A program made the translations under genes and the position numbers. A DNA stretch of 64,000 nucleotides from Qipengyuania sediminis (GTDB lineage Bacteria > Pseudomonadota > Alphaproteobacteria > Sphingomonadales > Sphingomonadaceae): assembly GCF_004358425.1 (NCBI RefSeq), contig NZ_CP037948.1, positions 124,001 to 188,000 on the forward strand. Direction: 5' to 3'. The notes under the pieces are model-generated. The model saw only the letters and a list, made by a program, of their open reading frames with translations. It was not told where the DNA came from and did not search any database. Positions 1 through 64,000 of the stretch are shown piece after piece (within the stretch, counting starts at the first letter, position 1; each line of letters starts with the position of its first letter).

Positions 1-3000
1 GCGGCTGCGGAGACGCGGCTGCTGGGCGATCCGGCGCTGTCTGACCGCCAGCTCGCCTTTACCTATGCGGGCGACATCTGGGTGGCCGCACCCGACGGCA
101 GCAATCCGCGCCGCATCACCAGCCATGCCGCCGACGAGAGCGACCCGATCTTTTCGCCCGATGGCAGCATGATCGCCTTCAACGCCAATTACGACGGCAA
201 TTACGATGTCTTCGTGATGCCGGCTTCGGGCGGGACGCCCAGGCGGCTGACCTTCCACCCCGGCCAGGACCTCGCGGCCGACTTCACGCCCGATGGGAGG
301 GCGGTGCTCTTCGCCACCAATGCCGAGACCGGCAACGGGCGCTCGGGCGAGCTTTTCACGGTGCCCGTCACCGGCGGTTTCCCCACCAAGCTATCGGGCA
401 TCCGCAGCCGCGGCGGCGCCTATGACGCCGCGACCGGCCGGATCGCCAACTTGACCGGTTTCGGCGGCTACAACGCGCTGTGGGGCGGCTCCTCCGGCTG
501 GCGCGGCTATCGCGGCGGGCAGCAGCCGCAGATCGAGATCGTCGATCTTGCCAAGAAGACGCTCGCCAAAGTGCCGGGCGAGGGCTCCAACAATTTTGCC
601 CCCCGCTGGGATGGCGGGCAGCTCTATTTCCTCTCCGACCGCGATAACAAGGTGATCAACGTCTTCCGCGCCGATCCCGCGGGCGGGGCGCCGGTAAAGC
701 TGACGAACGAGACGGAATGGGACGTGCGGCGCTTCGCGATACGCGGCGGGCGGATCGTCTATGAAGCGGGCGGCGCGTTGAAGGAACGGGCGGCGGGCGG
801 CGGGGCGGCGCGCACGCTGCCGATCACCGTCACCGCCGACCTGCCCGCAAAGCAGCCGCAATGGAAACAGGTCGCCGCCCAGATCGAGGATGCGCGGCTG
901 TCGCCATCGGCCAAGCGCGTCGCCTTCACCGCGCGAGGCGAAGTCTTCACCGTGCCGACCGATCAGGGCAGCACCCGCAATATCTCCGCCAGCGCCGCCG
1001 TCCGGGACTACACGGGCATCTGGTCGAAGGACGGCACCCGGCTTGCCTATGTCACCGACACAGGCACGGGGCAGGAGCTGGTAATCGAGGACCAGACCGG
1101 CACCGCGGCCAAGCGCCGCGTGCCGCTGGGCCCCGATTTCTACCGGCTGCTCGACTGGGGCGGGGACGGCAAGACGATCGTCTATTCGAGCAACAAGCTC
1201 GAACTGCGCGGCTTCGATACCGCCGCCAACACCAGCTTCCGGATCGCCACCAGCGCGCGGCGCAATGGCGACATGGGCGCGGTCCTCTCGCCCGCCGGCC
1301 GCTGGCTCGCCTACACGACCCGGGGCGCGAATTTCAACGCGGCGCTCTATCTCTACGATCTGACGACGCGGCGCGCCTTCCCGGTCTCGGGAGAATTCGC
1401 GGATATCGGCTCGCCCGCCTTTTCGAAGGACGGTAAGCTCCTCTTCTTCACCGCCTCGACCAATGCGGGGCCGGGGCATGTCGGGCTCGACATGAGCAGC
1501 CAGCAACAGCCCTATCGCGCCGGCATCTATGCCGTGGTGCTGGAGCGCGCGGGCACGTCGCCGCTCGCCCCGGTGCTGGCGAACGAGGGCGACGCCGCAG
1601 GCAGCCCCGACGCCGAGGACGAGCCTGAAGGTGAGAAGAAGGCCAGGACGAAAAGCGGTGCCGCATCTCAGCCGCAGGTGGACCCCGCCGATCTGACGCG
1701 CCGCATGGTTCCGCTGCCTGTCGCGGAAGGGTTCCACGCAAGCCTCGCGACCGGCAAGGACGGCGCGCTTTACTTCGTGACGCTGGTGCAACCGGGCGTC
1801 GCCACCGCCGCGCCGGGCGCCATGCCCGAGCAGGCCGATGCGCAGCTCATGCGCTTTGATTTCGAGAAGCGTACCGCCACCAGCCTGATGCGCGGCGTCA
1901 CCGGCGTGGAGACGGACGCCAAGGGTGAGACGCTGCTGCTGCGAAAGGCGGACGACAGCTTCGTCACCAGCAAGGCTGGCGAGAAGCTGGATCCCAAGCC
2001 GGTCGACACCGCGAGCCTGCGTGTCCTGGTCGATCCCGCGGCCGAATGGCGGCAGATCTTCAACGATGCCTGGCGGATGGAGAAAGCCTATTTCTACGAT
2101 GCCAATATGCACGGCCTCGATCGGGACGCCGTGCGCGCCAAATACGAGCCGCTGCTGGTTCATGTCGGACGGCGCGAGGATCTGAACCGCCTGCTTGCCG
2201 AGATGATCGGCGAGATGCAGGTCGGCCACAACCGTGTGGGCGGCGGCGACATCTGGAAAGGCCCGGGAGGCGCGGCGCCGGGGCTGCTGGGTGCCGACAT
2301 CAGGCTCGAAGGCGGACGCTATATCATCAAGCGCATCTATGATGGGGAGCAGTGGAACCCCTTCCTCGCGGCGCCGCTGGCTGCGCCCGGGGTGGACGTG
2401 AAAGCGGGCGATGCGATAGTCGCCATCAACGGCCGCGAGCTGAAGCCCAGCGACAATATCCACGAAGCCCTGCTCGGCACCGCGGGCACGCAGATCGCGG
2501 TGACAGTACAGAACGGCGCCGGGCCGCGCCGCACTTCGGTGGTCGTGCCGATCCCCAACGACCGGCAGCTGCGCCGCTGGAGCTGGATCGAGGACAACCG
2601 CCGCTACGTCGATCGCGCGACCGGCGGCAGGGTCGCCTATGTCTATATGCCCGATACCGCGGACGACGGTTTCACCTTCTTCAACCGCATGTTCTTCGCG
2701 CAGACCAATAAGGAGGCGCTGATCCTCGACGAGCGCTCGAACGGCGGCGGGCAGGCGGCGAATTACGTGATCGACGTGCTGCGCCGGCCCTATCTGTCCG
2801 GGTGGAAGGACCGCGAAGGCCTGGTCTTCAACACGCCGGGCGGCGCGATCCACGGGCCCAAAGCCATGCTGATCGACCAGGACGCGGGCTCGGGCGGGGA
2901 TTGGCTGCCCTACGCCTTCCGGCAGGCCGGGCTCGGTCCGCTGATCGGCACGCGCACCTGGGGGGGTCTCATCGGCATCAGCGCCAATCCCGATCTCATC

Positions 3001-3237
3001 GACGGCGGTTTTCTCACCGTACCCAATTTCCGCTTCTTCGATACGGAAGGACGCTGGAGCGTCGAGAACGAAGGTGTCGCGCCCGATATGCGGGTCGAAC
3101 TCGATCAGATGACGCTCGATGCGGGGCGCGACACGCAGCTCGATGCCGCGATCGGCCATGTCATGGCGGAACTTGCCAAGACCCAAAGGCGCGATCCGAA
3201 TTGGCATCCGCCAAAGCCGACGGAGCTCGGCAAATAG
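1..3237 (+). CDS. Tricorn-like S41 family peptidase, 5' end outside window
   Basis: The frame is open from base 1 and already encodes family sequence (DPALSDRQLAFTYAGDIWV), so the true start and probable signal peptide lie to the left; the GTG at 82 is internal. About the first 600 residues are beta-propeller blades with recurring SPDG and RRLT motifs, as in tricorn/TolB-like exported proteins. A tricorn core follows near 2040-2250, then a PDZ domain (about 2270-2540) and an S41 domain (about 2580-3150). The nucleophile is the Ser of GSGGD, codon 2890-2892, followed by GTRTWGG. Members degrade peptides outside the cytoplasm; the substrate is unknown. The stop lies 45 bases before rnpB. Confidence 0.93.
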   Translation, partial: AAAETRLLGDPALSDRQLAFTYAGDIWVAAPDGSNPRRITSHAADESDPIFSPDGSMIAFNANYDGNYDVFVMPASGGTPRRLTFHPGQDLAADFTPDGRAVLFATNAETGNGRSGELFTVPVTGGFPTKLSGIRSRGGAYDAATGRIANLTGFGGYNALWGGSSGWRGYRGGQQPQIEIVDLAKKTLAKVPGEGSNNFAPRWDGGQLYFLSDRDNKVINVFRADPAGGAPVKLTNETEWDVRRFAIRGGRIVYEAGGALKERAAGGGAARTLPITVTADLPAKQPQWKQVAAQIEDARLSPSAKRVAFTARGEVFTVPTDQGSTRNISASAAVRDYTGIWSKDGTRLAYVTDTGTGQELVIEDQTGTAAKRRVPLGPDFYRLLDWGGDGKTIVYSSNKLELRGFDTAANTSFRIATSARRNGDMGAVLSPAGRWLAYTTRGANFNAALYLYDLTTRRAFPVSGEFADIGSPAFSKDGKLLFFTASTNAGPGHVGLDMSSQQQPYRAGIYAVVLERAGTSPLAPVLANEGDAAGSPDAEDEPEGEKKARTKSGAASQPQVDPADLTRRMVPLPVAEGFHASLATGKDGALYFVTLVQPGVATAAPGAMPEQADAQLMRFDFEKRTATSLMRGVTGVETDAKGETLLLRKADDSFVTSKAGEKLDPKPVDTASLRVLVDPAAEWRQIFNDAWRMEKAYFYDANMHGLDRDAVRAKYEPLLVHVGRREDLNRLLAEMIGEMQVGHNRVGGGDIWKGPGGAAPGLLGADIRLEGGRYIIKRIYDGEQWNPFLAAPLAAPGVDVKAGDAIVAINGRELKPSDNIHEALLGTAGTQIAVTVQNGAGPRRTSVVVPIPNDRQLRRWSWIEDNRRYVDRATGGRVAYVYMPDTADDGFTFFNRMFFAQTNKEALILDERSNGGGQAANYVIDVLRRPYLSGWKDREGLVFNTPGGAIHGPKAMLIDQDAGSGGDWLPYAFRQAGLGPLIGTRTWGGLIGISANPDLIDGGFLTVPNFRFFDTEGRWSVENEGVAPDMRVELDQMTLDAGRDTQLDAAIGHVMAELAKTQRRDPNWHPPKPTELGK

Positions 3238-3282
3238 CCGCAAGGCTTCCCCAAGGCGGCGGCGCCGGTTAAGACCCGTCCC

Positions 3283-3692
<410 letters not shown>

Positions 3693-3714
3693 ACCTGTTT
3701 AGACACGTCCCAAA

Positions 3715-3780
3715 GCGCCCCTGGCGACCGCTCGAATCTATGAGGTGCTCGATTCGAGGGCGGCCCGACGCAGGGGGCGC
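3715..3780. repeat. Nested inverted repeat after rnpB
   Basis: An outer arm GCGCCCCTG (3715-3723) pairs with CAGGGGGCGC (3771-3780) with one bulged base. An inner perfect 8-bp arm CTCGAATC (3731-3738) pairs with GATTCGAG (3751-3758). It lies just past the 3' end of rnpB and downstream of the boxA-like leader on the other strand. Neither strand has a strong T-run after it, so a simple intrinsic terminator is only one option. Confidence 0.6.
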
Positions 3781-3792
3781 AAAATGGCTTCT

Positions 3793-3862
3793 CACAATGT
3801 CAAAGAGCGGACCGGCGAATCGGCAAGGCTCCGTTTTAGTGCCATATTGGTTCCTTTGTCAA
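3793..3862 (-). promoter_or_regulatory. rRNA-type promoter and boxA antitermination leader without rRNA
   Basis: On the minus strand TTGACA (3862-3857), a 17-base spacer and CTAAAA (3839-3834) form a promoter. About 25 bases further is CGCTCTTTGACATTGTG (3809-3793), which matches the boxA antiterminator found before 16S rRNA genes in alphaproteobacteria (core GCTCTTTGACA). No 16S sequence follows; transcription would cross the hairpin at 3780-3715 and run antisense into rnpB. The motifs are direct observation; use as a promoter is inference. Confidence 0.5.
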
Positions 3863-3883
3863 GCATCAAGTGTCGAATAGGAA

Positions 3884-5446
3884 TTAGTCTGTGAAGGCCC
3901 AACATCTTGTGCCGGCAGCGCCGAGGTGGATCGCGCCCTGGGCACCGACCGGTTCTCGGCCAGGTTCCAGCAGGCGTTTGTGCGTTTCGTCCGCCGCCGT
4001 TACGGCCGCCAGGGTCCGGGCACCCGCGGGTGTCAGTGCCACGATGGTGCCGAGCCGGGGCGAACCGTCCCTGCCGAAGTGCAAGGTCCAGGTCTCGATC
4101 CGCGCCGGTCCGGTATAATCCTCGTCGAGCGGCGGGATCGGTCCCCGCCGCGCATCCGCTTCGGCCTGGCAGTCGAACTCCTGCGGGAACGCATGCCCCA
4201 GCGGTGCGGCGCTGAGCAGGATGGTGTGATTGTGGGTGGCATAGCCGCCGTTCGCGAAGAGCAGGCCCTTGCCGCCCCCGGCGCGCAGACGCTCGACCAT
4301 GCACGCGACTGCATGGCTCATGTAGTTCCCGATCGGGCCGCCGCCGAAAGTGAGCCCGCCGAAGACAGTGATCGGCTTTTCGAGGGGCCAATCCAGCACG
4401 CGCCGCGCGAGCTTGGGGATGCAGGGGAAGCAGGAATAGAGCTCGACCAAACCGAGATCGGCGGACGTCACGCGATTCATCTCCAGGCACCGCTCGATGC
4501 TGACCGTCAGGCTGGCGGAGGCCGCGTAGCTGTCCCGGCGCAGGAAATCTTCGTCCTCGCTGGCGGCGGCGCCGTGGCCCACGTAGACCAGGCGTGCCTC
4601 CGCCACCCCCCGCCGCCTCGCTTCGGCAAGGCTCGTGACGAGGAAGCCCGCCCCCTGGTTGACGCTGGCATTGGCGACCTGAAGCTTGGTGTAGGGATAG
4701 GCGATCGGGCGGTTGCGCTCGGACGGAGTGACGACCTCCTCCGCCGTCACCGCCCGCCGCAGCCAGGCGTGCTCGCACTCCGCCGCGACCCGGCTCATTC
4801 CCGCCCACAGCGCGCCGCTTTCCGCCTGCGCCTGCGCCAGCGTCTCCCCCCGCGATGCGCGTCCGGCGTTCTCGTAGAGCGGATAGACATCGACCGGCAC
4901 CACCAGCCCATGCCGCGCGGCATAGCTGGTACGGTTGCGATGCGCCGCATCGCGCAAGGCGTCATGCCGCGGCGCGGCCGCCATATCGGGATCGCGCAGA
5001 GACGCGGAGGTCTCTTGCCGCCCCTCTGCGGCGTCTTTCCGCACCACATCATGGCCTTGGGCGCGCAAGGCAGTCGCCGTCCGAAGCGCCTCACCGCCGA
5101 CGATGGCGCAAATCGTGCTCTCTCCCGCGCCGATGCGGTTGGCGGCCTCGTTCAGCAGCCGGATGGGGCTGTCGCCATTGGGCTTGGCGGTTTCCTCCAA
5201 GCGGGAGGGGGTGATGCCGAGCTTCCGGGCGAGCCTCTCCGCCACCGGGTTCAGATGCGGCCAGCCGATCTGGCTGACTACCGCCAGGCTGTCGCAAGCC
5301 GCGAGCCAGCCGCCGCCCGCATTGCTCTCCGCGCGGCGCAGGGCTTGCGCCATCAGCGCGATCGGGTCGAGCCCCTCCGCCGGGTCTGCCGGCCGATCGT
5401 TGACCTGCCCCACGCCCACGACCACCGGGGCCCGTTCCGCATCCAT
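3884..5446 (-). CDS. Thiolase-like acetyl-CoA acetyltransferase family protein
   Basis: This 520-residue protein belongs to the SCP2-type thiolase-like group. Visible family features are VVVGVGQ at the N terminus, an ELYSCFP segment matching the NEAF/ELHDCF region of thiolases, GGLTFGGGPIGNYMSHA with the active-site His region, and GGYATHNHT near the C terminus. Such proteins act on acyl-CoA thioesters, but many members are annotated only by homology, so condensation versus cleavage and the substrate are undefined. The start ATG follows a GGGAG element. The gene is divergent from the nitronate monooxygenase-like gene 70 bases away, an arrangement that fits acyl-CoA or fatty-acid metabolism. 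Confidence 0.8.
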   Translation of the reverse strand: MDAERAPVVVGVGQVNDRPADPAEGLDPIALMAQALRRAESNAGGGWLAACDSLAVVSQIGWPHLNPVAERLARKLGITPSRLEETAKPNGDSPIRLLNEAANRIGAGESTICAIVGGEALRTATALRAQGHDVVRKDAAEGRQETSASLRDPDMAAAPRHDALRDAAHRNRTSYAARHGLVVPVDVYPLYENAGRASRGETLAQAQAESGALWAGMSRVAAECEHAWLRRAVTAEEVVTPSERNRPIAYPYTKLQVANASVNQGAGFLVTSLAEARRRGVAEARLVYVGHGAAASEDEDFLRRDSYAASASLTVSIERCLEMNRVTSADLGLVELYSCFPCIPKLARRVLDWPLEKPITVFGGLTFGGGPIGNYMSHAVACMVERLRAGGGKGLLFANGGYATHNHTILLSAAPLGHAFPQEFDCQAEADARRGPIPPLDEDYTGPARIETWTLHFGRDGSPRLGTIVALTPAGARTLAAVTAADETHKRLLEPGREPVGAQGAIHLGAAGTRCWAFTD

Positions 5447-5516
5447 CCCCTAGCTCCCTTGTCGGCTCCGCCCCCCGGCGATACGCGTGGCACTACACCG
5501 CGGGAAGGGACAAGCC

Positions 5517-6494
5517 ATGAAGACGCGCATCACCGAGCTGTTCGGGATCGAACATCCCATCATCCAGGGCGGGATGCACTACGTGGGCTTTGCCGAAATG
5601 GCCGCTGCGGTCAGCAATGCGGGCGGGCTCGGTATCATCACCGGCCTCACGCTCGGAACGCCAGAGAAGCTGGCTGCCGAAATCGCGAAATGCCGCGAGA
5701 TGACCGACCGGCCCTTCGGCGTGAACCTGACTTTCCTTCCCGTCGTCAACTCGCCTGATTATCCAGGCCTGGTGAAGGCGATCATCGAAGGGGGGGTTAA
5801 GGTGGTTGAGACCGCGGGCAACAACCCGCAGGCGGTGCTGCCGTACCTCAAGGACGCCGGGATCAAGGTGATCCACAAATGCACCAGCGTCCGCCACAGC
5901 CTCAAGGCGCAGGCGATCGGCTGCGACGCGGTCTCGGTGGATGGCTTCGAGTGCGGCGGCCATCCGGGCGAAGACGATGTGCCCAACTTCATCCTGCTGC
6001 CCCGCGCCGCGGACGAGCTCGAGATTCCCTTCGTCGCCAGCGGCGGGATGGCGGATGGACGCAGTCTCGTCGCCGCGCTGGCCCTGGGGGCGGAGGGCAT
6101 GAACATGGGCACTCGCTTCATCGCCACGAAGGAAGCCCCGGTCCACGAACGGGTGAAGCAGGCGATCGTCGCGGCAAGCGAGCTGGACACGCGCCTGGTC
6201 ATGCGCCCGCTGCGCAATACGGAGCGGGTGCTGACCAATGCCGCGGTCGAAGATCTCCTCAGGATCGAGCGCGAGAAGGGCGCTGACCTCAAGTTCGAGG
6301 ACATCATCGAGCAGGTCGCCGGGGTTTATCCCCGCATCATGCGCGAAGGCGACATGGACGCAGGCGCCTGGTCCTGCGGCATGGTGGCGGGCCTGATCGA
6401 CGATATCCCCACTTGCGCCGAGCTGATCGCGCGGATCATGCGCGACGCCGAAGCGATCATTTCGGAGCGGCTGAACGGGCTCTTGGTACCCTGA
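5517..6494 (+). CDS. Nitronate monooxygenase-like FMN-dependent oxidoreductase
   Basis: The 325-residue TIM-barrel protein begins MKTRITELFGIEHPIIQGGM, the standard start of the 2-nitropropane dioxygenase/nitronate monooxygenase family. It carries SGGMADGRSL and a GMNMGTRF phosphate-binding stretch for FMN. The ATG at 5517 was chosen over an in-frame ATG at 5487 because a GGGAAGGGA ribosome site lies at 5502-5510 and homologous sequence begins here. Relatives oxidise alkyl nitronates or act as NAD(P)H:flavin or quinone reductases; sequence alone does not separate these. It diverges from the thiolase-like gene. Confidence 0.88.
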   Translation: MKTRITELFGIEHPIIQGGMHYVGFAEMAAAVSNAGGLGIITGLTLGTPEKLAAEIAKCREMTDRPFGVNLTFLPVVNSPDYPGLVKAIIEGGVKVVETAGNNPQAVLPYLKDAGIKVIHKCTSVRHSLKAQAIGCDAVSVDGFECGGHPGEDDVPNFILLPRAADELEIPFVASGGMADGRSLVAALALGAEGMNMGTRFIATKEAPVHERVKQAIVAASELDTRLVMRPLRNTERVLTNAAVEDLLRIEREKGADLKFEDIIEQVAGVYPRIMREGDMDAGAWSCGMVAGLIDDIPTCAELIARIMRDAEAIISERLNGLLVP

Positions 6495-6612
6495 GCGATC
6501 CTGGCGCGCGCAATTCCCGCTTTGGCGCATCGCAAGGCCATGTTAACCCTATTGTCATGCTTGTGGGTAAAGGGTCCCTCGGGCCCGATCCGTCAGGCGC
6601 TGGAGGGTGGAC

Positions 6613-7281
6613 ATGATTCTTGTGCGGTTGGGATGCGGAGCAATGGCGAGCGCGCTTGCGCTGGCCGCCGCCCCTGGCCACGCCGATGTGCTGGAAATCG
6701 GGGCAAACGGCCCGCGCTGGATCGCAGGTGCTCCCGCGGCCGTCGTCGCGGCGGAGGCGGAGCGCACGCTCGCGCTTGAGGAAGCGGCACTTGCCGCTGC
6801 GGGTTTCGAGCCCGAGAGCGAGGACGCGGCGGAGAGTGCGTTCGTGCCCGAGCATGCCGTCGCGCACACCCAGCGCAGCGGGGCCGGGGTTCCGCCTGCG
6901 TTTCAGGCCAAGGTGGCCGAGCTTGCCGCCCGCTTCGATCTGTCGCCTGCGTTGATCGAAGCGCTGGTCTGGCAGGAGAGCCGCTGGCGCGCCAATGCGG
7001 TCTCGCCGGTCGGCGCGCGGGGGCTCGCGCAGCTCATGCCGGGCACGGCGCGCGAGTTGCGTGTCAATCCTGACGATCCCTATGCAAATCTTGAAGGCGG
7101 CGCGCGGTACCTTCGCGCACAGCTTGACCGCTTCGGCGGCGATGTCGAGAAGGCGCTGGCCGCCTATAACGCCGGGCCCGGGCGCGTGATCCGGAGCGGG
7201 GGCGTCCCCCGCATCCGCGAAACCCAGCTCTATGTCGCAGCGATCATGGGCCGCCTTTCCAACCACTCGCGGGAGCCGTAA
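6613..7281 (+). CDS. virB1: VirB1-type lytic transglycosylase
   Basis: The first gene of the type IV secretion operon encodes 222 residues: a signal peptide (about 1-24), a linker of about 75 residues, and an SLT domain from about residue 97. The catalytic Glu is E122 in WQESRW, followed by [13 protein letters not shown] and [10 protein letters not shown], the classic goose-lysozyme-like motifs. It would cut peptidoglycan glycan strands in the periplasm to make room for the secretion channel. The ATG at 6613 has GGAGGG at 6602-6607; a GTG at 6607 is in frame but overlaps this site. virB2 starts six bases after its stop. Confidence 0.9.
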
Positions 7282-7287
7282 TCCCTT

Positions 7288-7584
7288 ATGCGTTCGATCC
7301 TTCGCCTAGTTCCCGCCGCTCTCCTTGCCGCGCCGAGCGCCGCTTATGCGCAGGATCCCGCAGGGTCTGGCCCCATCGTCGCGGCGCTGGGCTGGCTGCA
7401 GGGCACGCTGCTTGGCAATGTCGCGACCGCGGTCGCGGTGATGGCCGTTGCAGCGGTCGGCTTCATGATGCTTACCGGCCGCCTCAACTGGCGCTTCGGC
7501 GCGACGGTCATCATCGGCGTCTTCATCCTGTTCGGCGCCGCCTCGATCGTCGCCGGCATCCAGGGCGCGGCGGGCGGGGCCTGA
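7288..7584 (+). CDS. virB2: VirB2/TrbC family pilin subunit
   Basis: This 98-residue protein has a cleavable leader ending near AYAQ (about residue 22) and two hydrophobic helices separated by a short basic loop around GRLNWR, the layout of VirB2/TrbC prepilins. It would form the pilus or the conduit lining of the secretion system. It lies between virB1 and virB3; the GTG of virB3 comes one base after its TGA, so the genes are cotranscribed and probably translationally coupled. Confidence 0.88.
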   Translation: MRSILRLVPAALLAAPSAAYAQDPAGSGPIVAALGWLQGTLLGNVATAVAVMAVAAVGFMMLTGRLNWRFGATVIIGVFILFGAASIVAGIQGAAGGA

Positions 7585-7585
7585 C

Positions 7586-7870
7586 GTGACCCAGCTTGCC
7601 CGCCACCGCGTCCACCGCGCGCTGACCCGGCCGCAGATGTTCGCCGGCGTCACGTTCAATTATTTCGTCATCAACGCGATGGTGACGACCGAGCTGTTCC
7701 TTGTCACCGGCAGCTTCTGGGCTCTGCCGGCCGCGCTGCTGATCCACGCCGTGGGCTATTTCGCCTGTCTGCGCGAACCGCGCATCTTCGATCTCTGGAT
7801 CACCAAGGTCTCCAAATGCCCGCGGGTGAAGAATTACCGCCATTGGGGCTGCAACAGCTACGCGGCGTGA
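7586..7870 (+). CDS. virB3: VirB3 inner-membrane component
   Basis: The 94-residue protein contains the VirB3 pattern: a basic N terminus with HRALTRPQMFAGV, a hydrophobic hairpin, then the EPRIFDLW segment. VirB3 sits in the inner membrane with the VirB4 ATPase, whose gene is next. The start is a GTG one base after the virB2 stop. A separate VirB3 (not fused to VirB4) is the usual Agrobacterium-like arrangement. Confidence 0.88.
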   Translation: MTQLARHRVHRALTRPQMFAGVTFNYFVINAMVTTELFLVTGSFWALPAALLIHAVGYFACLREPRIFDLWITKVSKCPRVKNYRHWGCNSYAA

Positions 7871-7889
7871 GCTGCGAAGGACACGCCGT

Positions 7890-10316
7890 ATGAGCAAATG
7901 GAAAGGAGCAGCAGCCTGGTCGCCCAAGGAAGCGCGCGCGGGCGATCGCCTTCCCTATGCCCGGCTGCTGGACGAAGCGACTGTCCTGCTGCGCGACGGC
8001 AGCGTGATGACCGCGATGCAGGTGCCCGGCCTGCTGTTCGAAACCGAGGATTCGGACGCATTGAACGCCCATCAGGCGACGCGCGAGGTGATGCTGCGAT
8101 CGACGCTCGACGCGCGCTTCGTCCTTTACCACCACGTCGTGCGCCGCCGGGTCGAGGTCGAGCTTGAGGCGACCTTCCCCGATGCGTTGAGCCGCCACAT
8201 CGACGCGCGCTGGCGCGAGCGGCTGGGCTCGGGCGCGCTGTTCGTTAACGACCAGTTCGTCACCCTGATCCGCCGCCCCGCGCGCGGTAAGGCGGGCTTG
8301 GTCGAACGGATGCAGAAGCGGGGCCGTAAGGCGCAGGGCAATACGGAGGCCGATCCCAAGGACATCCGCGCATTGAAGGCGGCAGCGACGGGCCTGCTCG
8401 CCAGCCTGTCGAGCTATGGCGCGCAGCTTCTGGGCGACTATCGCGGGCCGCAGGGCGCGACCAACAACGAGATCCTCGAGCTGCTGAGCGCGCTCTACAA
8501 CGGCGAGGTGCGCCCGGTTCGCCGCCCCGCCGAGGACACCGACATCGGGCATATGCTGCCATATCGGCGCGTTTCGTTCGGATTGGACGCAATCGAGCAG
8601 CGCGGCTCGGGCGCGCCCGATTTCTGCGCCATCCTCGGCCTCAAGGATTATCCCGAGGCGACCAGCCCCGGGCTCCTCGATGCGCTGCTGCGCCTGCCTT
8701 ACGAGATGGTGGTGTGCGAGAGCTACGCCCCCGCCGAGCGCCAGACCGCGCGCGAGCGGATGGACCTGGCGATCCGCCGCCTGCGCTCCGCCGACGAGGA
8801 GGCGATGGCGGAGCGGGCCGACATGCTCGCCGCGCGCGACGAGCTCGGTAATGGCGCGGTAGGCTTCGGCGACCATCACCTGACCGTGCAGGTCCGCGAG
8901 CGTGATCTGGGCCGCCTCGATGACGCCATGGCTGCCTGCGCCGCCGCATTGAGCGACACCGGCGCCATCGCGGTGCGCGAGGACATCAACCTGGAGCCTG
9001 CGTTCTGGGGCCAGTTCCCGGGGAACGAGGGCTATATCGTTCGCCGCGCGCTGATCTCGAGCGCGAACATGGCAAGCTTCGGGAGTTTCCACGGCTTCGC
9101 GCTCGGCAGCGCATCGGGAAATCACTGGGGCGATGCGGTGACGCTGCTTCAGACCACCAGCAGCACACCCTTCTTTTTCAACTTCCACCACGGCGATCTC
9201 GGCAATTTCAGCGTCATCGGGCCCTCTGGCTCGGGCAAGACGGTGGTGATGAACTTCCTCGCCGCGCAGGCGCAGAAATTCAGCCCCCGGACCGTGCTGT
9301 TCGACAAGGACCGCGGGGCGGAGCTCTTCGTCCGCGGCATCGGCGGGCGTTACGATGCGATCCGCGCGGGGGAGCCGACCGGCTTCAACCCGCTCGCGCT
9401 TCCCGACACTCCGTCGAACCGCGCCTTCCTGCGCGACTGGCTCGGCGTCCTGCTGAAGGCGGAGGGGCCGGAGGAGGAGGCGACCATCGCGGGGGCGGTC
9501 GATGCCGCCTATGGCAACGATCCTTCGCTGCGCCGGCTCAAGAACTTCCGCGAGCTCCTGTCCGGCAGCCGCCGCCCGCAGCCGGGCGACCTTGCCGACC
9601 GGCTGATGGCCTGGATCGGGACCGGCGAACATGCCTGGCTGTTCGATAATGCCGTCGACCGCCTTGAAATGAGCGCGCGCGTGCTCGGTTTCGACATGAC
9701 CGCGCTGCTCGAAAACCCGCGGTTGCGCACGCCGGTGATGATGTATCTCTTCCACCGGGTCGATGAGCGGCTCGACGGGCAGCCGACGATGATCCTCATC
9801 GACGAGGGCTGGAAAGCGCTCGACGATGCGGTTTTCGCCGCGCGCATCCGCGACTGGCTCAAGACGCTCCGGAAACGTAACGCACTGGTCGGCTTCGCTA
9901 CTCAAAGCGCGCGCGACGCGCTCGACAGCAGGATCGCCACCGCGCTGGTCGAACAGACCGCGACCATGATCTTCATGCCCAATAGCCGTGCCCGGGCGGA
10001 GGATTATTGCGATGGTTTCGGCCTGACGGGCCATGAGCTTGCGCTGATCCGCACGCTTCCCGCGCACAGCCGCTGCTTCCTGGTCCGCCAACCCGATGCG
10101 AGCGTCGTGGTCAGGCTCGACCTCTCCGGCGCGCCCGAGGTGCTGACGGTTCTTTCCGGTCGCGAGAGCGCGGTGCGCCGCCTTGACAGCTTGCGCGATG
10201 CGGTCGGCGATGCGCCTGCGGACTGGTTCGGTCCGCTCACCGGGTCTGCCTGGCCCGGCGGGGCGAACGATCGCGAGGCCGGGGACGGCAGCGAATTCAA
10301 ACTGGCCGCCGAATGA
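7890..10316 (+). CDS. virB4: VirB4 secretion ATPase
   Basis: This 808-residue protein is the main energising ATPase of the type IV secretion system. The CagE/TrbE/VirB N-terminal domain covers roughly residues 1-400. The P-loop GPSGSGKT lies near residue 445, the Walker B segment MILIDEGW near 633, and FATQSARDA follows as the conserved Q-motif region. The length is normal for VirB4 (about 790-820). The stop overlaps the next start as ATGA, so virB4 and virB6 are coupled. Confidence 0.95.
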   Translation: MSKWKGAAAWSPKEARAGDRLPYARLLDEATVLLRDGSVMTAMQVPGLLFETEDSDALNAHQATREVMLRSTLDARFVLYHHVVRRRVEVELEATFPDALSRHIDARWRERLGSGALFVNDQFVTLIRRPARGKAGLVERMQKRGRKAQGNTEADPKDIRALKAAATGLLASLSSYGAQLLGDYRGPQGATNNEILELLSALYNGEVRPVRRPAEDTDIGHMLPYRRVSFGLDAIEQRGSGAPDFCAILGLKDYPEATSPGLLDALLRLPYEMVVCESYAPAERQTARERMDLAIRRLRSADEEAMAERADMLAARDELGNGAVGFGDHHLTVQVRERDLGRLDDAMAACAAALSDTGAIAVREDINLEPAFWGQFPGNEGYIVRRALISSANMASFGSFHGFALGSASGNHWGDAVTLLQTTSSTPFFFNFHHGDLGNFSVIGPSGSGKTVVMNFLAAQAQKFSPRTVLFDKDRGAELFVRGIGGRYDAIRAGEPTGFNPLALPDTPSNRAFLRDWLGVLLKAEGPEEEATIAGAVDAAYGNDPSLRRLKNFRELLSGSRRPQPGDLADRLMAWIGTGEHAWLFDNAVDRLEMSARVLGFDMTALLENPRLRTPVMMYLFHRVDERLDGQPTMILIDEGWKALDDAVFAARIRDWLKTLRKRNALVGFATQSARDALDSRIATALVEQTATMIFMPNSRARAEDYCDGFGLTGHELALIRTLPAHSRCFLVRQPDASVVVRLDLSGAPEVLTVLSGRESAVRRLDSLRDAVGDAPADWFGPLTGSAWPGGANDREAGDGSEFKLAAE

Positions 10317-11512
10317 GCCCCGCAATGTCCAGCCCGCAGAATTGCACTGCCGTTACCGACGGGGCCGCGAACGGGATCGCGGCCGCGCTGCAGGCGGTGG
10401 ATTGCGTCGCGGGCAATGTCACCGGGCAGGCCTTCGGGCGGCTGTTCGCGCCCGGCGGTTCGATGGCGACCGTGCTCACCATCCTGCTCACGCTCTATGT
10501 CGCCTTCTTTGCCATCCAGCTTTTAACCGGCCGTGCGACACTCGGCGTCCGCTCGCTGACCCCGCGTATGATGACCGTTGGGCTGGTGCTGACTTTCGCG
10601 ACCAGCTGGGTCGCCTATCAAAGTGTCGTCTGGAATTTGGCGGTCGGCGCGCCCGATTGGATCGCGGGCGTGCTGACGGGCGATCGTGGCAGCGCGACGC
10701 AGACCTTTGCGGCCAAGATCGATGTCGTGTTCGCAGCGGTGCAGGAGGCAAACCGGGGTGCGAACGACATCTCCGCCTTCTCGCCGCCGGGCATGATGTG
10801 GCTCGGCGCGATCCTGCTCCTGCTCGGCACGGTTGGCGTGCTTGTGACCGCGCGGATTGCGCTGGCGGTCCTGATCGCGCTCGGGCCGATCTTCGTTGTC
10901 CTTGCGCTGTTTCCTGGAACGCGCGGGCTGTTCGCCGGCTGGGTCAAGGGGCTGACCATGCTGGCGCTGGCGCCGCTCTTCGCGGTGTTGGGCGGCAGCG
11001 TGATGCTCGAACTTTCGGTGCCGATGCTCGCCGCGCTGGTGGCGAGTGCCGGGCAGATCGATCCCCAGGCGGCGGTCGGCTTCTTTATGGTCGGCGCGGT
11101 GCACATGGCCCTGATGGTGATGGTGCTGAAGGTCGCTGGCGCGATGGTGGCTGGCTGGACCGTATTTGGCCTCGCCGTTCCCGAGCGTGATCGCGATCGC
11201 GGCGGATTGCCGGCTGGGGCCGCCGCCCCGCGGGCCACGCCCCAGGTCACACCGGCGCAGGAAGCGGGCGCCGCGATCGCCGCCGCACGCCGGATCGATA
11301 TCTCCGCGCAGCCCCTGGCCATGGCCCCCGCCAATGACGGGGGCGGCACCAGTGGCGCGGTCGGCGTTTCGGGCCAGCGCACCACCGTGGTGCATACCGC
11401 GGCTTCACCGAGTGGTCAGGTCGCGCCGCTTACCACCGGTCCTTCGCGCACACAGGGGATCGGCAATCGCTTCAAACCGGCGAATGCGCTCCGACAGGAG
11501 AGAATGAAATGA
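10313..11512 (+). CDS. virB6: VirB6/TrbL family polytopic channel protein
   Basis: The 399-residue protein has a short N-terminal region followed by about six hydrophobic segments between residues 40 and 290. A soluble Ala/Pro/Thr-rich tail of about 100 residues follows. This is the VirB6/TrbL layout, an inner-membrane part of the translocation path. The first ATG overlaps the virB4 stop as ATGA; a second ATG at 10325 is also possible. The stop overlaps the virB9 start in the same manner. Confidence 0.9.
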   Translation: MSPAMSSPQNCTAVTDGAANGIAAALQAVDCVAGNVTGQAFGRLFAPGGSMATVLTILLTLYVAFFAIQLLTGRATLGVRSLTPRMMTVGLVLTFATSWVAYQSVVWNLAVGAPDWIAGVLTGDRGSATQTFAAKIDVVFAAVQEANRGANDISAFSPPGMMWLGAILLLLGTVGVLVTARIALAVLIALGPIFVVLALFPGTRGLFAGWVKGLTMLALAPLFAVLGGSVMLELSVPMLAALVASAGQIDPQAAVGFFMVGAVHMALMVMVLKVAGAMVAGWTVFGLAVPERDRDRGGLPAGAAAPRATPQVTPAQEAGAAIAAARRIDISAQPLAMAPANDGGGTSGAVGVSGQRTTVVHTAASPSGQVAPLTTGPSRTQGIGNRFKPANALRQERMK

Positions 11513-12279
11513 TCCGCCTTACCGTCGTGGCTGCCGGCCTTGCGCTCGCCCTTACCGCTGCGCCCCCGGCGGCCGCAGACAACCGCCTCGTCGAGGTGCG
11601 CTATGACGCGGCCAAGGTCTATCGCATCGAAGGCAAGCCCAAGGTGCAGGCGACGATCCGTTTCGGAGAGGACGAATCGATCGAAAATGTTGCCGTGGGC
11701 GACAGCAATGCCTGGCAGATCACGCCCAACAAGCGGGCGAACCTCTTGTTCGTGAAACCTCTGCTGGCGCGCGCCTCCACCAATATGACGGTGGTGACCA
11801 ACAAGCACACCTATCTCTTCGATCTGGTTGCGAGCCCCGGCGCATCGCCGATGTATGTGCTGAGCTTCACCTATCCCGATGCGAAGCCCAAGCCGGGCGC
11901 GCAAATGGCCGCGGCCGCAGAGCCCGAGAAGCCGGCGATCGACCCCGCGATCATAAACTTCGCCTGGACGAGGTCGGGCGACAAGAAGCTGCTGCCCGAA
12001 AGCGTGTTCGACGATGGCGAGGCGACCTTCCTGACCTGGCCGGAAGGCCGCGCGGTCCCGGCCATCCTGATCACCGATACCGCGGGCACCGAAGGACCCG
12101 TTAACTTCACCGTGCGCGGCAGCACCATCGTCGTCGAAGGCGTGCCTTCGCAGATCGTGCTGCGCGCGGGCAAGGACCGCGCACTGATCGTCAATTCCGG
12201 CCCGACCCGCCCGGCGCGCGCCGGCAATACCAATGCCATCACAGCCCCGCCCGCCCTTGCGCAGCAGGATCGGAGATAA
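11509..12279 (+). CDS. virB9: VirB9/CagX outer-core component
   Basis: A 256-residue exported protein with a signal peptide ending near AAAD (about residue 23). The N-terminal VirB9 domain includes VRYDAAKVYRIEGKPKVQ. The C-terminal CagX domain includes FAWTRSGDKKLLPESVFDDG and the ALIVNSG strand. With VirB10 and normally the lipoprotein VirB7 it forms the periplasmic/outer-membrane core. No VirB7-like lipoprotein is seen nearby, so either the core lacks it or a distant gene supplies it. Confidence 0.93.
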   Translation: MIRLTVVAAGLALALTAAPPAAADNRLVEVRYDAAKVYRIEGKPKVQATIRFGEDESIENVAVGDSNAWQITPNKRANLLFVKPLLARASTNMTVVTNKHTYLFDLVASPGASPMYVLSFTYPDAKPKPGAQMAAAAEPEKPAIDPAIINFAWTRSGDKKLLPESVFDDGEATFLTWPEGRAVPAILITDTAGTEGPVNFTVRGSTIVVEGVPSQIVLRAGKDRALIVNSGPTRPARAGNTNAITAPPALAQQDRR

Positions 12280-12282
12280 ATC

Positions 12283-13410
12283 ATGCGTCTCGCCATGAAG
12301 CTGCCGCCCAAGGGATCGGGTGCTAGCGCCGCCGCCGCAAATGATGTCGATCCGCGCGAGGGAGCCGATCTCGACGTCATCGATCTCGCGAGCCGCAACG
12401 CCTATCCCGTGGTGGCCGGCAAGAAGGGCAAGATGGACGGCATGGGCATGGCGGCGGGCATCGCGCTTGTCGCCGGGCTCGGCCTCGTCACGCTGTGGAG
12501 CATGAGCTCGGCGCGGATGGAGCAGCCTGCCCCGCAGGCGGGAGCCGCCGCCCCTGCCAATCCGGTCGTCACCCCGGCCCCGCCGGTGGTGCTGCAGCCG
12601 GGTCCTCAGGTCGCGCCGCCGCCGCCCACAAACCTCGTCGATCCGGCACCGTCGCCGGTCTATGCCGCGCCGCCCGCCGCCGGGCCGGCGCCACAACCCG
12701 TAACCAATCCCAATTCCAGTCCCACCGTGGTCTTCGACGCGGGTGGCACCCCGGTGGCGGCCACCCCGGCGGAAGCCGCTGCCCTGGCTGCGGCGACCGG
12801 CAACAGCCCGAACGACTTCGCCAGCCGCGTCGGCGGCGTGGGCGGTGCGGCCGCACGTGCCAGCGCGATGACCAACCCCGGCACCACTGTCACCCAGGGG
12901 ACGCTGATCCCCGCAGTGCTTGAAACCGCGATCGATACCAATGTCCCGGGCTATGTCCGCGCGGTAGTGAGCCAGGATGTGCGCAGCTTCGACGGCACGC
13001 GCGTGCTTGTCCCGCGCTCGAGCCGGCTGATCGGCCAGTATCAGTCGGGCCTACAGAACGGGCAGCGCCGCGCCTATGTCATCTGGACGCGGCTGATCCG
13101 GCCGGATGGCGCTTCGGTCAATTTGGCCTCGCCCGGCATCGGCTTCGACGGCACGACCGGGCTTGCGGGTCAGGTCTCGGGGAACAGCTTCTTCAAGCGG
13201 TTCGGATCGGCGATGCTCCTCTCGGTCGTCGGCGGGCTCGGCGGGCTCGCTTCGGGCGGGGCCTCGGTGATCCTGGGCGGGGCGGGGCAGACCGCGGCTT
13301 CCACCGCGGCGCAACAGGATGGGCAGAGGGGTCCGACCGTGCGCGTCCGCCAGGGCGAGCCGATCCGCATCTTCACCGCCCGCGACCTCGACTTTTCCGG
13401 CGTCAGCTGA
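12283..13410 (+). CDS. virB10: VirB10/TrbI channel-core protein
   Basis: This 375-residue protein has a cytoplasmic N terminus and one transmembrane helix around residues 48-68. A Pro/Ala-rich periplasmic linker covers about 75-150, and the TrbI domain starts with GTLIPAVLETAIDTNVPG. The C terminus shows SGNSFFKRFGSA and the VRVRQGEPIRIF strand. VirB10 spans both membranes and senses ATP energy from VirB4 and VirB11. It lies three bases after virB9 and nine before virB11. Confidence 0.94.
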   Translation: MRLAMKLPPKGSGASAAAANDVDPREGADLDVIDLASRNAYPVVAGKKGKMDGMGMAAGIALVAGLGLVTLWSMSSARMEQPAPQAGAAAPANPVVTPAPPVVLQPGPQVAPPPPTNLVDPAPSPVYAAPPAAGPAPQPVTNPNSSPTVVFDAGGTPVAATPAEAAALAAATGNSPNDFASRVGGVGGAAARASAMTNPGTTVTQGTLIPAVLETAIDTNVPGYVRAVVSQDVRSFDGTRVLVPRSSRLIGQYQSGLQNGQRRAYVIWTRLIRPDGASVNLASPGIGFDGTTGLAGQVSGNSFFKRFGSAMLLSVVGGLGGLASGGASVILGGAGQTAASTAAQQDGQRGPTVRVRQGEPIRIFTARDLDFSGVS

Positions 13411-13419
13411 GCGGCGGCG

Positions 13420-14463
13420 ATGAGCGCCGAGATCCATACCTTTCCGCCTGAAGAGCGTTTCGATCCGGCGCTTAACGATGCGCCGCCGGTCGATCTGCAC
13501 GGGGAGCGCAGCGTCTATCTCGACGCCTATCTCGCGCCTTTTGCCGAGTGGCTGGCGCGCGACACGGTAACCGAGATCATCGTCAACCGCCCGGGCGAGG
13601 TGTGGATCGAGGACGCGGCCCGGCCGGGCATGCAGAAGATCCACCGGCCCCAAATCGACGACCGCTTGGTGCAGCGGTTGGCGGAACAGGTGGCGCGCGT
13701 CAGCCACCAGGGCATCAATCGCGAGCATCCACTGCTCGGCGCGACCCTGCCCGATGGTGCGCGGGTCCAGTTCTGCGGGCCCCCTGCGGCGCGCAAGCAC
13801 TGGGCCATGGCGATCCGCCGTCACCGCCGGCTCGACCTGCCACTGGACGCCTATGACGCGGGTCCCCTTCTCGCCGCGGCGAGCGCGCCGCTGCCTGATC
13901 CGCAAGCGCGCCCGATCGCCTTTCTCCGCGAGGCGATCCGTCAGCGCAAGACGATCCTCATTTCGGGTGGCACCAGCACCGGCAAGACGACCTTCCTCAA
14001 CGCCATGCTCGGGGAGATCCCGGTGCACGAGCGAGTCGTACTGGTCGAGGATACGCCGGAATTGCGGCTTCCCGGCGAAAACGGCGTCGGCCTCGTGGCG
14101 GTGAAGGGCGAGCTTGGCGAGGCCAAGGTGACCGCCAACGAGCTCCTCCAGGCCGCGCTTCGCCTGCGCCCCGATCGCATCGTGCTCGGCGAATTGCGCG
14201 GCGCGGAAAGCGTCAGCTTCCTGCGCGCGATCAATACCGGCCACCCGGGCAGCTTCTCCACCATCCACGCGAACAGCCTCACTGGCGCGCTCGAACAGCT
14301 CGCGCTGATGGTGATGCAGACCGGCATCGGGCTGACCCGCAGCGACACCATCGCTTATGCTGCGAGCGTGATCGACGTTCTGGTCCAGTTGGGCCGCGAC
14401 GGCGACGGGCGGCGCGGCATCGTCGAGATCGCGGACAGCCACGCGCTGCTGGCCGCCGGCTAG
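13420..14463 (+). CDS. virB11: VirB11 hexameric ATPase
   Basis: The 347-residue protein has the VirB11 N-terminal domain (FAEWLARDTVTEIIVNRPGE) and the RecA-like ATPase domain. Its P-loop GGTSTGKTTF lies near residue 180, followed by an Asp box (VLVEDTPEL), a Walker B region with RPDRIVLGELRGAE, and the His box GHPGSFSTIHAN. It powers pilus assembly and substrate transfer on the inner face of the membrane. It is the last gene of the operon; the stop abuts the TonB-receptor relic without any spacer. Confidence 0.95.
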   Translation: MSAEIHTFPPEERFDPALNDAPPVDLHGERSVYLDAYLAPFAEWLARDTVTEIIVNRPGEVWIEDAARPGMQKIHRPQIDDRLVQRLAEQVARVSHQGINREHPLLGATLPDGARVQFCGPPAARKHWAMAIRRHRRLDLPLDAYDAGPLLAAASAPLPDPQARPIAFLREAIRQRKTILISGGTSTGKTTFLNAMLGEIPVHERVVLVEDTPELRLPGENGVGLVAVKGELGEAKVTANELLQAALRLRPDRIVLGELRGAESVSFLRAINTGHPGSFSTIHANSLTGALEQLALMVMQTGIGLTRSDTIAYAASVIDVLVQLGRDGDGRRGIVEIADSHALLAAG

Positions 14464-15029
14464 CAAGGCCGCGTCCGCAACAATCCTGCCGTCGCCCTTG
14501 CCCCTGGGATCGCGCTGGGCGATCTCCTCGATCTCGAGCGGTTCGAAATCCTGCGCGGGCCGCAGGGCACGCTGTTCGGTCGCAACACCAGCGCGGGCGC
14601 GCTCAACATCACCACGCGCCGGCCCGCTCTCAACGAGGTCGAAGGCTTCGCCAATGCGACCTATGGCAATTACGACTATATCGGGGCGCAGGCGGGGGTC
14701 AGCGTGCCCCTCGTCGCCGACCAGCTCGCGATCCGCGTCTCGGGCGGCTATCGCAAGCGCGACGGCTATATCGTCAGCTCGGCGAGCGGCGCGCCCAATA
14801 CGGTGACGGCGCATGTGCAGGAGGAATACTTCAAGGTGAACGCCGTGCTCGGCTTCACCACCCCGAACGAGCGCTCACCTCCGAGGTCTGGGGCCTCAAC
14901 CTGACCGACGAAATCACCCGCGGCATCACCGCCGACACGCCCTTGCGTGGCGGGGCAGAACAGCGCAGCCGCATCGCCTTCCTGGAAGAACCGCGCACCT
15001 ATGGCGTGACGGTACGCACCAAGTTCTGA
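14464..15029 (+). pseudogene. TonB-dependent receptor remnant with internal deletion
   Basis: From 14464 the frame encodes part of a plug domain (DLERFEILRGPQGTLFGRNT, then SAGALNITTRRP) and the first barrel strands up to GFTTPNE near 14870. The sequence then jumps to another frame that encodes the last barrel strands and ends with a C-terminal aromatic residue (EPRTYGVTVRTKF) at 15026. The signal peptide, TonB box and most of the barrel are missing, so no functional receptor can be made. It is a decayed, internally deleted copy whose left edge is fused to the virB11 stop codon. Confidence 0.85.
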
Positions 15030-15087
15030 GCGCTTCTTCTTCAGGGGGAGGGGGAGGGTAGGGCCGGGTGGGAACGGCCGGCCCCCT

Positions 15088-15828
15088 TTATTTGGCGCTT
15101 GCGAAGGGCGAGAAATCGGTTTCGGTATCGAAAACGTCCACGCCTTCGCGCCGCTTCAGCCAGCCGACCGCGGCATAGGTGAAGGGGGTCAGCAGCGCCT
15201 CCCACGCAGTCTTGATCGCCCATTGCGACAGCACGACCTGCCACAAGAGCTCGGGCGGCCAGCCTGCCACGCCCCAGAAGGCGAGCGGGTAGAAGATCAG
15301 GCTGTCGAGCCCTTGGCCGACGAAGGTCGAGCCGATCGTGCGCGCCCAGAGGTGCCTGCCCCCGGTTGCCACCTTCATCTTGGCGAGCACGAAGCTGTTG
15401 GCGAATTCGCCCGCCCAGAAGGCGATCATCGAGGCGGCGACGATGCGCCAGGTATTGCCGAAGACCTTCTCGTAGGCGGCCTGCCCGTCCCACCCCTCGG
15501 CGGCGGGGAGGCTCACCACCACCCAGGCCATGAAGGCCATGAAGGCGAGCGCTGCGAACCCCGTCCAGATCACCCGCCGCGCCCGGGCATAGCCATAGAC
15601 CTCCGTCAGGATGTCGCCGATGATGTAACTGACGGGGAAGAACAGCACTCCGGCACCGAAGGACCACTCGGCTCCGTTCGGCAGCGTCACATAGCTCGGT
15701 TTCGAAGCGCCGATGAGGTTCGAGAGCAGCAGGATGGTGACGAAAGCCGCCGTCACCAGATCGAGATAGCGGAAGCCGCCGGCGGGGACGGCGGCGGTGC
15801 TGCGGCGGGGCGGGGCGTTATCCATCAT
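15088..15828 (-). CDS. Queuosine precursor transporter (YhhQ/VUT family)
   Basis: An integral membrane protein of about 246 residues with roughly six helices. The YhhQ/ECF-like family motifs are SNLIGASKP near the N terminus, FPVSYIIGDILTEVYGY, and a C-terminal KTAWEALLTPFTY. The family takes up preQ0/preQ1-type deazaguanines for tRNA queuosine. The start is placed at the paired ATGs at 15828/15825 behind a GCGGGG element; an ATG at 15861 is in frame but adds a poor extension. queE, another queuosine-pathway gene, lies at 52.1 kb, so a local precursor route may exist as well. Confidence 0.85.
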   Translation of the reverse strand: MMDNAPPRRSTAAVPAGGFRYLDLVTAAFVTILLLSNLIGASKPSYVTLPNGAEWSFGAGVLFFPVSYIIGDILTEVYGYARARRVIWTGFAALAFMAFMAWVVVSLPAAEGWDGQAAYEKVFGNTWRIVAASMIAFWAGEFANSFVLAKMKVATGGRHLWARTIGSTFVGQGLDSLIFYPLAFWGVAGWPPELLWQVVLSQWAIKTAWEALLTPFTYAAVGWLKRREGVDVFDTETDFSPFASAK

Positions 15829-15887
15829 CCCCGCTGCTATCGCGCTTTGGCGGCAGCGCAAAGCACGCTACACGAGGGGCCCTCCGC

Positions 15888-15964
15888 GCGCCCGTAGTTC
15901 AACTGGATAGAGCACGAGCCTTCTAAGCTTGGAGTTGCAGGTTCGAGTCCTGCCGGGCGCGCCA
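15888..15964 (+). tRNA. tRNA-Arg (anticodon TCT)
   Basis: The acceptor stem GCGCCCG pairs perfectly with CGGGCGC. The anticodon arm CGAGC-CTTCTAA-GCTTG puts TCT at 34-36 (reads AGA). The T arm is GCAGG-TTCGAGT-CCTGC, and GCCA follows, so CCA is encoded. No direct repeat or integrase was seen near it, so it does not appear to be an occupied attachment site here. Confidence 0.97.
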
Positions 15965-16037
15965 GTATCCTGTGAGACGAGCGCGCGACCGGTGCTTTAG
16001 ACCGGCACGGCTTCGGGCTCGAACCGTTGTGAACCGT

Positions 16038-16781
16038 ATGCCCTTACCGAAGATCGGCACCGCTGGTTGGAGCATCCCACGCAGCTGCGGAGAGCTCTTC
16101 CTCGGGGAAGGCTCGGCGCTGGAGCGATATGCGCGCCGGTTTGCGGTCGCGGAGATCAACAGCTCATTCCATCGCTCGCATCGTGCTTCGACATGGGAAC
16201 GTTGGCGCGACAGCACCCCGCCGGGGTTTTGCTTTTCGGCCAAGCTTCCCAAGCTGATCACACATCAACTCAAGCTCGTCGATTTCGACGGCCCGCTGAT
16301 CGCGTTTCTCGAAGAAGCGCACTGCCTCGGGCCAAAGCTCGCGGTGCTGCTCGTCCAGCTTCCCCCCAAGCTGGTTTTCGATGCGGAAGTGGCACAGGGT
16401 TTCTTCACCGCGCTGAGCGAGCGCACTGACGCGACGGTGGTTTGCGAGCCGCGTCATGCGAGCTGGTTCACTAGCGAAGCGAACGATTTGCTCGTCGCCC
16501 ATAAGGTCGCCCGCGCCGCCGCTGATCCTGCCGTTTGTGAGAGTGCTGCGGTCCCTGGCGGATGGCTAGGCCTCCACTACTGGCGGTTGCACGGTTCGCC
16601 TGTGATATACCGGTCAAGCTACGCCGACCGCATTCCGGAGCTCGCGCGTGCCCTTGCCAAAGGCGATAGCCCGATTTGGTGCATCTTCGACAACACCGCT
16701 TCCTCAGCAGCCACAGCCGACGCTCTTGCTCTGATGGCGGCGGTCAGCCCCGCATCGCCCGGTCGAGCGGCTCGGCGGTGA
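16038..16781 (+). CDS. DUF72 domain protein
   Basis: A TIM-barrel-like protein of 247 residues of the DUF72 (YecE) family. Motifs seen are IGTAGWSIP at the N terminus, VAEINSSFHR, FCFSAKLPKLITH, and LHYWRLHGSP with IWCIFDNTA near the C terminus. The biochemical role of the family is not settled. The ATG at 16038 fits the family start better than an in-frame ATG at 15972. Its 3' end overlaps the convergent NUDIX gene by 38 bases. Confidence 0.85.
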   Translation: MPLPKIGTAGWSIPRSCGELFLGEGSALERYARRFAVAEINSSFHRSHRASTWERWRDSTPPGFCFSAKLPKLITHQLKLVDFDGPLIAFLEEAHCLGPKLAVLLVQLPPKLVFDAEVAQGFFTALSERTDATVVCEPRHASWFTSEANDLLVAHKVARAAADPAVCESAAVPGGWLGLHYWRLHGSPVIYRSSYADRIPELARALAKGDSPIWCIFDNTASSAATADALALMAAVSPASPGRAARR

Positions 16782-17577
16782 TCGGGTAGCCCGCGTCCTC
16801 CGGGATCGTCAGCACTTCACGGCCGTCGCGGGTGGCAGCTCGGGGGACGATGAGGCGGACGGGGATGGCGTCGGCCTGTGCCTTGGCTTCGGCGAAGCTG
16901 GCGAAGAGCGCGAGGCGTTCGAGATTGCGGCGGGTGGGAAATATGATCGAGAGCTCGCCCCGGTCGGCAGCCGCGAGCGCGTCTGCGGCGGTCGTCCAGA
17001 ACAGGCGCGTGTTCTCGGTCGCATCGACCGCCAGGTCGACCGCGCCGGTGCCGAGATCGGCGAGGTAGAAGCGGGTGTCGAAGATGCGGTGGCTGGTCAC
17101 GCCGCGGGGGCACCAGCGGGCAAAAGGGGTAAGCGCGTCGAGGTTCAGGGTGAGGCCACGCGCTTCCAGCGCCGCGCCGAAGTCGCTGCTTTCGGCCATA
17201 GCGCTGCGGAGCTCTGCCGCCTCGCCCGCGCTTAAGCGTTGCGCGAGGCCGGGGGCAAGGCCCGTCTCTTCGATCGTCTCGCGGATGGCGGCGATGCGGT
17301 GCGCCCCTTCGTCCGCATCCGGCACGCCGAGCGTCTCGGCCAGCGCGCGGTCGGCGGGATCGACGCGCCCCCCGGGGAAGACCGCCATCCCGCCCGCGAA
17401 AGACATCGCGCGGCTGCGCACCACCATCAGCAGTTGTGGCGGGCCCCCCGCGGGTCCGTTGCGGAACACCACCAGCGTGGCGGCGGGGATTTCGGGCAGG
17501 GCGCTCATCGCCCCCGCCATGAACCGCGCATCAAGGCTTGCCAAGGCGGACTGGGTTAATGCCTCGGTGTCGGCCAT
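16744..17577 (-). CDS. NUDIX hydrolase
   Basis: A 277-residue protein with a NUDIX box spread over FPGGRVDPADRAL and AAIRETIEETGL (G...REUxEExGU pattern), with the long insertion typical of the larger NUDT7/8/19-like group. These enzymes hydrolyse nucleoside-diphosphate-linked compounds such as coenzyme A derivatives; the exact substrate cannot be read from sequence. The ATG at 17577 (MADTEAL) is preferred over an upstream ATG at 17655 because it removes a non-homologous leader. Confidence 0.83.
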   Translation of the reverse strand: MADTEALTQSALASLDARFMAGAMSALPEIPAATLVVFRNGPAGGPPQLLMVVRSRAMSFAGGMAVFPGGRVDPADRALAETLGVPDADEGAHRIAAIRETIEETGLAPGLAQRLSAGEAAELRSAMAESSDFGAALEARGLTLNLDALTPFARWCPRGVTSHRIFDTRFYLADLGTGAVDLAVDATENTRLFWTTAADALAAADRGELSIIFPTRRNLERLALFASFAEAKAQADAIPVRLIVPRAATRDGREVLTIPEDAGYPITAEPLDRAMRG

Positions 17578-17647
17578 GTTTACAGGCTCGCAATGCGACC
17601 ACCGTCGGTTAACCATCGCGGGCCCCAGAATCGCGCGCCCGGGCGCA

Positions 17648-17666
17648 TTTGGCACGGCCCGTGCAT
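17648..17666 (+). promoter_or_regulatory. Sigma54-like promoter with no gene behind it
   Basis: The sequence TTTGGCACGGCCCGTGCAT has the invariant GG (17651-17652) and GC (17663-17664) with exactly ten bases between them. It differs from the TGGCAC-N5-TTGC core at one base (GTGC). Transcription would begin near 17676 on the plus strand, where no coding gene exists before the terminator at 17774-17807. Confidence 0.45.
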
Positions 17667-17675
17667 CGTCAGCTT

Positions 17676-17807
17676 CGTCTCTGGAAGTCTTCGTTAAGAG
17701 GCATGGCCGATCGTCTCCCGGCCCGCCTCCCCCGCCTGATCCGCGGGTCTATGGTTCGAGAAGAGCCTCGATGGAAAAGCCGCTCCGACCCGGGCGGCTT
17801 TTCTTTT
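17676..17807 (+). ncRNA. Candidate small RNA, about 130 nt
   Basis: Between a sigma54-like promoter and a strong intrinsic terminator the plus strand can form consecutive hairpins. These are CCCGC/GCGGG near 17725-17750, TCGAG-aagagc-CTCGA near 17756-17772, and the terminator stem. No plausible open reading frame with a ribosome site lies inside. Both flanking genes are on the minus strand, so the RNA would be an independent unit. This is inferred from signals only. Confidence 0.35.
17774..17807. terminator. Bidirectional intrinsic terminator
   Basis: A perfect 10-bp stem, GAAAAGCCGC (17774-17783) with GCGGCTTTTC (17794-17803), encloses a 10-base loop; TTTT follows on the plus strand. On the minus strand the same hairpin lies just after the grxD stop codon, so it can end that operon; on the plus strand it would end the candidate small RNA. 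Confidence 0.75.
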
Positions 17808-17808
17808 A

Positions 17809-18141
17809 TCAGCCCTCCGCGCGCGCGACTGCCTTGTCGCTCATCATCTGCTGCAGCTCGCCCGCCTCGTACATCTCCATCATGATGTCACTGCCGCCGA
17901 TGAACTCGCCCTTGACGTAGAGCTGGGGGATGGTGGGCCAGTCAGAATAGGCCTTGATGCCCTGGCGGATCTCCTGGTCTTGTAGAACGTCCACGCTGTC
18001 ATAAGCGACGCCGAGGTGGTCGAGGATGGCGATCGCGCGGCTGGAAAAGCCGCATTGCGGGAACAGCGGCGTGCCCTTCATGAACAGCACGACGTCGTTC
18101 CCGGCGACGATATCGGCAATGCGCGCGCTTGCATCGGACAT
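17809..18141 (-). CDS. grxD: Monothiol glutaredoxin Grx4 family
   Basis: The 110-residue protein carries the CGFS active site (Cys30) in [12 protein letters not shown], together with the glutathione-binding WPTIPQLYV and GGSDIM motifs. CGFS glutaredoxins bind a [2Fe-2S] cluster between two subunits or with a BolA partner and hand clusters to targets. A bolA gene lies 45 bases upstream in the same direction, matching this partnership. Length and motifs are fully typical. Confidence 0.96.
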
Positions 18142-18186
18142 AGGCGAGGCAATCCTTGTTTGGTGTGCCGCCCCTGCGGGCGCGGG

Positions 18187-18423
18187 TCAGGATTTGGGAA
18201 CTTCGGTGGTGACTTGCAAGGCGTGGAGCACGCCCCCCATTCGTCCCCCAAGCGCGGCATAGACCAGTTTGTGCTGCTGAACCCGGGGCAGGCCCACAAA
18301 CTGCGGCGCCGCGACATGGGCGGCGTAATGGTCGCCATCGCCCGCAAGGTCGCGGATCGTCACCTCCGCGCCGGGAAGGGCGGCGCGGATCAAGGTCTCG
18401 ATTTCTTCCGCGGGCATGGGCAT
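18187..18423 (-). CDS. BolA family protein
   Basis: A 78-residue BolA-fold protein: MPMPAEEIETLIRAALPGAE, then the HYAAHV strand, and LPRVQQHKLVYAALGGRMGG with the conserved His used for cluster binding. It is likely the partner of the adjacent Grx4 in iron-sulfur trafficking or iron sensing. The start at 18423 removes a long non-homologous upstream frame; a second ATG two codons later is also possible. Confidence 0.92.
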   Translation of the reverse strand: MPMPAEEIETLIRAALPGAEVTIRDLAGDGDHYAAHVAAPQFVGLPRVQQHKLVYAALGGRMGGVLHALQVTTEVPKS

Positions 18424-18434
18424 CGAAAGTGCGC

Positions 18435-18761
18435 TCAGCCCTGATCGGTCATGAACTGGCGTCGTGCCTCGACGGTGCACTCCTCCAGCTTGGCGCGGAT
18501 CGCCGCCTCGTCCTGGTCGCAACCCGCCTGGGTAAGGTCGCCGAGGAGCTTGCGGATGACGTCTTCTTGCCCCGCTTCTTCGAAATCGGCCTGGACGACC
18601 GATTTCTTGTAGGCATCGGCCTCCTCCGCCGTCAGGCCCATCAGCCGCGCCGCCCACTCGCCGGTGAGCCGCGCGGCGCGCGCCGCGATCTTGAAGGCGT
18701 TCTCCTCGTCGAAGGCGTATTTCGCCTCCTCGCCGCGCTGCCGGTCACTGAAATCGGTCAT
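18435..18761 (-). CDS. DUF1476 protein, F-ATPase inhibitor zeta subunit family
   Basis: This 108-residue helical protein begins MTDFSDRQRGEEAKYAFDEE, matching DUF1476. In Paracoccus denitrificans a member is the zeta subunit that blocks ATP hydrolysis by the F1 motor, with its N terminus as the inhibitory region. The family is restricted to alphaproteobacteria, which supports the taxonomic call. It precedes bolA by 11 bases and follows the quinone oxidoreductase gene, all on the minus strand. Confidence 0.92.
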   Translation of the reverse strand: MTDFSDRQRGEEAKYAFDEENAFKIAARAARLTGEWAARLMGLTAEEADAYKKSVVQADFEEAGQEDVIRKLLGDLTQAGCDQDEAAIRAKLEECTVEARRQFMTDQG

Positions 18762-18790
18762 GGCATCCTCGTGTCCGTGTCCCCGCAATC

Positions 18791-19807
18791 CTAGCTTGCC
18801 TGTCCAGCGCCGTCCATGACGACCACCAGCTTGCCGATCGCGCCGCGCTGTTCGAGCTTGGCGATCGCCTCGTGTGCGCGCTCGAGCGGATAGGTCTCGC
18901 TTATCAGCGGGGCGATCTTGCCCGCCTGCCATAAATCGAAGAGTTCGGCGATATTCGCGGCGTTTCGTTGCGGATCGCGCGCGGTGAAGGCGCCCCAGAA
19001 CACGCCGCGAATGTCGCAGCTTTTGAGCAGCGTCAGGTTGAGCGGCATCTTGGCGATCCCTGCGGGGAAGCCGATCACCAGGAAGCGGCCTTCCCAGGCG
19101 ATCGCGCGGAGCGCCGGTTCCGAATAATCGCCGCCGACGATGTCGTAGACGATATCCGCACCCCCCGGCCCGACCGCGTCCTTGAACTGCTGCGCCAGCG
19201 CTTTGGACTGCTCCTTGTCGAAGGGCGGGCGGCCATAGATCACCACCTCGTCCGCCCCGGCCTTGCGCGCCGCCGACGCCTTCTGTTCGCTCGAGACCCC
19301 GGCGACGACGCGACACCCATAGGCCTTGGCAAGCTCGACCGCGGAGAGCCCCACGCCCCCCGCCGCGCCGAGCACCAGCACGGTCTCGCCCGCCTTGATA
19401 TTGCCACGATCCTTCAGCGCATGGATGGTGGTGCCATAGGTCATCAGGAGCGCGCTGGCGGCGACAAGATCGATGCCCTCGGGCACGCGGAACAGGCGCG
19501 CGGCGTTGATGACCACGCGCTCGGCCAGCCCGCCGGCGCCCAGGCCCGCGATGACCCGGTCGCCCACGGCCCAGCCGCTCAGCCCTTCGCCCAGTGCCGC
19601 AATGGTTCCGGAAATCTCGCCCCCCGGGGCAAATGGGCGGGGCGGCTTCATCTGGTAGAGATCGCGAATGATCAGGGTATCGGGAAAGTTGATCGCGCAG
19701 GCGGCGACGTCGACCAGCACTTCCCCCGCACCCGGCGCGGGGTCGGCGACATTCTCGAGCACCAGCGTCTCAGGCCCGCCGAGCTCTTTCGACAGCACGG
19801 TTCTCAT
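18791..19807 (-). CDS. NADPH:quinone oxidoreductase-like MDR enzyme
   Basis: A 338-residue medium-chain dehydrogenase/reductase of the zinc-independent quinone reductase type. The catalytic domain begins MRTVLSKELGGPETL, and the NADP-binding motif is VLVLGAAGGVG near residue 146. No structural zinc cysteine cluster is visible. The ATG at 19807 has AAGGAA about ten bases upstream; the in-frame ATG at 19816 touches that site and is less likely. It leads the set ending in DUF1476-bolA-grxD. Confidence 0.88.
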   Translation of the reverse strand: MRTVLSKELGGPETLVLENVADPAPGAGEVLVDVAACAINFPDTLIIRDLYQMKPPRPFAPGGEISGTIAALGEGLSGWAVGDRVIAGLGAGGLAERVVINAARLFRVPEGIDLVAASALLMTYGTTIHALKDRGNIKAGETVLVLGAAGGVGLSAVELAKAYGCRVVAGVSSEQKASAARKAGADEVVIYGRPPFDKEQSKALAQQFKDAVGPGGADIVYDIVGGDYSEPALRAIAWEGRFLVIGFPAGIAKMPLNLTLLKSCDIRGVFWGAFTARDPQRNAANIAELFDLWQAGKIAPLISETYPLERAHEAIAKLEQRGAIGKLVVVMDGAGQAS

Positions 19808-19823
19808 CAGGCGCATTTCCTTT

Positions 19824-19994
19824 TCAATCGCTTTGCGGAGGTTCGCCCGAGGGGATCGGACCGGGCTGCTGCGGGCCCTTCTTCCGTTCTTTGCGCTTGC
19901 TGGCATACATCAGCGCGGCGGCGATCGCGGCTGAACCCACGGCGCCCGCCAGCGCGGCGGCGGCTTTGCCCTTGTTTGTCATGGGATCGCTCAT
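19824..19994 (-). CDS. Small single-pass membrane protein, unknown
   Basis: A 56-residue product: a short hydrophilic start (MSDPMTNKGK), one Ala/Gly-rich helix (AAAALAGAVGSAAIAAALMY), and a Lys/Arg then Pro-rich tail (ASKRKERKKGPQQPGPIPSG). Starts at 19994 and 19982 are both possible. It lies 16 bases before the quinone oxidoreductase start and diverges from the thioesterase. The function is not recognised. Confidence 0.5.
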   Translation of the reverse strand: MSDPMTNKGKAAAALAGAVGSAAIAAALMYASKRKERKKGPQQPGPIPSGEPPQSD

Positions 19995-20087
19995 GCGGCA
20001 GGGAACCATGACTTTGCAACGCCCGCGGACGAAAAATAAACCCTGTCGGCTATGGCTCCGGTAGGACATTGCGCCTAACTGACACGC

Positions 20088-20486
20088 ATGTCAGCACAGC
20101 CCTTCGCGATTCCCATCACTGTCGAGGCGTCCGACATCGACTTCATGGGGCACGTCAACAACGCGCGCTACCTCACCTGGGTGCAGGATGCGGTGCTGGC
20201 GCACTGGCGCGGGCTGGCGCCTGCGGAAGAGGTTGCGAGCAAAGCCTGGGTCGCGCTGAAGCACGAGATCACCTATCTGCGCCCCGGCTTCCTAGGCGAT
20301 GCCGTGATCGCCGCGCCGGTGCTCGAAGGCTTCAAGGGCGCGCGCGCCTTCTACCGCACCGTCATCAGCCGGGGCGGGGAGGTGCTGGCCGAGGTCAAGA
20401 GCGCCTGGTGCTGCATCGATACCGAGACCCTGCGTCCCGCTCGCATCGGCGAACATCTGCGCAGCTTCTTTCTTCCCGCGGGCTGA
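20088..20486 (+). CDS. Acyl-CoA thioesterase, hot-dog fold
   Basis: The 132-residue protein is of the YbgC/4HBT group. The signature is VEASDIDFMGHVNNARYLTW, where the Asp of DxMGHVNN is the usual catalytic residue. Members hydrolyse short or medium acyl-CoA thioesters. It stands 20 bases before crtZ on the same strand, so they probably share a transcript, although no direct metabolic link is evident. Confidence 0.9.
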   Translation: MSAQPFAIPITVEASDIDFMGHVNNARYLTWVQDAVLAHWRGLAPAEEVASKAWVALKHEITYLRPGFLGDAVIAAPVLEGFKGARAFYRTVISRGGEVLAEVKSAWCCIDTETLRPARIGEHLRSFFLPAG

Positions 20487-20506
20487 CCTATATCGGGCTT
20501 CGCGCC

Positions 20507-21025
20507 ATGACCGTGCTGACCGCCATCCTGATTGTCCTTGCCACCATGCTGGTGATGGAATGGGTCGCCTGGGCGAGCCACAAATATATCATGCACGGGT
20601 TCGGCTGGGCCTGGCATCGCGATCATCACGAACCGCATGACAACCTGCTTGAGAAGAACGATCTGTTCGGCCTCGTCGGCGCGGCCGCGAGCATCGCCAT
20701 GTTCGCGTGGGGCAGCAAATGGGCGCTGGGCGAAGCCGCCTGGTGGCCCGCGACCTGGATCGGGCTCGGCATCCTTGGTTACGGGATCATCTACACGCTG
20801 GTGCACGACGGGCTGGTCCATCAGCGCTATTTCCGCTGGGTGCCGCGCAGCGGCTATGCCAAGCGGATCGTCCAGGCGCACAAGCTGCATCATGCGACCG
20901 TCGGAAAGGAGGGCGGGGTGAGCTTCGGCTTTGTCCTCGCCGGCGACCCCGCCAGGCTGAAGGCGGAATTGAAGCGCCAGCGCGCGGCCGGGACGGCCGT
21001 GCTGCGCGACGCGGCCGAGCTCTAG
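20507..21025 (+). CDS. crtZ: Beta-carotene hydroxylase
   Basis: This 172-residue membrane di-iron hydroxylase shows the full set of histidine motifs: HKYIMH, HRDHH, HDGLVHQ and HKLHH, spread over four helices. CrtZ adds 3-hydroxyl groups to beta-ionone rings, giving zeaxanthin from beta-carotene, and supports a yellow to orange pigmented organism. No other crt genes are in the window. The last four bases overlap the end of the convergent gene. Confidence 0.93.
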   Translation: MTVLTAILIVLATMLVMEWVAWASHKYIMHGFGWAWHRDHHEPHDNLLEKNDLFGLVGAAASIAMFAWGSKWALGEAAWWPATWIGLGILGYGIIYTLVHDGLVHQRYFRWVPRSGYAKRIVQAHKLHHATVGKEGGVSFGFVLAGDPARLKAELKRQRAAGTAVLRDAAEL

Positions 21026-21594
21026 CGCCGCCGTGCCCGGGGCCGCGCGAGATAGTGGCAGGCAGCCAGCGCCACGATCGCGATCCCCAGCAATTCCTGC
21101 ATCGAACCGATCGTGAAGGCTTCGGGCCCCATGCCCAGCATCCCGCTGACGTGGTGGAAGGAAGCCGCGCGGATCAGCACGAACAGCCCGATGAAAACGA
21201 GACCGAAAAGCGCCATCCGCACCGCCGGGTGAGTGCCGCGGGTGAAGCGGAACAAGGCCAGGCCCGCGGCCATCGCCACCGCCACCAGCGCCATGATGAA
21301 TTCGAACTGGAACACGCGGCGGTCCTCGTACCAGCCCTGCTCGACCGCCCAGCTGCGCCCGACGATGGTGACGATGGTCTGGAAATCGAACAGCTCGTTC
21401 ACGCTGAAGAACGCCATGAGCGCCGCGGTGAAGCGCCAGAACAGGCGCTCGCGCGAACGCGCTGTGGCGGCGGCGCGCAGGGCCAGGATCGCGCCGAGCG
21501 CATAGGCGGCAACCGTGATCCAGTCGGCGAGGTCGGCGCGCGCAATCGACGCGTGCCAGTCCTGATCGGCAAAGGCGGCAGCGATCGCATTCAT
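21022..21594 (-). CDS. Conserved multipass membrane protein, unknown
   Basis: A 190-residue protein with about five hydrophobic helices; Arg and His residues in the loops (WYEDRRVFQFE, RAASFHHVSG) may be functional. I do not recognise a named family. The start overlaps the sufE stop as ATGA, so it is translated with sufE and is the last gene of the run that begins at the psp promoter. The 3' end touches crtZ. Confidence 0.7.
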   Translation of the reverse strand: MNAIAAAFADQDWHASIARADLADWITVAAYALGAILALRAAATARSRERLFWRFTAALMAFFSVNELFDFQTIVTIVGRSWAVEQGWYEDRRVFQFEFIMALVAVAMAAGLALFRFTRGTHPAVRMALFGLVFIGLFVLIRAASFHHVSGMLGMGPEAFTIGSMQELLGIAIVALAACHYLARPRARRR

Positions 21595-22004
21595 GCCGGC
21601 GAACCGGCGATGCGCGCGGCATGGCTCTTCACCAGCGCGATCATATTTGGCAGGCCTTGGGTACGATTGCTGGAAAGCTGGCGCGTGAGGTCGAAAGGCT
21701 CCAGCGCGGCTTCGATATCCATCGCCGCGACCTCGGGCGCGGGCCGGTCCTGCACCGCGGCGATCACCAGCGCGACGATGCCCTTGGTGATCGCGGCATT
21801 GCTGTCGGCGAGGAAGTGCAGCGCGCGCGCATCGCCGGTCGGATAGACCCAGACCTGCGCCGAACAGCCCCGCACCAGCGTCGCCTCGGTCTTCAGCGGC
21901 GCCGGCATGGGTTCGAGCTCGCGCCCGAGTTCGATGAGCATCCGGTAGCGGTCGTCAGCTTCGAGAAACTCGTATTCTTCGGCAATCTCGGTCAGCGCGC
22001 GCAT
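21591..22004 (-). CDS. sufE: SufE family cysteine-desulfuration protein
   Basis: The 137-residue protein has the SufE/CsdE fold and the acceptor Cys47 in LVRGCSAQVWVY. SufE takes persulfide sulfur from the SufS desulfurase and passes it to the SufB scaffold. Motifs EYEFLEADDRYRMLIELG and SSNRTQGLPNM are typical. It sits 24 bases downstream of the psp-linked small membrane genes rather than in a suf operon, so readthrough from the psp promoter is possible. Confidence 0.94.
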   Translation of the reverse strand: MRALTEIAEEYEFLEADDRYRMLIELGRELEPMPAPLKTEATLVRGCSAQVWVYPTGDARALHFLADSNAAITKGIVALVIAAVQDRPAPEVAAMDIEAALEPFDLTRQLSSNRTQGLPNMIALVKSHAARIAGSPA

Positions 22005-22028
22005 GGGGGCACTGTAGCGAGGGGGGCT

Positions 22029-22208
22029 TCAGCCCGAAAGCCCGCCCGGCCGGGTGAACGCGTAGTATAGGACGTAGAACCACCCGAAGACGCCGTGGAT
22101 CGCCGCCCAGACGATCGACTTGTTCAGCGACCAGCTCACCGCGACCGCGATCGCGCTGCCGAGGCCGACGCCGATGCGCGCCGCCTCTCCGCCGTGGCTG
22201 CCGGTCAC
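22029..22208 (-). CDS. 59-residue small membrane protein of the psp operon
   Basis: A GTG at 22208 overlaps the stop of the upstream gene as GTGA. It opens a 59-codon frame: a hydrophilic start with GSHGGEAARIG, one helix (VGLGSAIAVAVSWSLN), a short loop, then an aromatic second hydrophobic segment (HGVFGWFYVLYYAF). No family is recognised. The coupled start, lack of spacing and membrane character support a real gene. It is short enough to be missed by length cut-offs. Confidence 0.6.
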   Translation of the reverse strand: MTGSHGGEAARIGVGLGSAIAVAVSWSLNKSIVWAAIHGVFGWFYVLYYAFTRPGGLSG

Positions 22209-22441
22209 AGGTCCACTCCGCTGGCGATGGCTTCCAGCTTGCGGATGCGCTCCTTGAGATCGCTAAGCTCGATGCGCGCGGCGCCCAGCTGGCTGGAATC
22301 GGTTGCCGGGCGCGACCCCCGCGCCTCGAGCTCGCGGCTCTTAAGCGCCAGCCAGTCCTGCCAGCCCTTGAGCAGCGCTGCGACGACCGTGATCAGCCCG
22401 ATCAGCGCGGCGGCGGCGATGACGATGGTGGGTTCGGCCAT
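22205..22441 (-). CDS. PspB-like small membrane coiled-coil protein (copy 4)
   Basis: A 78-residue protein with an N-terminal helix (TIVIAAAALIGLITVVAAL) and a charged coiled coil ending LSDLKERIRKLEAIASG. The last segment matches the ERI-x-x-LE motif shared with the neighbouring small proteins and PspC. It starts 23 bases after copy 3 and overlaps the 59-residue gene. The role is inferred to be part of a PspB-like envelope-stress assembly. Confidence 0.75.
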   Translation of the reverse strand: MAEPTIVIAAAALIGLITVVAALLKGWQDWLALKSRELEARGSRPATDSSQLGAARIELSDLKERIRKLEAIASGVDL

Positions 22442-22464
22442 CGAACGTCTCCCTTCGCTCCCAG

Positions 22465-22752
22465 TCAGCCCGGCTGGTCGCCGCGCAGCGCCTCGATCTC
22501 GCGCGCGATCCGGCGGGTTTCGTTCGCATCCACAGAATTTCCATCGGTGGCGATGCGTTCGAGGACCTTGATCCGCTCGCGCAGCTCCTGCAGCTCCCGT
22601 GTCTGCACCGCGCTTTCGTCGACGGTCGAGGCCGGCCCGCTCTCCTTGCGCGCGCGCTTCTCGATCCGTCCCATCGCGCGGTAACGCTCGGTCAGCACAT
22701 TGGTCGCGCAGCCCACCAGCACGATCAGGAAGATCATGGTCCACAGGTTCAT
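22465..22752 (-). CDS. PspB-like small membrane coiled-coil protein (copy 3)
   Basis: 95 residues: an N-terminal hydrophobic helix (MNLWTMIFLIVLVGCATNVL) followed by a basic stretch and a coiled coil with ELRERIKVLERIATD and a final REIEALR. The shared motif ERI-x-x-LERI-x-TD places it with copies 1 and 2. Its ATG overlaps the stop of copy 2 (ATGA). The Cys in VGCA is not followed by lipobox-like spacing, so a lipoprotein is unlikely. Confidence 0.78.
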   Translation of the reverse strand: MNLWTMIFLIVLVGCATNVLTERYRAMGRIEKRARKESGPASTVDESAVQTRELQELRERIKVLERIATDGNSVDANETRRIAREIEALRGDQPG

Positions 22753-23093
22753 TGCGCCCGATCCTTCTCGATCCTGAGCCGGTCGATCTCATGCGTGAGC
22801 TGGAAGCCGCTGTCGGTCACGATCCGCTCGATATTCGCGAGGCGATCCTTTACGGAGCCAAGCTCAGCCTGCAGCACGGCGTTCTCCTGCGTCAGCAGGC
22901 TGACACGCTGATCGGTCTGCGCGTCCCGCTTGGGGTGGAGCGACTGGCCCCACATCCCTTCGAGCGGATAGCCCGCCTGGATGCGCATCTTGGTCGTCTG
23001 CACCCAGCCCCAGACCCCCGCCAGCGGGATCAGGATGCCTGCACCGATAAACCAGGGGAGGTACTGGATGACGATATCCGCCCCGTCCATCAC
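22749..23093 (-). CDS. PspB-like small membrane coiled-coil protein (copy 2)
   Basis: 114 residues with one helix near the N terminus (YLPWFIGAGILIPLAGVWGW), a linker, and a heptad-rich coiled coil (SLLTQENAVLQAELGSVKDR) that ends LANIERIVTDSGFQLTHEID. ERIVTD-x-G is identical in spacing to copy 1. Two ATGs (23093 and 23090) are possible; the first overlaps the copy 1 stop. Confidence 0.78.
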   Translation of the reverse strand: MMDGADIVIQYLPWFIGAGILIPLAGVWGWVQTTKMRIQAGYPLEGMWGQSLHPKRDAQTDQRVSLLTQENAVLQAELGSVKDRLANIERIVTDSGFQLTHEIDRLRIEKDRAQ

Positions 23094-23404
23094 ACCCGCT
23101 CCTTCTTCACGAGGCTGAGCGGCACGCCCGCGTGCTGATCCTCGACCCGGCGGTGATCGCGCAGCGCCTCGATCTGCGTCGCGACGTCGTAACCGCGATC
23201 GGTGACGATGCGTTCGAGCACGCGGACGCGATCCTCGAGTTGCTGCACCCCGCTCGAATATTGCGCGGCCTTTTCGGCGGTGGTCTTGGCCGCCGCTTCG
23301 GCATGAATGCGCGCGATCTTCTGTGCGTGGCTGCTCCAGATCTTTATGATCGGAATGCTGAGCGCCATAAGCGGTATCAAAACCCAGATGGTATCGGGTC
23401 CCAT
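23090..23404 (-). CDS. PspB-like small membrane coiled-coil protein (copy 1)
   Basis: 104 residues: one N-terminal helix (TIWVLIPLMALSIPIIKIW), a basic helix, then a coiled coil with QLEDRVRVLERIVTDRGYDV and QIEALRDHRR. This is the clearest PspB-like paralogue and lies 27 bases after pspC. The shared motif with PspC and the next three proteins suggests tandem duplication followed by divergence. Confidence 0.8.
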   Translation of the reverse strand: MGPDTIWVLIPLMALSIPIIKIWSSHAQKIARIHAEAAAKTTAEKAAQYSSGVQQLEDRVRVLERIVTDRGYDVATQIEALRDHRRVEDQHAGVPLSLVKKERV

Positions 23405-23431
23405 GGCTTGAATTCCCCTGTTTTCTCCGCC

Positions 23432-23812
23432 TCAGCGCAGCCGTTCGATCTCGGCGGTGAGGCGCGGATTGCTGCTGACGTAGAAGTTTTCGACCTCGGC
23501 CAGGCGGCGGTCGACATCCTTCATCCGGCTGCGGATTTCGCGCGCGGTGCGCTTGGGGCTCTGCCGTACGCCCTGCCAGTACTTCGTCTCCTGCGGGTCA
23601 TGGTAGAGGTGCGGCGGCTTCTTGTTGAGGAGCAATCCGGCGATGAGATAGGCCGGCAGGAATACGCCGGCGGCGGGGGTCAGACATGCAATGACCAGAG
23701 CCATGCGTATCCAAAACACATTGATCCCGGTGTAGTCGGCAATGCCGGATGCGACGCCGAGCAGCTTGGCGTTGTGCTTGTCGCGGTAAAGCGTGGTGCG
23801 GGGGGTGTTCAC
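23432..23812 (-). CDS. pspC: Phage-shock protein C
   Basis: The 126-residue protein has the PspC domain at residues 6-70: LYRDKHNAKLLGVASGIADY, a re-entrant hydrophobic segment, and one transmembrane helix (FLPAYLIAGLLL). The C-terminal half is a coiled coil ending VDRRLAEVENFYVSS and EIERLR. PspC works with PspB as membrane sensor of the PspA/PspF switch. Its ATG overlaps the pspB stop as ATGA. Confidence 0.94.
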   Translation of the reverse strand: MNTPRTTLYRDKHNAKLLGVASGIADYTGINVFWIRMALVIACLTPAAGVFLPAYLIAGLLLNKKPPHLYHDPQETKYWQGVRQSPKRTAREIRSRMKDVDRRLAEVENFYVSSNPRLTAEIERLR

Positions 23813-24108
23813 CGGCGGGCCTCCTTCTTCTTCTCGGCGATCAGGTTTTCGAGCTCGCGGAGCTGCTGGTTATCGGCTTCGAGATTGCTGACGAGGCGCG
23901 CCGGGCGGAAATCGGCATTGTCGCTCGCGACCAAACGCTCGACGGTGTCCATGCGCTCGTCGAGGCGCTTGGCGAGATTGTAGAGCTCTTCAAGCAGCAT
24001 CTCGTCGTCGGTGGTGATGGAGGCGGCGGTCTTCCACTTGGTGATGTAGTGGAAGATGATCCACGGCAGAGCGATCGCGAACGCTAAAATGGCCAAGATA
24101 TCTTCCAT
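23809..24108 (-). CDS. pspB: Phage-shock protein B
   Basis: The 99-residue protein begins with a membrane helix (ILAILAFAIALPWIIFHYI) and continues as a charged coiled coil with LLEELYNLAKRLDERMDTVE. This is the PspB layout, slightly longer than the E. coli protein (about 74 residues). PspB and PspC hold PspA at the membrane during stress, freeing PspF. It lies three bases after pspA. Confidence 0.92.
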   Translation of the reverse strand: MEDILAILAFAIALPWIIFHYITKWKTAASITTDDEMLLEELYNLAKRLDERMDTVERLVASDNADFRPARLVSNLEADNQQLRELENLIAEKKKEARR

Positions 24109-24111
24109 GGT

Positions 24112-24804
24112 TCACCCCTCCTTGCCCAGGTCCCCGGGCTTGCCTAGCGCGCGCTTCATTTCAGCGAGTTCGTCGTCGATGGCGTCGGCGCCTTCGAGCG
24201 CGGCGATTTCCTCGGACAGGCTCGGCTTGCCGAGCGCGCCTTCGATCTGCAGCGCATCCGCCCGCCCTTCGGCGTAATCGACGCGGCGTTCCAACTGGTC
24301 GAAGCGGTTGAGCGCATCGTCGACCCGTTCGTTGGTCATCAGGCTGCGCAGCTTGACGCGGTTCTCCGCGCTTTCCAGCCGCGCGGCGATCGCTGTCTGG
24401 CGGCTCCGCGCCTCGCGCAACCGGTTCTGCAGCTTGGCGATGTCCTGCTCATAGGCGCGTAGCGCATCGTCGAGCACGGCGATCTCAGCCTTGAGCTGGT
24501 CCGACATATCCGCCGCCTTCTTCTTCTCGACAAGCGCCGCGCGGGCAAGGTCCTCGCGATCCTTGGACAGCGCGAGCTGTGCCTTTTCGGCCCAATCGGC
24601 CTGAAGCCGGTCCAATTTGACCGAATGGCGGTGCATCTCCTTCTGGTCGGCGATGGTGCGTGCCGCGCTGGCCCGGACCTCGACCAGAGTCTCCTCCATC
24701 TCAAGGATGATCATGCGGATCATCTTTTGCGGATCGTCCGCCTTGTCGAGCAGCTCGTTGAAATTGGCAGCGAAGATATCGCGGGCGCGGTTGAATATGC
24801 CCAT
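24112..24804 (-). CDS. pspA: Phage-shock protein A
   Basis: 230 residues of the PspA/IM30 (ESCRT-III-like) family. The start MGIFNRARDIFAANFNELLD gives the amphipathic helix, followed by DPQKMIRMIILEMEETLVEV and the long coiled-coil hairpin. PspA coats stressed inner membrane and inhibits PspF when free. The ATG at 24804 has GGAG nine bases upstream. The same frame is open upstream to an ATG at 24975 that overlaps the previous stop, so an isoform with 57 extra Pro/Arg-rich residues is possible. Confidence 0.93.
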   Translation of the reverse strand: MGIFNRARDIFAANFNELLDKADDPQKMIRMIILEMEETLVEVRASAARTIADQKEMHRHSVKLDRLQADWAEKAQLALSKDREDLARAALVEKKKAADMSDQLKAEIAVLDDALRAYEQDIAKLQNRLREARSRQTAIAARLESAENRVKLRSLMTNERVDDALNRFDQLERRVDYAEGRADALQIEGALGKPSLSEEIAALEGADAIDDELAEMKRALGKPGDLGKEG

Positions 24805-24971
24805 CAAGGGTACTCCGTTGAGCGGGAAGCCCGAGCCGGCGGCCGCCGGGTTGCGGGACGGTGTGGGGCTGCGGCGAATGCGCTCGACTTCGGCCTCGAG
24901 GCGTGAGCTGCGTGGGCTCGCGCGGCCCGGGGCGGGCTCGGGCGCGAGCGGGTCGAAATCGTCGCCCTGGA

Positions 24972-25124
24972 TCATGCCAGCACGACCGACTCGCCAAGCG
25001 CCGCAGTCGCCATTGGCGGGGTCACTGCGATCTGCGTCGAAGCCATCACGAACACCCCCATCGCAAGAACCGAGGCAAGCGCTGCCCGGCCGACCGGGGA
25101 GGCGAAGAAGCGGCGGTCGAACAT
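24972..25124 (-). CDS. Small exported or membrane protein, first gene of psp operon
   Basis: A 50-residue protein: basic start MFDRRFFASPVGR, a hydrophobic helix (AALASVLAMGVFVMAS), then a short neutral tail ending in VVLA. The ATG lies 26 bases from the predicted sigma54 start site and has AAAGGA before it. Its TGA overlaps an in-frame pspA-extension ATG at 24975. No family is recognised; position suggests a role in, or translational control of, the phage-shock response. Confidence 0.65.
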   Translation of the reverse strand: MFDRRFFASPVGRAALASVLAMGVFVMASTQIAVTPPMATAALGESVVLA

Positions 25125-25160
25125 CGATACGATCCTTTCTCGAACAGATGCCCCTGGCCT

Positions 25161-25177
25161 TGCAACCCCCGTGCCAA
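25161..25177 (-). promoter_or_regulatory. Sigma54 promoter of the psp operon
   Basis: The minus strand reads TTGGCACGGGGGTTGCA, a full match to the -24/-12 consensus (TGGCAC-N5-TTGC). Transcription would start near 25149, shortly before the first small gene. The divergent gene encodes PspF, the enhancer-binding activator for exactly this type of promoter. Upstream binding sites for PspF should lie between 25180 and 25260 but no clear repeat was identified. Confidence 0.88.
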
Positions 25178-25265
25178 ATCGCAGGCGATGCGTATCTTGT
25201 CCCTCGGGCCATGAGGGCGCGGGAATTCTTGCCATGATTTGGTCGCTCGCGCTAAATGTCGGGGC

Positions 25266-26303
25266 ATGGAGAGGGAAAACCAGTTTATCGGGCAATCGAC
25301 CGCGTTCCTGGATGCGGTAGAGCGGACCAGCCGCGCCGCGCCGATGGAGCGCCCGGTGCTGATCATCGGCGAACGCGGGACCGGCAAGGAACTGATCGCC
25401 GAACGCCTGCACCGCCTGTCCTCTCGCTGGGGCGAACCGCTCATCACCATGAACTGCGCCGCGCTCCCGGAAACGCTGATCGAGGCGGAGCTGTTCGGGC
25501 ACGAGCAGGGCGCCTTCACCGGGGCTACCAAAGCCCGGGCCGGCCGGTTCGAGGAAGCCGACAAAGGCACGCTGTTTCTCGACGAACTGGGCACGCTCAG
25601 CATGGGCGCGCAGGAACGGCTGTTGCGCGCGGTCGAATATGGCGAGGTGACGCGGATCGGCTCATCTCGCCCGATCCGCGTCAATGTGCGGATCGTCGCC
25701 GCGACCAATGAGGATTTGCCTGCAAAAGCCGCGCGTGGGGGTTTCCGCGCCGACCTCCTCGACCGGCTGAGTTTCGAGGTCATCACGCTTCCGCCGCTCC
25801 GCGTTCGCGAGGGCGACGTCGCGGTCCTGTCCGATTACTTCGGACGCCGGATGGCGGCGGAGCTCGGCTGGGAGCGGTGGCCGGGCTTCGCAGCCCATGT
25901 GGCCGACGACCTTGCCGCCCACCCCTGGCCCGGCAATGTCCGCGAACTGCGCAATGTCGTCGAGCGCTCGGTCTATCGCTGGGAGCGGGAGGAGGAGCCG
26001 ATCGGCCACGTGCAGTTCGATCCCTTCGACAGCCCGTGGAAGCCCGTCGCGCCTGCCGACGCACCAGCCGTCGCAGGCACCGCGCCCGCGGCGCCAGCCC
26101 CCGCCGCGCCGGGCTATGACTCGATCGCCGATTTGCGGGGGGCGGTGGACGCGCATGAGCGGGCGATCCTGCTCCACGCGCTTGGCAAGCACCGCTGGAA
26201 CCAGCGGCATACCGCCAAGGCGCTCGGCCTCAGCTACGACCAGCTGCGCCATTGCATTCGCAAGCATGGCCTGGGCGATGGGTCGGGGGGCGCGGGCGGA
26301 TAG
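25266..26303 (+). CDS. pspF: PspF-type sigma54 activator
   Basis: The 345-residue bacterial enhancer-binding protein has an AAA+ domain without any N-terminal receiver domain, as in PspF. Walker A GERGTGKE is at 35-42, the sigma54-contact loop GAFTGA at 82-87, Walker B is TLFLDELG, and a Fis-type helix-turn-helix lies at the C terminus (RHTAKALGLSYDQLRHCIRK). The linker is unusually Ala/Pro-rich (about 258-285). The start at 25266 (MERENQF) matches the family better than an in-frame start at 25239. Confidence 0.95.
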   Translation: MERENQFIGQSTAFLDAVERTSRAAPMERPVLIIGERGTGKELIAERLHRLSSRWGEPLITMNCAALPETLIEAELFGHEQGAFTGATKARAGRFEEADKGTLFLDELGTLSMGAQERLLRAVEYGEVTRIGSSRPIRVNVRIVAATNEDLPAKAARGGFRADLLDRLSFEVITLPPLRVREGDVAVLSDYFGRRMAAELGWERWPGFAAHVADDLAAHPWPGNVRELRNVVERSVYRWEREEEPIGHVQFDPFDSPWKPVAPADAPAVAGTAPAAPAPAAPGYDSIADLRGAVDAHERAILLHALGKHRWNQRHTAKALGLSYDQLRHCIRKHGLGDGSGGAGG

Positions 26304-26362
26304 GGGTTTTCCCGGAGTGGGCCTGGTCCCGCGAATTAGCGACGCTGTGGCAAGGCGGGCCG

Positions 26363-26749
26363 ATGCGAACCGCCCCGCGCCCCGTCTATTCCCCCGCCGG
26401 GTTTCCGGTGCAACGCGGCCATGCGCGGGCACGGCTGGGGCTCGCGGCGCGACTCGTTACTTTCAGCGGCACCAGCGCGTGCCGTGTCGTCGACCTTTCC
26501 TGCAGCGGGGCGCGTATCGCCGGGGGACAGCCGGTCAAGGTGGGCGCGATGGTGGTTGTGGAAGGGCTGCCGATCGAGCTGTTCGGCACGGTGGTCTGGG
26601 TTGATCCGAAGGGTTTCGGCTTCCGCTTCGACACCCCCCTGGCGCAAGACACCGTGGTGGCGATGCGCCATCATGCCGATCTCGCGCCGCGGGCAGAACA
26701 TCTCGCGCAGGTCGAACACGCACGGCGCTGGGTCCAGGGGCGCGACTGA
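26363..26749 (+). CDS. PilZ domain protein
   Basis: A 128-residue protein with a single PilZ-like fold; the second half of the cyclic-di-GMP motif is seen in DLSCSGARI, and Arg residues in RGHARARLGLAAR could give the RxxxR part. PilZ proteins bind cyclic-di-GMP or act as adaptors. A diguanylate cyclase is encoded at 39.6-40.7 kb. The ATG at 26363 was chosen because homologous-looking sequence starts there; a start at 26252 would overlap pspF. Confidence 0.72.
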   Translation: MRTAPRPVYSPAGFPVQRGHARARLGLAARLVTFSGTSACRVVDLSCSGARIAGGQPVKVGAMVVVEGLPIELFGTVVWVDPKGFGFRFDTPLAQDTVVAMRHHADLAPRAEHLAQVEHARRWVQGRD

Positions 26750-26767
26750 GGCCTGCCGCAAAAACCG

Positions 26768-26796
26768 TTGCATTGCGGCGGGGGGCCGCCTATCTG
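26768..26796 (+). promoter_or_regulatory. Possible housekeeping promoter of the rimP-nusA-infB operon
   Basis: TTGCAT (26768-26773) and TATCTG (26791-26796) are separated by 17 bases, about 95 bases before rimP. It is the only -35/-10 pair I found between the PilZ gene and rimP. Both hexamers differ from consensus at one or two positions. Confidence 0.4.
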
Positions 26797-26892
26797 GCCC
26801 CCATCCCCGACATTGTCGCGACTTTGTAGGGCTGGCGCCGCAAGGGGCCGGCACCAAACCACATGGGCGCGGCGGTCCGCAACGAAAGAGCC

Positions 26893-27459
26893 ATGGCCGA
26901 TATCGCGCGCCTCACCGAAGTGATAGCACCCGAAGCCGAGGCTTTGGGGCTCGAACTGGTGCGCGTGAAGATGATGCAATCCGAAGCGGGCGACGGGGGA
27001 GAAGCGCTGCAGGTGATGGCGGAAGACCCGGCGACGGGGCAGCTCATCATCGATCAGTGCGCAGCGCTCAGCCGCCGCATCTCCGACCGGCTCGACGCGC
27101 TGGAGGAGGCGGGGAGCATCTTGATCGAAGGGCATTATCACCTCGAGGTCTCGAGCCCCGGGATCGACCGGCCGCTGACCCGCGCCAGGGATTTCGCCAC
27201 TTGGACCGGGCACGAGGCGAAGATTGCCATGACCAGGGATTGGGAAGGGCAGCGCAACCTCCGCGGCGAACTTAAGGGCGTCACCGGCGAAGACGTCACC
27301 ATCGCCGACCGCAAGGCGGGCGAGGTGACCATGCCGCTTAGCCTAATTCATTCGGCGCAGCTCGTCCTCACCGACGCGCTGATCGCCGCCACCCGCCCGC
27401 TCGACGCGAGCGGCGCGGATGAAATCATCGAACTTGAAGAAGAGAAGGCAGACGACTGA
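26893..27459 (+). CDS. rimP: Ribosome maturation factor RimP
   Basis: 188 residues. The N-terminal domain contains EALGLELVRVKMMQ, the central part GHYHLEVSSPGIDRPLTR is the RimP hallmark, and the C-terminal SH3-like domain follows. RimP is needed for 30S subunit maturation. It is the first gene of the conserved rimP-nusA-infB cluster; its TGA overlaps the nusA ATG. An upstream in-frame ATG at 26863 is less likely because family sequence begins MADIARL. Confidence 0.96.
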   Translation: MADIARLTEVIAPEAEALGLELVRVKMMQSEAGDGGEALQVMAEDPATGQLIIDQCAALSRRISDRLDALEEAGSILIEGHYHLEVSSPGIDRPLTRARDFATWTGHEAKIAMTRDWEGQRNLRGELKGVTGEDVTIADRKAGEVTMPLSLIHSAQLVLTDALIAATRPLDASGADEIIELEEEKADD

Positions 27460-29108
27460 TGGCCACCGCCATTTCCGCGAACAAGGCTGAACTCCTCGCG
27501 ATCGCCAATTCGGTCGCGGCCGAGAAGATGATCGACAAGGGCATCGTCATCGAGGCGATGGAAGAGGCGATCCAGAAGGCCGCGCGTGCCCGTTACGGCG
27601 CGGAGAACGACATCCGCGCCAAGCTGGACCCGCAGTCGGGCGATCTCAGGCTGTGGCGCGTGGTCGAGGTGGTCGAGGAGGTCGAAGATTATTTCAAGCA
27701 GGTCGATCTCAAGGCCGCGCAGAAGCTCGAACCCGGTGCCAAGATCGGCGATTTCATCGTCGATCCGCTGCCGCCCGTCGATCTCGGCCGCATCGATGCG
27801 CAGAGCGCCAAGCAGGTGATCTTCCAGAAGGTCCGCGATGCCGAACGCGAGCGCCAGTTCGAGGAGTTCCAGGATCGCGCCGGCGAGATCATCACCGGGG
27901 TCATCAAATCGGTCGAGTTCGGCCACGTGATCGTCAATCTCGGCCGCGCCGAGGGCGTCATCCGCCGCGATCAGCAGATCCCGCGCGAGGCGGCGCGTGT
28001 CGGCGAGCGGGTGCGCGCGCTGATCACCAAGGTGGAGCGCAACAACCGGGGCCCGCAGATCTTTTTGAGCCGCGCGCATCCCGACTTCATGAAGAAGCTG
28101 TTCGCGCAGGAAGTGCCCGAGATCTACGACAACATTATCGAAATCAAGGCCGCCGCGCGCGATCCCGGCAGCCGCGCCAAGATCGGGGTGATCAGCCGCG
28201 ACAGCTCGATCGACCCCGTGGGTGCCTGCGTCGGCATGAAGGGGAGCCGCGTCCAGGCGGTGGTCCAGGAGCTTCAGGGCGAGAAGATCGACATCATCCC
28301 CTGGAGTGAGGACCAGGCGACCTTCATCGTCAACGCGCTCCAGCCCGCCACAGTCAGTCGCGTGGTTATTGACGAAGAGGACGGCCGGATCGAGGTGGTG
28401 GTGCCCGACGACCAGCTGAGCCTTGCGATCGGCCGCCGCGGACAGAACGTGCGGCTGGCGAGCCAGCTGACCGGCAGCCAGATCGACATCATGACCGAAG
28501 AGGAATCCTCGACCAAGCGGCAGAAGGAGTTCGCCGACCGGTCGAAGAGCTTCGAGGAGGAGCTCGACGTCGACGAGACGCTCTCCCAGCTCCTCGTCGC
28601 CGAAGGCTTCGCCGAGCTCGAGGAGGTGGCCTATGTCGAGCTCGACGAGCTCGCCAGCATCGAGGGCTTCGATCAGGAACTCGCCGAAGAGCTGCAGAGT
28701 CGCGCGCTGGAGGCGATCGAGCGGCGCGAAGCGGCCTATCGCGAAGAGCGCAAGGCATTGGGCGTCGAAGATGCGTTGGCCGAGCTGCCGCATCTCACCG
28801 AGGCGATGCTGGTGACTCTGGGCAAGGCCGGGATCAAGACGCTGGACGATCTTGCCGATCTCGCCACCGACGAGCTGATTGCCAAGAAGCGCGAGGCGCC
28901 CCGCCGCCGCCAGCCGGCCCCCAGCGAAGGGCCGCGCCTGCGCGCCGATGTCGTCAAGCCGCGGCCCGAGGACAAGGGCGGCGTGCTGGGCGAATACGGC
29001 CTGTCGGAAGAGCAGGGCAACGAGATCATCATGGCCGCCCGCGCGCATTGGTTCGAGGACGAAGAGTCCGGTACCGGGGAGGCCGCGCATGCGGACTCCG
29101 AACAATGA
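27459..29108 (+). CDS. nusA: Transcription termination/antitermination factor NusA
   Basis: 549 residues with the NusA order: N-terminal RNA-polymerase-binding domain (1-125), S1 domain (about 135-200, GEIITGVIKSVEFGHVIVNL), and two KH domains (SRAKIGVISRDSSIDPVGAC and LSLAIGRRGQNVRLASQL). A C-terminal region with two acidic repeats follows (about 345-490). NusA controls pausing, termination and rRNA antitermination through boxA. Its 3' end overlaps the YlxR-type gene by 20 bases. Confidence 0.97.
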   Translation: MATAISANKAELLAIANSVAAEKMIDKGIVIEAMEEAIQKAARARYGAENDIRAKLDPQSGDLRLWRVVEVVEEVEDYFKQVDLKAAQKLEPGAKIGDFIVDPLPPVDLGRIDAQSAKQVIFQKVRDAERERQFEEFQDRAGEIITGVIKSVEFGHVIVNLGRAEGVIRRDQQIPREAARVGERVRALITKVERNNRGPQIFLSRAHPDFMKKLFAQEVPEIYDNIIEIKAAARDPGSRAKIGVISRDSSIDPVGACVGMKGSRVQAVVQELQGEKIDIIPWSEDQATFIVNALQPATVSRVVIDEEDGRIEVVVPDDQLSLAIGRRGQNVRLASQLTGSQIDIMTEEESSTKRQKEFADRSKSFEEELDVDETLSQLLVAEGFAELEEVAYVELDELASIEGFDQELAEELQSRALEAIERREAAYREERKALGVEDALAELPHLTEAMLVTLGKAGIKTLDDLADLATDELIAKKREAPRRRQPAPSEGPRLRADVVKPRPEDKGGVLGEYGLSEEQGNEIIMAARAHWFEDEESGTGEAAHADSEQ

Positions 29109-29823
29109 GCGCCTGAGCTCCGACATCGTCGAAGCGACGGGATCCGCAAAGGCGGAGCCCGAGCGCCGTTGCATCCTCAGCGGGGAGCATGGCGCGCGCG
29201 CGTCGCTGATCCGCCTGGCGCTCTCGCCTTACGGGCAGGTGCTGCCCGACGTGCACGCCAAGGCGCCGGGGCGCGGTGCTTGGCTGGGCGTGGATCGCCC
29301 GGCGCTTGCAACCGCGATGGCGAAGGGCAAGCTGAAAGCGGCCCTGGCGCGCGCGTTCAAGACGGGGGCGCTGGACATACCCGGCGACCTTGCGGATCGG
29401 ATCGAGGCCGCGCTCCGCCGCGCGCTGACCGACCGGCTGGGGCTCGAGATGCGCAGCGGCACGCTGATCCTCGGCACCAGCCGCATCGCCGAAACCGCGC
29501 GCGCGGGCGGTGTCGCGCTGTTGCTGCATGCGAGCGACGCGAGCGAGGACGGGCGGCGCAAGCTCGACCAGGCGTGGCGGGTGGGGCAGGATCGTGAAGG
29601 CACCGGCGATCGCGGGACGATTCTGCCACTGGACCGCGCGGCGCTGTCTGTGGCACTGGGCCGCGAGAATGTCGTCCACCTGGCGCTGGGCGACGAGAGG
29701 GCGGCGACGCGGGTGATGCATCCGCTCCAGCGCCTAACGCATTACCTCGGGGCCGGAAGCGGGCCTGGCGACACCGAACATGGGGGTCAGCGCGCGGCGC
29801 TTCGCCCCACGCAAGCGATTTGA
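29089..29823 (+). CDS. YlxR (DUF448) RNA-binding protein with L7Ae-like C-terminal domain
   Basis: A 244-residue protein. The N-terminal domain (about 20-100) is YlxR-like (ERRCILSGE followed by LIRLALSPYGQVLPD). The second domain (about 120-225) looks L7Ae/YlxQ-like (LILGTSRIAETARAGGVALL). In many bacteria YlxR and YlxQ are separate genes between nusA and infB; here they are one polypeptide, as in other alphaproteobacteria. It starts inside the end of nusA and is likely coupled to it. Confidence 0.85.
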   Translation: MRTPNNERLSSDIVEATGSAKAEPERRCILSGEHGARASLIRLALSPYGQVLPDVHAKAPGRGAWLGVDRPALATAMAKGKLKAALARAFKTGALDIPGDLADRIEAALRRALTDRLGLEMRSGTLILGTSRIAETARAGGVALLLHASDASEDGRRKLDQAWRVGQDREGTGDRGTILPLDRAALSVALGRENVVHLALGDERAATRVMHPLQRLTHYLGAGSGPGDTEHGGQRAALRPTQAI

Positions 29824-29833
29824 AGGACAAGAG

Positions 29834-32362
29834 ATGAGCGACACCACCGACACCCCGCGCGAACGCAAGCCGCTGGGCCTGAAGCGCTCGATCGACGCGG
29901 GCGAGGTCAAGCAGACCTTCAGCCACGGCCGCACCAACAAGGTGGTGGTCGAGGTCAAGCGTCGCCGTGTGCTGGGCAAGCCGGGCGAGGCTGCCGCCCC
30001 CGCACCCGCGCCGGCCCCCGCCCCTTCGCCCGCCCCGGCCGCACCCCCGCCGCCCGCCGCGAAGGCTCCGGTGCGCGCGCCCGTTGGCGAGACGCCGCAG
30101 GAACGCGTCGCACGCATGCAGCGCGAGGCCGAAGACGAGCGGATGCGGCTTGCCGAGGAGGCGCGGAAGCGCGACGAGGAGCAGGCCCGTACCAGCGCCG
30201 AGGATGCGAGGCGCCGTGCCGAGGACAATCGCAAGGCGGAAGCCGAAGCCGCGGAGCGCGCGCTTGACGCACCTGCCGAGGCTAGCGCGCCGGTTCAGGT
30301 CGCCGATGCTGGCGAGGACGAAGCCCCCGCCGCGGACGGCACCCCCGCTCCCGCCCCGCGCCGGTTCACGCCCGTCGCGCGGCCCGAGGTCAAGAAGCCC
30401 GAGCTCAAGAAGAAGGAAGAGAAGCGCCCCGCCGCCGATCCGCGCGCGGAGCGGGGTGCAGGCGCCGGCGACCGCCGTTCAGGCAAGCTCACCGTCACCC
30501 GTGCGCTTAACGAGGACGAAGGCCGGCGCGCCCGCAGCCTGGCCGCGCTGAAGCGCGCGAGAGAGAAGGAGAGGCGCTCGCACGGCGGCCCCGCCAAGGC
30601 GCGCGAGAAGCAGGTGCGCGACGTGGTCGTGCCTGAGGCGATCACCGTCCAGGAACTCGCCAACCGCATGGCGGAAAAGGGCGCGGACCTGGTGAAGGCG
30701 CTGTTCAACATGGGGCTGATGGTCACGGTAAACCAGACTATCGACCAGGATACCGCGGAGTTGCTGGTCGAGGAATTCGGCCACAACATCACCCGCGTGA
30801 GCGAGGCGGATGTCGATATCGGCGCCTCGGACGATCAGGATGCCGAGGAGACGCTGCGTCCGCGCCCGCCGGTGGTTACCATCATGGGCCATGTCGATCA
30901 CGGCAAGACCAGCTTGCTTGATGCGCTGCGCGGCACCAATGTCGTGAAGGGCGAGGCCGGCGGTATCACCCAGCACATCGGCAGCTATCAGGTGAAGACC
31001 AAGGACGGTCAGAAGATCACCTTCCTCGACACTCCCGGCCACGCCGCCTTTACCGAAATGCGCGCGCGGGGTGCGAACATCACCGATATCGTGGTGCTGG
31101 TGGTCGCGGCCGACGATGGCATCATGCCGCAGACGATCGAGGCCATCAATCACACCAAGGCCGCCGGCGTGCCGATGATCGTTGCCATCAACAAGATCGA
31201 CAAGGAAGATGCCAATCCGCAGCGCGTGCGCGAGCGTCTGCTCGAGCACGAGGTCATGGTCGAGGCGATGGGCGGCGAGACGCAGGACGTCGAGATATCA
31301 GCGCTGAAGCGCACCGGGCTCGACGATCTGCTGGAAAAGATCGCGCTGCAGGCCGAGCTCATGGAGCTCAAGGCGAACCCCGATCGCGATGCCGAGGCGG
31401 TGGTGATCGAGGCGCAGCTCGACAAGGGCCGCGGCCCGGTCGCGACGGTGCTGATCACCCGCGGCACGCTGAAGCGGGGCGATACCTTCGTGGTCGGCAG
31501 CGAAAGCGGCCGGGTGCGCGCGATCGTCGATGATCAGGGCAAGCAGATCAAGGAAGCCGGGCCGGCGATGCCGGTCGAGGTGCTGGGCCTCGGCGGCGTT
31601 CCGGGCGCGGGCGAAACCCTGACCGTGGTCGAGAACGAGAGCCGCGCACGCGAAGTGGCGCAGTACCGTGCCGAGAAGGCCACCGCCAAGCGCACCACGC
31701 TGGCGCCGACCAATTTCGACACCATGTTCTCCAACCTGCAAAGCAGCGTCGTCGAATTTCCGGTGGTGGTAAAGGCGGACGTGCAGGGCTCGGTCGAAGC
31801 GATCGTGAACGCGCTCCACAATCTTTCGAACGATCTCATCAAGGTGCGCGTGCTGCACGCGGGCGTGGGCGCGATCACGGAGAGCGATGTTGGTCTCGCC
31901 GCCGCGTCAAGGGCGCCGATCCTGGGCTTCAACGTCCGCCCCAATCCCAAGGCGCGCGAGCTGGTGAAGCGCGATCAGGTGGAGATGAAATATTACGACG
32001 TCATCTATCACCTGACCGAGGAGATCGCGAAGGAGATGGCGGGCGAACTCGGCCCCGAGCGGATCGAGCATGTGCTCGGCCGGGCGCAGGTCAAGGAGGT
32101 GTTCCGGTCGGGCAAGCGCGACAAGGCGGCCGGCCTGCTGGTGCTCGAAGGGGTCATTCGCAAGGGGCTGCACGCGCGCCTCACGCGCGAGGATGTAATC
32201 GTCTCGGCCACCACCATCGCCTCGCTCCGGCGTTTCAAGGACGATGTGGACGAAGTCCGCGCAGGACTCGAATGCGGTGTGGTGCTCGCCGATACCAACG
32301 ACATCAAGCCCGGCGACAACCTCGAAGTCTTCGAAATCGAGGAGCGCGAGCGGACGTTGTAA
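29834..32362 (+). CDS. infB: Translation initiation factor IF-2
   Basis: 842 residues. A long low-complexity N-terminal region rich in Ala, Pro, Glu and Arg (about 50-240) precedes the IF2 N-terminal domain. The GTPase domain has GHVDHGKTS near residue 354, DTPGH and NKIDKED. Domains II-IV and the fMet-tRNA-binding C terminus follow to ERERTL. The start at 29834 has AAGGACAAGAG before it; an in-frame start at 29780 overlaps the previous gene. A stem-loop follows the stop. Confidence 0.97.
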
Positions 32363-32377
32363 CCGCACAACCAAAAG

Positions 32378-32402
32378 TGGGGCGCCGGGTTGAGGCGCCC
32401 CA
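32378..32402 (+). terminator. Stem-loop after infB, possible attenuator
   Basis: TGGGGCGCC (32378-32386) and GGCGCCCCA (32394-32402) form a perfect 9-bp stem with a 7-base loop directly after infB. There is no T-run after it, so it may act as an RNA end-stabiliser, processing site or weak attenuator between infB and rbfA rather than a full terminator. Confidence 0.5.
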
Positions 32403-32539
32403 TCAATGGGGAAGGGTCGGGAAGCTGCGGCACCGGGCCAAGGGGGGAAGGGTCCGCCCGGCGCCGCTCTGTGATTGTCTATACACGCGACAACGCGCAA
32501 AGCTCCGTCGCGAATTGTCGCATTTTGTCGTGAGGACCG

Positions 32540-32941
32540 ATGGGCCGCAGCGCCGCCACTCCAGAACAGCAATCGGTCCGCGTCCTCAAGGTGGGGGAGC
32601 GGGTGCGGCATATTCTGTCCGATCTGCTCGCACGCGGGGAGGCGCATGACGAGGTGCTGACCGCGCATTCGGTCAGCGTCACCGAGGTGCGCATGACGCC
32701 CGACCTGCGCAATGCCAAGGCCTTCGTGAAGCCGCTTTTGGGCGAGGACGAGGCGGCGGTGCTGAAGGCGCTCAGGACCAATACCGCCTTTTTCCAGCGC
32801 GAGGTGGCGAAGCGGCTGGGTCTGAAATTCGCGCCTCGCCTCGCCTTTCAGCCCGACGAGAGTTTCGATGAGGCCGAGCGGATCGAGCGGCTGCTGAATG
32901 ATCCCAAGGTCGCGCGCGATCTGGAGGACTGGAATGATTGA
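32540..32941 (+). CDS. rbfA: Ribosome-binding factor A
   Basis: 133 residues with the RbfA KH-like fold: [18 protein letters not shown] matches poorly only at the ends, and [20 protein letters not shown] and [20 protein letters not shown] are diagnostic. RbfA assists late 16S rRNA processing. A 177-base leader separates it from infB, including an inverted repeat GCGACAA/TTGTCGC just upstream. Its last eight bases overlap the haloalkane dehalogenase start. Confidence 0.95.
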
Positions 32942-33848
32942 AGCCTTGCGAACTCCCGACTCCTGTTTCGAAAACCTGCCGGGTTATTCCTTTGCCCCGC
33001 ATTATCTCGACGATCTGCCCGGCTACGAAGGGTTGCGGGTCCATTATCTGGACGAAGCCGGTGCAGCGGGGGGCAGCGAGGCGGGGCGGACCTTCCTCTG
33101 TCTCCATGGCCAGCCGAGCTGGTCCTATCTCTACCGCAAGATGATCCCGATCTTCGCCGCTGCGGGGGGCCGGGTGGTCGCGCCCGATCTGCTCGGCTTC
33201 GGCAAGAGCGACAAGCCGGTGGACGAGGATGTCTATGGCTTCGGCTTCCATCGCAACCTGCTGATGCGCTTCATCGAGCGGCTCGACCTCACCGACGTGA
33301 CGCTGGTCTGCCAGGATTGGGGCGGGATCCTCGGTCTGTCGATGGTGCCCGAGATGGCCGAGCGGTTCGACCGGCTCATCGTGATGAACACCGCAATCCC
33401 GGCAGGCGAAAGCGCCGGGCCGGGGTTCGAAGCCTGGAAGGCCTTCAACCGCAGCCAGCCCGATCTCGACATCGCGGCGCTGTTCCAGCGCTCGGACCCT
33501 TCGATCTCGGACGCAGAGGCGGCGGCCTATGCCGCGCCCTATCCCGACGCGCGCTACAAGGCGGGGGTGCGGCGCTTTCCCGAGCTGGTTCCTGTGTCGC
33601 CCGAGATGGAGGGCGCCGCGGAAGGGCGGCGCGCGCGGCGCTTCTGGTCGCGGGAATGGGCGGGCGAAAGCTTCATGGCCATCGGCCTGCAGGACCCGGT
33701 GCTCGGCCCGCCCGCGATGCGTGCGCTGCAACGCATGATCCGCGACTGCCCGGAACCGCTCGAGATCGCTGAGGGCGGGCATTTCGTGCAGGAGCATGGC
33801 GAGACCATCGCGCGCACTGCGCTCGCCCATTTCGTGCGCACCCGCTGA
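32934..33848 (+). CDS. Haloalkane dehalogenase, subfamily HLD-I type
   Basis: This 304-residue alpha/beta-hydrolase shows [15 protein letters not shown] (oxyanion region), the nucleophile Asp128 with halide-binding Trp129 in CQDWGG, the acid Asp254 in LQDPVLGP, and His283 in [10 protein letters not shown]. An acid placed before the His after the lid fits subfamily I (DhlA/DhmA-like). It would hydrolyse carbon-halogen bonds to alcohols; natural substrates of such chromosomal members are usually unknown. The ATG lies inside the end of rbfA and its TGA overlaps the tdk ATG, so expression is tied to the translation operon. Confidence 0.88.
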
Positions 33849-34432
33849 TGGCAAAGCTCTATTTCTACTACGCCAGCATGAATGCGGGCAAATCGACAAA
33901 TCTGCTGCAAGCCGACTTCAATTACCGCGAGCGCGGCATGGCGACCATGCTGTGGACCGCCGCGCTCGATACCCGCAGCGAGGGACGCATCCGCAGCCGC
34001 ATCGGGCTGGAGGCGGCGGCGCATCGCTACACCCCCGGCACCGATCTCTGGGCCGAGACGCTTGCACGGCATGACGTGGAAAAGCTCGCCTGCGTGTTGG
34101 TGGACGAGGCGCAGTTTCTGACCGCCAAGCAGGTCTGGCAATGCGCCCGGCTTGCCGATGCGGCGGGTATTCCGGTGCTGTGCTACGGCCTTAGGACCGA
34201 TTTTCGCGGCGATCTCTTCCCGGGCTCGGCAGTGCTGCTCGGCATTGCCGATGCGCTCGTCGAGCTCAAGGGCGTGTGCCATTGCGGGCGCAAGGCGACG
34301 ATGAACCTGCGTGTCGATGCGCAGGGGGCGGCAGTGCGAGCGGGGGCGCAGACCGAGGTCGGCGGGAACGAGCGCTATGTCGCGCTATGTCGCCGCCACT
34401 TCAGCGAGGCGATAGGGCGTGCCGGGGGGTGA
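33848..34432 (+). CDS. tdk: Thymidine kinase
   Basis: 194 residues of the type II (E. coli-like) thymidine kinases: the P-loop YYASMNAGKSTN, the Walker B-like VLVDEAQFLT, the lasso residues near NERYVALCRRH, and zinc cysteines CHCG with a partner near the C terminus. It salvages thymidine to dTMP in the cytosol. The start overlaps the dehalogenase stop as TGATG and the end overlaps truB as GTGA. Confidence 0.94.
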   Translation: MAKLYFYYASMNAGKSTNLLQADFNYRERGMATMLWTAALDTRSEGRIRSRIGLEAAAHRYTPGTDLWAETLARHDVEKLACVLVDEAQFLTAKQVWQCARLADAAGIPVLCYGLRTDFRGDLFPGSAVLLGIADALVELKGVCHCGRKATMNLRVDAQGAAVRAGAQTEVGGNERYVALCRRHFSEAIGRAGG

Positions 34433-35421
34433 CCGTCCGGCCCCCCCACGGCTGGCTGATCCTCGACAAATCCCGCGGGCTGGGCTCCACCCAGGCCGTT
34501 GCGGCGGTGAAGCGCAATCTGCGGCAAGCAGGCTACGGCAAGGTCAAGGTCGGCCACGGCGGCACGCTCGACCCGCTGGCCGAAGGCGTGCTGCCGATTG
34601 CCCTGGGCGAGGCGACCAAGCTCGCCGGGCGGATGCTCGATGCGAGCAAGGTCTATGACTTCACGATCCGTTTCGGGGAAGAGACCGATACGCTCGATGC
34701 CGAGGGGAAGGTGGTGGCGACATCGGACCGTTTACCCGCCATGGCCGAAATCATCGCCGCGTTGCCGCGCTTTACAGGCGCAATCGATCAGGTGCCGCCT
34801 GTCTATTCGGCGCTGAAGGTCGAGGGGCGGCGTGCTTACGATCTGGCGCGGGACGGCGAAGAGGTGGCGCTGGCCATTCGACAGGTTACCATCAATTCGA
34901 TATCCGTTCGCCCTGAGCTTGCTGAAGGGCCGCGCTTCTTTTCTAGCGCGTCGCTGGAAGATAAGAGCGGTGCTTCGACAAGCTCAGCACGAACGGCTTT
35001 GGAAGGCGTGACCTTGTCTGCTCACGTATCCAAAGGCACCTACATCCGCAGCCTCGCGCGCGACATCGCGCGGGCTCTCGGCACGGTGGGGCATGTCACC
35101 TATCTGCGCCGCGTACGGGTCGGTCCATTCGCCGAAGGACAGGCGATTTCGCTGGACATGCTGAACGAAATCGGCAAGGGCGCGCCCCTTCACGACCACC
35201 TCCTGCCGCTGGAGGCGGGGCTGGACGACATCCCGGCCCTCGTTCTCACCCCGGCAAGCGCGCAGGCGGTCCGCCAGGGCCGGGTCTTGTCGGGATTGCC
35301 CCAAGCAGACGGGCTCCATTTCGCAAAGCTGGGCGCTGTGCCGGTGGCGTTGGTGGAACTCGCAGGCGGGACGGCCAAGGTCGTCCGGGGCTTCAACCTA
35401 CTTACCGATGTCGCGGAGTAA
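34429..35421 (+). CDS. truB: tRNA pseudouridine(55) synthase
   Basis: 330 residues. The catalytic Asp lies in [12 protein letters not shown] (residue 47); [14 protein letters not shown] and CSKGTYIR-type sequence (here [15 protein letters not shown]) are family marks. TruB makes pseudouridine 55 in the T loop of tRNAs. The protein is about 25-30 residues longer than expected because a 91-bp palindrome (34905-34995) lies in frame between RQVTI and VSKGTYIRS. The GTG start overlaps the tdk stop. Confidence 0.94.
34905..34995. repeat. REP-like palindrome inserted in truB
   Basis: CGTTCG-CCCTGAGCTTGCTGAAGGGC on the left (34905-34930) and its inverted relative GTGCTTCGACAAGCTCAGCACGAACG on the right (34970-34995) flank a tip near AGCG-CGT-CGCT. 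Each arm also folds on itself (GCCCT/AGGGC and GTGCT/AGCAC, which differ but keep pairing). The core TGAGCTTG...GAAG is a repeat type I associate with sphingomonad genomes. It is translated without a frameshift as about 30 residues ([20 protein letters not shown]...). Confidence 0.8.
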
Positions 35422-35425
35422 CACC

Positions 35426-35695
35426 ATGACCGTCACCGCGGAAAGAAAACAGGAAATCATCGCCGAAAACGCTCGCGAAAGCGGCGATACCGGCAGCCCC
35501 GAAGTCCAGGTCGCGATCCTTACCGAGCGTATCCGCAACCTGACCGAGCACTTCAAGGGCCACCACAAGGACAATCATTCGCGCCGCGGCCTGCTGATGA
35601 TGGTCAACAAGCGCCGCACCCTTCTCGCCTATCTCAAGAAGAAGGACGTCGAGCGGTACAATGCGCTGATTCAGAAGCTCGGGCTTCGGAAATAA
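35426..35695 (+). CDS. rpsO: 30S ribosomal protein S15
   Basis: 89 residues with full S15 signature: [20 protein letters not shown], then [16 protein letters not shown] and the C-terminal [13 protein letters not shown]. The protein binds 16S rRNA helices 20-22. The truB-rpsO-pnp order is conserved. The ATG at 35426 fits the usual length; an upstream in-frame start would overlap truB. Confidence 0.98.
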
Positions 35696-35708
35696 CAAAT
35701 CTGGCGGG

Positions 35709-35728
35709 AGGGCGGCTGCGGCCGCCTT
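35709..35728 (+). terminator. Stem-loop between rpsO and pnp
   Basis: GGCGGC (35711-35716) and GCCGCC (35721-35726) pair around TGCG, extended by A-T and G-T pairs, and TTCTTC follows. This placement corresponds to the rpsO terminator and pnp leader region in other bacteria, where PNPase controls its own message. Confidence 0.6.
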
Positions 35729-35863
35729 CTTCGCATTCGGGGCGTGGCGACATCCGGTCGCCTTGCCTTGGGGCATATCAAGCGCCCCGCACCGGACCGG
35801 GACGGCAATCCTGGCTTTGAGGCCCCCGGCGCAATGTGGCGCTTGGGGTCAAAAGGAAACCAA

Positions 35864-38224
<2,361 letters not shown>

Positions 38225-38247
38225 CCGGACGCCTGATCGTCAGGAAG

Positions 38248-38274
38248 GAAGGGGTCGCGAAAGCGGCCCCTTTC
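38248..38274 (+). terminator. Intrinsic terminator after pnp
   Basis: AAGGGGTCGC, the tetraloop GAAA and GCGGCCCCTT form a stem with one G-T pair, followed by TTTCG. It lies 24 bases after the pnp stop and would close the long translation operon. Confidence 0.65.
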
Positions 38275-38292
38275 GCATTAGGAAGCTTGCCG

Positions 38293-38973
38293 ATGCTGCC
38301 CCGCGAAACCCTCGCCATTGCCGAAGTTCCGGGTGGAGGGACGCTGACCCTGGTCCGCCACGGGCGCGATCATGTGGTGATGCTCGGCCGCGACGAGCTG
38401 ATGGGGACGCGGATGCAGTTCTCGGAAGAGCAGCTCGCGACGCTGACTCTGGAGCGTGTCACGGCCGCTGCCCCGCGGCTTTTGATCGGCGGCTATGGTA
38501 TGGGCTTCACCTATCGAGCCGCCTTGGCAGGGTTGCCGGAAGGTGGGCGCGTGGTGGTGGCCGAGGTGGTGCCGGAGGTCATCGAATGGGCGCGCGGCCC
38601 GCTCGCGCATCTTACCGGCGAGACACTTGCCGATCCGCGCGGCGAGATCGTGATCGCCGACGTCGCGGCGCTGATCGACGATGCGGGAGACGGGACCACG
38701 TCGCGCTACGACGCGATTCTGCTCGATGTCGACAATGGCCCGGATGGCATCGTGCGCGATGCGAATGACCGGCTCTACACGCGCACCGGCATTGCCCGCG
38801 CACGCGATGCATTGAACCCCGGCGGGGTGCTCGCGGTCTGGTCGGCCGCGCCCGACCCCGCTTTCGCGCGGCGCCTGCGCGACAGCGGCATGGCGGTGGA
38901 AGAGCGCACGGTACGCGCGCGGCCCAACAACAAGGGGCCACGCCACACCATCTGGTTCGCCGAGAAGCGCTGA
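38293..38973 (+). CDS. Spermidine synthase-like methyltransferase-fold protein
   Basis: A 226-residue Rossmann-fold protein resembling the spermidine synthase core: LIGGYGMGFTYRAAL (nucleotide-binding glycine loop), VVVAEVVPEVIEWAR (acidic residue after strand 2), YDAILLDVDNGP. Canonical polyamine-binding residues and the N-terminal beta domain are reduced, so it may be a general aminopropyl- or methyl-transferase rather than true SpeE. It starts 18 bases after the pnp terminator and converges with the next gene. Confidence 0.72.
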   Translation: MLPRETLAIAEVPGGGTLTLVRHGRDHVVMLGRDELMGTRMQFSEEQLATLTLERVTAAAPRLLIGGYGMGFTYRAALAGLPEGGRVVVAEVVPEVIEWARGPLAHLTGETLADPRGEIVIADVAALIDDAGDGTTSRYDAILLDVDNGPDGIVRDANDRLYTRTGIARARDALNPGGVLAVWSAAPDPAFARRLRDSGMAVEERTVRARPNNKGPRHTIWFAEKR

Positions 38974-38977
38974 CCGG

Positions 38978-39502
38978 TCAGCGGGCCGCGGTCCGCAGCC
39001 GACCAAGATAGTCCCGCTTTCCGAGCGGCACGCCCTTCATCCGCATGATGCCGTAAGCGGTGGCGGCATGAAAATAAAAGTTGGGCTGGCTGAAGCTCAG
39101 CAGGAAATCAGCGGCGGTGAAGTCGATGCGGGTCTCCCCCATCTCGAAGCGCATCGGTCCTTCGGAGTGCGCCTCGAGCTCATCTTCGCCCAGCGTCTCC
39201 AGAGCTTCGCGCGCCTTTCCAAGCGCCGCGGCGAGGCCGGCGAAGTCTTCCGGCGGGCGGGTGAGGTCGGGGGTAAAGACCCCCGCGCGCACACCTGCGA
39301 CCGCCCCCGCGGTGTGCGCGGCGACGCTCTTTATCTGATAGCTGAAGGGTAGCATGTCCTGGTGAAGCCGCGCCTTGATCAGAAACTCCGGCTCCTTGCC
39401 GTTTTCCGTGCACCAGGCTTCGGCCTTGCCGAGCAAACGGTCGCACGCGTTTAGAGTCTGCAGCGCGCTGGGGACGAAGGCGGCGTGAAGCGATAGCGGC
39501 AT
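38978..39502 (-). CDS. DUF1993 domain protein
   Basis: 174 residues, mostly helical: LHAAFVPSALQTLNACDRLL, DMLPFSYQIKSVAAHTAGAV with conserved His, and FLLSFSQPNFYFHAATAYGI. These mark DUF1993, a DinB-like four-helix family of unknown function. It converges on the spermidine synthase-like gene with only four bases between stops. Confidence 0.85.
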   Translation of the reverse strand: MPLSLHAAFVPSALQTLNACDRLLGKAEAWCTENGKEPEFLIKARLHQDMLPFSYQIKSVAAHTAGAVAGVRAGVFTPDLTRPPEDFAGLAAALGKAREALETLGEDELEAHSEGPMRFEMGETRIDFTAADFLLSFSQPNFYFHAATAYGIMRMKGVPLGKRDYLGRLRTAAR

Positions 39503-39554
39503 CTGGACCTCGCAAGACTGGCGACAAGCGCGTCACCATAGCTTGCGAAGCCGG

Positions 39555-40739
39555 CTAGGCCACCCCGGCAAGCCTGCGCTCGGCAGGTCCGGTGCCTTCG
39601 GTCAGCATCAGCGCCCGGTCGCGGCCCGCATCCTTCGCAGCATAAAGCGCGCGGTCGGCGCGGCGGATCGCACTTTCGAGGCTGTCCTGCGCGCGCACCG
39701 GGGCAAGCCCGGCACTGGCGGTGACGCGGAAGGGCAATTGCGGGACACGCGCCGCCACTGCGGCGGAGACGCGCCGCCGGGCGGCCTCGGCGCGCTGGCG
39801 CCAATCCTCGCGCGTAATCAGCAGCACGAATTCCTCGCCGCCCAGCCGGCCGACGAAGACCCCCTCGCCGCGCAAGGCTTCCGCCACCGCGACCAGCACC
39901 TCGTCCCCCACGCCGTGGCCGAAATTGTCGTTGATGCGCTTGAAGTGATCGCAGTCGATTACCGCAAGGCCGATCGGCCGCTCGGCAGAGGGGTTGGCAA
40001 AGCGCTCGGCGAGCCCGCGGCGGTTGTCGACTCCGGTCAGGGGATCGATCGCGCTCGCGCGGATGGCGCGGCGCACGTCGCCGATCGCGAGATCGCGCTC
40101 GCGCCGGATGATGACCGTTGCATCGCCGATGCCGGTGGCGGTCACGATGATCTCGAACAGCAGCGCCGCCAGCATCGCCTCCACATAAAAAAGGAGGCCC
40201 TGATGGCGGATCAATTCATAGGACAGAGTGAATGTGCCGACCATCAGGCCCGGCGCCCAGGCGACCGCCTGGAAGCGCGCCGTTCGGCTGCCGGCGCGGA
40301 TCGCGCACACGAGGCCGATGACGATGACAGCCAACAGGCAACCGACCAGCGCGTCATGGATCAGCCACAGCTGCGCCGAGCGGGCAACCAGAGGCGCGGC
40401 GACGGCCATGGCCAGCCCGGCGGGAAGCACGGCCCACAGCATGGTGGATAGTCCGCGCACCCGGATGCGGGGTTCGAGATAGGTCACAAGCAAGGGCCCG
40501 CAGACCGCGATCCCGATGTCGGTGGCAGCCAGGCGCGCCGCCCAGGCATCGAGCGGGTCGGCGAAGAGGAAGGCGGAGGCGGGTGGAAAGGTCAGCGCCA
40601 GCAGACCGATCGCGAGTGCGCGCGCCCACATCCAGGCGAGGAAACCCCGCCCGATGATGGCATGGAGCGCCAGTGCCGTTGCGCCGAACACGGTCACGCA
40701 GGCCATGATCGCGCCGAAGGTGAAGCTCGCCCAGTCCAA
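39555..40739 (-). CDS. Membrane-bound diguanylate cyclase
   Basis: 394 residues with about six transmembrane helices (1-200) and a C-terminal GGDEF domain with GGEEF at 300-304, DPLTGVDNRRGL at its start, and DCDHFKRINDNFGHGVGDE. The active-site motif is intact, so it should make cyclic-di-GMP. No RxxD inhibitory site is visible five residues before GGEEF, suggesting no product feedback. A PilZ protein is encoded at 26.4 kb as a possible effector. Confidence 0.92.
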   Translation of the reverse strand: MDWASFTFGAIMACVTVFGATALALHAIIGRGFLAWMWARALAIGLLALTFPPASAFLFADPLDAWAARLAATDIGIAVCGPLLVTYLEPRIRVRGLSTMLWAVLPAGLAMAVAAPLVARSAQLWLIHDALVGCLLAVIVIGLVCAIRAGSRTARFQAVAWAPGLMVGTFTLSYELIRHQGLLFYVEAMLAALLFEIIVTATGIGDATVIIRRERDLAIGDVRRAIRASAIDPLTGVDNRRGLAERFANPSAERPIGLAVIDCDHFKRINDNFGHGVGDEVLVAVAEALRGEGVFVGRLGGEEFVLLITREDWRQRAEAARRRVSAAVAARVPQLPFRVTASAGLAPVRAQDSLESAIRRADRALYAAKDAGRDRALMLTEGTGPAERRLAGVA

Positions 40740-40842
40740 TCCCTGATCCCCGGCTGCGCGCAGAGGGGCCGCACGCTGGGCTGGGTCTAGCGCCGCGACC
40801 CTGCCGCGACGTTAGGGATAAGAGTAAAGAATGTCTGGCCGT

Positions 40843-41502
40843 CTAGCGGACGCGCGGGCCGCCGAAGGGCAGCGGGGGAGGGGGCCGGCGCGCACCGCGC
40901 GGCAGCTGCGCCTGATAGGCCCGCCCGCAATGCTCGACGCAATAAGGAAAGCCGGGATTGACCTGCTCGCCGCAGAAATGGAAGTCCGCCTCGCCCGGAT
41001 GGCCCATCGGCCAGCGGCAGATGCGCTCGTTGAGATCGAGCAGGCTGGTCTTTCCGGCGATCTCCGGGCTGGGCTTGGCGGGCACTAAACGCCGCGGCGG
41101 CGCGGCGGGGATCGGCGGCTGCTGATCGCCCGGGCCCTGGCGCAGGAAGCCGCCGGGACCCACCGAGACGATCCGCGCCATCTCGGGCGTGCGTCCGGGG
41201 ATGGGCTGCGAAGGGATGTCCGTGGCGCGCTGCTCGCTGCGCTCCACCGGGGCGGCTTCGGCCGCCGGCTCCGGTCGCGGAGCGGGTCGGGCCGCCGGGA
41301 TCGCTGAAGGGGCCGCAGCGGCCGGTACGGGTTTTTCCTTCTCCTTGACCGGCGATGGGCGTGCTTTCAGGCCAAGCCGATGCGCCTTGCCGATCACCGC
41401 ATTGCGGCTCACTCCGCCGAGATCGTCGGCGATATGGCTTGCGGTCGCGCCGCCTTCCCACATCTCCTTCAGCTTCGCGATGCGTTCTTCGGTCCAGCTC
41501 AT
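40843..41502 (-). CDS. gcrA: GcrA cell-cycle regulator
   Basis: 219 residues. The N-terminal DNA-binding domain is diagnostic: MSWTEERIAKLKEMWEGGAT followed by ASHIADDLGGVSRNAVIGKAHRLGL. An Ala/Pro-rich linker leads to a C-terminal domain with CRWPMGHPG, FHFCG and PYCVEHC, which binds sigma70. In Caulobacter GcrA activates genes with methylated GANTC sites. The ATG at 41502 is chosen from four near ATGs because of spacing to a GACGGA element. Confidence 0.95.
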   Translation of the reverse strand: MSWTEERIAKLKEMWEGGATASHIADDLGGVSRNAVIGKAHRLGLKARPSPVKEKEKPVPAAAAPSAIPAARPAPRPEPAAEAAPVERSEQRATDIPSQPIPGRTPEMARIVSVGPGGFLRQGPGDQQPPIPAAPPRRLVPAKPSPEIAGKTSLLDLNERICRWPMGHPGEADFHFCGEQVNPGFPYCVEHCGRAYQAQLPRGARRPPPPLPFGGPRVR

Positions 41503-41583
41503 CATCATTTCCGTCATTTCGGGCGGGCAGGCGCACGGGGGCGCACGCTTGCCAGCACAGGTGCATCGACCTAGGCGGGGGCC

Positions 41584-42447
41584 ATGGCCGAACAATCCCA
41601 TACGATCAAGGCGGGCGGAGGGGCCGCGCGGGCCTTCGCTCCGCCGGGCCGGCCGGTGATCACCGGCATCAATCGCGTGGGGCTGTGGAGCCTCTATGTG
41701 AAGGAGGTGCGCCGCTTCTTCAAGGTGCAGACACAGACGATCTGGGCTCCCGCGGTCACGACGCTGCTGTTCCTCGTGATCTTCACCGTGGCGCTGGGGC
41801 CGGCCAAGGGCGAAGTGCTGGGCATGCCCTTCGGTGACTTCGTTGCTCCCGGCCTCATCGTCATGGGGATGATGCAGAATGCCTTCGCCAATTCCTCGTT
41901 CTCCTTCCTGTCGGGCAAGATCCAGGGGACGATCATCGACCTGTTGATGCCACCCTTGTCCGAAGGCGAGCTGATGACGGGCATCGTGGCCGCCGCGATT
42001 ACCCGCGCGGTCCTGGTCGGGCTAACGGTCGCGGTGGCGATGGCGCTTTATCCGGGCGTGACCTTGCACGCGCGCGAGCCATGGGCGATCGTATGGTTCG
42101 GACTGATGGGTGCCACGCTGCTCGCCCTGACGGGGCTCGTCGCCTCGATCTGGGCGGAAAAGTTCGACCACAACGCCGCGGTGACCAACTTCGTCGTGGC
42201 GCCGCTCAGCCTGCTCTCGGGGACCTTTTACACGATCGAGCGGCTTCCCGGCGTGTTCCACACGATCAGCCTCGCCAACCCGTTCTTCTATGTGATCTCG
42301 GGGTTCCGCTACGGCTTCATCGGCCGCAGCGACATGGGGGGCGAGGATATGGTGCTTGCCGCCGCGCTTGGTTTGCTGGTGCTGAACGCGGTTCTGGGCT
42401 TTGCGACCTACCGGCTGCTGCGGTCGGGATGGAAGATCCGCAGCTAG
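41584..42447 (+). CDS. ABC-2 type transporter permease
   Basis: 287 residues with six membrane helices and the ABC-2 pattern: NRVGLWSLYVKEVRRFFKVQ before the first helix, FVAPGLIVMGMMQNAFANSS, and FNFVVAPLSLLSGTFYTIERLP-like sequence (NFVVAPLSLLSGTFY). Such proteins export drugs or lipid-linked compounds with an ATP-binding partner. No ATPase gene is adjacent, so the partner is elsewhere. It diverges from gcrA across 81 bases. Confidence 0.88.
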   Translation: MAEQSHTIKAGGGAARAFAPPGRPVITGINRVGLWSLYVKEVRRFFKVQTQTIWAPAVTTLLFLVIFTVALGPAKGEVLGMPFGDFVAPGLIVMGMMQNAFANSSFSFLSGKIQGTIIDLLMPPLSEGELMTGIVAAAITRAVLVGLTVAVAMALYPGVTLHAREPWAIVWFGLMGATLLALTGLVASIWAEKFDHNAAVTNFVVAPLSLLSGTFYTIERLPGVFHTISLANPFFYVISGFRYGFIGRSDMGGEDMVLAAALGLLVLNAVLGFATYRLLRSGWKIRS

Positions 42448-42456
42448 CCGAAGCGC

Positions 42457-42837
42457 CTAATGGGTAAGGCCGCGGCGCAAATGGTAGCGACCGCCCGAGA
42501 ACCCTTCGAACATCTGCGCGACTTCAGGGTGCTCGACCGGCCCGCCGCCCGCATCCGCCTCGAGGTTCTGCTGGCTGACGTAGGCCACGTAAGAGCCTTC
42601 GTCGTTCTCCGCGAAGAGGTGATAGAATGGCTGCTCCCGATCGGGGCGGATCGCTTCGGGAATGGCGGCATACCACTCCTCGCTGTTGGCGAAGACCGGA
42701 TCGATATCAAAGACGACGCCGCGAAAGCCGAACACGCGGTGCTTGACCACGTCGCCGAGGCCGAAGCGGGTGCGGATTTGCTGCGGCGCTTCGATGGTGC
42801 GGCCGGCTTGGGGGGAAAAATAGTGCGCGCGGGGCAT
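42457..42837 (-). CDS. hspQ: Heat-shock protein HspQ
   Basis: 126 residues with the HspQ/YccV core GLGDVVKHRVFGFRGVVFDI and PFYHLFAENDEGSYVAYVSQ. It has an N-terminal extension of about 22 residues relative to the E. coli protein. HspQ binds hemimethylated DNA and modulates Lon proteolysis in enterobacteria. The next gene on the opposite strand ends ten bases away. No Shine-Dalgarno sequence is visible before the ATG. Confidence 0.88.
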   Translation of the reverse strand: MPRAHYFSPQAGRTIEAPQQIRTRFGLGDVVKHRVFGFRGVVFDIDPVFANSEEWYAAIPEAIRPDREQPFYHLFAENDEGSYVAYVSQQNLEADAGGGPVEHPEVAQMFEGFSGGRYHLRRGLTH

Positions 42838-42847
42838 GTGTCAGAGG

Positions 42848-42875
42848 ATATGGGATCGCGGCGTGCGGGCACAAG
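42848..42875 (-). promoter_or_regulatory. Possible heat-shock promoter of hspQ
   Basis: On the minus strand CTTGTG (42875-42870) and CCCATAT (42854-42848) are 15 bases apart, resembling the sigma32 pattern CTTGAA-N13-15-CCCATNT. The start site would be only about five bases before the hspQ ATG, giving a nearly leaderless message, which fits the missing ribosome site. Confidence 0.3.
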
Positions 42876-43011
42876 CCGCCGGGCGTTGCGCTCCCCATAT
42901 TTTCGATCGACGATCGCCTGCTTGTCGCTTGGCAAAGCGCAGGCGAGCCGCTAACCGCACCGCCTTCCGGCCGCCGGGCGCCTATCGCGCGCCCAAAGCA
43001 CAGCCCTTCGC

Positions 43012-43101
<90 letters not shown>

Positions 43102-43265
43102 TAGCCGCCCCGCTAGCGGCAGGACGGCTGTGGCGAAGAGCGTGAGGTCGGCGCCCATGGTTCGGAATCGGAACGAGCAAAGCTCGTGGAGACGGCCGCA
43201 GCGAAGCGATGCCGCATCCACCCTCTTTTGCGAAGCGCGCCCGGTGGAGCGAGTGGAGTGGGGGC

Positions 43266-43631
43266 TTACTTCAGCGCCAGTGTCTCGCCCCGGCTCAGCA
43301 GACGGATCGCACGGCGGGCGGCGTCGCGCGAATTGACCCAGCTCCCGTCCCGGAGCTCGAGGTCGTAGCTTGTCCGGCTAGCAAGGGCGGCGCGGTAGCT
43401 ATCGCGCGCCGCGTCGTAGCGGCCGAGCCGCATCTCGGCGGCGCCGCGATTGAGCAACGCGGCCGGATCGTCGGCAGCGAGCGCGCGATTCGCCTCGATC
43501 CGCGCGATCGCATCGGCCGGGCGGTCGGCGACAAGCTCGCGGAAACCTACATCCTCCCCAGCACGCGGCGCCTCCACCGTGATCGGAGCCGCCTGCGCGA
43601 GGATCAACCCCGCAATCACGAAAGCAGACAC
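43266..43631 (-). CDS. Small exported TPR-like protein
   Basis: 121 residues with a short signal peptide (MSAFVIAGLILAQAAP) and one or two helical repeats (DPAALLNRGAAEMRLGRYDA, ARDSYRAALASR) of the tetratricopeptide type, suggesting a periplasmic protein-protein contact role. Its start faces the TGTCAC-rich region at 43701-43776, so it may share regulation with the divergent lipoprotein gene. Confidence 0.7.
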   Translation of the reverse strand: MSAFVIAGLILAQAAPITVEAPRAGEDVGFRELVADRPADAIARIEANRALAADDPAALLNRGAAEMRLGRYDAARDSYRAALASRTSYDLELRDGSWVNSRDAARRAIRLLSRGETLALK

Positions 43632-43700
43632 GGTCCTCTCCTTCTATCTTCAGCGCGAAGGCTATCGGCAAGTTCCTAACGGCGCAACAATTCCTTCATC

Positions 43701-43776
43701 TTGTCACAAAATCGTCATCTGAAGGTCGGTCGCGATATGTGACGGGGCTGTCACATGGCGGAAGCCAAACTGTCAC
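43701..43776. promoter_or_regulatory. Cluster of TGTCAC/CGTCAT sites, Pho-box-like
   Basis: TTGTCAC-AAAA-TCGTCAT (43701-43718) is an 11-base direct repeat like a PhoB box (CTGTCAT-N4-CTGTCAT). CTGTCAC recurs at 43748-43754 and 43770-43776, 22 bases apart, i.e. two helical turns. TGTGAC-N6-GTCACA (43738-43755) is also an inverted repeat. The region lies between the divergent TPR-like and lipoprotein genes. A PhoB role is inferred from the pattern only. Confidence 0.45.
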
Positions 43777-43845
43777 CGCGAACCCCTAACCGGTTTTCAG
43801 ACGGCGGCGACTCGGATCGCCATGCCGAGACCAAGGGGACCGATC

Positions 43846-45459
43846 GTGAGGAAACTGCAAAGCCTGCTGCTCGTCTGCGCGAGCGTGACCACCCTCGCTG
43901 CCTGCGGGGCGGACAGCATCGCCTCCCCCGGATCGGGCGGCAATGTCACGATCAACAACCCTCCCGCGCCAGCGCCGACGCCGACCCCCACGCCGACCTC
44001 CACGCTTGCAACCCCCGCAGCGGGCTGCCCCACCATCGCCGACCCGCAGGGGCTGACCGATGGGGGCACGATCAGCGGCCCGACCGGGACCTATCGCGTT
44101 TGCCGCCTGCCGGCAGTGGTCCGCACTTCGACCACGTTGCCGCGCGTTGCCGGCCTGCTCTATGAAATGAACGGCCGCGTGAACGTAGGCTGCGACGGCG
44201 GCTTCACCGCACCGACGGCCGCCGCGCCGCTGACCACCCCCTTGACGGTCGGCTGCACCGGCACGCAGACCGCCGACACGAATGTGACGCTGACGATCGC
44301 CGCCGGGGCAGTGCTGTACGGCGCGACCGGCCAGTCGTGGCTTGCGGTCAATCGCGGCAATCGCATCAGCGCCGTCGGAACCGCGACCGCCCCGATCGTC
44401 TTCACCAGCCGCGACAATGTGCTGGGCCTCAACGATGATACCAGCCAGGGCCAGTGGGGCGGGGTGGTGCTGATGGGCCGCGCGGTCACCACCGATTGCG
44501 CAGTCGGAGCGGTGGGCGTGGGCGCGGCCAATACCTGCGAGCGCAATACCGAAGGCTCGGCCGATCCTGCGCGCTATGGCGGCAATGACGACACCTATAA
44601 CGCCGGTACCATGCGCTACGTGCAGATCCGCTATTCGGGTTTCGTTCTCGGTGCCAACAGCGAGCTGCAGGCGCTGACCACCGAGAGTGTCGGCACCGGT
44701 ACCACCATCGAATACATCCAGTCGCACAACAGCTCGGACGATGGTGCCGAGATGTTCGGCGGCGGTTTCAATATGCGCTATTACGTTGCCACTGGTGCGG
44801 ACGACGACAGCCTGGACGTCGACACCGGGGCGCGCATCAATTTGCAATACGCGCTCCTCCTTCCCCGCCCGACGCGTGGCGACACGCTGATGGAAATCGA
44901 TTCCAACGGCCAGGAGACCGATGTTCGCCGCACGCGCCTGAACCTCGTCAATTTCACCGGCGTGCAGCAGCAGACCAGCGCCGATAACGAGGCGAACGGC
45001 CGCGCGGCGGTGTTCCTCAGGGGCAATTCGGACAACTTCCTCTACAACGGCGTCATCGTCGCTCCGAACAACGAATGCATCCGGTTGAACGCCTCGGGCA
45101 CGACGCCGGTGACGCTGACCGCGAGGTCCGTCGTGCTTCAGTGCAGCGCCACGAAGTTCATCGACGGCGGCGGTTCGAACGCGGCGGCACAGTTCGGCGC
45201 GGGCGCGAACAACAACAGCGATAGCTTCGTCAACACGCTGACCGGCACCGGGCTCTATCTCAACGGCACCAATGAGAATGCCGTCGTGACCATCGATCCG
45301 ACCGCGCTGTCGAGCTTCTTCGTCGCGGGGCCGACCCCCTACCGTATCGGCGGGGCCTGGGCCGAGAACAGCACCTGGGTGGAAGGCTGGACCTGCAACA
45401 GCGCGACTGCGAACTTCGGCGCGAGCTCGCGCCCCTGCACTTCGCTGCCGGTCATCTAG
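43846..45459 (+). CDS. Predicted surface lipoprotein linked to a TonB receptor
   Basis: A 537-residue protein with a lipoprotein signal: LLVCASVTTLAAC, modified Cys20. A Pro/Thr-rich spacer (PAPAPTPTPTPTST) is followed by a long beta-rich domain with right-handed beta-helix-like strands (LTIAAGAVLYG, RISAVGTATAPIVFTSRDN, GGVVLMG). Similar lipoproteins often sit beside TonB receptors in sphingomonads; function is unknown, possibly substrate capture at the cell surface. The GTG at 43846 has AAGGGGA before it; an ATG at 43822 is an alternative. Confidence 0.75.
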   Translation: MRKLQSLLLVCASVTTLAACGADSIASPGSGGNVTINNPPAPAPTPTPTPTSTLATPAAGCPTIADPQGLTDGGTISGPTGTYRVCRLPAVVRTSTTLPRVAGLLYEMNGRVNVGCDGGFTAPTAAAPLTTPLTVGCTGTQTADTNVTLTIAAGAVLYGATGQSWLAVNRGNRISAVGTATAPIVFTSRDNVLGLNDDTSQGQWGGVVLMGRAVTTDCAVGAVGVGAANTCERNTEGSADPARYGGNDDTYNAGTMRYVQIRYSGFVLGANSELQALTTESVGTGTTIEYIQSHNSSDDGAEMFGGGFNMRYYVATGADDDSLDVDTGARINLQYALLLPRPTRGDTLMEIDSNGQETDVRRTRLNLVNFTGVQQQTSADNEANGRAAVFLRGNSDNFLYNGVIVAPNNECIRLNASGTTPVTLTARSVVLQCSATKFIDGGGSNAAAQFGAGANNNSDSFVNTLTGTGLYLNGTNENAVVTIDPTALSSFFVAGPTPYRIGGAWAENSTWVEGWTCNSATANFGASSRPCTSLPVI

Positions 45460-45482
45460 AGCCGCCCGCCGGCCGATCATCC

Positions 45483-45513
45483 CCGGGGGCGGCCGGCAGC
45501 GGTCCGCCCCCGG
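45483..45513 (+). terminator. Strong stem-loop between lipoprotein and receptor genes
   Basis: CCGGGGGCGG (45483-45492) pairs perfectly with CCGCCCCCGG (45504-45513). No T-run follows, only CTTCGTATC. It may stop part of the transcripts or protect the lipoprotein message, giving more lipoprotein than receptor. Confidence 0.55.
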
Positions 45514-45553
45514 CTTCGTATCACCAATCCATCTCGCGCAAAGGCCGCTTCTC

Positions 45554-48277
45554 ATGACCATCCCGCCCCGCTGCGCCGCTCTGCTGCTCGCGACCAGCGC
45601 ACTCGTCGCGTCCGCCGCCGCCCTGGCGCAGGACACCCCCCCGGTCAGCCCCCCGAGCGCGCCCGCCGGATCGAGCGAGACAGATACGACCCAAGCGCAG
45701 CCCGACGAGACCACGCCCCCCGGAGAGGAGGTCGAGGTCTCGATCCCTGGCGGTACCGACGAGATCATCGTCACCGGCCGCGTCGATCGCAATATCGCGC
45801 GCAATTCGGAGCAGGTGGTGTCAGTGTTGTCGAGCGCTGAGATCGCGCGGACGGGCGAGGGCAATATCGCCGGCGCGCTTTCCCGCGTGACCGGGCTCAG
45901 CGTCGTCGGCAGCGGGCTGGTCTATGTGCGCGGGCTCGGCGACCGCTACAGCTCGGCACTGCTCAACGGCTCACCTCTGCCGAGCCCCGAGCCGTTGCGG
46001 CGCGTGGTGCCGCTGGACCTGTTCCCCAGCGGCGTAATCGCGAGCTCGCTGGTCCAGAAGAGCTATTCGGTGAACTTTCCCGGAGAGTTCGGCGGAGGCG
46101 TCATCAATCTGACGACCAAAGCGGTTCCGCGCGATCCTTTTCTCACCATCGGGGCGGGGCTCAGCATCGACAGCGAGACGACCGGGCAGCTTGGCTACAC
46201 CTACCGCGGCGGCGGGCGTTCCGACTGGACCGGCTTTGACGACGGCACGCGCGATATCCCCCCGCTGCTCGCCGAATATTTTGCGAGCGGCGCCAACCTC
46301 AACAATCCCAATGAGGTGACGCCCGCTCAAAACCGCAGCATCGCGGGTCAGCTCGTCAACTTTGGCAACGCGGTGGTGCAGCGGGTGGGCAATATGCCGC
46401 CCAACGGTTCCGTCTCCACCTCCGCCGGGACGGCCTTCGACGTCGGCAGCGATCTCAGGCTCGGGGTGATCTTCGCCGCCGGCTATTCGAGCCGCCCGCA
46501 GACCCGCGATGCGATCCAGCAGACCTCACTTTCCGCCGATCTGGGTACGATCGAAAGCGACTTCCGCCAGGTCAACACCAACCAGCAGGTGGTCGTGAAC
46601 GCGCTGCTCGGCCTTGGCGCAGAGTTCGGCGATAACCGCATTCGCTGGACCAATCTGTTCATTCGCGACACCATCAAGCAGGCGCGCCTTGCGATCGGCA
46701 ACCGGCAGGAGACCGATGTCGATTTCCTCCAGCAGCGCACCGCATGGTTCGAACGCCAGCTGATCGACACGCAAATCGTCGGGGAGTTCAAGTTGGGGCC
46801 CGACCTCAATCTCGACCTCCGCGCCGCCTATGCCAATTCGCAGCGCGAGGCACCTGACGAGATCAGCATCGAATATGCGCGTACCAATTCGCTCGCCGAT
46901 CCCTTTGGCGATGTCTTCGTCAACCGGCTCAACAATGGCGCGCGCGGCGATGCGGAGATCACCTTCTCCGACCTTGACGAAGATCTTTACTCGGGCGGGC
47001 TCGACCTCACTGGCCAACTCAGCGACCGGCTGAGCGCGACCTTCGGCGGCTATTATTCAAGGACCGACCGCAGGAGCTCGCGGCGCAATTTCCTCTTCGT
47101 CGCCCCAAGCAGCTTTCCCGCCGGCGTCGATCTTTTCCGCCCCGATTTCCTGCTGCAGCCATCGGTCATCGATGGCTTCGGGATCTCTCTTATCGAGGTC
47201 GATACCGGCACACCCGCCTTCCGTGCCCGGCTGGAGAATGTCGCGGGTTATGTGAAGGCGAACTGGGCAATCACCGATGCGCTGAGCGTGGACGCGGGCG
47301 TGCGGTTCGAACATGCCCGCCAGCAGGTCGATCCGATCGCTGTGTTCGCGACACCGATCGCGGGCACCGCGGGCACGTTCCTCGTCAACGAATACTGGCT
47401 TCCCGCCGCCACCGTGACCTGGGAGCTTGCGCCCGGTATGCAGGTGCGCGTCTCGGGCTCCAAGACCATCGCCCGGCCGCAATTCCGCGAGCTCATCTTC
47501 CAGCGCTATTTCGATCCCGACAGCAACCGGCCCTATATCGGCAACCCGCTGCTGGTGGACAGCGAGCTGACCAATGGCGAGGCGCGCTTCGAATACTATT
47601 TCGCGCCCGAGCAGCGGCTGTCGCTCTCGGGCTTCTACAAGCGGATCGAGCGGCCGATCGAAACCTTCATCACCGGCGGCGATCTCACCACCTCCTTCGC
47701 CAATGCGCCTTCCGCCGACCTCTACGGCGGCGAAGTTGAGGCGGTGAAATATTTCGACACTGCGCCGATCTTCGGGGAGGGGGCGTTCTGGGCCGACCGC
47801 CGCTTCGTCGCCATCGCCAACTACACCTTTTCAAAATCGCGCCTGAGCGTGAAGCCGAGCGATGTCGTACCGGTGTTCGGCGCCGCCTCCTCGATCGCGA
47901 CCGATTACTTCCGCGACGGCGATCCGCTTACCGGCCAGTCCGATCACATCGCGAACCTTCAGCTCGGGCTTGAAGACACCGAGCGGCTGAGCCAGCAGAC
48001 GCTGCTGATCAGCTATGCGAGCGACCGCGTGGTCAGCCGCGGCCTCAATGGCTCTCCGCGCCAGCCTGACGTGATCGAGCGGCCGGGCCTGCGGATCGAT
48101 TTCGTTGCCCGCGAGGAGATGGACTTCATGGGCAGCCCGGTCGAGCTGAAGTTCGAAGCGCGTAATCTGACCGGCGAGGGGCGTGAGGAGTTCCAGGAAG
48201 CCGGCAGCAACCGCATCGACACCAACAGCTACGACATCGGCCGGGTGTTCTCTCTGTCGGTCTCCACCACCTTCTAG
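45554..48277 (+). CDS. TonB-dependent outer-membrane receptor
   Basis: 907 residues. The signal peptide ends near ALAQ (25), an acidic Pro/Thr linker follows, then TonB-box-like DEIIVTGRVDRN and a plug domain (about 75-200, ALSRVTGLSVVGSGLVYVRG, NFPGEFGGGVINLTTKAVP). A 22-strand barrel ends with GRVFSLSVSTTF, a terminal Phe as needed for outer-membrane insertion. The adjacent lipoprotein probably acts with it. The substrate is unknown; the upstream Pho-box-like sites suggest a phosphorus compound, as inference. Confidence 0.92.
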   Translation: MTIPPRCAALLLATSALVASAAALAQDTPPVSPPSAPAGSSETDTTQAQPDETTPPGEEVEVSIPGGTDEIIVTGRVDRNIARNSEQVVSVLSSAEIARTGEGNIAGALSRVTGLSVVGSGLVYVRGLGDRYSSALLNGSPLPSPEPLRRVVPLDLFPSGVIASSLVQKSYSVNFPGEFGGGVINLTTKAVPRDPFLTIGAGLSIDSETTGQLGYTYRGGGRSDWTGFDDGTRDIPPLLAEYFASGANLNNPNEVTPAQNRSIAGQLVNFGNAVVQRVGNMPPNGSVSTSAGTAFDVGSDLRLGVIFAAGYSSRPQTRDAIQQTSLSADLGTIESDFRQVNTNQQVVVNALLGLGAEFGDNRIRWTNLFIRDTIKQARLAIGNRQETDVDFLQQRTAWFERQLIDTQIVGEFKLGPDLNLDLRAAYANSQREAPDEISIEYARTNSLADPFGDVFVNRLNNGARGDAEITFSDLDEDLYSGGLDLTGQLSDRLSATFGGYYSRTDRRSSRRNFLFVAPSSFPAGVDLFRPDFLLQPSVIDGFGISLIEVDTGTPAFRARLENVAGYVKANWAITDALSVDAGVRFEHARQQVDPIAVFATPIAGTAGTFLVNEYWLPAATVTWELAPGMQVRVSGSKTIARPQFRELIFQRYFDPDSNRPYIGNPLLVDSELTNGEARFEYYFAPEQRLSLSGFYKRIERPIETFITGGDLTTSFANAPSADLYGGEVEAVKYFDTAPIFGEGAFWADRRFVAIANYTFSKSRLSVKPSDVVPVFGAASSIATDYFRDGDPLTGQSDHIANLQLGLEDTERLSQQTLLISYASDRVVSRGLNGSPRQPDVIERPGLRIDFVAREEMDFMGSPVELKFEARNLTGEGREEFQEAGSNRIDTNSYDIGRVFSLSVSTTF

Positions 48278-48330
48278 GGCGCGCGGCCCGAGCCTTCCCC
48301 CGCGCGGCCGGCTGCGATACGGCCGCGGGC

Positions 48331-49239
48331 ATGGACCTCTACCTCCCTATCGCCAACCTTGCCGTGAACGGCCTGGTGATCGTGGGGCTGGGGCTGCTGA
48401 CGGGCATCCTGTCGGGCCTGTTCGGCGTCGGCGGCGGGTTCCTGACGACGCCGCTGCTGATCTTCTACGGCGTCCCCCCCACCGTCGCGGCCGCATCCGC
48501 CGCCACCCAGGTCACCGGGGCGAGCGTATCGGGTCTGCTGGCCCATGCGAAGCGCGGCGGCGTCGACGTCAAGATGGGCGCGGTGATGGTCGCGGGCGGG
48601 GCGATCGGTGCGGGGATCGGCGCGCTTCTGTTCCGCTTCTTCCGCTCGGTCGGGCAGATCGACGTGGTTATCAGCGCGCTCTACGTGATCCTGCTTGGAT
48701 CGATAGGCGCGCTGATGGCCCGCGAAAGCTGGCTGGCGCTGCGCGGGGCCGCCCCCGCCACCCCAGCGCCGCGGCGGCGGCATCACCCGCTGGTGGCCTC
48801 GCTTCCGGGGCGCTGGCGGTTCTACGGCAGCGGGCTTTACATCTCCCCGCTCGCGCCGCTGCTGCTGGGCGTGGTCACGGGCGCGCTGACCATGCTGATG
48901 GGGGTCGGCGGCGGCTTCATCCTGGTGCCCGCCATGCTCTACCTCCTGGGCATGAGCGCCAAGGTCGTGGTCGGCACCAGCCTCTTCAACATCGTCTTCG
49001 TCACCATCCTCACCACCATGATGCACGCTCTCACCACGCATGCCGTGGATATGGTGCTGGTGCTGTTCCTGTTGATCGGATCGGTGACCGGCGCGCAGAT
49101 GGGCAGCAATCTCGCCGGCCGCGTGCGGCCCGAGATGCTGCGCCTGGCGCTCGCCACCCTGGTTCTCCTTATTGCCTTCAGAATGCTGTTCGGGCTGGGG
49201 GTGCGTCCCGATGAGATCTTCACGGTCTCTCCGCTGTGA
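48331..49239 (+). CDS. TauE/SafE (TSUP) family membrane transporter
   Basis: 302 residues with about eight helices and the duplicated TSUP motif GLLTGILSGLFGVGGGFLTTP and TMLMGVGGGFILVPAML. Family members export sulfite, sulfoacetate or similar anions, or take up sulfur compounds; the direction is not readable here. The stop overlaps the TIGR02186 gene start as GTGA, a pairing seen in other alphaproteobacteria. Confidence 0.9.
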   Translation: MDLYLPIANLAVNGLVIVGLGLLTGILSGLFGVGGGFLTTPLLIFYGVPPTVAAASAATQVTGASVSGLLAHAKRGGVDVKMGAVMVAGGAIGAGIGALLFRFFRSVGQIDVVISALYVILLGSIGALMARESWLALRGAAPATPAPRRRHHPLVASLPGRWRFYGSGLYISPLAPLLLGVVTGALTMLMGVGGGFILVPAMLYLLGMSAKVVVGTSLFNIVFVTILTTMMHALTTHAVDMVLVLFLLIGSVTGAQMGSNLAGRVRPEMLRLALATLVLLIAFRMLFGLGVRPDEIFTVSPL

Positions 49240-49991
49240 CCCGCATCCTGCTGCTCCTTGTCTGCGCATTCCTGCTGCCCGCGCAGCGCGATCCAATTCT
49301 GGTGCCCGAGGTCAGCCAGCATGAGATCGCGGTGCGCCAGGGCTTCACCGGGACCGAGCTGCTCCTGTTCGGCGCCATCCTCGACCCCGCGGGCCGGGCG
49401 GCGGCGCAGGATTACGACGTGGTCGTGATCCTCCAGGGTCCGCCGCAGCCGATCCGCCTCCGCGAGAAGGCGCGCTTCGGCGGCATCTGGATCAATGCCG
49501 CCAGCACCGACTACCGCTCCGCTCCCTCTTTCTTCGCGCTCGCCAGCACCCGGCCGATCGCGGACATCGTCGACGAGCGCACGGCCGCGATCTACGAATT
49601 CGGCACCCGCTACATCCAGCTTTCGCCCAGCGGCGTGATCGAGACCGGCGAACAGGCCCGTTTTTCCGCGGGGCTGGTCGATCTCAGGACCCGGCAGGGC
49701 CTCTATCAGGAGGACGTCGGCGGGGTCCGCGTGAGCGAGCGCGTGCTCTACCAGGCGCGCATCCACCTGCCCTCCAATGTCGTCACCGGAACTTATGTGG
49801 CGGAGACCTTCGCGGTGCGCGGCGGGCGGGTGATCGCCTCCGCGCTTTCGGAGGTCGAGGTCAAGAAGGTCGGGTTCGAGCGCTTCATCGAGCAAGCCTC
49901 GCAGGACTATGCGCTTGTCTACGGCCTTGTCGCGGTGCTGCTGTCGGTCGGAATGGGCTGGGCGTCCTCGCGGTTCTATTCCTGGCTGTGA
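49236..49991 (+). CDS. TIGR02186-type membrane-anchored protein
   Basis: 251 residues: signal peptide (to about 17), a large extracytoplasmic beta domain (VPEVSQHEIAVRQGFTGTEL, VVVILQGPP, IHLPSNVVTGTYVAETFAV), and one C-terminal helix (YGLVAVLLSVGMGWASSRFY). This fits the alphaproteobacterial TIGR02186 family of unknown function that travels with TauE-like transporters. It probably forms a complex with the preceding transporter. GTG start, overlapping. Confidence 0.82.
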   Translation: MTRILLLLVCAFLLPAQRDPILVPEVSQHEIAVRQGFTGTELLLFGAILDPAGRAAAQDYDVVVILQGPPQPIRLREKARFGGIWINAASTDYRSAPSFFALASTRPIADIVDERTAAIYEFGTRYIQLSPSGVIETGEQARFSAGLVDLRTRQGLYQEDVGGVRVSERVLYQARIHLPSNVVTGTYVAETFAVRGGRVIASALSEVEVKKVGFERFIEQASQDYALVYGLVAVLLSVGMGWASSRFYSWL

Positions 49992-50054
49992 GGGGCGCAG
50001 TGGGCCCTGTAGGGTTGACGCGATCTTAAGACTGGATGCGCTAGCCGCCGGGGT

Positions 50055-51848
50055 ATGACCGACGCCAGCCACACGTCCTTCCGCACCTTCAATCCGGCCG
50101 AGATGGACGGCGCGGTCCCGCCCCGGCAGGAGGCGCTCCGCCCGCTTTCGCAGAGCGAGCTGGCCGGCCGCGCCCCACCGCGCCCGGAAGCGCCGCCGCC
50201 CGCCCCCGCGCCGCAGCCCAGCTCAGCGCCCGGGCCCGGGGTCGCGAGCGAATGCGCCACCCAGCCGATCGGCGTGGTGCTCGACATCGCAGGTTCGGGC
50301 TCGCAAATCGCGATCGACCTTCAGCGCCTCAACGAATGCATGGAGGATGCCGACCCTTCGGTGGCGCTTGCGGGGCAGGTCGGCAGCCAGATCAAGATCA
50401 GGGTCGGCCAGTCCTGGCTCCTGGCGAGCGTCCGCAACCAGAAGCAGGGCCGGGGCGAGGGCTCGGTCCTCGCCAATATCGACTTCCTGGGGGAAGGGCA
50501 GGAGGAGCGGCTGACCGGCAAGCTCCACGCCTTCCGCCGCGGCGTCACCCGCTATCCGGTACCCGGCGCGCTGGTGTTCCCCGCGACGACGCCGGACTTG
50601 CGCCAGGTCTATGCCAGCGACGGACGCGACGCCATTACCGTCGGCCGGGTCTATCCCACCAAGGATATCCGCGCCGGGCTCTATGTCGATGCAATGCTCG
50701 GCAAGCATTTCGCGCTGCTCGGCAGCACCGGCACCGGCAAATCGACCAGCGCGGCGCTGATCCTGCACCGCATCTGCGAGGCCGCGCCCGAAGGTCACAT
50801 CGTGATGATCGACCCGCACGGCGAATATTCGGCTGCGTTCCGCAATACGGGCGTGATCCTCGACGTCTCGAACCTGCAGATGCCCTATTGGCTGATGAAC
50901 TTCGAAGAGCACTGCGAGGTGCTGCTGACCGCTACCGGGCAGGATCGCAACATCGACGCCGATATCCTCGCCAAATGCCTGCTGGCGGCACGCGGCAAGA
51001 GCCGGCTGGCGGGGACCATGGGCAAGATCACGGTCGACAGCCCGATCCCCTATCTCCTCTCCGACCTCGCCAACGAGCTGGCGAGCCAGATGGGCAAGCT
51101 CGACAAATCGACCACCACCGCGCCCTATATGCGGATCAAGAACAAGCTCGACGAGATCAAGGCCGACCCCCGCTACCAGTTCCTGTTCTCGGGCATGCTG
51201 GTGGGCGACACCATGGCGGAATTCATCTGCAAGATCTTCCGTATGCCGGCGGACGGCCGCCCGATCTCGATCATCGACGTCTCGGGCGTGCCCTCCGACA
51301 TCACCGCAACGGTGGTCGCGGTGCTGTCCCGGCTGGTGTTCGACTTCGCGATCTGGGGGCGCGAGGAGAAGACCCGCCCCGTGCTCCTCGTCTGCGAAGA
51401 AGCCCACCGTTATGTGCCGAGCGAGAAGAACGCCGATGGCAACTCGGTCGGCAAGATCCTCTCCCGCATCGCCAAGGAGGGGCGCAAATACGGCGTCAGC
51501 CTGGGTCTCATCACCCAGCGGCCGAGCGATCTTGCCGAAGGCGTGCTCAGCCAGTGCGGCACGATCATCTCGATGCGCCTCAACAACGACCGCGACCAGG
51601 CCTTCGTCAAGGCCGCCATGCCCGAAGGCGCGCGCGGCTTCCTCGACAGCATCCCCGCGCTGCGCAACCGCGAATGCATCGTCTGCGGTGAAGGCGTCGC
51701 GATCCCGATGCGGGTAAGCTTCGACACGCTCGACGAAAGCAAGCGCCCGGCTTCCGAAGACCCGAGCTTCGTCGAGCTCTGGAACCAGACCGGCGGCGAG
51801 GAAGAGGCGGTGGATCGCATCGTGCAACGCTGGCGCTCGCAAGGCTGA
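50055..51848 (+). CDS. HerA-like DUF87 ATPase
   Basis: 597 residues. After a disordered Pro/Ala-rich start (about 1-70) and a small barrel-like domain come the FtsK/HerA-superfamily ATPase motifs: Walker A GSTGTGKST near residue 223, MIDPHGEYS, Walker B VLLVCEEAHRYVPSEK near 444, and SLGLITQRPSDLAEGVLSQC. HerA ATPases move or unwind DNA, often with NurA; no NurA is adjacent. Conserved in alphaproteobacteria with undefined role. Its stop lies in the left arm of the 119-bp hairpin. Confidence 0.87.
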   Translation: MTDASHTSFRTFNPAEMDGAVPPRQEALRPLSQSELAGRAPPRPEAPPPAPAPQPSSAPGPGVASECATQPIGVVLDIAGSGSQIAIDLQRLNECMEDADPSVALAGQVGSQIKIRVGQSWLLASVRNQKQGRGEGSVLANIDFLGEGQEERLTGKLHAFRRGVTRYPVPGALVFPATTPDLRQVYASDGRDAITVGRVYPTKDIRAGLYVDAMLGKHFALLGSTGTGKSTSAALILHRICEAAPEGHIVMIDPHGEYSAAFRNTGVILDVSNLQMPYWLMNFEEHCEVLLTATGQDRNIDADILAKCLLAARGKSRLAGTMGKITVDSPIPYLLSDLANELASQMGKLDKSTTTAPYMRIKNKLDEIKADPRYQFLFSGMLVGDTMAEFICKIFRMPADGRPISIIDVSGVPSDITATVVAVLSRLVFDFAIWGREEKTRPVLLVCEEAHRYVPSEKNADGNSVGKILSRIAKEGRKYGVSLGLITQRPSDLAEGVLSQCGTIISMRLNNDRDQAFVKAAMPEGARGFLDSIPALRNRECIVCGEGVAIPMRVSFDTLDESKRPASEDPSFVELWNQTGGEEEAVDRIVQRWRSQG

Positions 51849-51965
51849 TTTCCGCCAGGGCGGGCTGCGAACGGCGGTCCGCTGCGCTTCCGGTGCTCAC
51901 GACCTGGAGGTCGCTGCGCGCCGGTTCTCGCGGACCACCATTCTCGCTCCACCCTGACGAAAATC
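51847..51965 (-). other. 119-bp imperfect hairpin element after queE
   Basis: Arms 51847-51882 and 51930-51965 pair at 32 of 36 positions when read as minus-strand RNA, six of them as G-U pairs. Inside, GACCT/AGGTC (51901-51912) closes the apical loop. On the plus strand the G-U positions become C-A mismatches, so the structure is better on the minus strand, downstream of queE. It may be a terminator-like element, a small RNA or a decayed inverted-repeat element. Confidence 0.6.
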
Positions 51966-52090
51966 CGTCCTTGCGGACAGGCGTTGGAACCGGCGCCGCA
52001 GACGTCGCAACCGCGAACGCGCGCCCGGAGCGCTTGCGCGGAGGGTAGCCAAGGGGAAGCACGCCCCGCCGGCGCTTGAGGCCAGACAAA

Positions 52091-52825
52091 TTAAGTCCCC
52101 CGCGTGTCGCCGAAGAGATGAATGTGCAGCCGGTCGCTCAAGCGGAAGCCGTGCTTGAGACATAGCGGCACCAGCCACTCCTGCCGCGCGCGCAGCGTGG
52201 CGCTGTCGGTGCCTTCGGGCATGAGGAAGATCCGCCCGGAGGGGATCGCGAATTCGCGCTGGAGGCTCAGCACCTCGGCAACATCCCCGGGCGCGCCGAT
52301 CACGAATTTGAACCAGGCGCGCGGGTCTGCGGCATAGGCGGCGAGCCGCTCGGGCGGCAGCGCCAGCGCGGCGGCATTGCCGGAATGGGCGAGCTTGGGG
52401 CTGACGTTGTACTGCGCGATCCGCGCGTCGAGCCGCACGGGCGCGCGGGTGGTGCCATTGGTTTCGATCTCGACCGTCATCTCGGGAAGAGCCTCGAGCA
52501 GCTCGGCGAGCGGCCCCGCCTGAAGCATTGGCTCGCCCCCGGTAACCACCAGACGGCACTGGCCGAGCGCGCTGATCCGGGCCGCGACCTCCGCTACCTC
52601 CAGGACGGCCTGGTTGGTTGTCCGCTCCCAGGTTGCACCCGACCGGTGCGGGCGCGGGTCGCCCTCGAAATGCCAGGTATAGGCAGTGTCGCACCAGACG
52701 CAGGCGAGGTTGCAGCGGCTGAGCCGCACGAACGCGACCGGAACCCCCGCGCTCGGCCCTTCGCCTTGAACGCTGGCGAAGATCTCCGGCTCACCCGGAG
52801 CCTGGGTGGCGAGGACCAGCGGCAT
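52091..52825 (-). CDS. queE: 7-carboxy-7-deazaguanine synthase
   Basis: 244 residues of the radical SAM family: Cys38, Cys42 and Cys45 in SRCNLACVWCDT bind the [4Fe-4S] cluster. EIFASVQGEGPSAGVPVAFV, VVTGGEPMLQ and VEIETNGT are typical QueE motifs. It makes CDG from carboxytetrahydropterin in queuosine precursor synthesis. queC/queD are not in the window. A UUCG-capped hairpin (AGGTG/CACCT) lies about 20 bases before the ATG. Confidence 0.93.
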   Translation of the reverse strand: MPLVLATQAPGEPEIFASVQGEGPSAGVPVAFVRLSRCNLACVWCDTAYTWHFEGDPRPHRSGATWERTTNQAVLEVAEVAARISALGQCRLVVTGGEPMLQAGPLAELLEALPEMTVEIETNGTTRAPVRLDARIAQYNVSPKLAHSGNAAALALPPERLAAYAADPRAWFKFVIGAPGDVAEVLSLQREFAIPSGRIFLMPEGTDSATLRARQEWLVPLCLKHGFRLSDRLHIHLFGDTRGT

Positions 52826-53007
52826 GTCAGCCCAAATCCGCCAAAGGTGACCCGAAGGTTACACCTGCATCGCTCTCACCCTTGGCGGTCATGCGAGATA
52901 CGACCATCGCCACGGTCAAATCGGAAAATCCACGGGTTGAAGTCGAAGTCATATAACCAATCTGGCACAAAATATATCGACTGTCAACCTCTAACAAACC
53001 TCTGGGA

Positions 53008-55764
53008 TCATCCCAGCCGCGCCAATGCCGCTTCGACCCGCGCCGCCTCGGCGCTGTGGTGCGCGTGATCGCTGCGCGCCTTTTCCACCGCGTCGGGCTT
53101 GGCGCGTTCGAGGAAGGCGGGGTTCGCCAGCCGGGCTTCGAGCGCCTTGGCTTCCTTGCGGCTTGCCTCCAAGGCTTTGGCAAGCCGCGCTCTCTCGGCC
53201 GCGACATCAATCACGCCCTCGAGCGGGACCACGAACCTATCGTCCCCGGCCCCGATCTGCATCGCCGCGCCAGCGGGCGCTTCGGCGAAGGCGATGGGCG
53301 ACAATCGCGCCAAGCGCTCGATCGCGGAGCGATTGGCCTCGATCATCGACGGTCCGAGTGCGCTCGCGGACGATACGTAGGCGGCGAGCCTCGCTCCCGG
53401 GGCGATGCCGAGCTCGGTTCGGGCGGCACGGGTGTTGCCGATCAGCGCAATCAGCCAGTCGATCTCTGCCTTGGCCGCCGCATCAACGCCCGCCTCCGGT
53501 GCCGGCCAGTGCGCGAGGATCAGGTCGTAAGGCCGCTCGCCGGCCGCATGCCACAACTCCTCGGTGACGAAGGGCATGAAGGGGTGCAGCATCACCAGGA
53601 TCTGGTCGAGCACCCAGCCGGCGACGCCGCGGGTCTCGTCGTCGATCTGCCCTTTTATCAGCTCCAGATACCAGTCGCAGAAACGGTCCCAGACGAAGTG
53701 GTAGATGGCATTGGCCGCGGCATCGAAGCGCAGCTCGGCGAAGGCCTTGTCGAGCGCGGCGGCGGTCTCGACAACCTCGCCAATGATCCAGCGATTGACC
53801 GCGAGTGTGGCTGGCGGGGCGGCGATGCTCTGCGACGCTGCGATGCCGTGGGCACTGGCGAAGCGCGCCGCGTTCCACAGCTTGGTGGCGAAATTGCGGT
53901 AGCCCTCGACCCGCCGCTCATCCATCTTCACGTCGCGGCCCTGGCTTTCCATCGCGCACATGAAGAAGCGCAGCGCATCCGCGCCATAGCGGTCGATGAG
54001 GCCGAGCGGATCGACCACATTGCCCTTGGACTTGCTCATCTTCGCGCCATCGGCGGCGCGCACCAGCCCGTGCAGATAGAGCCGCCGCCACGGCACTTCC
54101 CCCATCAGATGCATCCCCATCATCGCCATCCGCGCGTCCCAGAAGAACAGGATGTCGAAGCCGGAGATGAGGAGGGAATTGGGGTAGTGCTTGGCTAGGA
54201 GGTCGGTGTTTTCGGGCCAACCTAGCGTGGCAAAAGGCCAAAGTGCGCTGGAGAACCAGGTGTCGAGGACGTCCTCGTCACGCCAGATGATCTTCTTCCC
54301 GTTTGGAAGCAGCTGCCCCAAGATGGCACCTCGCGGGTTGTTATAAACCTCAAGATCGCCAGTCCCTACGCCGTGCGCATCGGCGGCTTGAAGTAGAGCG
54401 TCGTCCTCAGTCTCGGCAACGAAGATTTGCCCATCCTCGGCGAACCAAGCCGGGATCCGGTGGCCCCACCACAGCTGGCGGCTGATGCACCAGGGCTGGA
54501 TGTTCTCCATCCAGTTGTAGAAGGTCTTTTCCCAAGCCTTTGGCACGATCTCGATCCGCCCGTCGCGCACGGCTTCGAGCGGCGCCCCCGCGAGCTTTTC
54601 GGCATCGACATACCACTGGTCGGTCAGCCAGGGTTCGATCGGCACGCCGCCGCGGTCGCCGAAGGGCTGCTGGATCGTGCGGGGCTCGGCGTCATGCTCG
54701 GCGCCATCCTTGTCGCGGTGCGGGATGAGGGCGCCTGCCGCCTTCATCGCCGCGACCACCCGTTCCCGCGCCTCGAAGCGGTCGAGGCCGAGGAACTCGT
54801 CAGGAACCAGCCCGTCGGCGGTCTGCACCACGCGCGCCTCGGCGTCGAACATATTGAGCATCTGCGCCGGATCGATACCGACGCGCTTGCCGACCTCGAA
54901 ATCGTTGAAATCGTGGCCGGGCGTGATCTTGACGACACCGCTGCCGAGCTCCGGATCGGCGTGATCGTCGGCCACGACGCTCAGCCGCCGCCCGGTCAGC
55001 GGCTGGTCGATCTCCTTGCCCACCACCCCGGCATAGCGCATGTCGGAAGGATGCACCGCCACCGCCATGTCGGCGAGCATGGTCTCGGGCCGGGTGGTCG
55101 CGACGACCAGATGATCGGCGCCCTCCGCCGTCCGCGCCCCGTCGGCGAGCGGGTAGCGGAAATGCCAGAAGTGGCCCGCGACCTCGTGTGTCTCCACCTC
55201 CAGATCGCTGATCGCGGTCTTCAGCGCCGGGTCCCAGTTCACCAGCCGCTTGGCGCGATAGATCAGCCCGGCGTTGTAGAGATCGACGAAGACCTTGGTC
55301 ACCGCACGGCTGAAATGCGGGTCCATGGTGAATTGCTCTCTGGACCAGTCCATCGAGCAGCCGAGGCGGCGGAGCTGGCGAGTGATCGTCCCCCCGCTCT
55401 CCGCCTTCCACTCCCAGACCCTGGCGACGAATTCCTCGCGCGAATAATTGGTGCGCTTGTCCTGGTGGAGCGCCATCTCGCGCTCGACCACCATTTGCGT
55501 GGCGATGCCGGCATGGTCGGTGCCCACCACCCACAGCGCATCCCTGCCCCGCAGCCGTTCGTACCGGACCATCACGTCCTGCAGCGTGTTGTCGAGCGCG
55601 TGGCCGATGTGAAGGCTGCCGGTCACGTTGGGCGGCGGGTTGACGATGGTGAAGGGTTCCGCATCCGGCCGGTGCGGGCGGAAGGCGCCGCTTTCTTCCC
55701 AATGAAGATACCATTTCGCCTCGATGGCGGCGGGGTCGAAGGTCTTGGCGAGCTCTTGCGGCAT
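53008..55764 (-). CDS. valS: Valyl-tRNA synthetase
   Basis: 918 residues of class I synthetase type: HIGHALDNT signature near residue 53, the CP1 editing domain in the middle ([15 protein letters not shown]), KMSKSKGN near 575, and a C-terminal coiled-coil arm ([20 protein letters not shown]). It charges tRNA-Val and edits Thr-tRNA. A short hairpin CTGGGA/TCCCAG overlaps the stop codon on the 3' side. It diverges from the Mla operon. Confidence 0.97.
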
Positions 55765-55869
55765 GGCCGGGGCCTTTGCCAGCGGCTCTGCCGAGGAGCA
55801 ACATATGTGGCGCGCACATGCGCGCGCCCGCTTGTTTCACTCGCCAAACACCCGCATAGGCAGACGAGG

Positions 55870-56979
55870 ATGGAGCGCCACGCGGCTTTCGAGATGACCG
55901 AAAGGGCAGGCGGCGCCGTGCTGGCGCTGTCGGGGCCATGGCTGGTCGCGACGATCGGCCGGGTCGAGCGCGATCTTGCCGCTTCGGGCGATGACGCGAG
56001 GACCGTCGACCTTTCGGGTGTGACCGAGATCGACACCGCCGGGGCCTGGCTGATCAGCCGCACCGCCGAAGATCGCGGTGCGTCGATCACCGGGGCGAAT
56101 ACCCGCGCGCGGCGGCTGATCGAAGCGGTCGGCGGGCTTGGCTTCGATGGCGACGTCAGCGCGCCGCGCGCCGATGTCGCCACCCGCGTGACGGGGCGCA
56201 TCGGCGAAATGCTCTACAATGCGCGCGGCGGGATCTATGGCATCGTCGGCTTTTTGGGCGCGTTGATGCTCGCCGTCGGCAGCGTCATCAGCAATCCGCG
56301 GCGCTTTCCGGGCAAGGCCTTCGTCCATCAGCTGGAGCTGGTGGGCGTCTCCGCGCTGCCGATCGTCGGGCTGATGAGCTTCCTTATCGGCATCGTGATC
56401 GCGCAGCAGGGCGCCGTGCAGCTGGCGCAATTCGGGGCCGAGACACTGACGGTGAACCTCGTCGGCCGCATCACCTTGCGCGAACTGGGCGTGCTGATGA
56501 CCGCGATCATGGTCGCGGGCCGCTCGGGCAGCGCCTTCGCCGCGCAGATCGGCACCATGAAGCTGACCGAGGAGATCGACGCCATGCGCACCATCGGCAT
56601 CAGCCCGATGGAAGCGCTGGTGATCCCGCGCATCCTCGCCTGCGTGTTCATGATGATCGTGCTGGGCTTCTACAGCATGATGACGGCGATCATCGGCGGG
56701 GCCTTCGTGGGCGATGTGCTGCTGGGCATCCCCTTCCTCACCTTCCTTGCCCGCATTCAGGAAGTCGTGCCGATCCACGATCTGTGGGTCGGGCTGATCA
56801 AGGCGCCGGTGTTCGGCCTCATCGTCGCGCTCGCGGGCTGCTACCACGGGATGCAGGTCAAGGGGAATTCGGAAGAGGTCGGCCTCAGGACGACGATGGC
56901 GGTGGTCTCGGCGATCTTCGCGGTGATCGTGCTCGATGCCTTCTTCGCGGTGTTCTTCACCCGGGTGGGGTGGGGCTGA
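55870..56979 (+). CDS. MlaE family ABC permease with N-terminal STAS domain
   Basis: 369 residues. Residues about 10-95 form a STAS-like domain (ARTVDLSGVTEIDTAGAWLI); the rest is the MlaE/YrbE permease with about five helices (ALPIVGLMSFLIGIVIAQQG, RSGSAFAAQIGTMKLTEEID). In the Mla system MlaE is the membrane core for phospholipid traffic between membranes and MlaB is a separate STAS protein; here the STAS part is fused. The first ATG is used; one at 55894 is possible. Confidence 0.88.
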   Translation: MERHAAFEMTERAGGAVLALSGPWLVATIGRVERDLAASGDDARTVDLSGVTEIDTAGAWLISRTAEDRGASITGANTRARRLIEAVGGLGFDGDVSAPRADVATRVTGRIGEMLYNARGGIYGIVGFLGALMLAVGSVISNPRRFPGKAFVHQLELVGVSALPIVGLMSFLIGIVIAQQGAVQLAQFGAETLTVNLVGRITLRELGVLMTAIMVAGRSGSAFAAQIGTMKLTEEIDAMRTIGISPMEALVIPRILACVFMMIVLGFYSMMTAIIGGAFVGDVLLGIPFLTFLARIQEVVPIHDLWVGLIKAPVFGLIVALAGCYHGMQVKGNSEEVGLRTTMAVVSAIFAVIVLDAFFAVFFTRVGWG

Positions 56980-57887
56980 TGGCGGAAGAAGAGCTGCAGG
57001 AAGCGCCCGTTCTCGGCCGCCACGAGCGTTACCGGGGGGACTACCCGATCGAGGTGCGCGGGCTCGGCAATTCGTTCGGAGAGCAGGTCATTCACGAAGG
57101 TCTCGACCTTCAGGTGCGCCGGGGGGAGATCCTCGGCGTCGTGGGCGGTTCGGGAACTGGGAAATCGGTGCTCATGCGCTCGATCATCGGGCTGCAGATC
57201 CCCTCCGCTGGACAGATCGACGTCTTCGGCCGTTCGATCACCACCGGCGACCCCGACGATGTCATCGGCGTGCGCAACCGCTGGGGGGTGCTGTTTCAGG
57301 GCGGCGCGCTGTTCTCGACGCTCACCGTTGGCGAGAATGTCGAGGTGCCGCTCAAGAAGTTCTACCCCGAATTGAGCCCCGCGCTGATGCACGATATCGC
57401 GCGCTACAAGGTGCAGCTTTCGGGTCTGCCGGACGAGGCGGCCAACAAGTACCCGGCCGAGCTTTCGGGCGGTATGAAAAAGCGCGCGGGGCTCGCGCGG
57501 GCGCTGGCGCTCGATCCCGAGCTTCTGTTCCTCGACGAGCCGACCGCGGGGCTCGATCCCATCGGCGCGGCCGCCTTCGATCAGCTCACGCGCAACCTCA
57601 AGCAGACTTTAGGTCTGACCGTGTTCCTCATTACCCACGATCTCGACACGCTGCACGAGATCTGCGACCGGGTGGCGGTGCTGGCGGACCGCCGCGTGAT
57701 CGCGGTCGATACCGTGCCCAATCTGATGAAGCTCGATCACCCCTGGATCCAGGAATATTTCAACGGTCCGCGCGGCCGCGCGGCGCTGACCGCGCAGGCG
57801 CTTGACGAGCTTCGGCGGCACATGGACCAGCCGATCGCCGCCAATGCGGTCAAAGCGTTGGACAATCCTGCGGCAAAGAAGGCATAG
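56979..57887 (+). CDS. MlaF family ABC ATPase
   Basis: 302 residues with Walker A GGSGTGKS near residue 57, the signature LSGGMKKR near 164, Walker B LLFLDEPTAGLDP and the switch His in ITHD. The GVLFQGGALFSTLTVGENV stretch is typical of MlaF/TtgA-like ATPases. Start and stop overlap the permease as TGATG. It powers the MCE lipid transporter together with the preceding and following genes. The C terminus has about 30 extra residues (RRHMDQPIAANAVKAL). Confidence 0.93.
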   Translation: MAEEELQEAPVLGRHERYRGDYPIEVRGLGNSFGEQVIHEGLDLQVRRGEILGVVGGSGTGKSVLMRSIIGLQIPSAGQIDVFGRSITTGDPDDVIGVRNRWGVLFQGGALFSTLTVGENVEVPLKKFYPELSPALMHDIARYKVQLSGLPDEAANKYPAELSGGMKKRAGLARALALDPELLFLDEPTAGLDPIGAAAFDQLTRNLKQTLGLTVFLITHDLDTLHEICDRVAVLADRRVIAVDTVPNLMKLDHPWIQEYFNGPRGRAALTAQALDELRRHMDQPIAANAVKALDNPAAKKA

Positions 57888-57899
57888 GCGCAGGCCGGA

Positions 57900-58847
57900 A
57901 TGGAAACACGGGCTAATCACGTCTGGGTCGGGGCGGTCACGCTCGTCCTCCTCGCGCTGCTCGCCGCGTTCATCGTGTGGCTCGCGCGGCTGGGGCAGGG
58001 CGACCAGAACGAATACGACATCTTCTTCAAGCAATCGGTGAGCGGGCTCGCCAATGGCAGCCAGGTCAATTTCGCGGGCGTGCCCGTGGGTCAGGTCAGC
58101 CAGATCGTGCTGTGGGACAAGGACCCCGAATTCGTCCGCGTGCGGATCAAGGTGGAGGAGGGCGTGCCGATCCTCGTCGGCACCACCGCGACCATCCAAT
58201 CGAGCTTCACCGGGGTCTCCACCATCCAGCTGGACGGCGCGCGCCGTGGCCGCCCGCCGATCTCCTGCGACACCACCGCCTGCACCGAAGGCAGGCCGAT
58301 CATTCCGCCCAAGCCCGGCGGCTTCGGCGAAATTCTCGCGAATGCGCCACTGCTGCTCGAACGGCTGGCGACACTGACCGAGCGGATGACCCAGCTTCTT
58401 TCCGACCGCAATCAGGAAGAGCTGTCGGGGATTCTCGCCAATGCCAACCGCTTCACCGCCAATGTCGCGAACGCGAGCCCGCAGCTCGAACGCACCATGG
58501 CCGAACTCCAGGTGACCTTGCGTGAGGCGAGCGAGAGCCTTGACCAGTTCGAGAAGGTGACCGCCTCCACCGACCGCATCCTCAACCGCGAAGGGGCAGA
58601 GATTGCAGCCAATCTGCGCGCGACGCTCGTCTCGGCCAGCGGCGCGGCCGAGGCATTGGAGCAGACGCTCGCGGAGGCGCGCCCGGCCGCCAAGCAGCTC
58701 ACCGAGAGCACGCTGCCCGCGGTGGAGGCCACCATGCGCGACCTGCGCGCGACCAGCAAATCGCTGCGCACCGTCACCGAGAAGATCGAGAACGAAGGTG
58801 CTGGCGGGCTGGTCGGCGGGCCCAAGCTGCCGGAATACAAGCCGTGA
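57900..58847 (+). CDS. MlaD/MCE domain protein
   Basis: 315 residues: one N-terminal membrane helix (AVTLVLLALLAAFIVWLARL), the MCE domain (about 38-115, VSGLANGSQVNFAGVPVGQV), then a long helical region with coiled-coil character (NRFTANVANASPQLERTMAE). MCE proteins form a periplasmic hexamer ring that binds lipids. The operon has no MlaC-like soluble carrier; the lipoprotein that follows may take part in the outer-membrane end. Confidence 0.92.
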   Translation: METRANHVWVGAVTLVLLALLAAFIVWLARLGQGDQNEYDIFFKQSVSGLANGSQVNFAGVPVGQVSQIVLWDKDPEFVRVRIKVEEGVPILVGTTATIQSSFTGVSTIQLDGARRGRPPISCDTTACTEGRPIIPPKPGGFGEILANAPLLLERLATLTERMTQLLSDRNQEELSGILANANRFTANVANASPQLERTMAELQVTLREASESLDQFEKVTASTDRILNREGAEIAANLRATLVSASGAAEALEQTLAEARPAAKQLTESTLPAVEATMRDLRATSKSLRTVTEKIENEGAGGLVGGPKLPEYKP

Positions 58848-58855
58848 GGAGCCTT

Positions 58856-59431
58856 ATGCGAACCGCATCCATCGCCGCTGCGCTGCTGGCGACATCGGGC
58901 TGCATCAGCTTCGGCGGCAAGACGCCCGACAGCCTGATCACGCTGACCCCCGCCGCCGCCGCCCCCGCAGGCACCACCGCCAGCGGCAATGCCAGCACCG
59001 CACTGGCGCTGGCCGAGTTCGACGCGCCGCGAAAGCTCGACGTGACGCGCGTGCCGGTGCAGGTGACCGACAGCACCATCGCCTATGTGAAAGACGCGGT
59101 GTGGAACGAGAAGCCTGCCCGTCTGCTCGGCCGGTTGATCGCCGAGACGATTCGCGCGCGTTCGGGCCGGCTGGTGATCGACGGCGACGATCCCGGCGCC
59201 GAGGCGGAGACCCGCATCTCCGGCACCGTGCGCGAATTCGGCTATGACGCGCGCACCAGCGAGGTCGTGCTGGTGCTCGATGCCGCGCGGAGCGGCGCCG
59301 GCAGCAGCGTCACCACCCGCCGCTTCGAAGCGCGCGTGCCGGGGGTGGCCGCCGAGGCGGGCCCGGTGGGCGTGGCGCTCAACCAGGCTGCCAACCAGGT
59401 CGCGAGCGAGGTCGCTGCCTGGGTGGGGTGA
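58856..59431 (+). CDS. ABC-type transport auxiliary lipoprotein (PqiC-like)
   Basis: 191 residues with a lipoprotein signal (ASIAAALLATSGC; lipidated Cys near residue 16) and the domain seen behind MCE operons, e.g. ALAEFDAPRKLDVTRVPVQV and GRLIAETIRARSGRLVIDG. It is probably an outer-membrane lipoprotein that docks the MCE assembly. The ATG at 58856 has GGAG nearby; a GTG at 58844 overlaps the preceding stop and is an alternative. Confidence 0.85.
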   Translation: MRTASIAAALLATSGCISFGGKTPDSLITLTPAAAAPAGTTASGNASTALALAEFDAPRKLDVTRVPVQVTDSTIAYVKDAVWNEKPARLLGRLIAETIRARSGRLVIDGDDPGAEAETRISGTVREFGYDARTSEVVLVLDAARSGAGSSVTTRRFEARVPGVAAEAGPVGVALNQAANQVASEVAAWVG

Positions 59432-59446
59432 TTAACGCTGGCAAAC

Positions 59447-60175
59447 TCAAGGGCTTCGCGTGCTGTGGGATACCGCTTGACCGAAGCGCATCGCGGCGAG
59501 AAAATGCTGCGCGCGTCTCCCCCGCCGCTCTGTTGCCTCCTCGTCGCGGCCCCACAGCTCGGCCTGCCAATCCTCTTCGAGATTGGCGGCGTCCCACAGC
59601 GCCTCCCCATCAGCTTCGGGGTCGAGCGCGCTGAGCCCGATGACGAGCGATGCCGCGAGCGAGGCGAGCGTCGTCAGCGCTGCGAGGGTGAGATAGTCGA
59701 GGCTTTCGAGCCGCGCCTGCAGAACGTCAAGCGCCGCCTCGTCCTGCGGGCGGTGGATGACGCCGCTCACGCGGTGCATCCGCACTCCATAATTCGCTTC
59801 GAAGGCAGCGAGCAGCGGCTCCCACACCGCCTGCTGCCGCTTCCACAATGGCTCGTCGGGATCGGCGCGGTAGCAGAGCGTATCGGTCTCCCCATAGCGC
59901 ATCAGCGCCGCCACCGTCGCGGGCTTGTCCGCCGCAACCACGTCCAGCGCGTAATCGGCAAGATCGCGCATCGGCAGCGAGCTTGGGTCGATCTCCTCGC
60001 CCTGGTCCGCCCATTCCGCCGCCAGCATTTCGGCGAGCGCCCGGTTCGGCAGCACCAGGACATGGCCGCCTTGCGTCTTCACCCGCCGCCCGTCGAGCGC
60101 GACGTGCCAGCCGTCCTCGCCCAGGGCGGCCATGGCCTTGCGATAGAAGCGCTTCACTTCGGGACGCTCCGCCAC
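59447..60175 (-). CDS. ATP12 family F1-ATPase assembly chaperone
   Basis: 242 residues of the ATP12 family: KRFYRKAMAALGEDGWHVAL, LDGRRVKTQGGHVLVLPNRA, and LCYRADPDEPLWKRQQAVWE. In mitochondria and alphaproteobacteria ATP12 binds the F1 alpha subunit before assembly. It is the last gene of the overlapped minus-strand operon, its start lying 22 bases inside the upstream small gene. Confidence 0.93.
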   Translation of the reverse strand: MAERPEVKRFYRKAMAALGEDGWHVALDGRRVKTQGGHVLVLPNRALAEMLAAEWADQGEEIDPSSLPMRDLADYALDVVAADKPATVAALMRYGETDTLCYRADPDEPLWKRQQAVWEPLLAAFEANYGVRMHRVSGVIHRPQDEAALDVLQARLESLDYLTLAALTTLASLAASLVIGLSALDPEADGEALWDAANLEEDWQAELWGRDEEATERRGRRAQHFLAAMRFGQAVSHSTRSP

Positions 60176-60393
60176 ATCCGGGCGAAAACCAGCGGCAGCA
60201 GGAAAAACACGACGAGACCCGCCGCCGCCAGCACCTTGCCCAGGTCGCGGCCCCAGGCAAGCGCGCCTTCCATCGCCAGCATTCCCAGCATCACCAGCAC
60301 CGCGCCCAGGATGCGGTGGCCCGCGATGAACCAGTACCGCGCGCGGGCCGGGTCCCCGCCCGGGCGCGGCGGTTCGGCGGGGGGCTCAGCCAT
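60154..60393 (-). CDS. Small two-helix membrane protein, unknown
   Basis: 79 residues: a Pro-rich start (MAEPPAEPPRPGGDPARAR), then two membrane helices (HRILGAVLVMLGMLAMEG and VLAAAGLVVFFLLPLVFARM). No family is recognised. The start overlaps the HAD gene end by eight bases and its end overlaps ATP12, so it is expressed with both. A role in F-ATPase assembly is only a guess from position. Confidence 0.7.
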   Translation of the reverse strand: MAEPPAEPPRPGGDPARARYWFIAGHRILGAVLVMLGMLAMEGALAWGRDLGKVLAAAGLVVFFLLPLVFARMWRSVPK

Positions 60394-61039
60394 CGATCAT
60401 TGCCTCGAGCTCGGCAGCGCTGTGCGCGATGCCGCAGGCCCCCGCGATCGTCAGCTCTTGGGGCTCGTGGTAGCCCCAGGCGACCCCGATCGCGCGCACC
60501 CCGGCGGCGCGCGCCATGGCGATGTCGAACACCGTATCGCCCACCATCACCGCCTCGGCCGGGGCGGCGGCTGCCTCGAACAGCGCCGCTTCCAGCATGG
60601 CGGGATGCGGTTTCGAAGGATGGCGATCCGCGGTCTGGAGTGTCGCGAACAGATCGGCGATGTGGTGGTGCGCCAGGCAATGCGCGAGCCCGCGATCGCT
60701 TTTGCCGGTCGCGACCCCGAGCATGCGCCCCGAACCGTGCAGCCGCGCGAGCAGCGTGGCGATTCCGGGGAAGAGCGGCTCTTCCACCCGCCCCTCGCTC
60801 CGCGCGCCGCGAAAGCTCGCCTTATAGGCCTCGACCGCGATCTCGCGGCGGTCGGCCGGGGCGTGGGGGGCAAGCCGGACCAGCGCCTGCGGCAGGCTGA
60901 GGCCGACCACGCGGCGCACCGCATTGCGCTCAGGGAGCGGCAGGCTGGCGGCGCGAAAGGCGGCCTCCATCGCATCGACGATCGCTGATTGCCCGTCGAC
61001 GAGCGTTCCGTCGCAATCGAAGACCACCAAGCGGATCAT
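60386..61039 (-). CDS. HAD-superfamily phosphatase (HAD-IA)
   Basis: 217 residues with the four HAD motifs: nucleophile Asp in VVFDCDGTLVDG, VATGKS (motif II), the Lys region RHPSKPHPAM, and VMVGDTVFDIAMARAAG. The helical cap fits the Gph/beta-phosphoglucomutase-like subgroup. The substrate is not defined. ATGA overlap with the PaiB-like gene upstream supports the start at 61039. Confidence 0.88.
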   Translation of the reverse strand: MIRLVVFDCDGTLVDGQSAIVDAMEAAFRAASLPLPERNAVRRVVGLSLPQALVRLAPHAPADRREIAVEAYKASFRGARSEGRVEEPLFPGIATLLARLHGSGRMLGVATGKSDRGLAHCLAHHHIADLFATLQTADRHPSKPHPAMLEAALFEAAAAPAEAVMVGDTVFDIAMARAAGVRAIGVAWGYHEPQELTIAGACGIAHSAAELEAMIDG

Positions 61040-61632
61040 GCGAGCTCGCTCATCAGCGCGGCGAGTGCCGGAGCGCCGCCTGTGCGCAGACCCTCGGCGA
61101 TGCGGGCGCGCTCGGCCGGGGATTTCTTGTGCGACAGCTTCACCGTCGGGCGCCAGGCCGCGATCTCCATTTCGAAACCCACGATGCCGCGAAGGAGCTT
61201 TGTCCACATGGCGGCGCTCGCCTCCTCGGCGCGCCACGGCGCGCCCGAAAGCCGGCCTTCGTGCGTGTCGATCAGCGCGTGGAGAAACGCCTCGAGCCCC
61301 TCCTCCGACATGCGCCGGACCCGGCCCTCCAGCTCGAGCGCGACATAGTCCCAGGTCGGCACCGTGTCGCGATCGTCGTACCAGCGCGGGCTGATGTAGC
61401 CATCGGGGCCGTTGACAGTGACAAGCGCGGTCGCGCCCTCCAGATGCCGCGTCAGCGCATTGCCGCGCGCGAGGTGGAACTGCACCGCGCCGTCACGGCT
61501 CGAAAGCAGCGGCGTATGCGCGACGCGTGGGCCGTCCGGGGTGGTCAGGAACACCATGCCGAAGCCGACCTCGGCGATCAGCGCTTCCATCAGCGCTCGG
61601 TCCTCGGTGCGGAACAGCGGATTGGGATGCAT
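61036..61632 (-). CDS. PaiB-like FMN-binding protein
   Basis: 198 residues matching the FMN-binding negative transcriptional regulator family (PaiB of Bacillus): MHPNPLFRTEDRALMEALIA, VAHTPLLSSRDGAVQFHLAR, ISPRWYDDRDTVPTWDYVAL and the C-terminal KLSHKKSPAERARIAEGLR. The fold is a split beta-barrel flavoprotein; whether it regulates transcription here is unknown. Start and stop overlap neighbours. Confidence 0.9.
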   Translation of the reverse strand: MHPNPLFRTEDRALMEALIAEVGFGMVFLTTPDGPRVAHTPLLSSRDGAVQFHLARGNALTRHLEGATALVTVNGPDGYISPRWYDDRDTVPTWDYVALELEGRVRRMSEEGLEAFLHALIDTHEGRLSGAPWRAEEASAAMWTKLLRGIVGFEMEIAAWRPTVKLSHKKSPAERARIAEGLRTGGAPALAALMSELA

Positions 61633-62765
61633 CAGCGCTTCGGTCCCCGCCTGGGCGCGGGTTTGCCGGCCGCATCGCGCCGCCCCCGCCGCTCGCCGCG
61701 ACGCGCCTTGCGATATTGCTTGGCGTGCTGGCGCGCCGCCTGCTTCTTCGCTTCGGGGGTGCGCTCGACCGTGCTCTGGCGCAGCGGCGCGGCCTCGCTC
61801 GTGGCTTCATCGAAACCCAGCTGCGCCATGCTGACGGCGAAATGCTCGGGCAGGTCGGCGAGCGCGTCGATCCGGCCGCCGCCCGGCTCGTCGATCACCA
61901 GCCTGCGGGCGTGGAGGTGCATCTTGCGGCTGATGCTGCCGGTGAGAAAGGCATCGGGCCCGCCATACTTCCCGTCGCCCACGATGGGGTGCCCCATCGC
62001 CGCACAATGAACGCGCAGCTGGTGCGTGCGGCCGGTCAGCGGCTCGAGCTCGAGCCAGGCCGCCTTGTCGCCCGCCTTGTCGACCACTCGGTAGCGCGTC
62101 CTGGCGGGCTGGCCACCCTCGTGATCGACATGCATCTTCTCGCCGCCCGAACCCGGCTGCTTGGCGAGCGCGGCGTCGATCGTCCCCTCGCGCACCTCGG
62201 GGACGCCGACGACCAGCGCCCAATAGACCTTGCGCGCCGCGCGGCCGGCGAAGCGTTTGGCGAAGAAGCCCGCGCTGCCCGCGGTGCGGGCGATGAGCAG
62301 GACGCCGCTGGTATCCTTGTCGAGCCGGTGGACGAGGCGCGGGCGGGGGGCGTCGCCATCGGTGAAGGCTTCGAGCAGCCCGTCGACATGCCTGGTCGTC
62401 TTGGTGCCGCCCTGGGTGGCGAGGCCCGGCGGCTTGTTGAGCACGATCGCCGACGGCGTTTCCGCGATCACCATGGCGCGCGCTGCGGCGCGATCGGCAT
62501 CGCTGAGCGTGCGGCGGGCGGGGGCCCCGGGCCCATCCGCTTCGCCGCCTGGTGGCACGCGGATCTGCTGCCCCGGCTCGACGCGATCCTCTGGCTTCGC
62601 GCGCTTGCCGTCGACCCTGATCTGCCCGGTGCGCGCCCAGCGGCTGATGGTGGCGAAGCCGATCTGCGGCAGGTGGCGCTTGAACCAGCGGTCGAGCCGC
62701 GCGCCGGCATCGTCCTCGCCCACGGTGAACAGGCGGACGTCGTTGCCGGTTTCCGCCTCGCTCAT
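61632..62765 (-). CDS. RluA-family 23S rRNA pseudouridine synthase
   Basis: 377 residues: S4-like domain at the N terminus (ARLDRWFKRHLPQIGFATIS), the catalytic Asp149 in HRLDKDTSGVLLIAR, and GRTHQLRVHCAAMGHPIVGD. It is closest in layout to RluC/RluD. The basic C-terminal tail (KQYRKARRGERRGRR) of about 50 residues is an extension seen in alphaproteobacteria. It overlaps crcB by ATGA. Confidence 0.93.
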   Translation of the reverse strand: MSEAETGNDVRLFTVGEDDAGARLDRWFKRHLPQIGFATISRWARTGQIRVDGKRAKPEDRVEPGQQIRVPPGGEADGPGAPARRTLSDADRAAARAMVIAETPSAIVLNKPPGLATQGGTKTTRHVDGLLEAFTDGDAPRPRLVHRLDKDTSGVLLIARTAGSAGFFAKRFAGRAARKVYWALVVGVPEVREGTIDAALAKQPGSGGEKMHVDHEGGQPARTRYRVVDKAGDKAAWLELEPLTGRTHQLRVHCAAMGHPIVGDGKYGGPDAFLTGSISRKMHLHARRLVIDEPGGGRIDALADLPEHFAVSMAQLGFDEATSEAAPLRQSTVERTPEAKKQAARQHAKQYRKARRGERRGRRDAAGKPAPRRGPKR

Positions 62766-63178
62766 GCCGCCGCCCGCATCAGCGTGAGCCCCGCGACCAG
62801 CCCCGTGATCCCGAGCGCGACCGAGAGGAAGGCATAGAGCCCGGCAATCAGGTATTGTCCGCGCTCGATCAGCAGCACCAGCTCGAGGCTGAATGCGGAA
62901 AAGGTGGTGAAGCCGCCCAGGAGGCCGACGCCGATGAGGAGGCGCAGCTGCTCTCCGCCGCCCGGCAGCTCCCGCACCGCCAGCCAGCCGGCGAGAAAGC
63001 CGAGGAGCAGGCTTCCGACGGTGTTCACCGCCAGTGTCGCCCAGGGAAAGGCCCCCATCGCCGGCGCACCGAGCCAGGCCGTCATCGCCCGCCCGGTCTG
63101 GTAGCGCAAGGCCGCCCCGAAAGCGCCGCCGATGGCGACGTTGAGTGTAGCGATCAAGGGGGAAAGAGCCGGCACCAT
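62762..63178 (-). CDS. crcB: CrcB/Fluc fluoride channel
   Basis: 138 residues with four helices. Family motifs are GGAFGAALRYQTGR, FPWATLAVNTVGSLLLGFLAG and GLLGGFTTFSAFS. A dimer forms a double-barrelled fluoride exit channel. As first gene of the operon it would be expected to have the promoter in 63179-63423; I saw no fluoride riboswitch fold there. Confidence 0.94.
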   Translation of the reverse strand: MVPALSPLIATLNVAIGGAFGAALRYQTGRAMTAWLGAPAMGAFPWATLAVNTVGSLLLGFLAGWLAVRELPGGGEQLRLLIGVGLLGGFTTFSAFSLELVLLIERGQYLIAGLYAFLSVALGITGLVAGLTLMRAAA

Positions 63179-63423
63179 GCCGAGCGCCCTAGCCTCGTGG
63201 CGGCGGGGATGAAAGGGGGCGGGCGGCGTGGGTTCCCCATGCGTGCGCCCCGCTTCGCGCTTGCCTTGCGCGCCTCATCTGTCTAGGGGGGCACCGTTTC
63301 GAGCCGATCCAGCGGGATTCGGCGCGTTTCGCGTTTCATTCGTGAAGGTTTGCGTGTCGCCGCAGTGGCAGGCGCGCCTCACGCGGGCAGCGATCCCGGC
63401 ACAGGCAAGGAATTCAAGGGTTT

Positions 63424-63633
63424 ATGCAGATCATCGTTCGCGATAACAACGTCGACCAGGCTCTCCGCGCGCTCAAGAAGAAGCTGCAGCGCGAAGGCGT
63501 CTATCGCGAGATGAAGCTGCGCCGCCACTTCGAAAAGCCGAGCGAGAAGCGCGCGCGCGAGAAAGCCGCCGCCGTCCGCCGCGCCCGCAAGATGGAGCGC
63601 AAGCGGATGGAGCGCGACGGCGTCAAGGCCTAG
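63424..63633 (+). CDS. rpsU: 30S ribosomal protein S21
   Basis: 69 residues with the S21 signature [20 protein letters not shown] and a highly basic C terminus ([20 protein letters not shown]). It is required for initiation with natural messages. It is the first plus-strand gene after a 245-base spacer shared with crcB. Confidence 0.97.
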
Positions 63634-63680
63634 GCGCGACCAGCGCCTGCGGCTTGCGCCGCCGCCAGAGCCAAGCCATG

Positions 63681-63712
63681 GGGCGCGGAGCAATCCGCGC
63701 CCTTTGCCTTTT
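63681..63712 (+). terminator. Intrinsic terminator after rpsU
   Basis: GGGCGCGGA, loop GCAA and TCCGCGCCC form a perfect 9-bp stem followed by TTTGCCTTTT. It ends the rpsU transcript 12 bases before the FKBP gene start. Confidence 0.85.
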
Positions 63713-63723
63713 CAGGACCGACC

Positions 63724-64000
63724 ATGACCGAGATCACCCGCGTGCCGATCAAGCCCATCGCTAAAGGCTCGGTCGCCAAGCTCTGGCTCGGCATTGCCGC
63801 CGCGCTGCTGCTCGCCGGAACGCTCGCCTGGGCAGGTCGCGCCCGCGGGGTCGAGGTCGAGGTCGTCGCCGAGGGAACGGGAGCGAGCCCGACCAAGGAC
63901 GACGTGGTGTTCGTCCGCTACACCGGCACTTTGCCGGACGGTAAGGTCTTCGACAAATCGCAGGACATTCCGCTGCCGGTCCAGGGTCTGCTTCCGGCAG
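63724..64000 (+). CDS. FKBP-type peptidyl-prolyl isomerase, 3' end outside window
   Basis: The visible 92 codons give a signal anchor (AKLWLGIAAALLLAGTLAWA) and the start of an FKBP domain (DVVFVRYTGTLPDGKVFDKS). FKBP-type enzymes speed proline isomerisation of exported proteins. The gene runs off the right edge. Confidence 0.88.
   Translation, partial: MTEITRVPIKPIAKGSVAKLWLGIAAALLLAGTLAWAGRARGVEVEVVAEGTGASPTKDDVVFVRYTGTLPDGKVFDKSQDIPLPVQGLLPA

Follow-up and report, generated by a model that had tools for sequence, protein, structure and literature searches.

Behind pspC, the phage-shock operon of Qipengyuania sediminis carries an ordered set of old, divergent paralogues. Each begins with a hydrophobic N-terminal stretch and continues as a helical region, at the end of which lies a module homologous to the C-terminus of PspB. 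In the first two, X1 and X2, this module is also homologous to the C-terminal tail of PspC. In this conserved stress system, the question is how PspB and PspC hand PspA over to the membrane; a lineage with a split, multiplied PspC tail and PspB scaffold provides natural variants of the docking segment. We describe the array in a window of 64,000 nucleotides (NZ_CP037948.1, positions 124,001 to 188,000) and in related genomes.

The operon and its promoter

The genes lie on the minus strand in the order leader-pspA-pspB-pspC-X1-X2-X3-X4-X5, tightly packed and divergent from pspF, and all were found where the sequence-only reading had placed them. PspF, the sigma54 activator (25266-26303, plus strand), scores 460.8 bits against TIGR02974 (cut-off 443.55). 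The sigma54 promoter proposed by the same reading, TGGCACGGGGGTTGCA (25161-25176, minus strand), agrees with the consensus in 12 of 12 bases, and sites scoring 10-12 of 12 were present in 74/74 loci scanned, including the window, versus 2/74 shuffles. With a divergent pspF above the curated cut-off and a sigma54 site before pspA, this is a PspF/sigma54 psp operon.

Its first gene encodes a 50-residue leader (24972-25124) with one hydrophobic segment and a positive N-side, a homologue of which lies 5' of pspA in 70/78 loci. It is followed by pspA (24112-24804; 269.5 bits against TIGR02977, cut-off 242.95), pspB (23809-24108; 99 residues; 66.9 bits against PF06667, cut-off 25.6, and 82.4 bits against TIGR02976, cut-off 51.7) and pspC (23432-23812; 126 residues, GTG start, with a C-terminal tail motif; 119.1 bits against TIGR02978, cut-off 104). 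At the far end, X5 (22029-22208) encodes a 59-residue membrane protein from a separate small family, present in 44/78 loci; it shows no likeness to the other operon proteins in hhalign and was ruled out as a further PspB. Of the 532 gene junctions across psp loci, 400 overlap and 3 exceed 80 nt, where the start codon was taken as the first start at most 30 nt before the previous stop, a rule that favours overlaps. Judged by spacing and gene order, the whole set from leader to X5 is likely to be on one transcript.

A module shared with PspB and the PspC tail

Each of X1-X4 is a small protein that has a single predicted transmembrane helix, a helical region and the common C-terminal module. X1 (23090-23404, 104 residues) combines the transmembrane helix with a coiled coil and LEDRVRVLERIVTDRGYDVATQIEALRD; X2 (22749-23093, 114 residues, GTG start) has a GYPLEGMWG linker, a coiled coil and a PspC-type tail, which matches positions 77-121 of 121 in TIGR02978; X3 (22465-22752, 95 residues) carries a PspB-like LRERIKVLERIATD segment, and its orthologues include matches to TIGR02976; and X4 (22205-22441, 78 residues) ends in LKERIRKLEAIASGVDL. 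The common motif had been quoted exactly for X1 (LERIVTDRG), X2 (IERIVTDSG), X3 (LERIATDGN), X4 (LEAIASG) and PspC (VENFYVSSN); PspB's own version, RMDTVERLVASDN, was omitted from that list, and the EIxxLR ending said to follow the motif is absent from X4 and PspB. In every X group, the net charge is higher on the C-side of the transmembrane helix than on the N-side. The C-side itself is barely or not at all net positive in X2p and X4 (-0.45 and 0.42), and the transmembrane threshold is passed by only 79-80% of X2 and X2p. AF2 models consist of low-confidence helices (pTM 0.28-0.31), and no convincing PDB relative of X1 or PspC was found. Searches of the genome with the X2 protein and with alignments of X1 and X3 revealed no X copies outside the operon.

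The HMM-HMM comparison suggested by the sequence-only reading, which would have given up its proposal had the proteins shared no more than a generic coiled coil, detected homology well above the controls for X1-X3. Their family profiles, built without length outliers and, in the later X3 set, without one truncated X3, match each other with 98.7-99.8% probability in hhalign, and reversed profiles reach at most 1.6%. X4 is tied to X3 and the middle paralogues at 88-93%. These comparisons support true homology among X1-X4, with a weaker link for X4.

The relation to PspB and PspC was examined with curated models and with our own profiles. NCBIfam scans covered the window plus 16/81 X1, the window plus 16/73 X2, 16/52 middle paralogues, the window plus 15/79 X3 and the window plus 15 X4. 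All 17 scanned X1 match both TIGR02976 (PspB) and TIGR02978 (PspC) at E<=0.01, 13/17 X2 match TIGR02978, and 4/16 X3 match TIGR02976 (best 3.4e-9), the window X3 being without a match. The single PspB match of the X4 scan may derive from L084:7254-7505, a probable X3 included in the X4 alignment A6, from which the true X4 of that locus is omitted. The curated PspB cut-off (TIGR02976, 51.7 bits) is not reached in the window, where X1 scores 21.3 bits and X2, X3 and X4 have no match. Nor does any of the four match PF06667 at its gathering score (25.6 bits), which one X1 orthologue from another genome misses with 23.5 bits. The PspC domain PF04024 was not found in window X1-X4, and the TIGR02978 match is confined to the C-tail.

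For a shuffle test, PspB and PspC profiles were built from sequences outside the family, and the first 28 residues were left in place during shuffling. In the outside sets, two genomes are counted twice (L132/L177, L151/L171), and 31/34 PspC passed the tail pattern. The profile of the PspB C-terminus scores above the shuffled 99th percentile in 81/81 X1, 63/73 X2, 37/40 X2p, 44/52 middle paralogues, 67/81 X3 and 81/81 of the X4 group, which here also includes L084:7254-7505; full-length PspB gives a weaker signal (81/81, 40/73, 23/40, 13/52, 24/81 and 56/81, in the same order). With the PspC-tail profile, the test is passed by 81/81 X1, 73/73 X2, 33/40 X2p, 36/52 middle paralogues, 59/81 of the X4 group and 1/81 X3. 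The family's own PspB also passes it in 57/78, so the tails of PspB and PspC are themselves related. X2 has median scores of 15.3 bits against the PspC tail and 4.9 bits against PspB, and hhalign links it to PspC at 91-95% (reversed, about 3%). In hhalign, X1 matches the PspB and PspC of its own family weakly (1-2% and 1-3%, respectively), and its link to PspB is seen with E. coli PspB (63%) and with the curated models. The best partners are the C-terminus of PspB together with the C-tail of PspC for X1, the PspC tail for X2, and PspB only for X3.

Could these similarities have arisen by convergence on a generic coiled coil, without common ancestry? Coiled coils do yield chance matches: haemagglutinin HA2 appears at E values of 0.17 and above, 8/17 X1 match an IS1182 transposase model (best 0.0015), and Npun_F5560 and VPA1267 are matched in 6/17 and 5/17 X2, respectively. 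Likewise, reversing X2 leaves a median of 5.2 bits against the PspC tail, above the shuffled 99th percentile of 2.6, which means that composition or periodicity makes up part of the real score. However, the reversed-profile and shuffled controls speak against convergence, PspB and/or PspC models are the commonest matches for X1, X2, X3 and the middle paralogues, and possible intermediates exist outside the order, in a survey that skipped 13/28 loci in which the PspC pattern failed. We give this explanation almost no weight and reject it for X1-X3. By profile, X1-X4 are homologous to PspB beyond composition, in varying strength and most weakly for X4. The 'PspB module' of the sequence-only reading does not hold in that wording; since X2 is closer to the PspC C-tail and X1 matches both, the shared piece is a PspB/PspC-tail module.

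An old and ordered array

The array had been taken for a product of serial duplication, a view that our data do not bear out. Within-array identity has a median of 28% and a maximum of 51% (889 pairs), and a tree of 411 X proteins contains 0 same-locus sister pairs, at uneven group support (X1 0.41, X4 0.82, main X2 0.99, X3 split over several groups). This rules out recent tandem amplification and implies that the duplications are old, so that differences in copy number look like gain and loss of ancient paralogues. Gene order shows 3 inversions among 886 ordered pairs, with the order rank derived from the same data, and dN/dS is low (median 0.13-0.38 by group).

In most sampled members of the window's GTDB family, an X array lies behind pspC; in other families of the order, the psp operon mostly ends at pspC. 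The 77 loci selected by their X1 (4/81 lacking the full gene set are omitted) have arrays of 3-9 members, and another 20 loci from the family have 1-6; with four X genes, the window array is on the short side (<=4 in 22/77). The X1 alignment matches 112/113 family genomes of the order draw, 109 of them in at least two places, as counted from search tables; an X2 query has no match in 35/149 family genomes. At E<=0.001, a search with X1 yields 3419 proteins, some of them probably paralogues; of the 120 matches listed, most are nameless or 'hypothetical protein' and a few are 'Phage shock protein B' in UniRef, and the annotation of these relatives would benefit. Losses among related genomes may in turn reveal which subunits belong together.

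The X proteins might simply be alternative PspBs, interchangeable sensors that each pair one-to-one with PspC and tune it to a different stress without contacting PspA. They do have the architecture of PspB, PspB models are matched by all scanned X1 and a quarter of X3, and the repertoire varies between genomes. The closeness of X2 to the PspC tail argues against this, as do the kept order and ends of the array, which are more subunit-like than option-like, and we regard it as unlikely.

A possible platform for PspA, and known systems

Our best model, to which we give an even chance, is a hetero-oligomeric PspB/PspC-like platform that displays PspA-docking tails; the hetero-oligomeric scaffold in the membrane put forward by the sequence-only reading is thus plausible. 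X1-X4 would be additional subunits of the PspB-PspC inner-membrane sensor, joining PspB and PspC by transmembrane and coiled-coil contacts and presenting several PspC-like tails to the cytoplasm. Membrane stress would free these tails, which would draw PspA off PspF and keep it at the membrane; the freed PspF would fire the sigma54 promoter and thereby yield more of every component. Differing transmembrane and linker parts (in X2, for instance, the conserved GYPL-W-G) could place the subunits differently or supply them with different inputs, and this would account for a kept order rather than interchangeable copies. As the PspC-tail signal is nearly absent from X3 and weak in X4, PspA binding would not be needed for every member. 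More tentatively, the docking tail may in this family be spread over up to nine ordered, non-interchangeable single-helix carriers that form, with PspB and PspC, a platform nucleating an ESCRT-III-like PspA assembly, the array order setting stoichiometry or assembly. Residues common to the tails indicate which features are recognised by PspA or PspB/C.

The published accounts, in the portions cited here, bear on this model in both directions. The leucine-zipper tail of E. coli PspC is needed for PspA interaction and induction (PMC3068692), and when the system is on, PspA is bound by the C-terminal cytoplasmic domain of PspC (PMC5596341); the E. coli paper also gives the tail a putative periplasmic location and a second topology (PMC3068692), which counts against the model. 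From another part of the same literature comes the precedent that Yersinia PspBC suffice against the toxicity of mislocalised secretins (PMC5596341), so that the X proteins could guard the membrane directly as an effector scaffold without a signalling role, an idea that we find quite improbable. We think even less of a role as decoys, in which PspA would be drawn to the X tails in competition with PspC, so that negative feedback weakens the response: X1 and X2 do carry PspC-tail-like segments and would, given a common promoter, rise along with PspA, but a brake would need no several distinct subunits in conserved order.

In Zymomonas, ZMO1062-pspA-pspB-pspC are up-regulated in xylose media (PMC8645129) and pspA-pspC under ethanol (PMC3495753), ZMO1062 and pspA are listed in a temperature table (PMC8237431), and a review restates part of these data (PMC11186258); the portions of these four reports cited here do not mention genes behind pspC, nor does that of Popp et al. 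(2022; PMC9239133) mention tandem PspB. Our searches found no paper combining pspA, pspB and pspC with AlphaFold, or pspA and pspB with Novosphingobium. One example of a duplicated PspB is AOL22920.1, which we take to be from an Erythrobacter. It illustrates the single line on 'PspB duplicates in the operon' in Ravi et al. (2024; PMC11237479), who also name a 'divergent C-terminal PspB' fused to PspC. The X array shares these extra in-operon PspB genes and is a variant of that known arrangement; the portion cited describes neither an array nor its order or distribution.

Compared with E. coli pspF-pspABCDE (NC_000913), the operon has the same divergent pspF and pspABC order, with the X array in place of pspD and pspE after pspC, a leader where E. 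coli has no annotated gene between pspF and pspA, and a PspB of 99 rather than 74 residues. Like PspB (PF06667, TIGR02976), X1-X4 have one N-terminal transmembrane helix, a cytoplasmic coiled coil and a place in the psp operon, and the X proteins share its R-[IVM]-x-x-L-E-x-[IL] motif; unlike PspB, the window proteins score below the curated cut-offs and do not have the classical LDAExPxWR ending, and X1 and X2 bear a PspC-type tail. This tail resembles the PspC C-tail (TIGR02978, 77-121 of 121) in a pattern read by eye, R-[LV]-x-x-[IVM]-E-x-x-V-T-[SD]-x-x-[FY]-x-[LV]-x-x-x-[FI]-x-x-L, but whereas PspC joins it to a PspC domain, the X proteins carry it on a separate single-helix membrane protein.

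Operon layout and predicted transcript

Nine consecutive open frames occupy the minus strand of the window from 25124 to 22029 and encode, in this order, a 50-residue leader, PspA, PspB, PspC, four small predicted single-TM proteins (X1–X4) and a 59-residue membrane protein (X5); pspF (25266–26303, plus strand) is divergent from them. PspA, PspB, PspC and PspF pass their NCBIfam cut-offs, and none of X1–X5 or the leader reaches a Pfam cut-off. The array behind pspC, first noticed in a sequence-only reading, is confirmed; the motifs cited there are exact, and the same motif is also present in PspB (RMDTVERLVASDN). A second PspC-domain protein is encoded elsewhere in this genome (L002, G000:C1:1387184-1387342; open frame of 183 aa).

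A perfect sigma54 site lies at 25161–25176 (minus strand), and sites with 10–12 of 12 bases occur within 600 nt of pspA in 74/74 scanned loci, compared with 2/74 in a shuffled control. Among 532 gene junctions, 400 overlap, 86 span 0–30 nt, 43 span 31–80 nt and three are longer. Site and spacing support the predicted single psp-X transcript.

A homolog of the leader (24972–25124, minus strand) is found upstream of pspA in 70/78 loci, and in 59 of these 70 its product ends in E-I/L/M-A (VLA in the window). Its charges suggest an N-in orientation, so that the tail would be periplasmic, possibly as a C-terminal recognition signal. X5 (22029–22208, minus strand) represents a family of 57–62 residues with the core SWSLxKSIxWA...GWFYV...TRPGG, present in 44/78 loci; the window protein has no match in Pfam or NCBIfam, and the X5 profile matches none of those included in the profile-profile comparison.

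Relationships of the X proteins to PspB and PspC

Alignments were built from the window and 80 named loci (including Erythrobacter, Qipengyuania, Porphyrobacter and Novosphingobium), the best 80 of 251 confirmed relatives in a search with the X1 alignment. In the HMM-HMM comparison proposed in the sequence-only reading, X1, X2 and X3 proved related, with mutual probabilities of 98.7–99.8%, where reversed profiles reach no more than 1.6%. The X4 profile reaches 88–93% with X3 and with the middle paralogs, a further group from arrays of other loci, but only ~1–3% with X1 and X2 proper. With the PspC profile of the window's GTDB family (hereafter the family), X2 scores 91–95% (reversed ~3%), the middle paralogs 66–79% (reversed ~8%) and X1 only 1–3%. 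The values are 1–2% (X1), 12–50% (X2) and 7–9% (X3) with the family's own PspB, and 63% (X1), 48% (X3) and 13% (X2) with E. coli PspB (reversed 1–3%).

When single orthologs were scanned against curated models (E<=0.01), 17/17 X1 proteins matched both PspB and PspC. The PspC model was matched by 13/17 X2 proteins and 5/16 middle paralogs, and the PspB model by 1/17 X2, 3/16 middle paralogs, 4/16 X3 and 1/16 X4, the last of which may stem from a probable X3 (L084:7254-7505) in the X4 alignment (A6). Other recurring models (IS1182 in 8/17 X1; Npun_F5560 in 6/17 and VPA1267 in 5/17 X2) all remained below the best PspB/PspC match.

We further used profiles of 37 PspB C-termini and 31 PspC tails from outside the family, seeded with E. 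coli, and counted scores above the 99th percentile of shuffles. The PspB C-terminus and PspC tail profiles, respectively, are passed by 81/81 and 81/81 X1, 63/73 and 73/73 X2 (medians 4.9 and 15.3 bits), 37/40 and 33/40 of the X2p group, 44/52 and 36/52 middle paralogs, 67/81 and 1/81 X3, 81/81 and 59/81 of the X4 group (including one probable X3), and 3/3 and 0/3 of the rare X0 group. The family's own PspB passes the PspC-tail profile in 57/78 cases. Reversed X2 still scores a median of 5.2 bits with this profile, and part of the X2 score is therefore compositional. Judged by these scores, the C-terminus of PspB and the tail of PspC carry a common module, which in X2 is of the PspC-tail type. 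The earlier interpretation of the array as serial duplication of a PspB module holds in part: the likeness among X1–X3 exceeds that of reversed profiles, but the module is not PspB's alone. In X2 (22749–23093, minus strand), a GYPL...WG stretch right behind the TM helix is invariant in 17 aligned orthologs.

History and distribution of the array

The full gene set is present in 77/81 loci, in which we counted three (5 loci), four (17), five (34), six (14), seven (4), eight (2) or nine (1) X genes; recruitment through X1 restricts this count to arrays having X1. The window has four. A FastTree phylogeny of 411 X proteins (90 columns) contains no sister pairs from one locus and resolves 18 groups of uneven support (0.41 for the X1 group), each with about one copy per locus at most. 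The X1 group stands first and the X4 group last, and only 3/886 ordered pairs are inverted, with rank derived from the same data. Identity within arrays has a median of 28% and a maximum of 51% (889 pairs); between loci, the medians of the eight largest groups are 40–66%. Median dN/dS ranges from 0.13 to 0.38 by group (8–40 pairs each).

An X2 query, which also catches X1-like paralogs, matches 114/149 family genomes. Across the order, the X1 alignment matches 161/196 genomes and PspC 184/196; in the family's share of 113 genomes, these numbers are 112 and 113, with at least two X1-alignment places in 109. In the other families, 49/83 genomes match the X1 alignment, mostly through a single weak match that could be PspB itself. 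Class-wide, the X1 alignment matches 7/289 genomes, four of them in the family, and PspC is found in 32/289.

For the operon map across the order, likewise proposed earlier, 40 regions were read. All 20 family regions carry X genes, one to six each and at least three in 18. Of 20 regions from other families, 15 have nothing X-like behind pspC (two of them end at a contig edge), one has a second classical PspB there (L188), and four from one sister family (L180–L183) encode PspABC, a small tail-less second PspC and one X-like protein. In these four, tail and domain reside in separate genes, the former on the X-like protein and the latter on the second PspC. Of 24 class loci fetched from outside the family, 14 were readable by script, and 12 of these have no X-like gene behind pspC. 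In L145 and L146, from one genus of another alphaproteobacterial family, two extra genes follow pspC; one of them encodes a PspC-type tail, and the other combines an X1-like TM helix with a classical PspB ending. This two-gene extension, also seen in L118 (1465–1954), looks like an array intermediate or an independent origin.

Putative roles and comparison with known psp systems

According to PMC3068692, E. coli PspC requires its leucine-zipper tail for PspA interaction and induction, and its tail is regarded as putatively periplasmic, with a second topology possible; PspB self-associates and contacts PspC via membrane regions. By analogy, X1 and X2 could be additional PspBC sensor subunits presenting PspA-docking tails, because a PspC-type tail sits on a PspB-like carrier. 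X3, with no PspC-tail signal, may have a structural role. Single-chain structure models yielded low-confidence helices only.

We found no description of an ordered array of this kind in searches of a collection of open-licence papers. PspB duplicates in psp operons are already in print, in one line of Ravi et al. (PMC11237479), where it is also remarked that a divergent C-terminal PspB may sit on PspC. The presence of one module in both PspB and the PspC tail accords with this remark.
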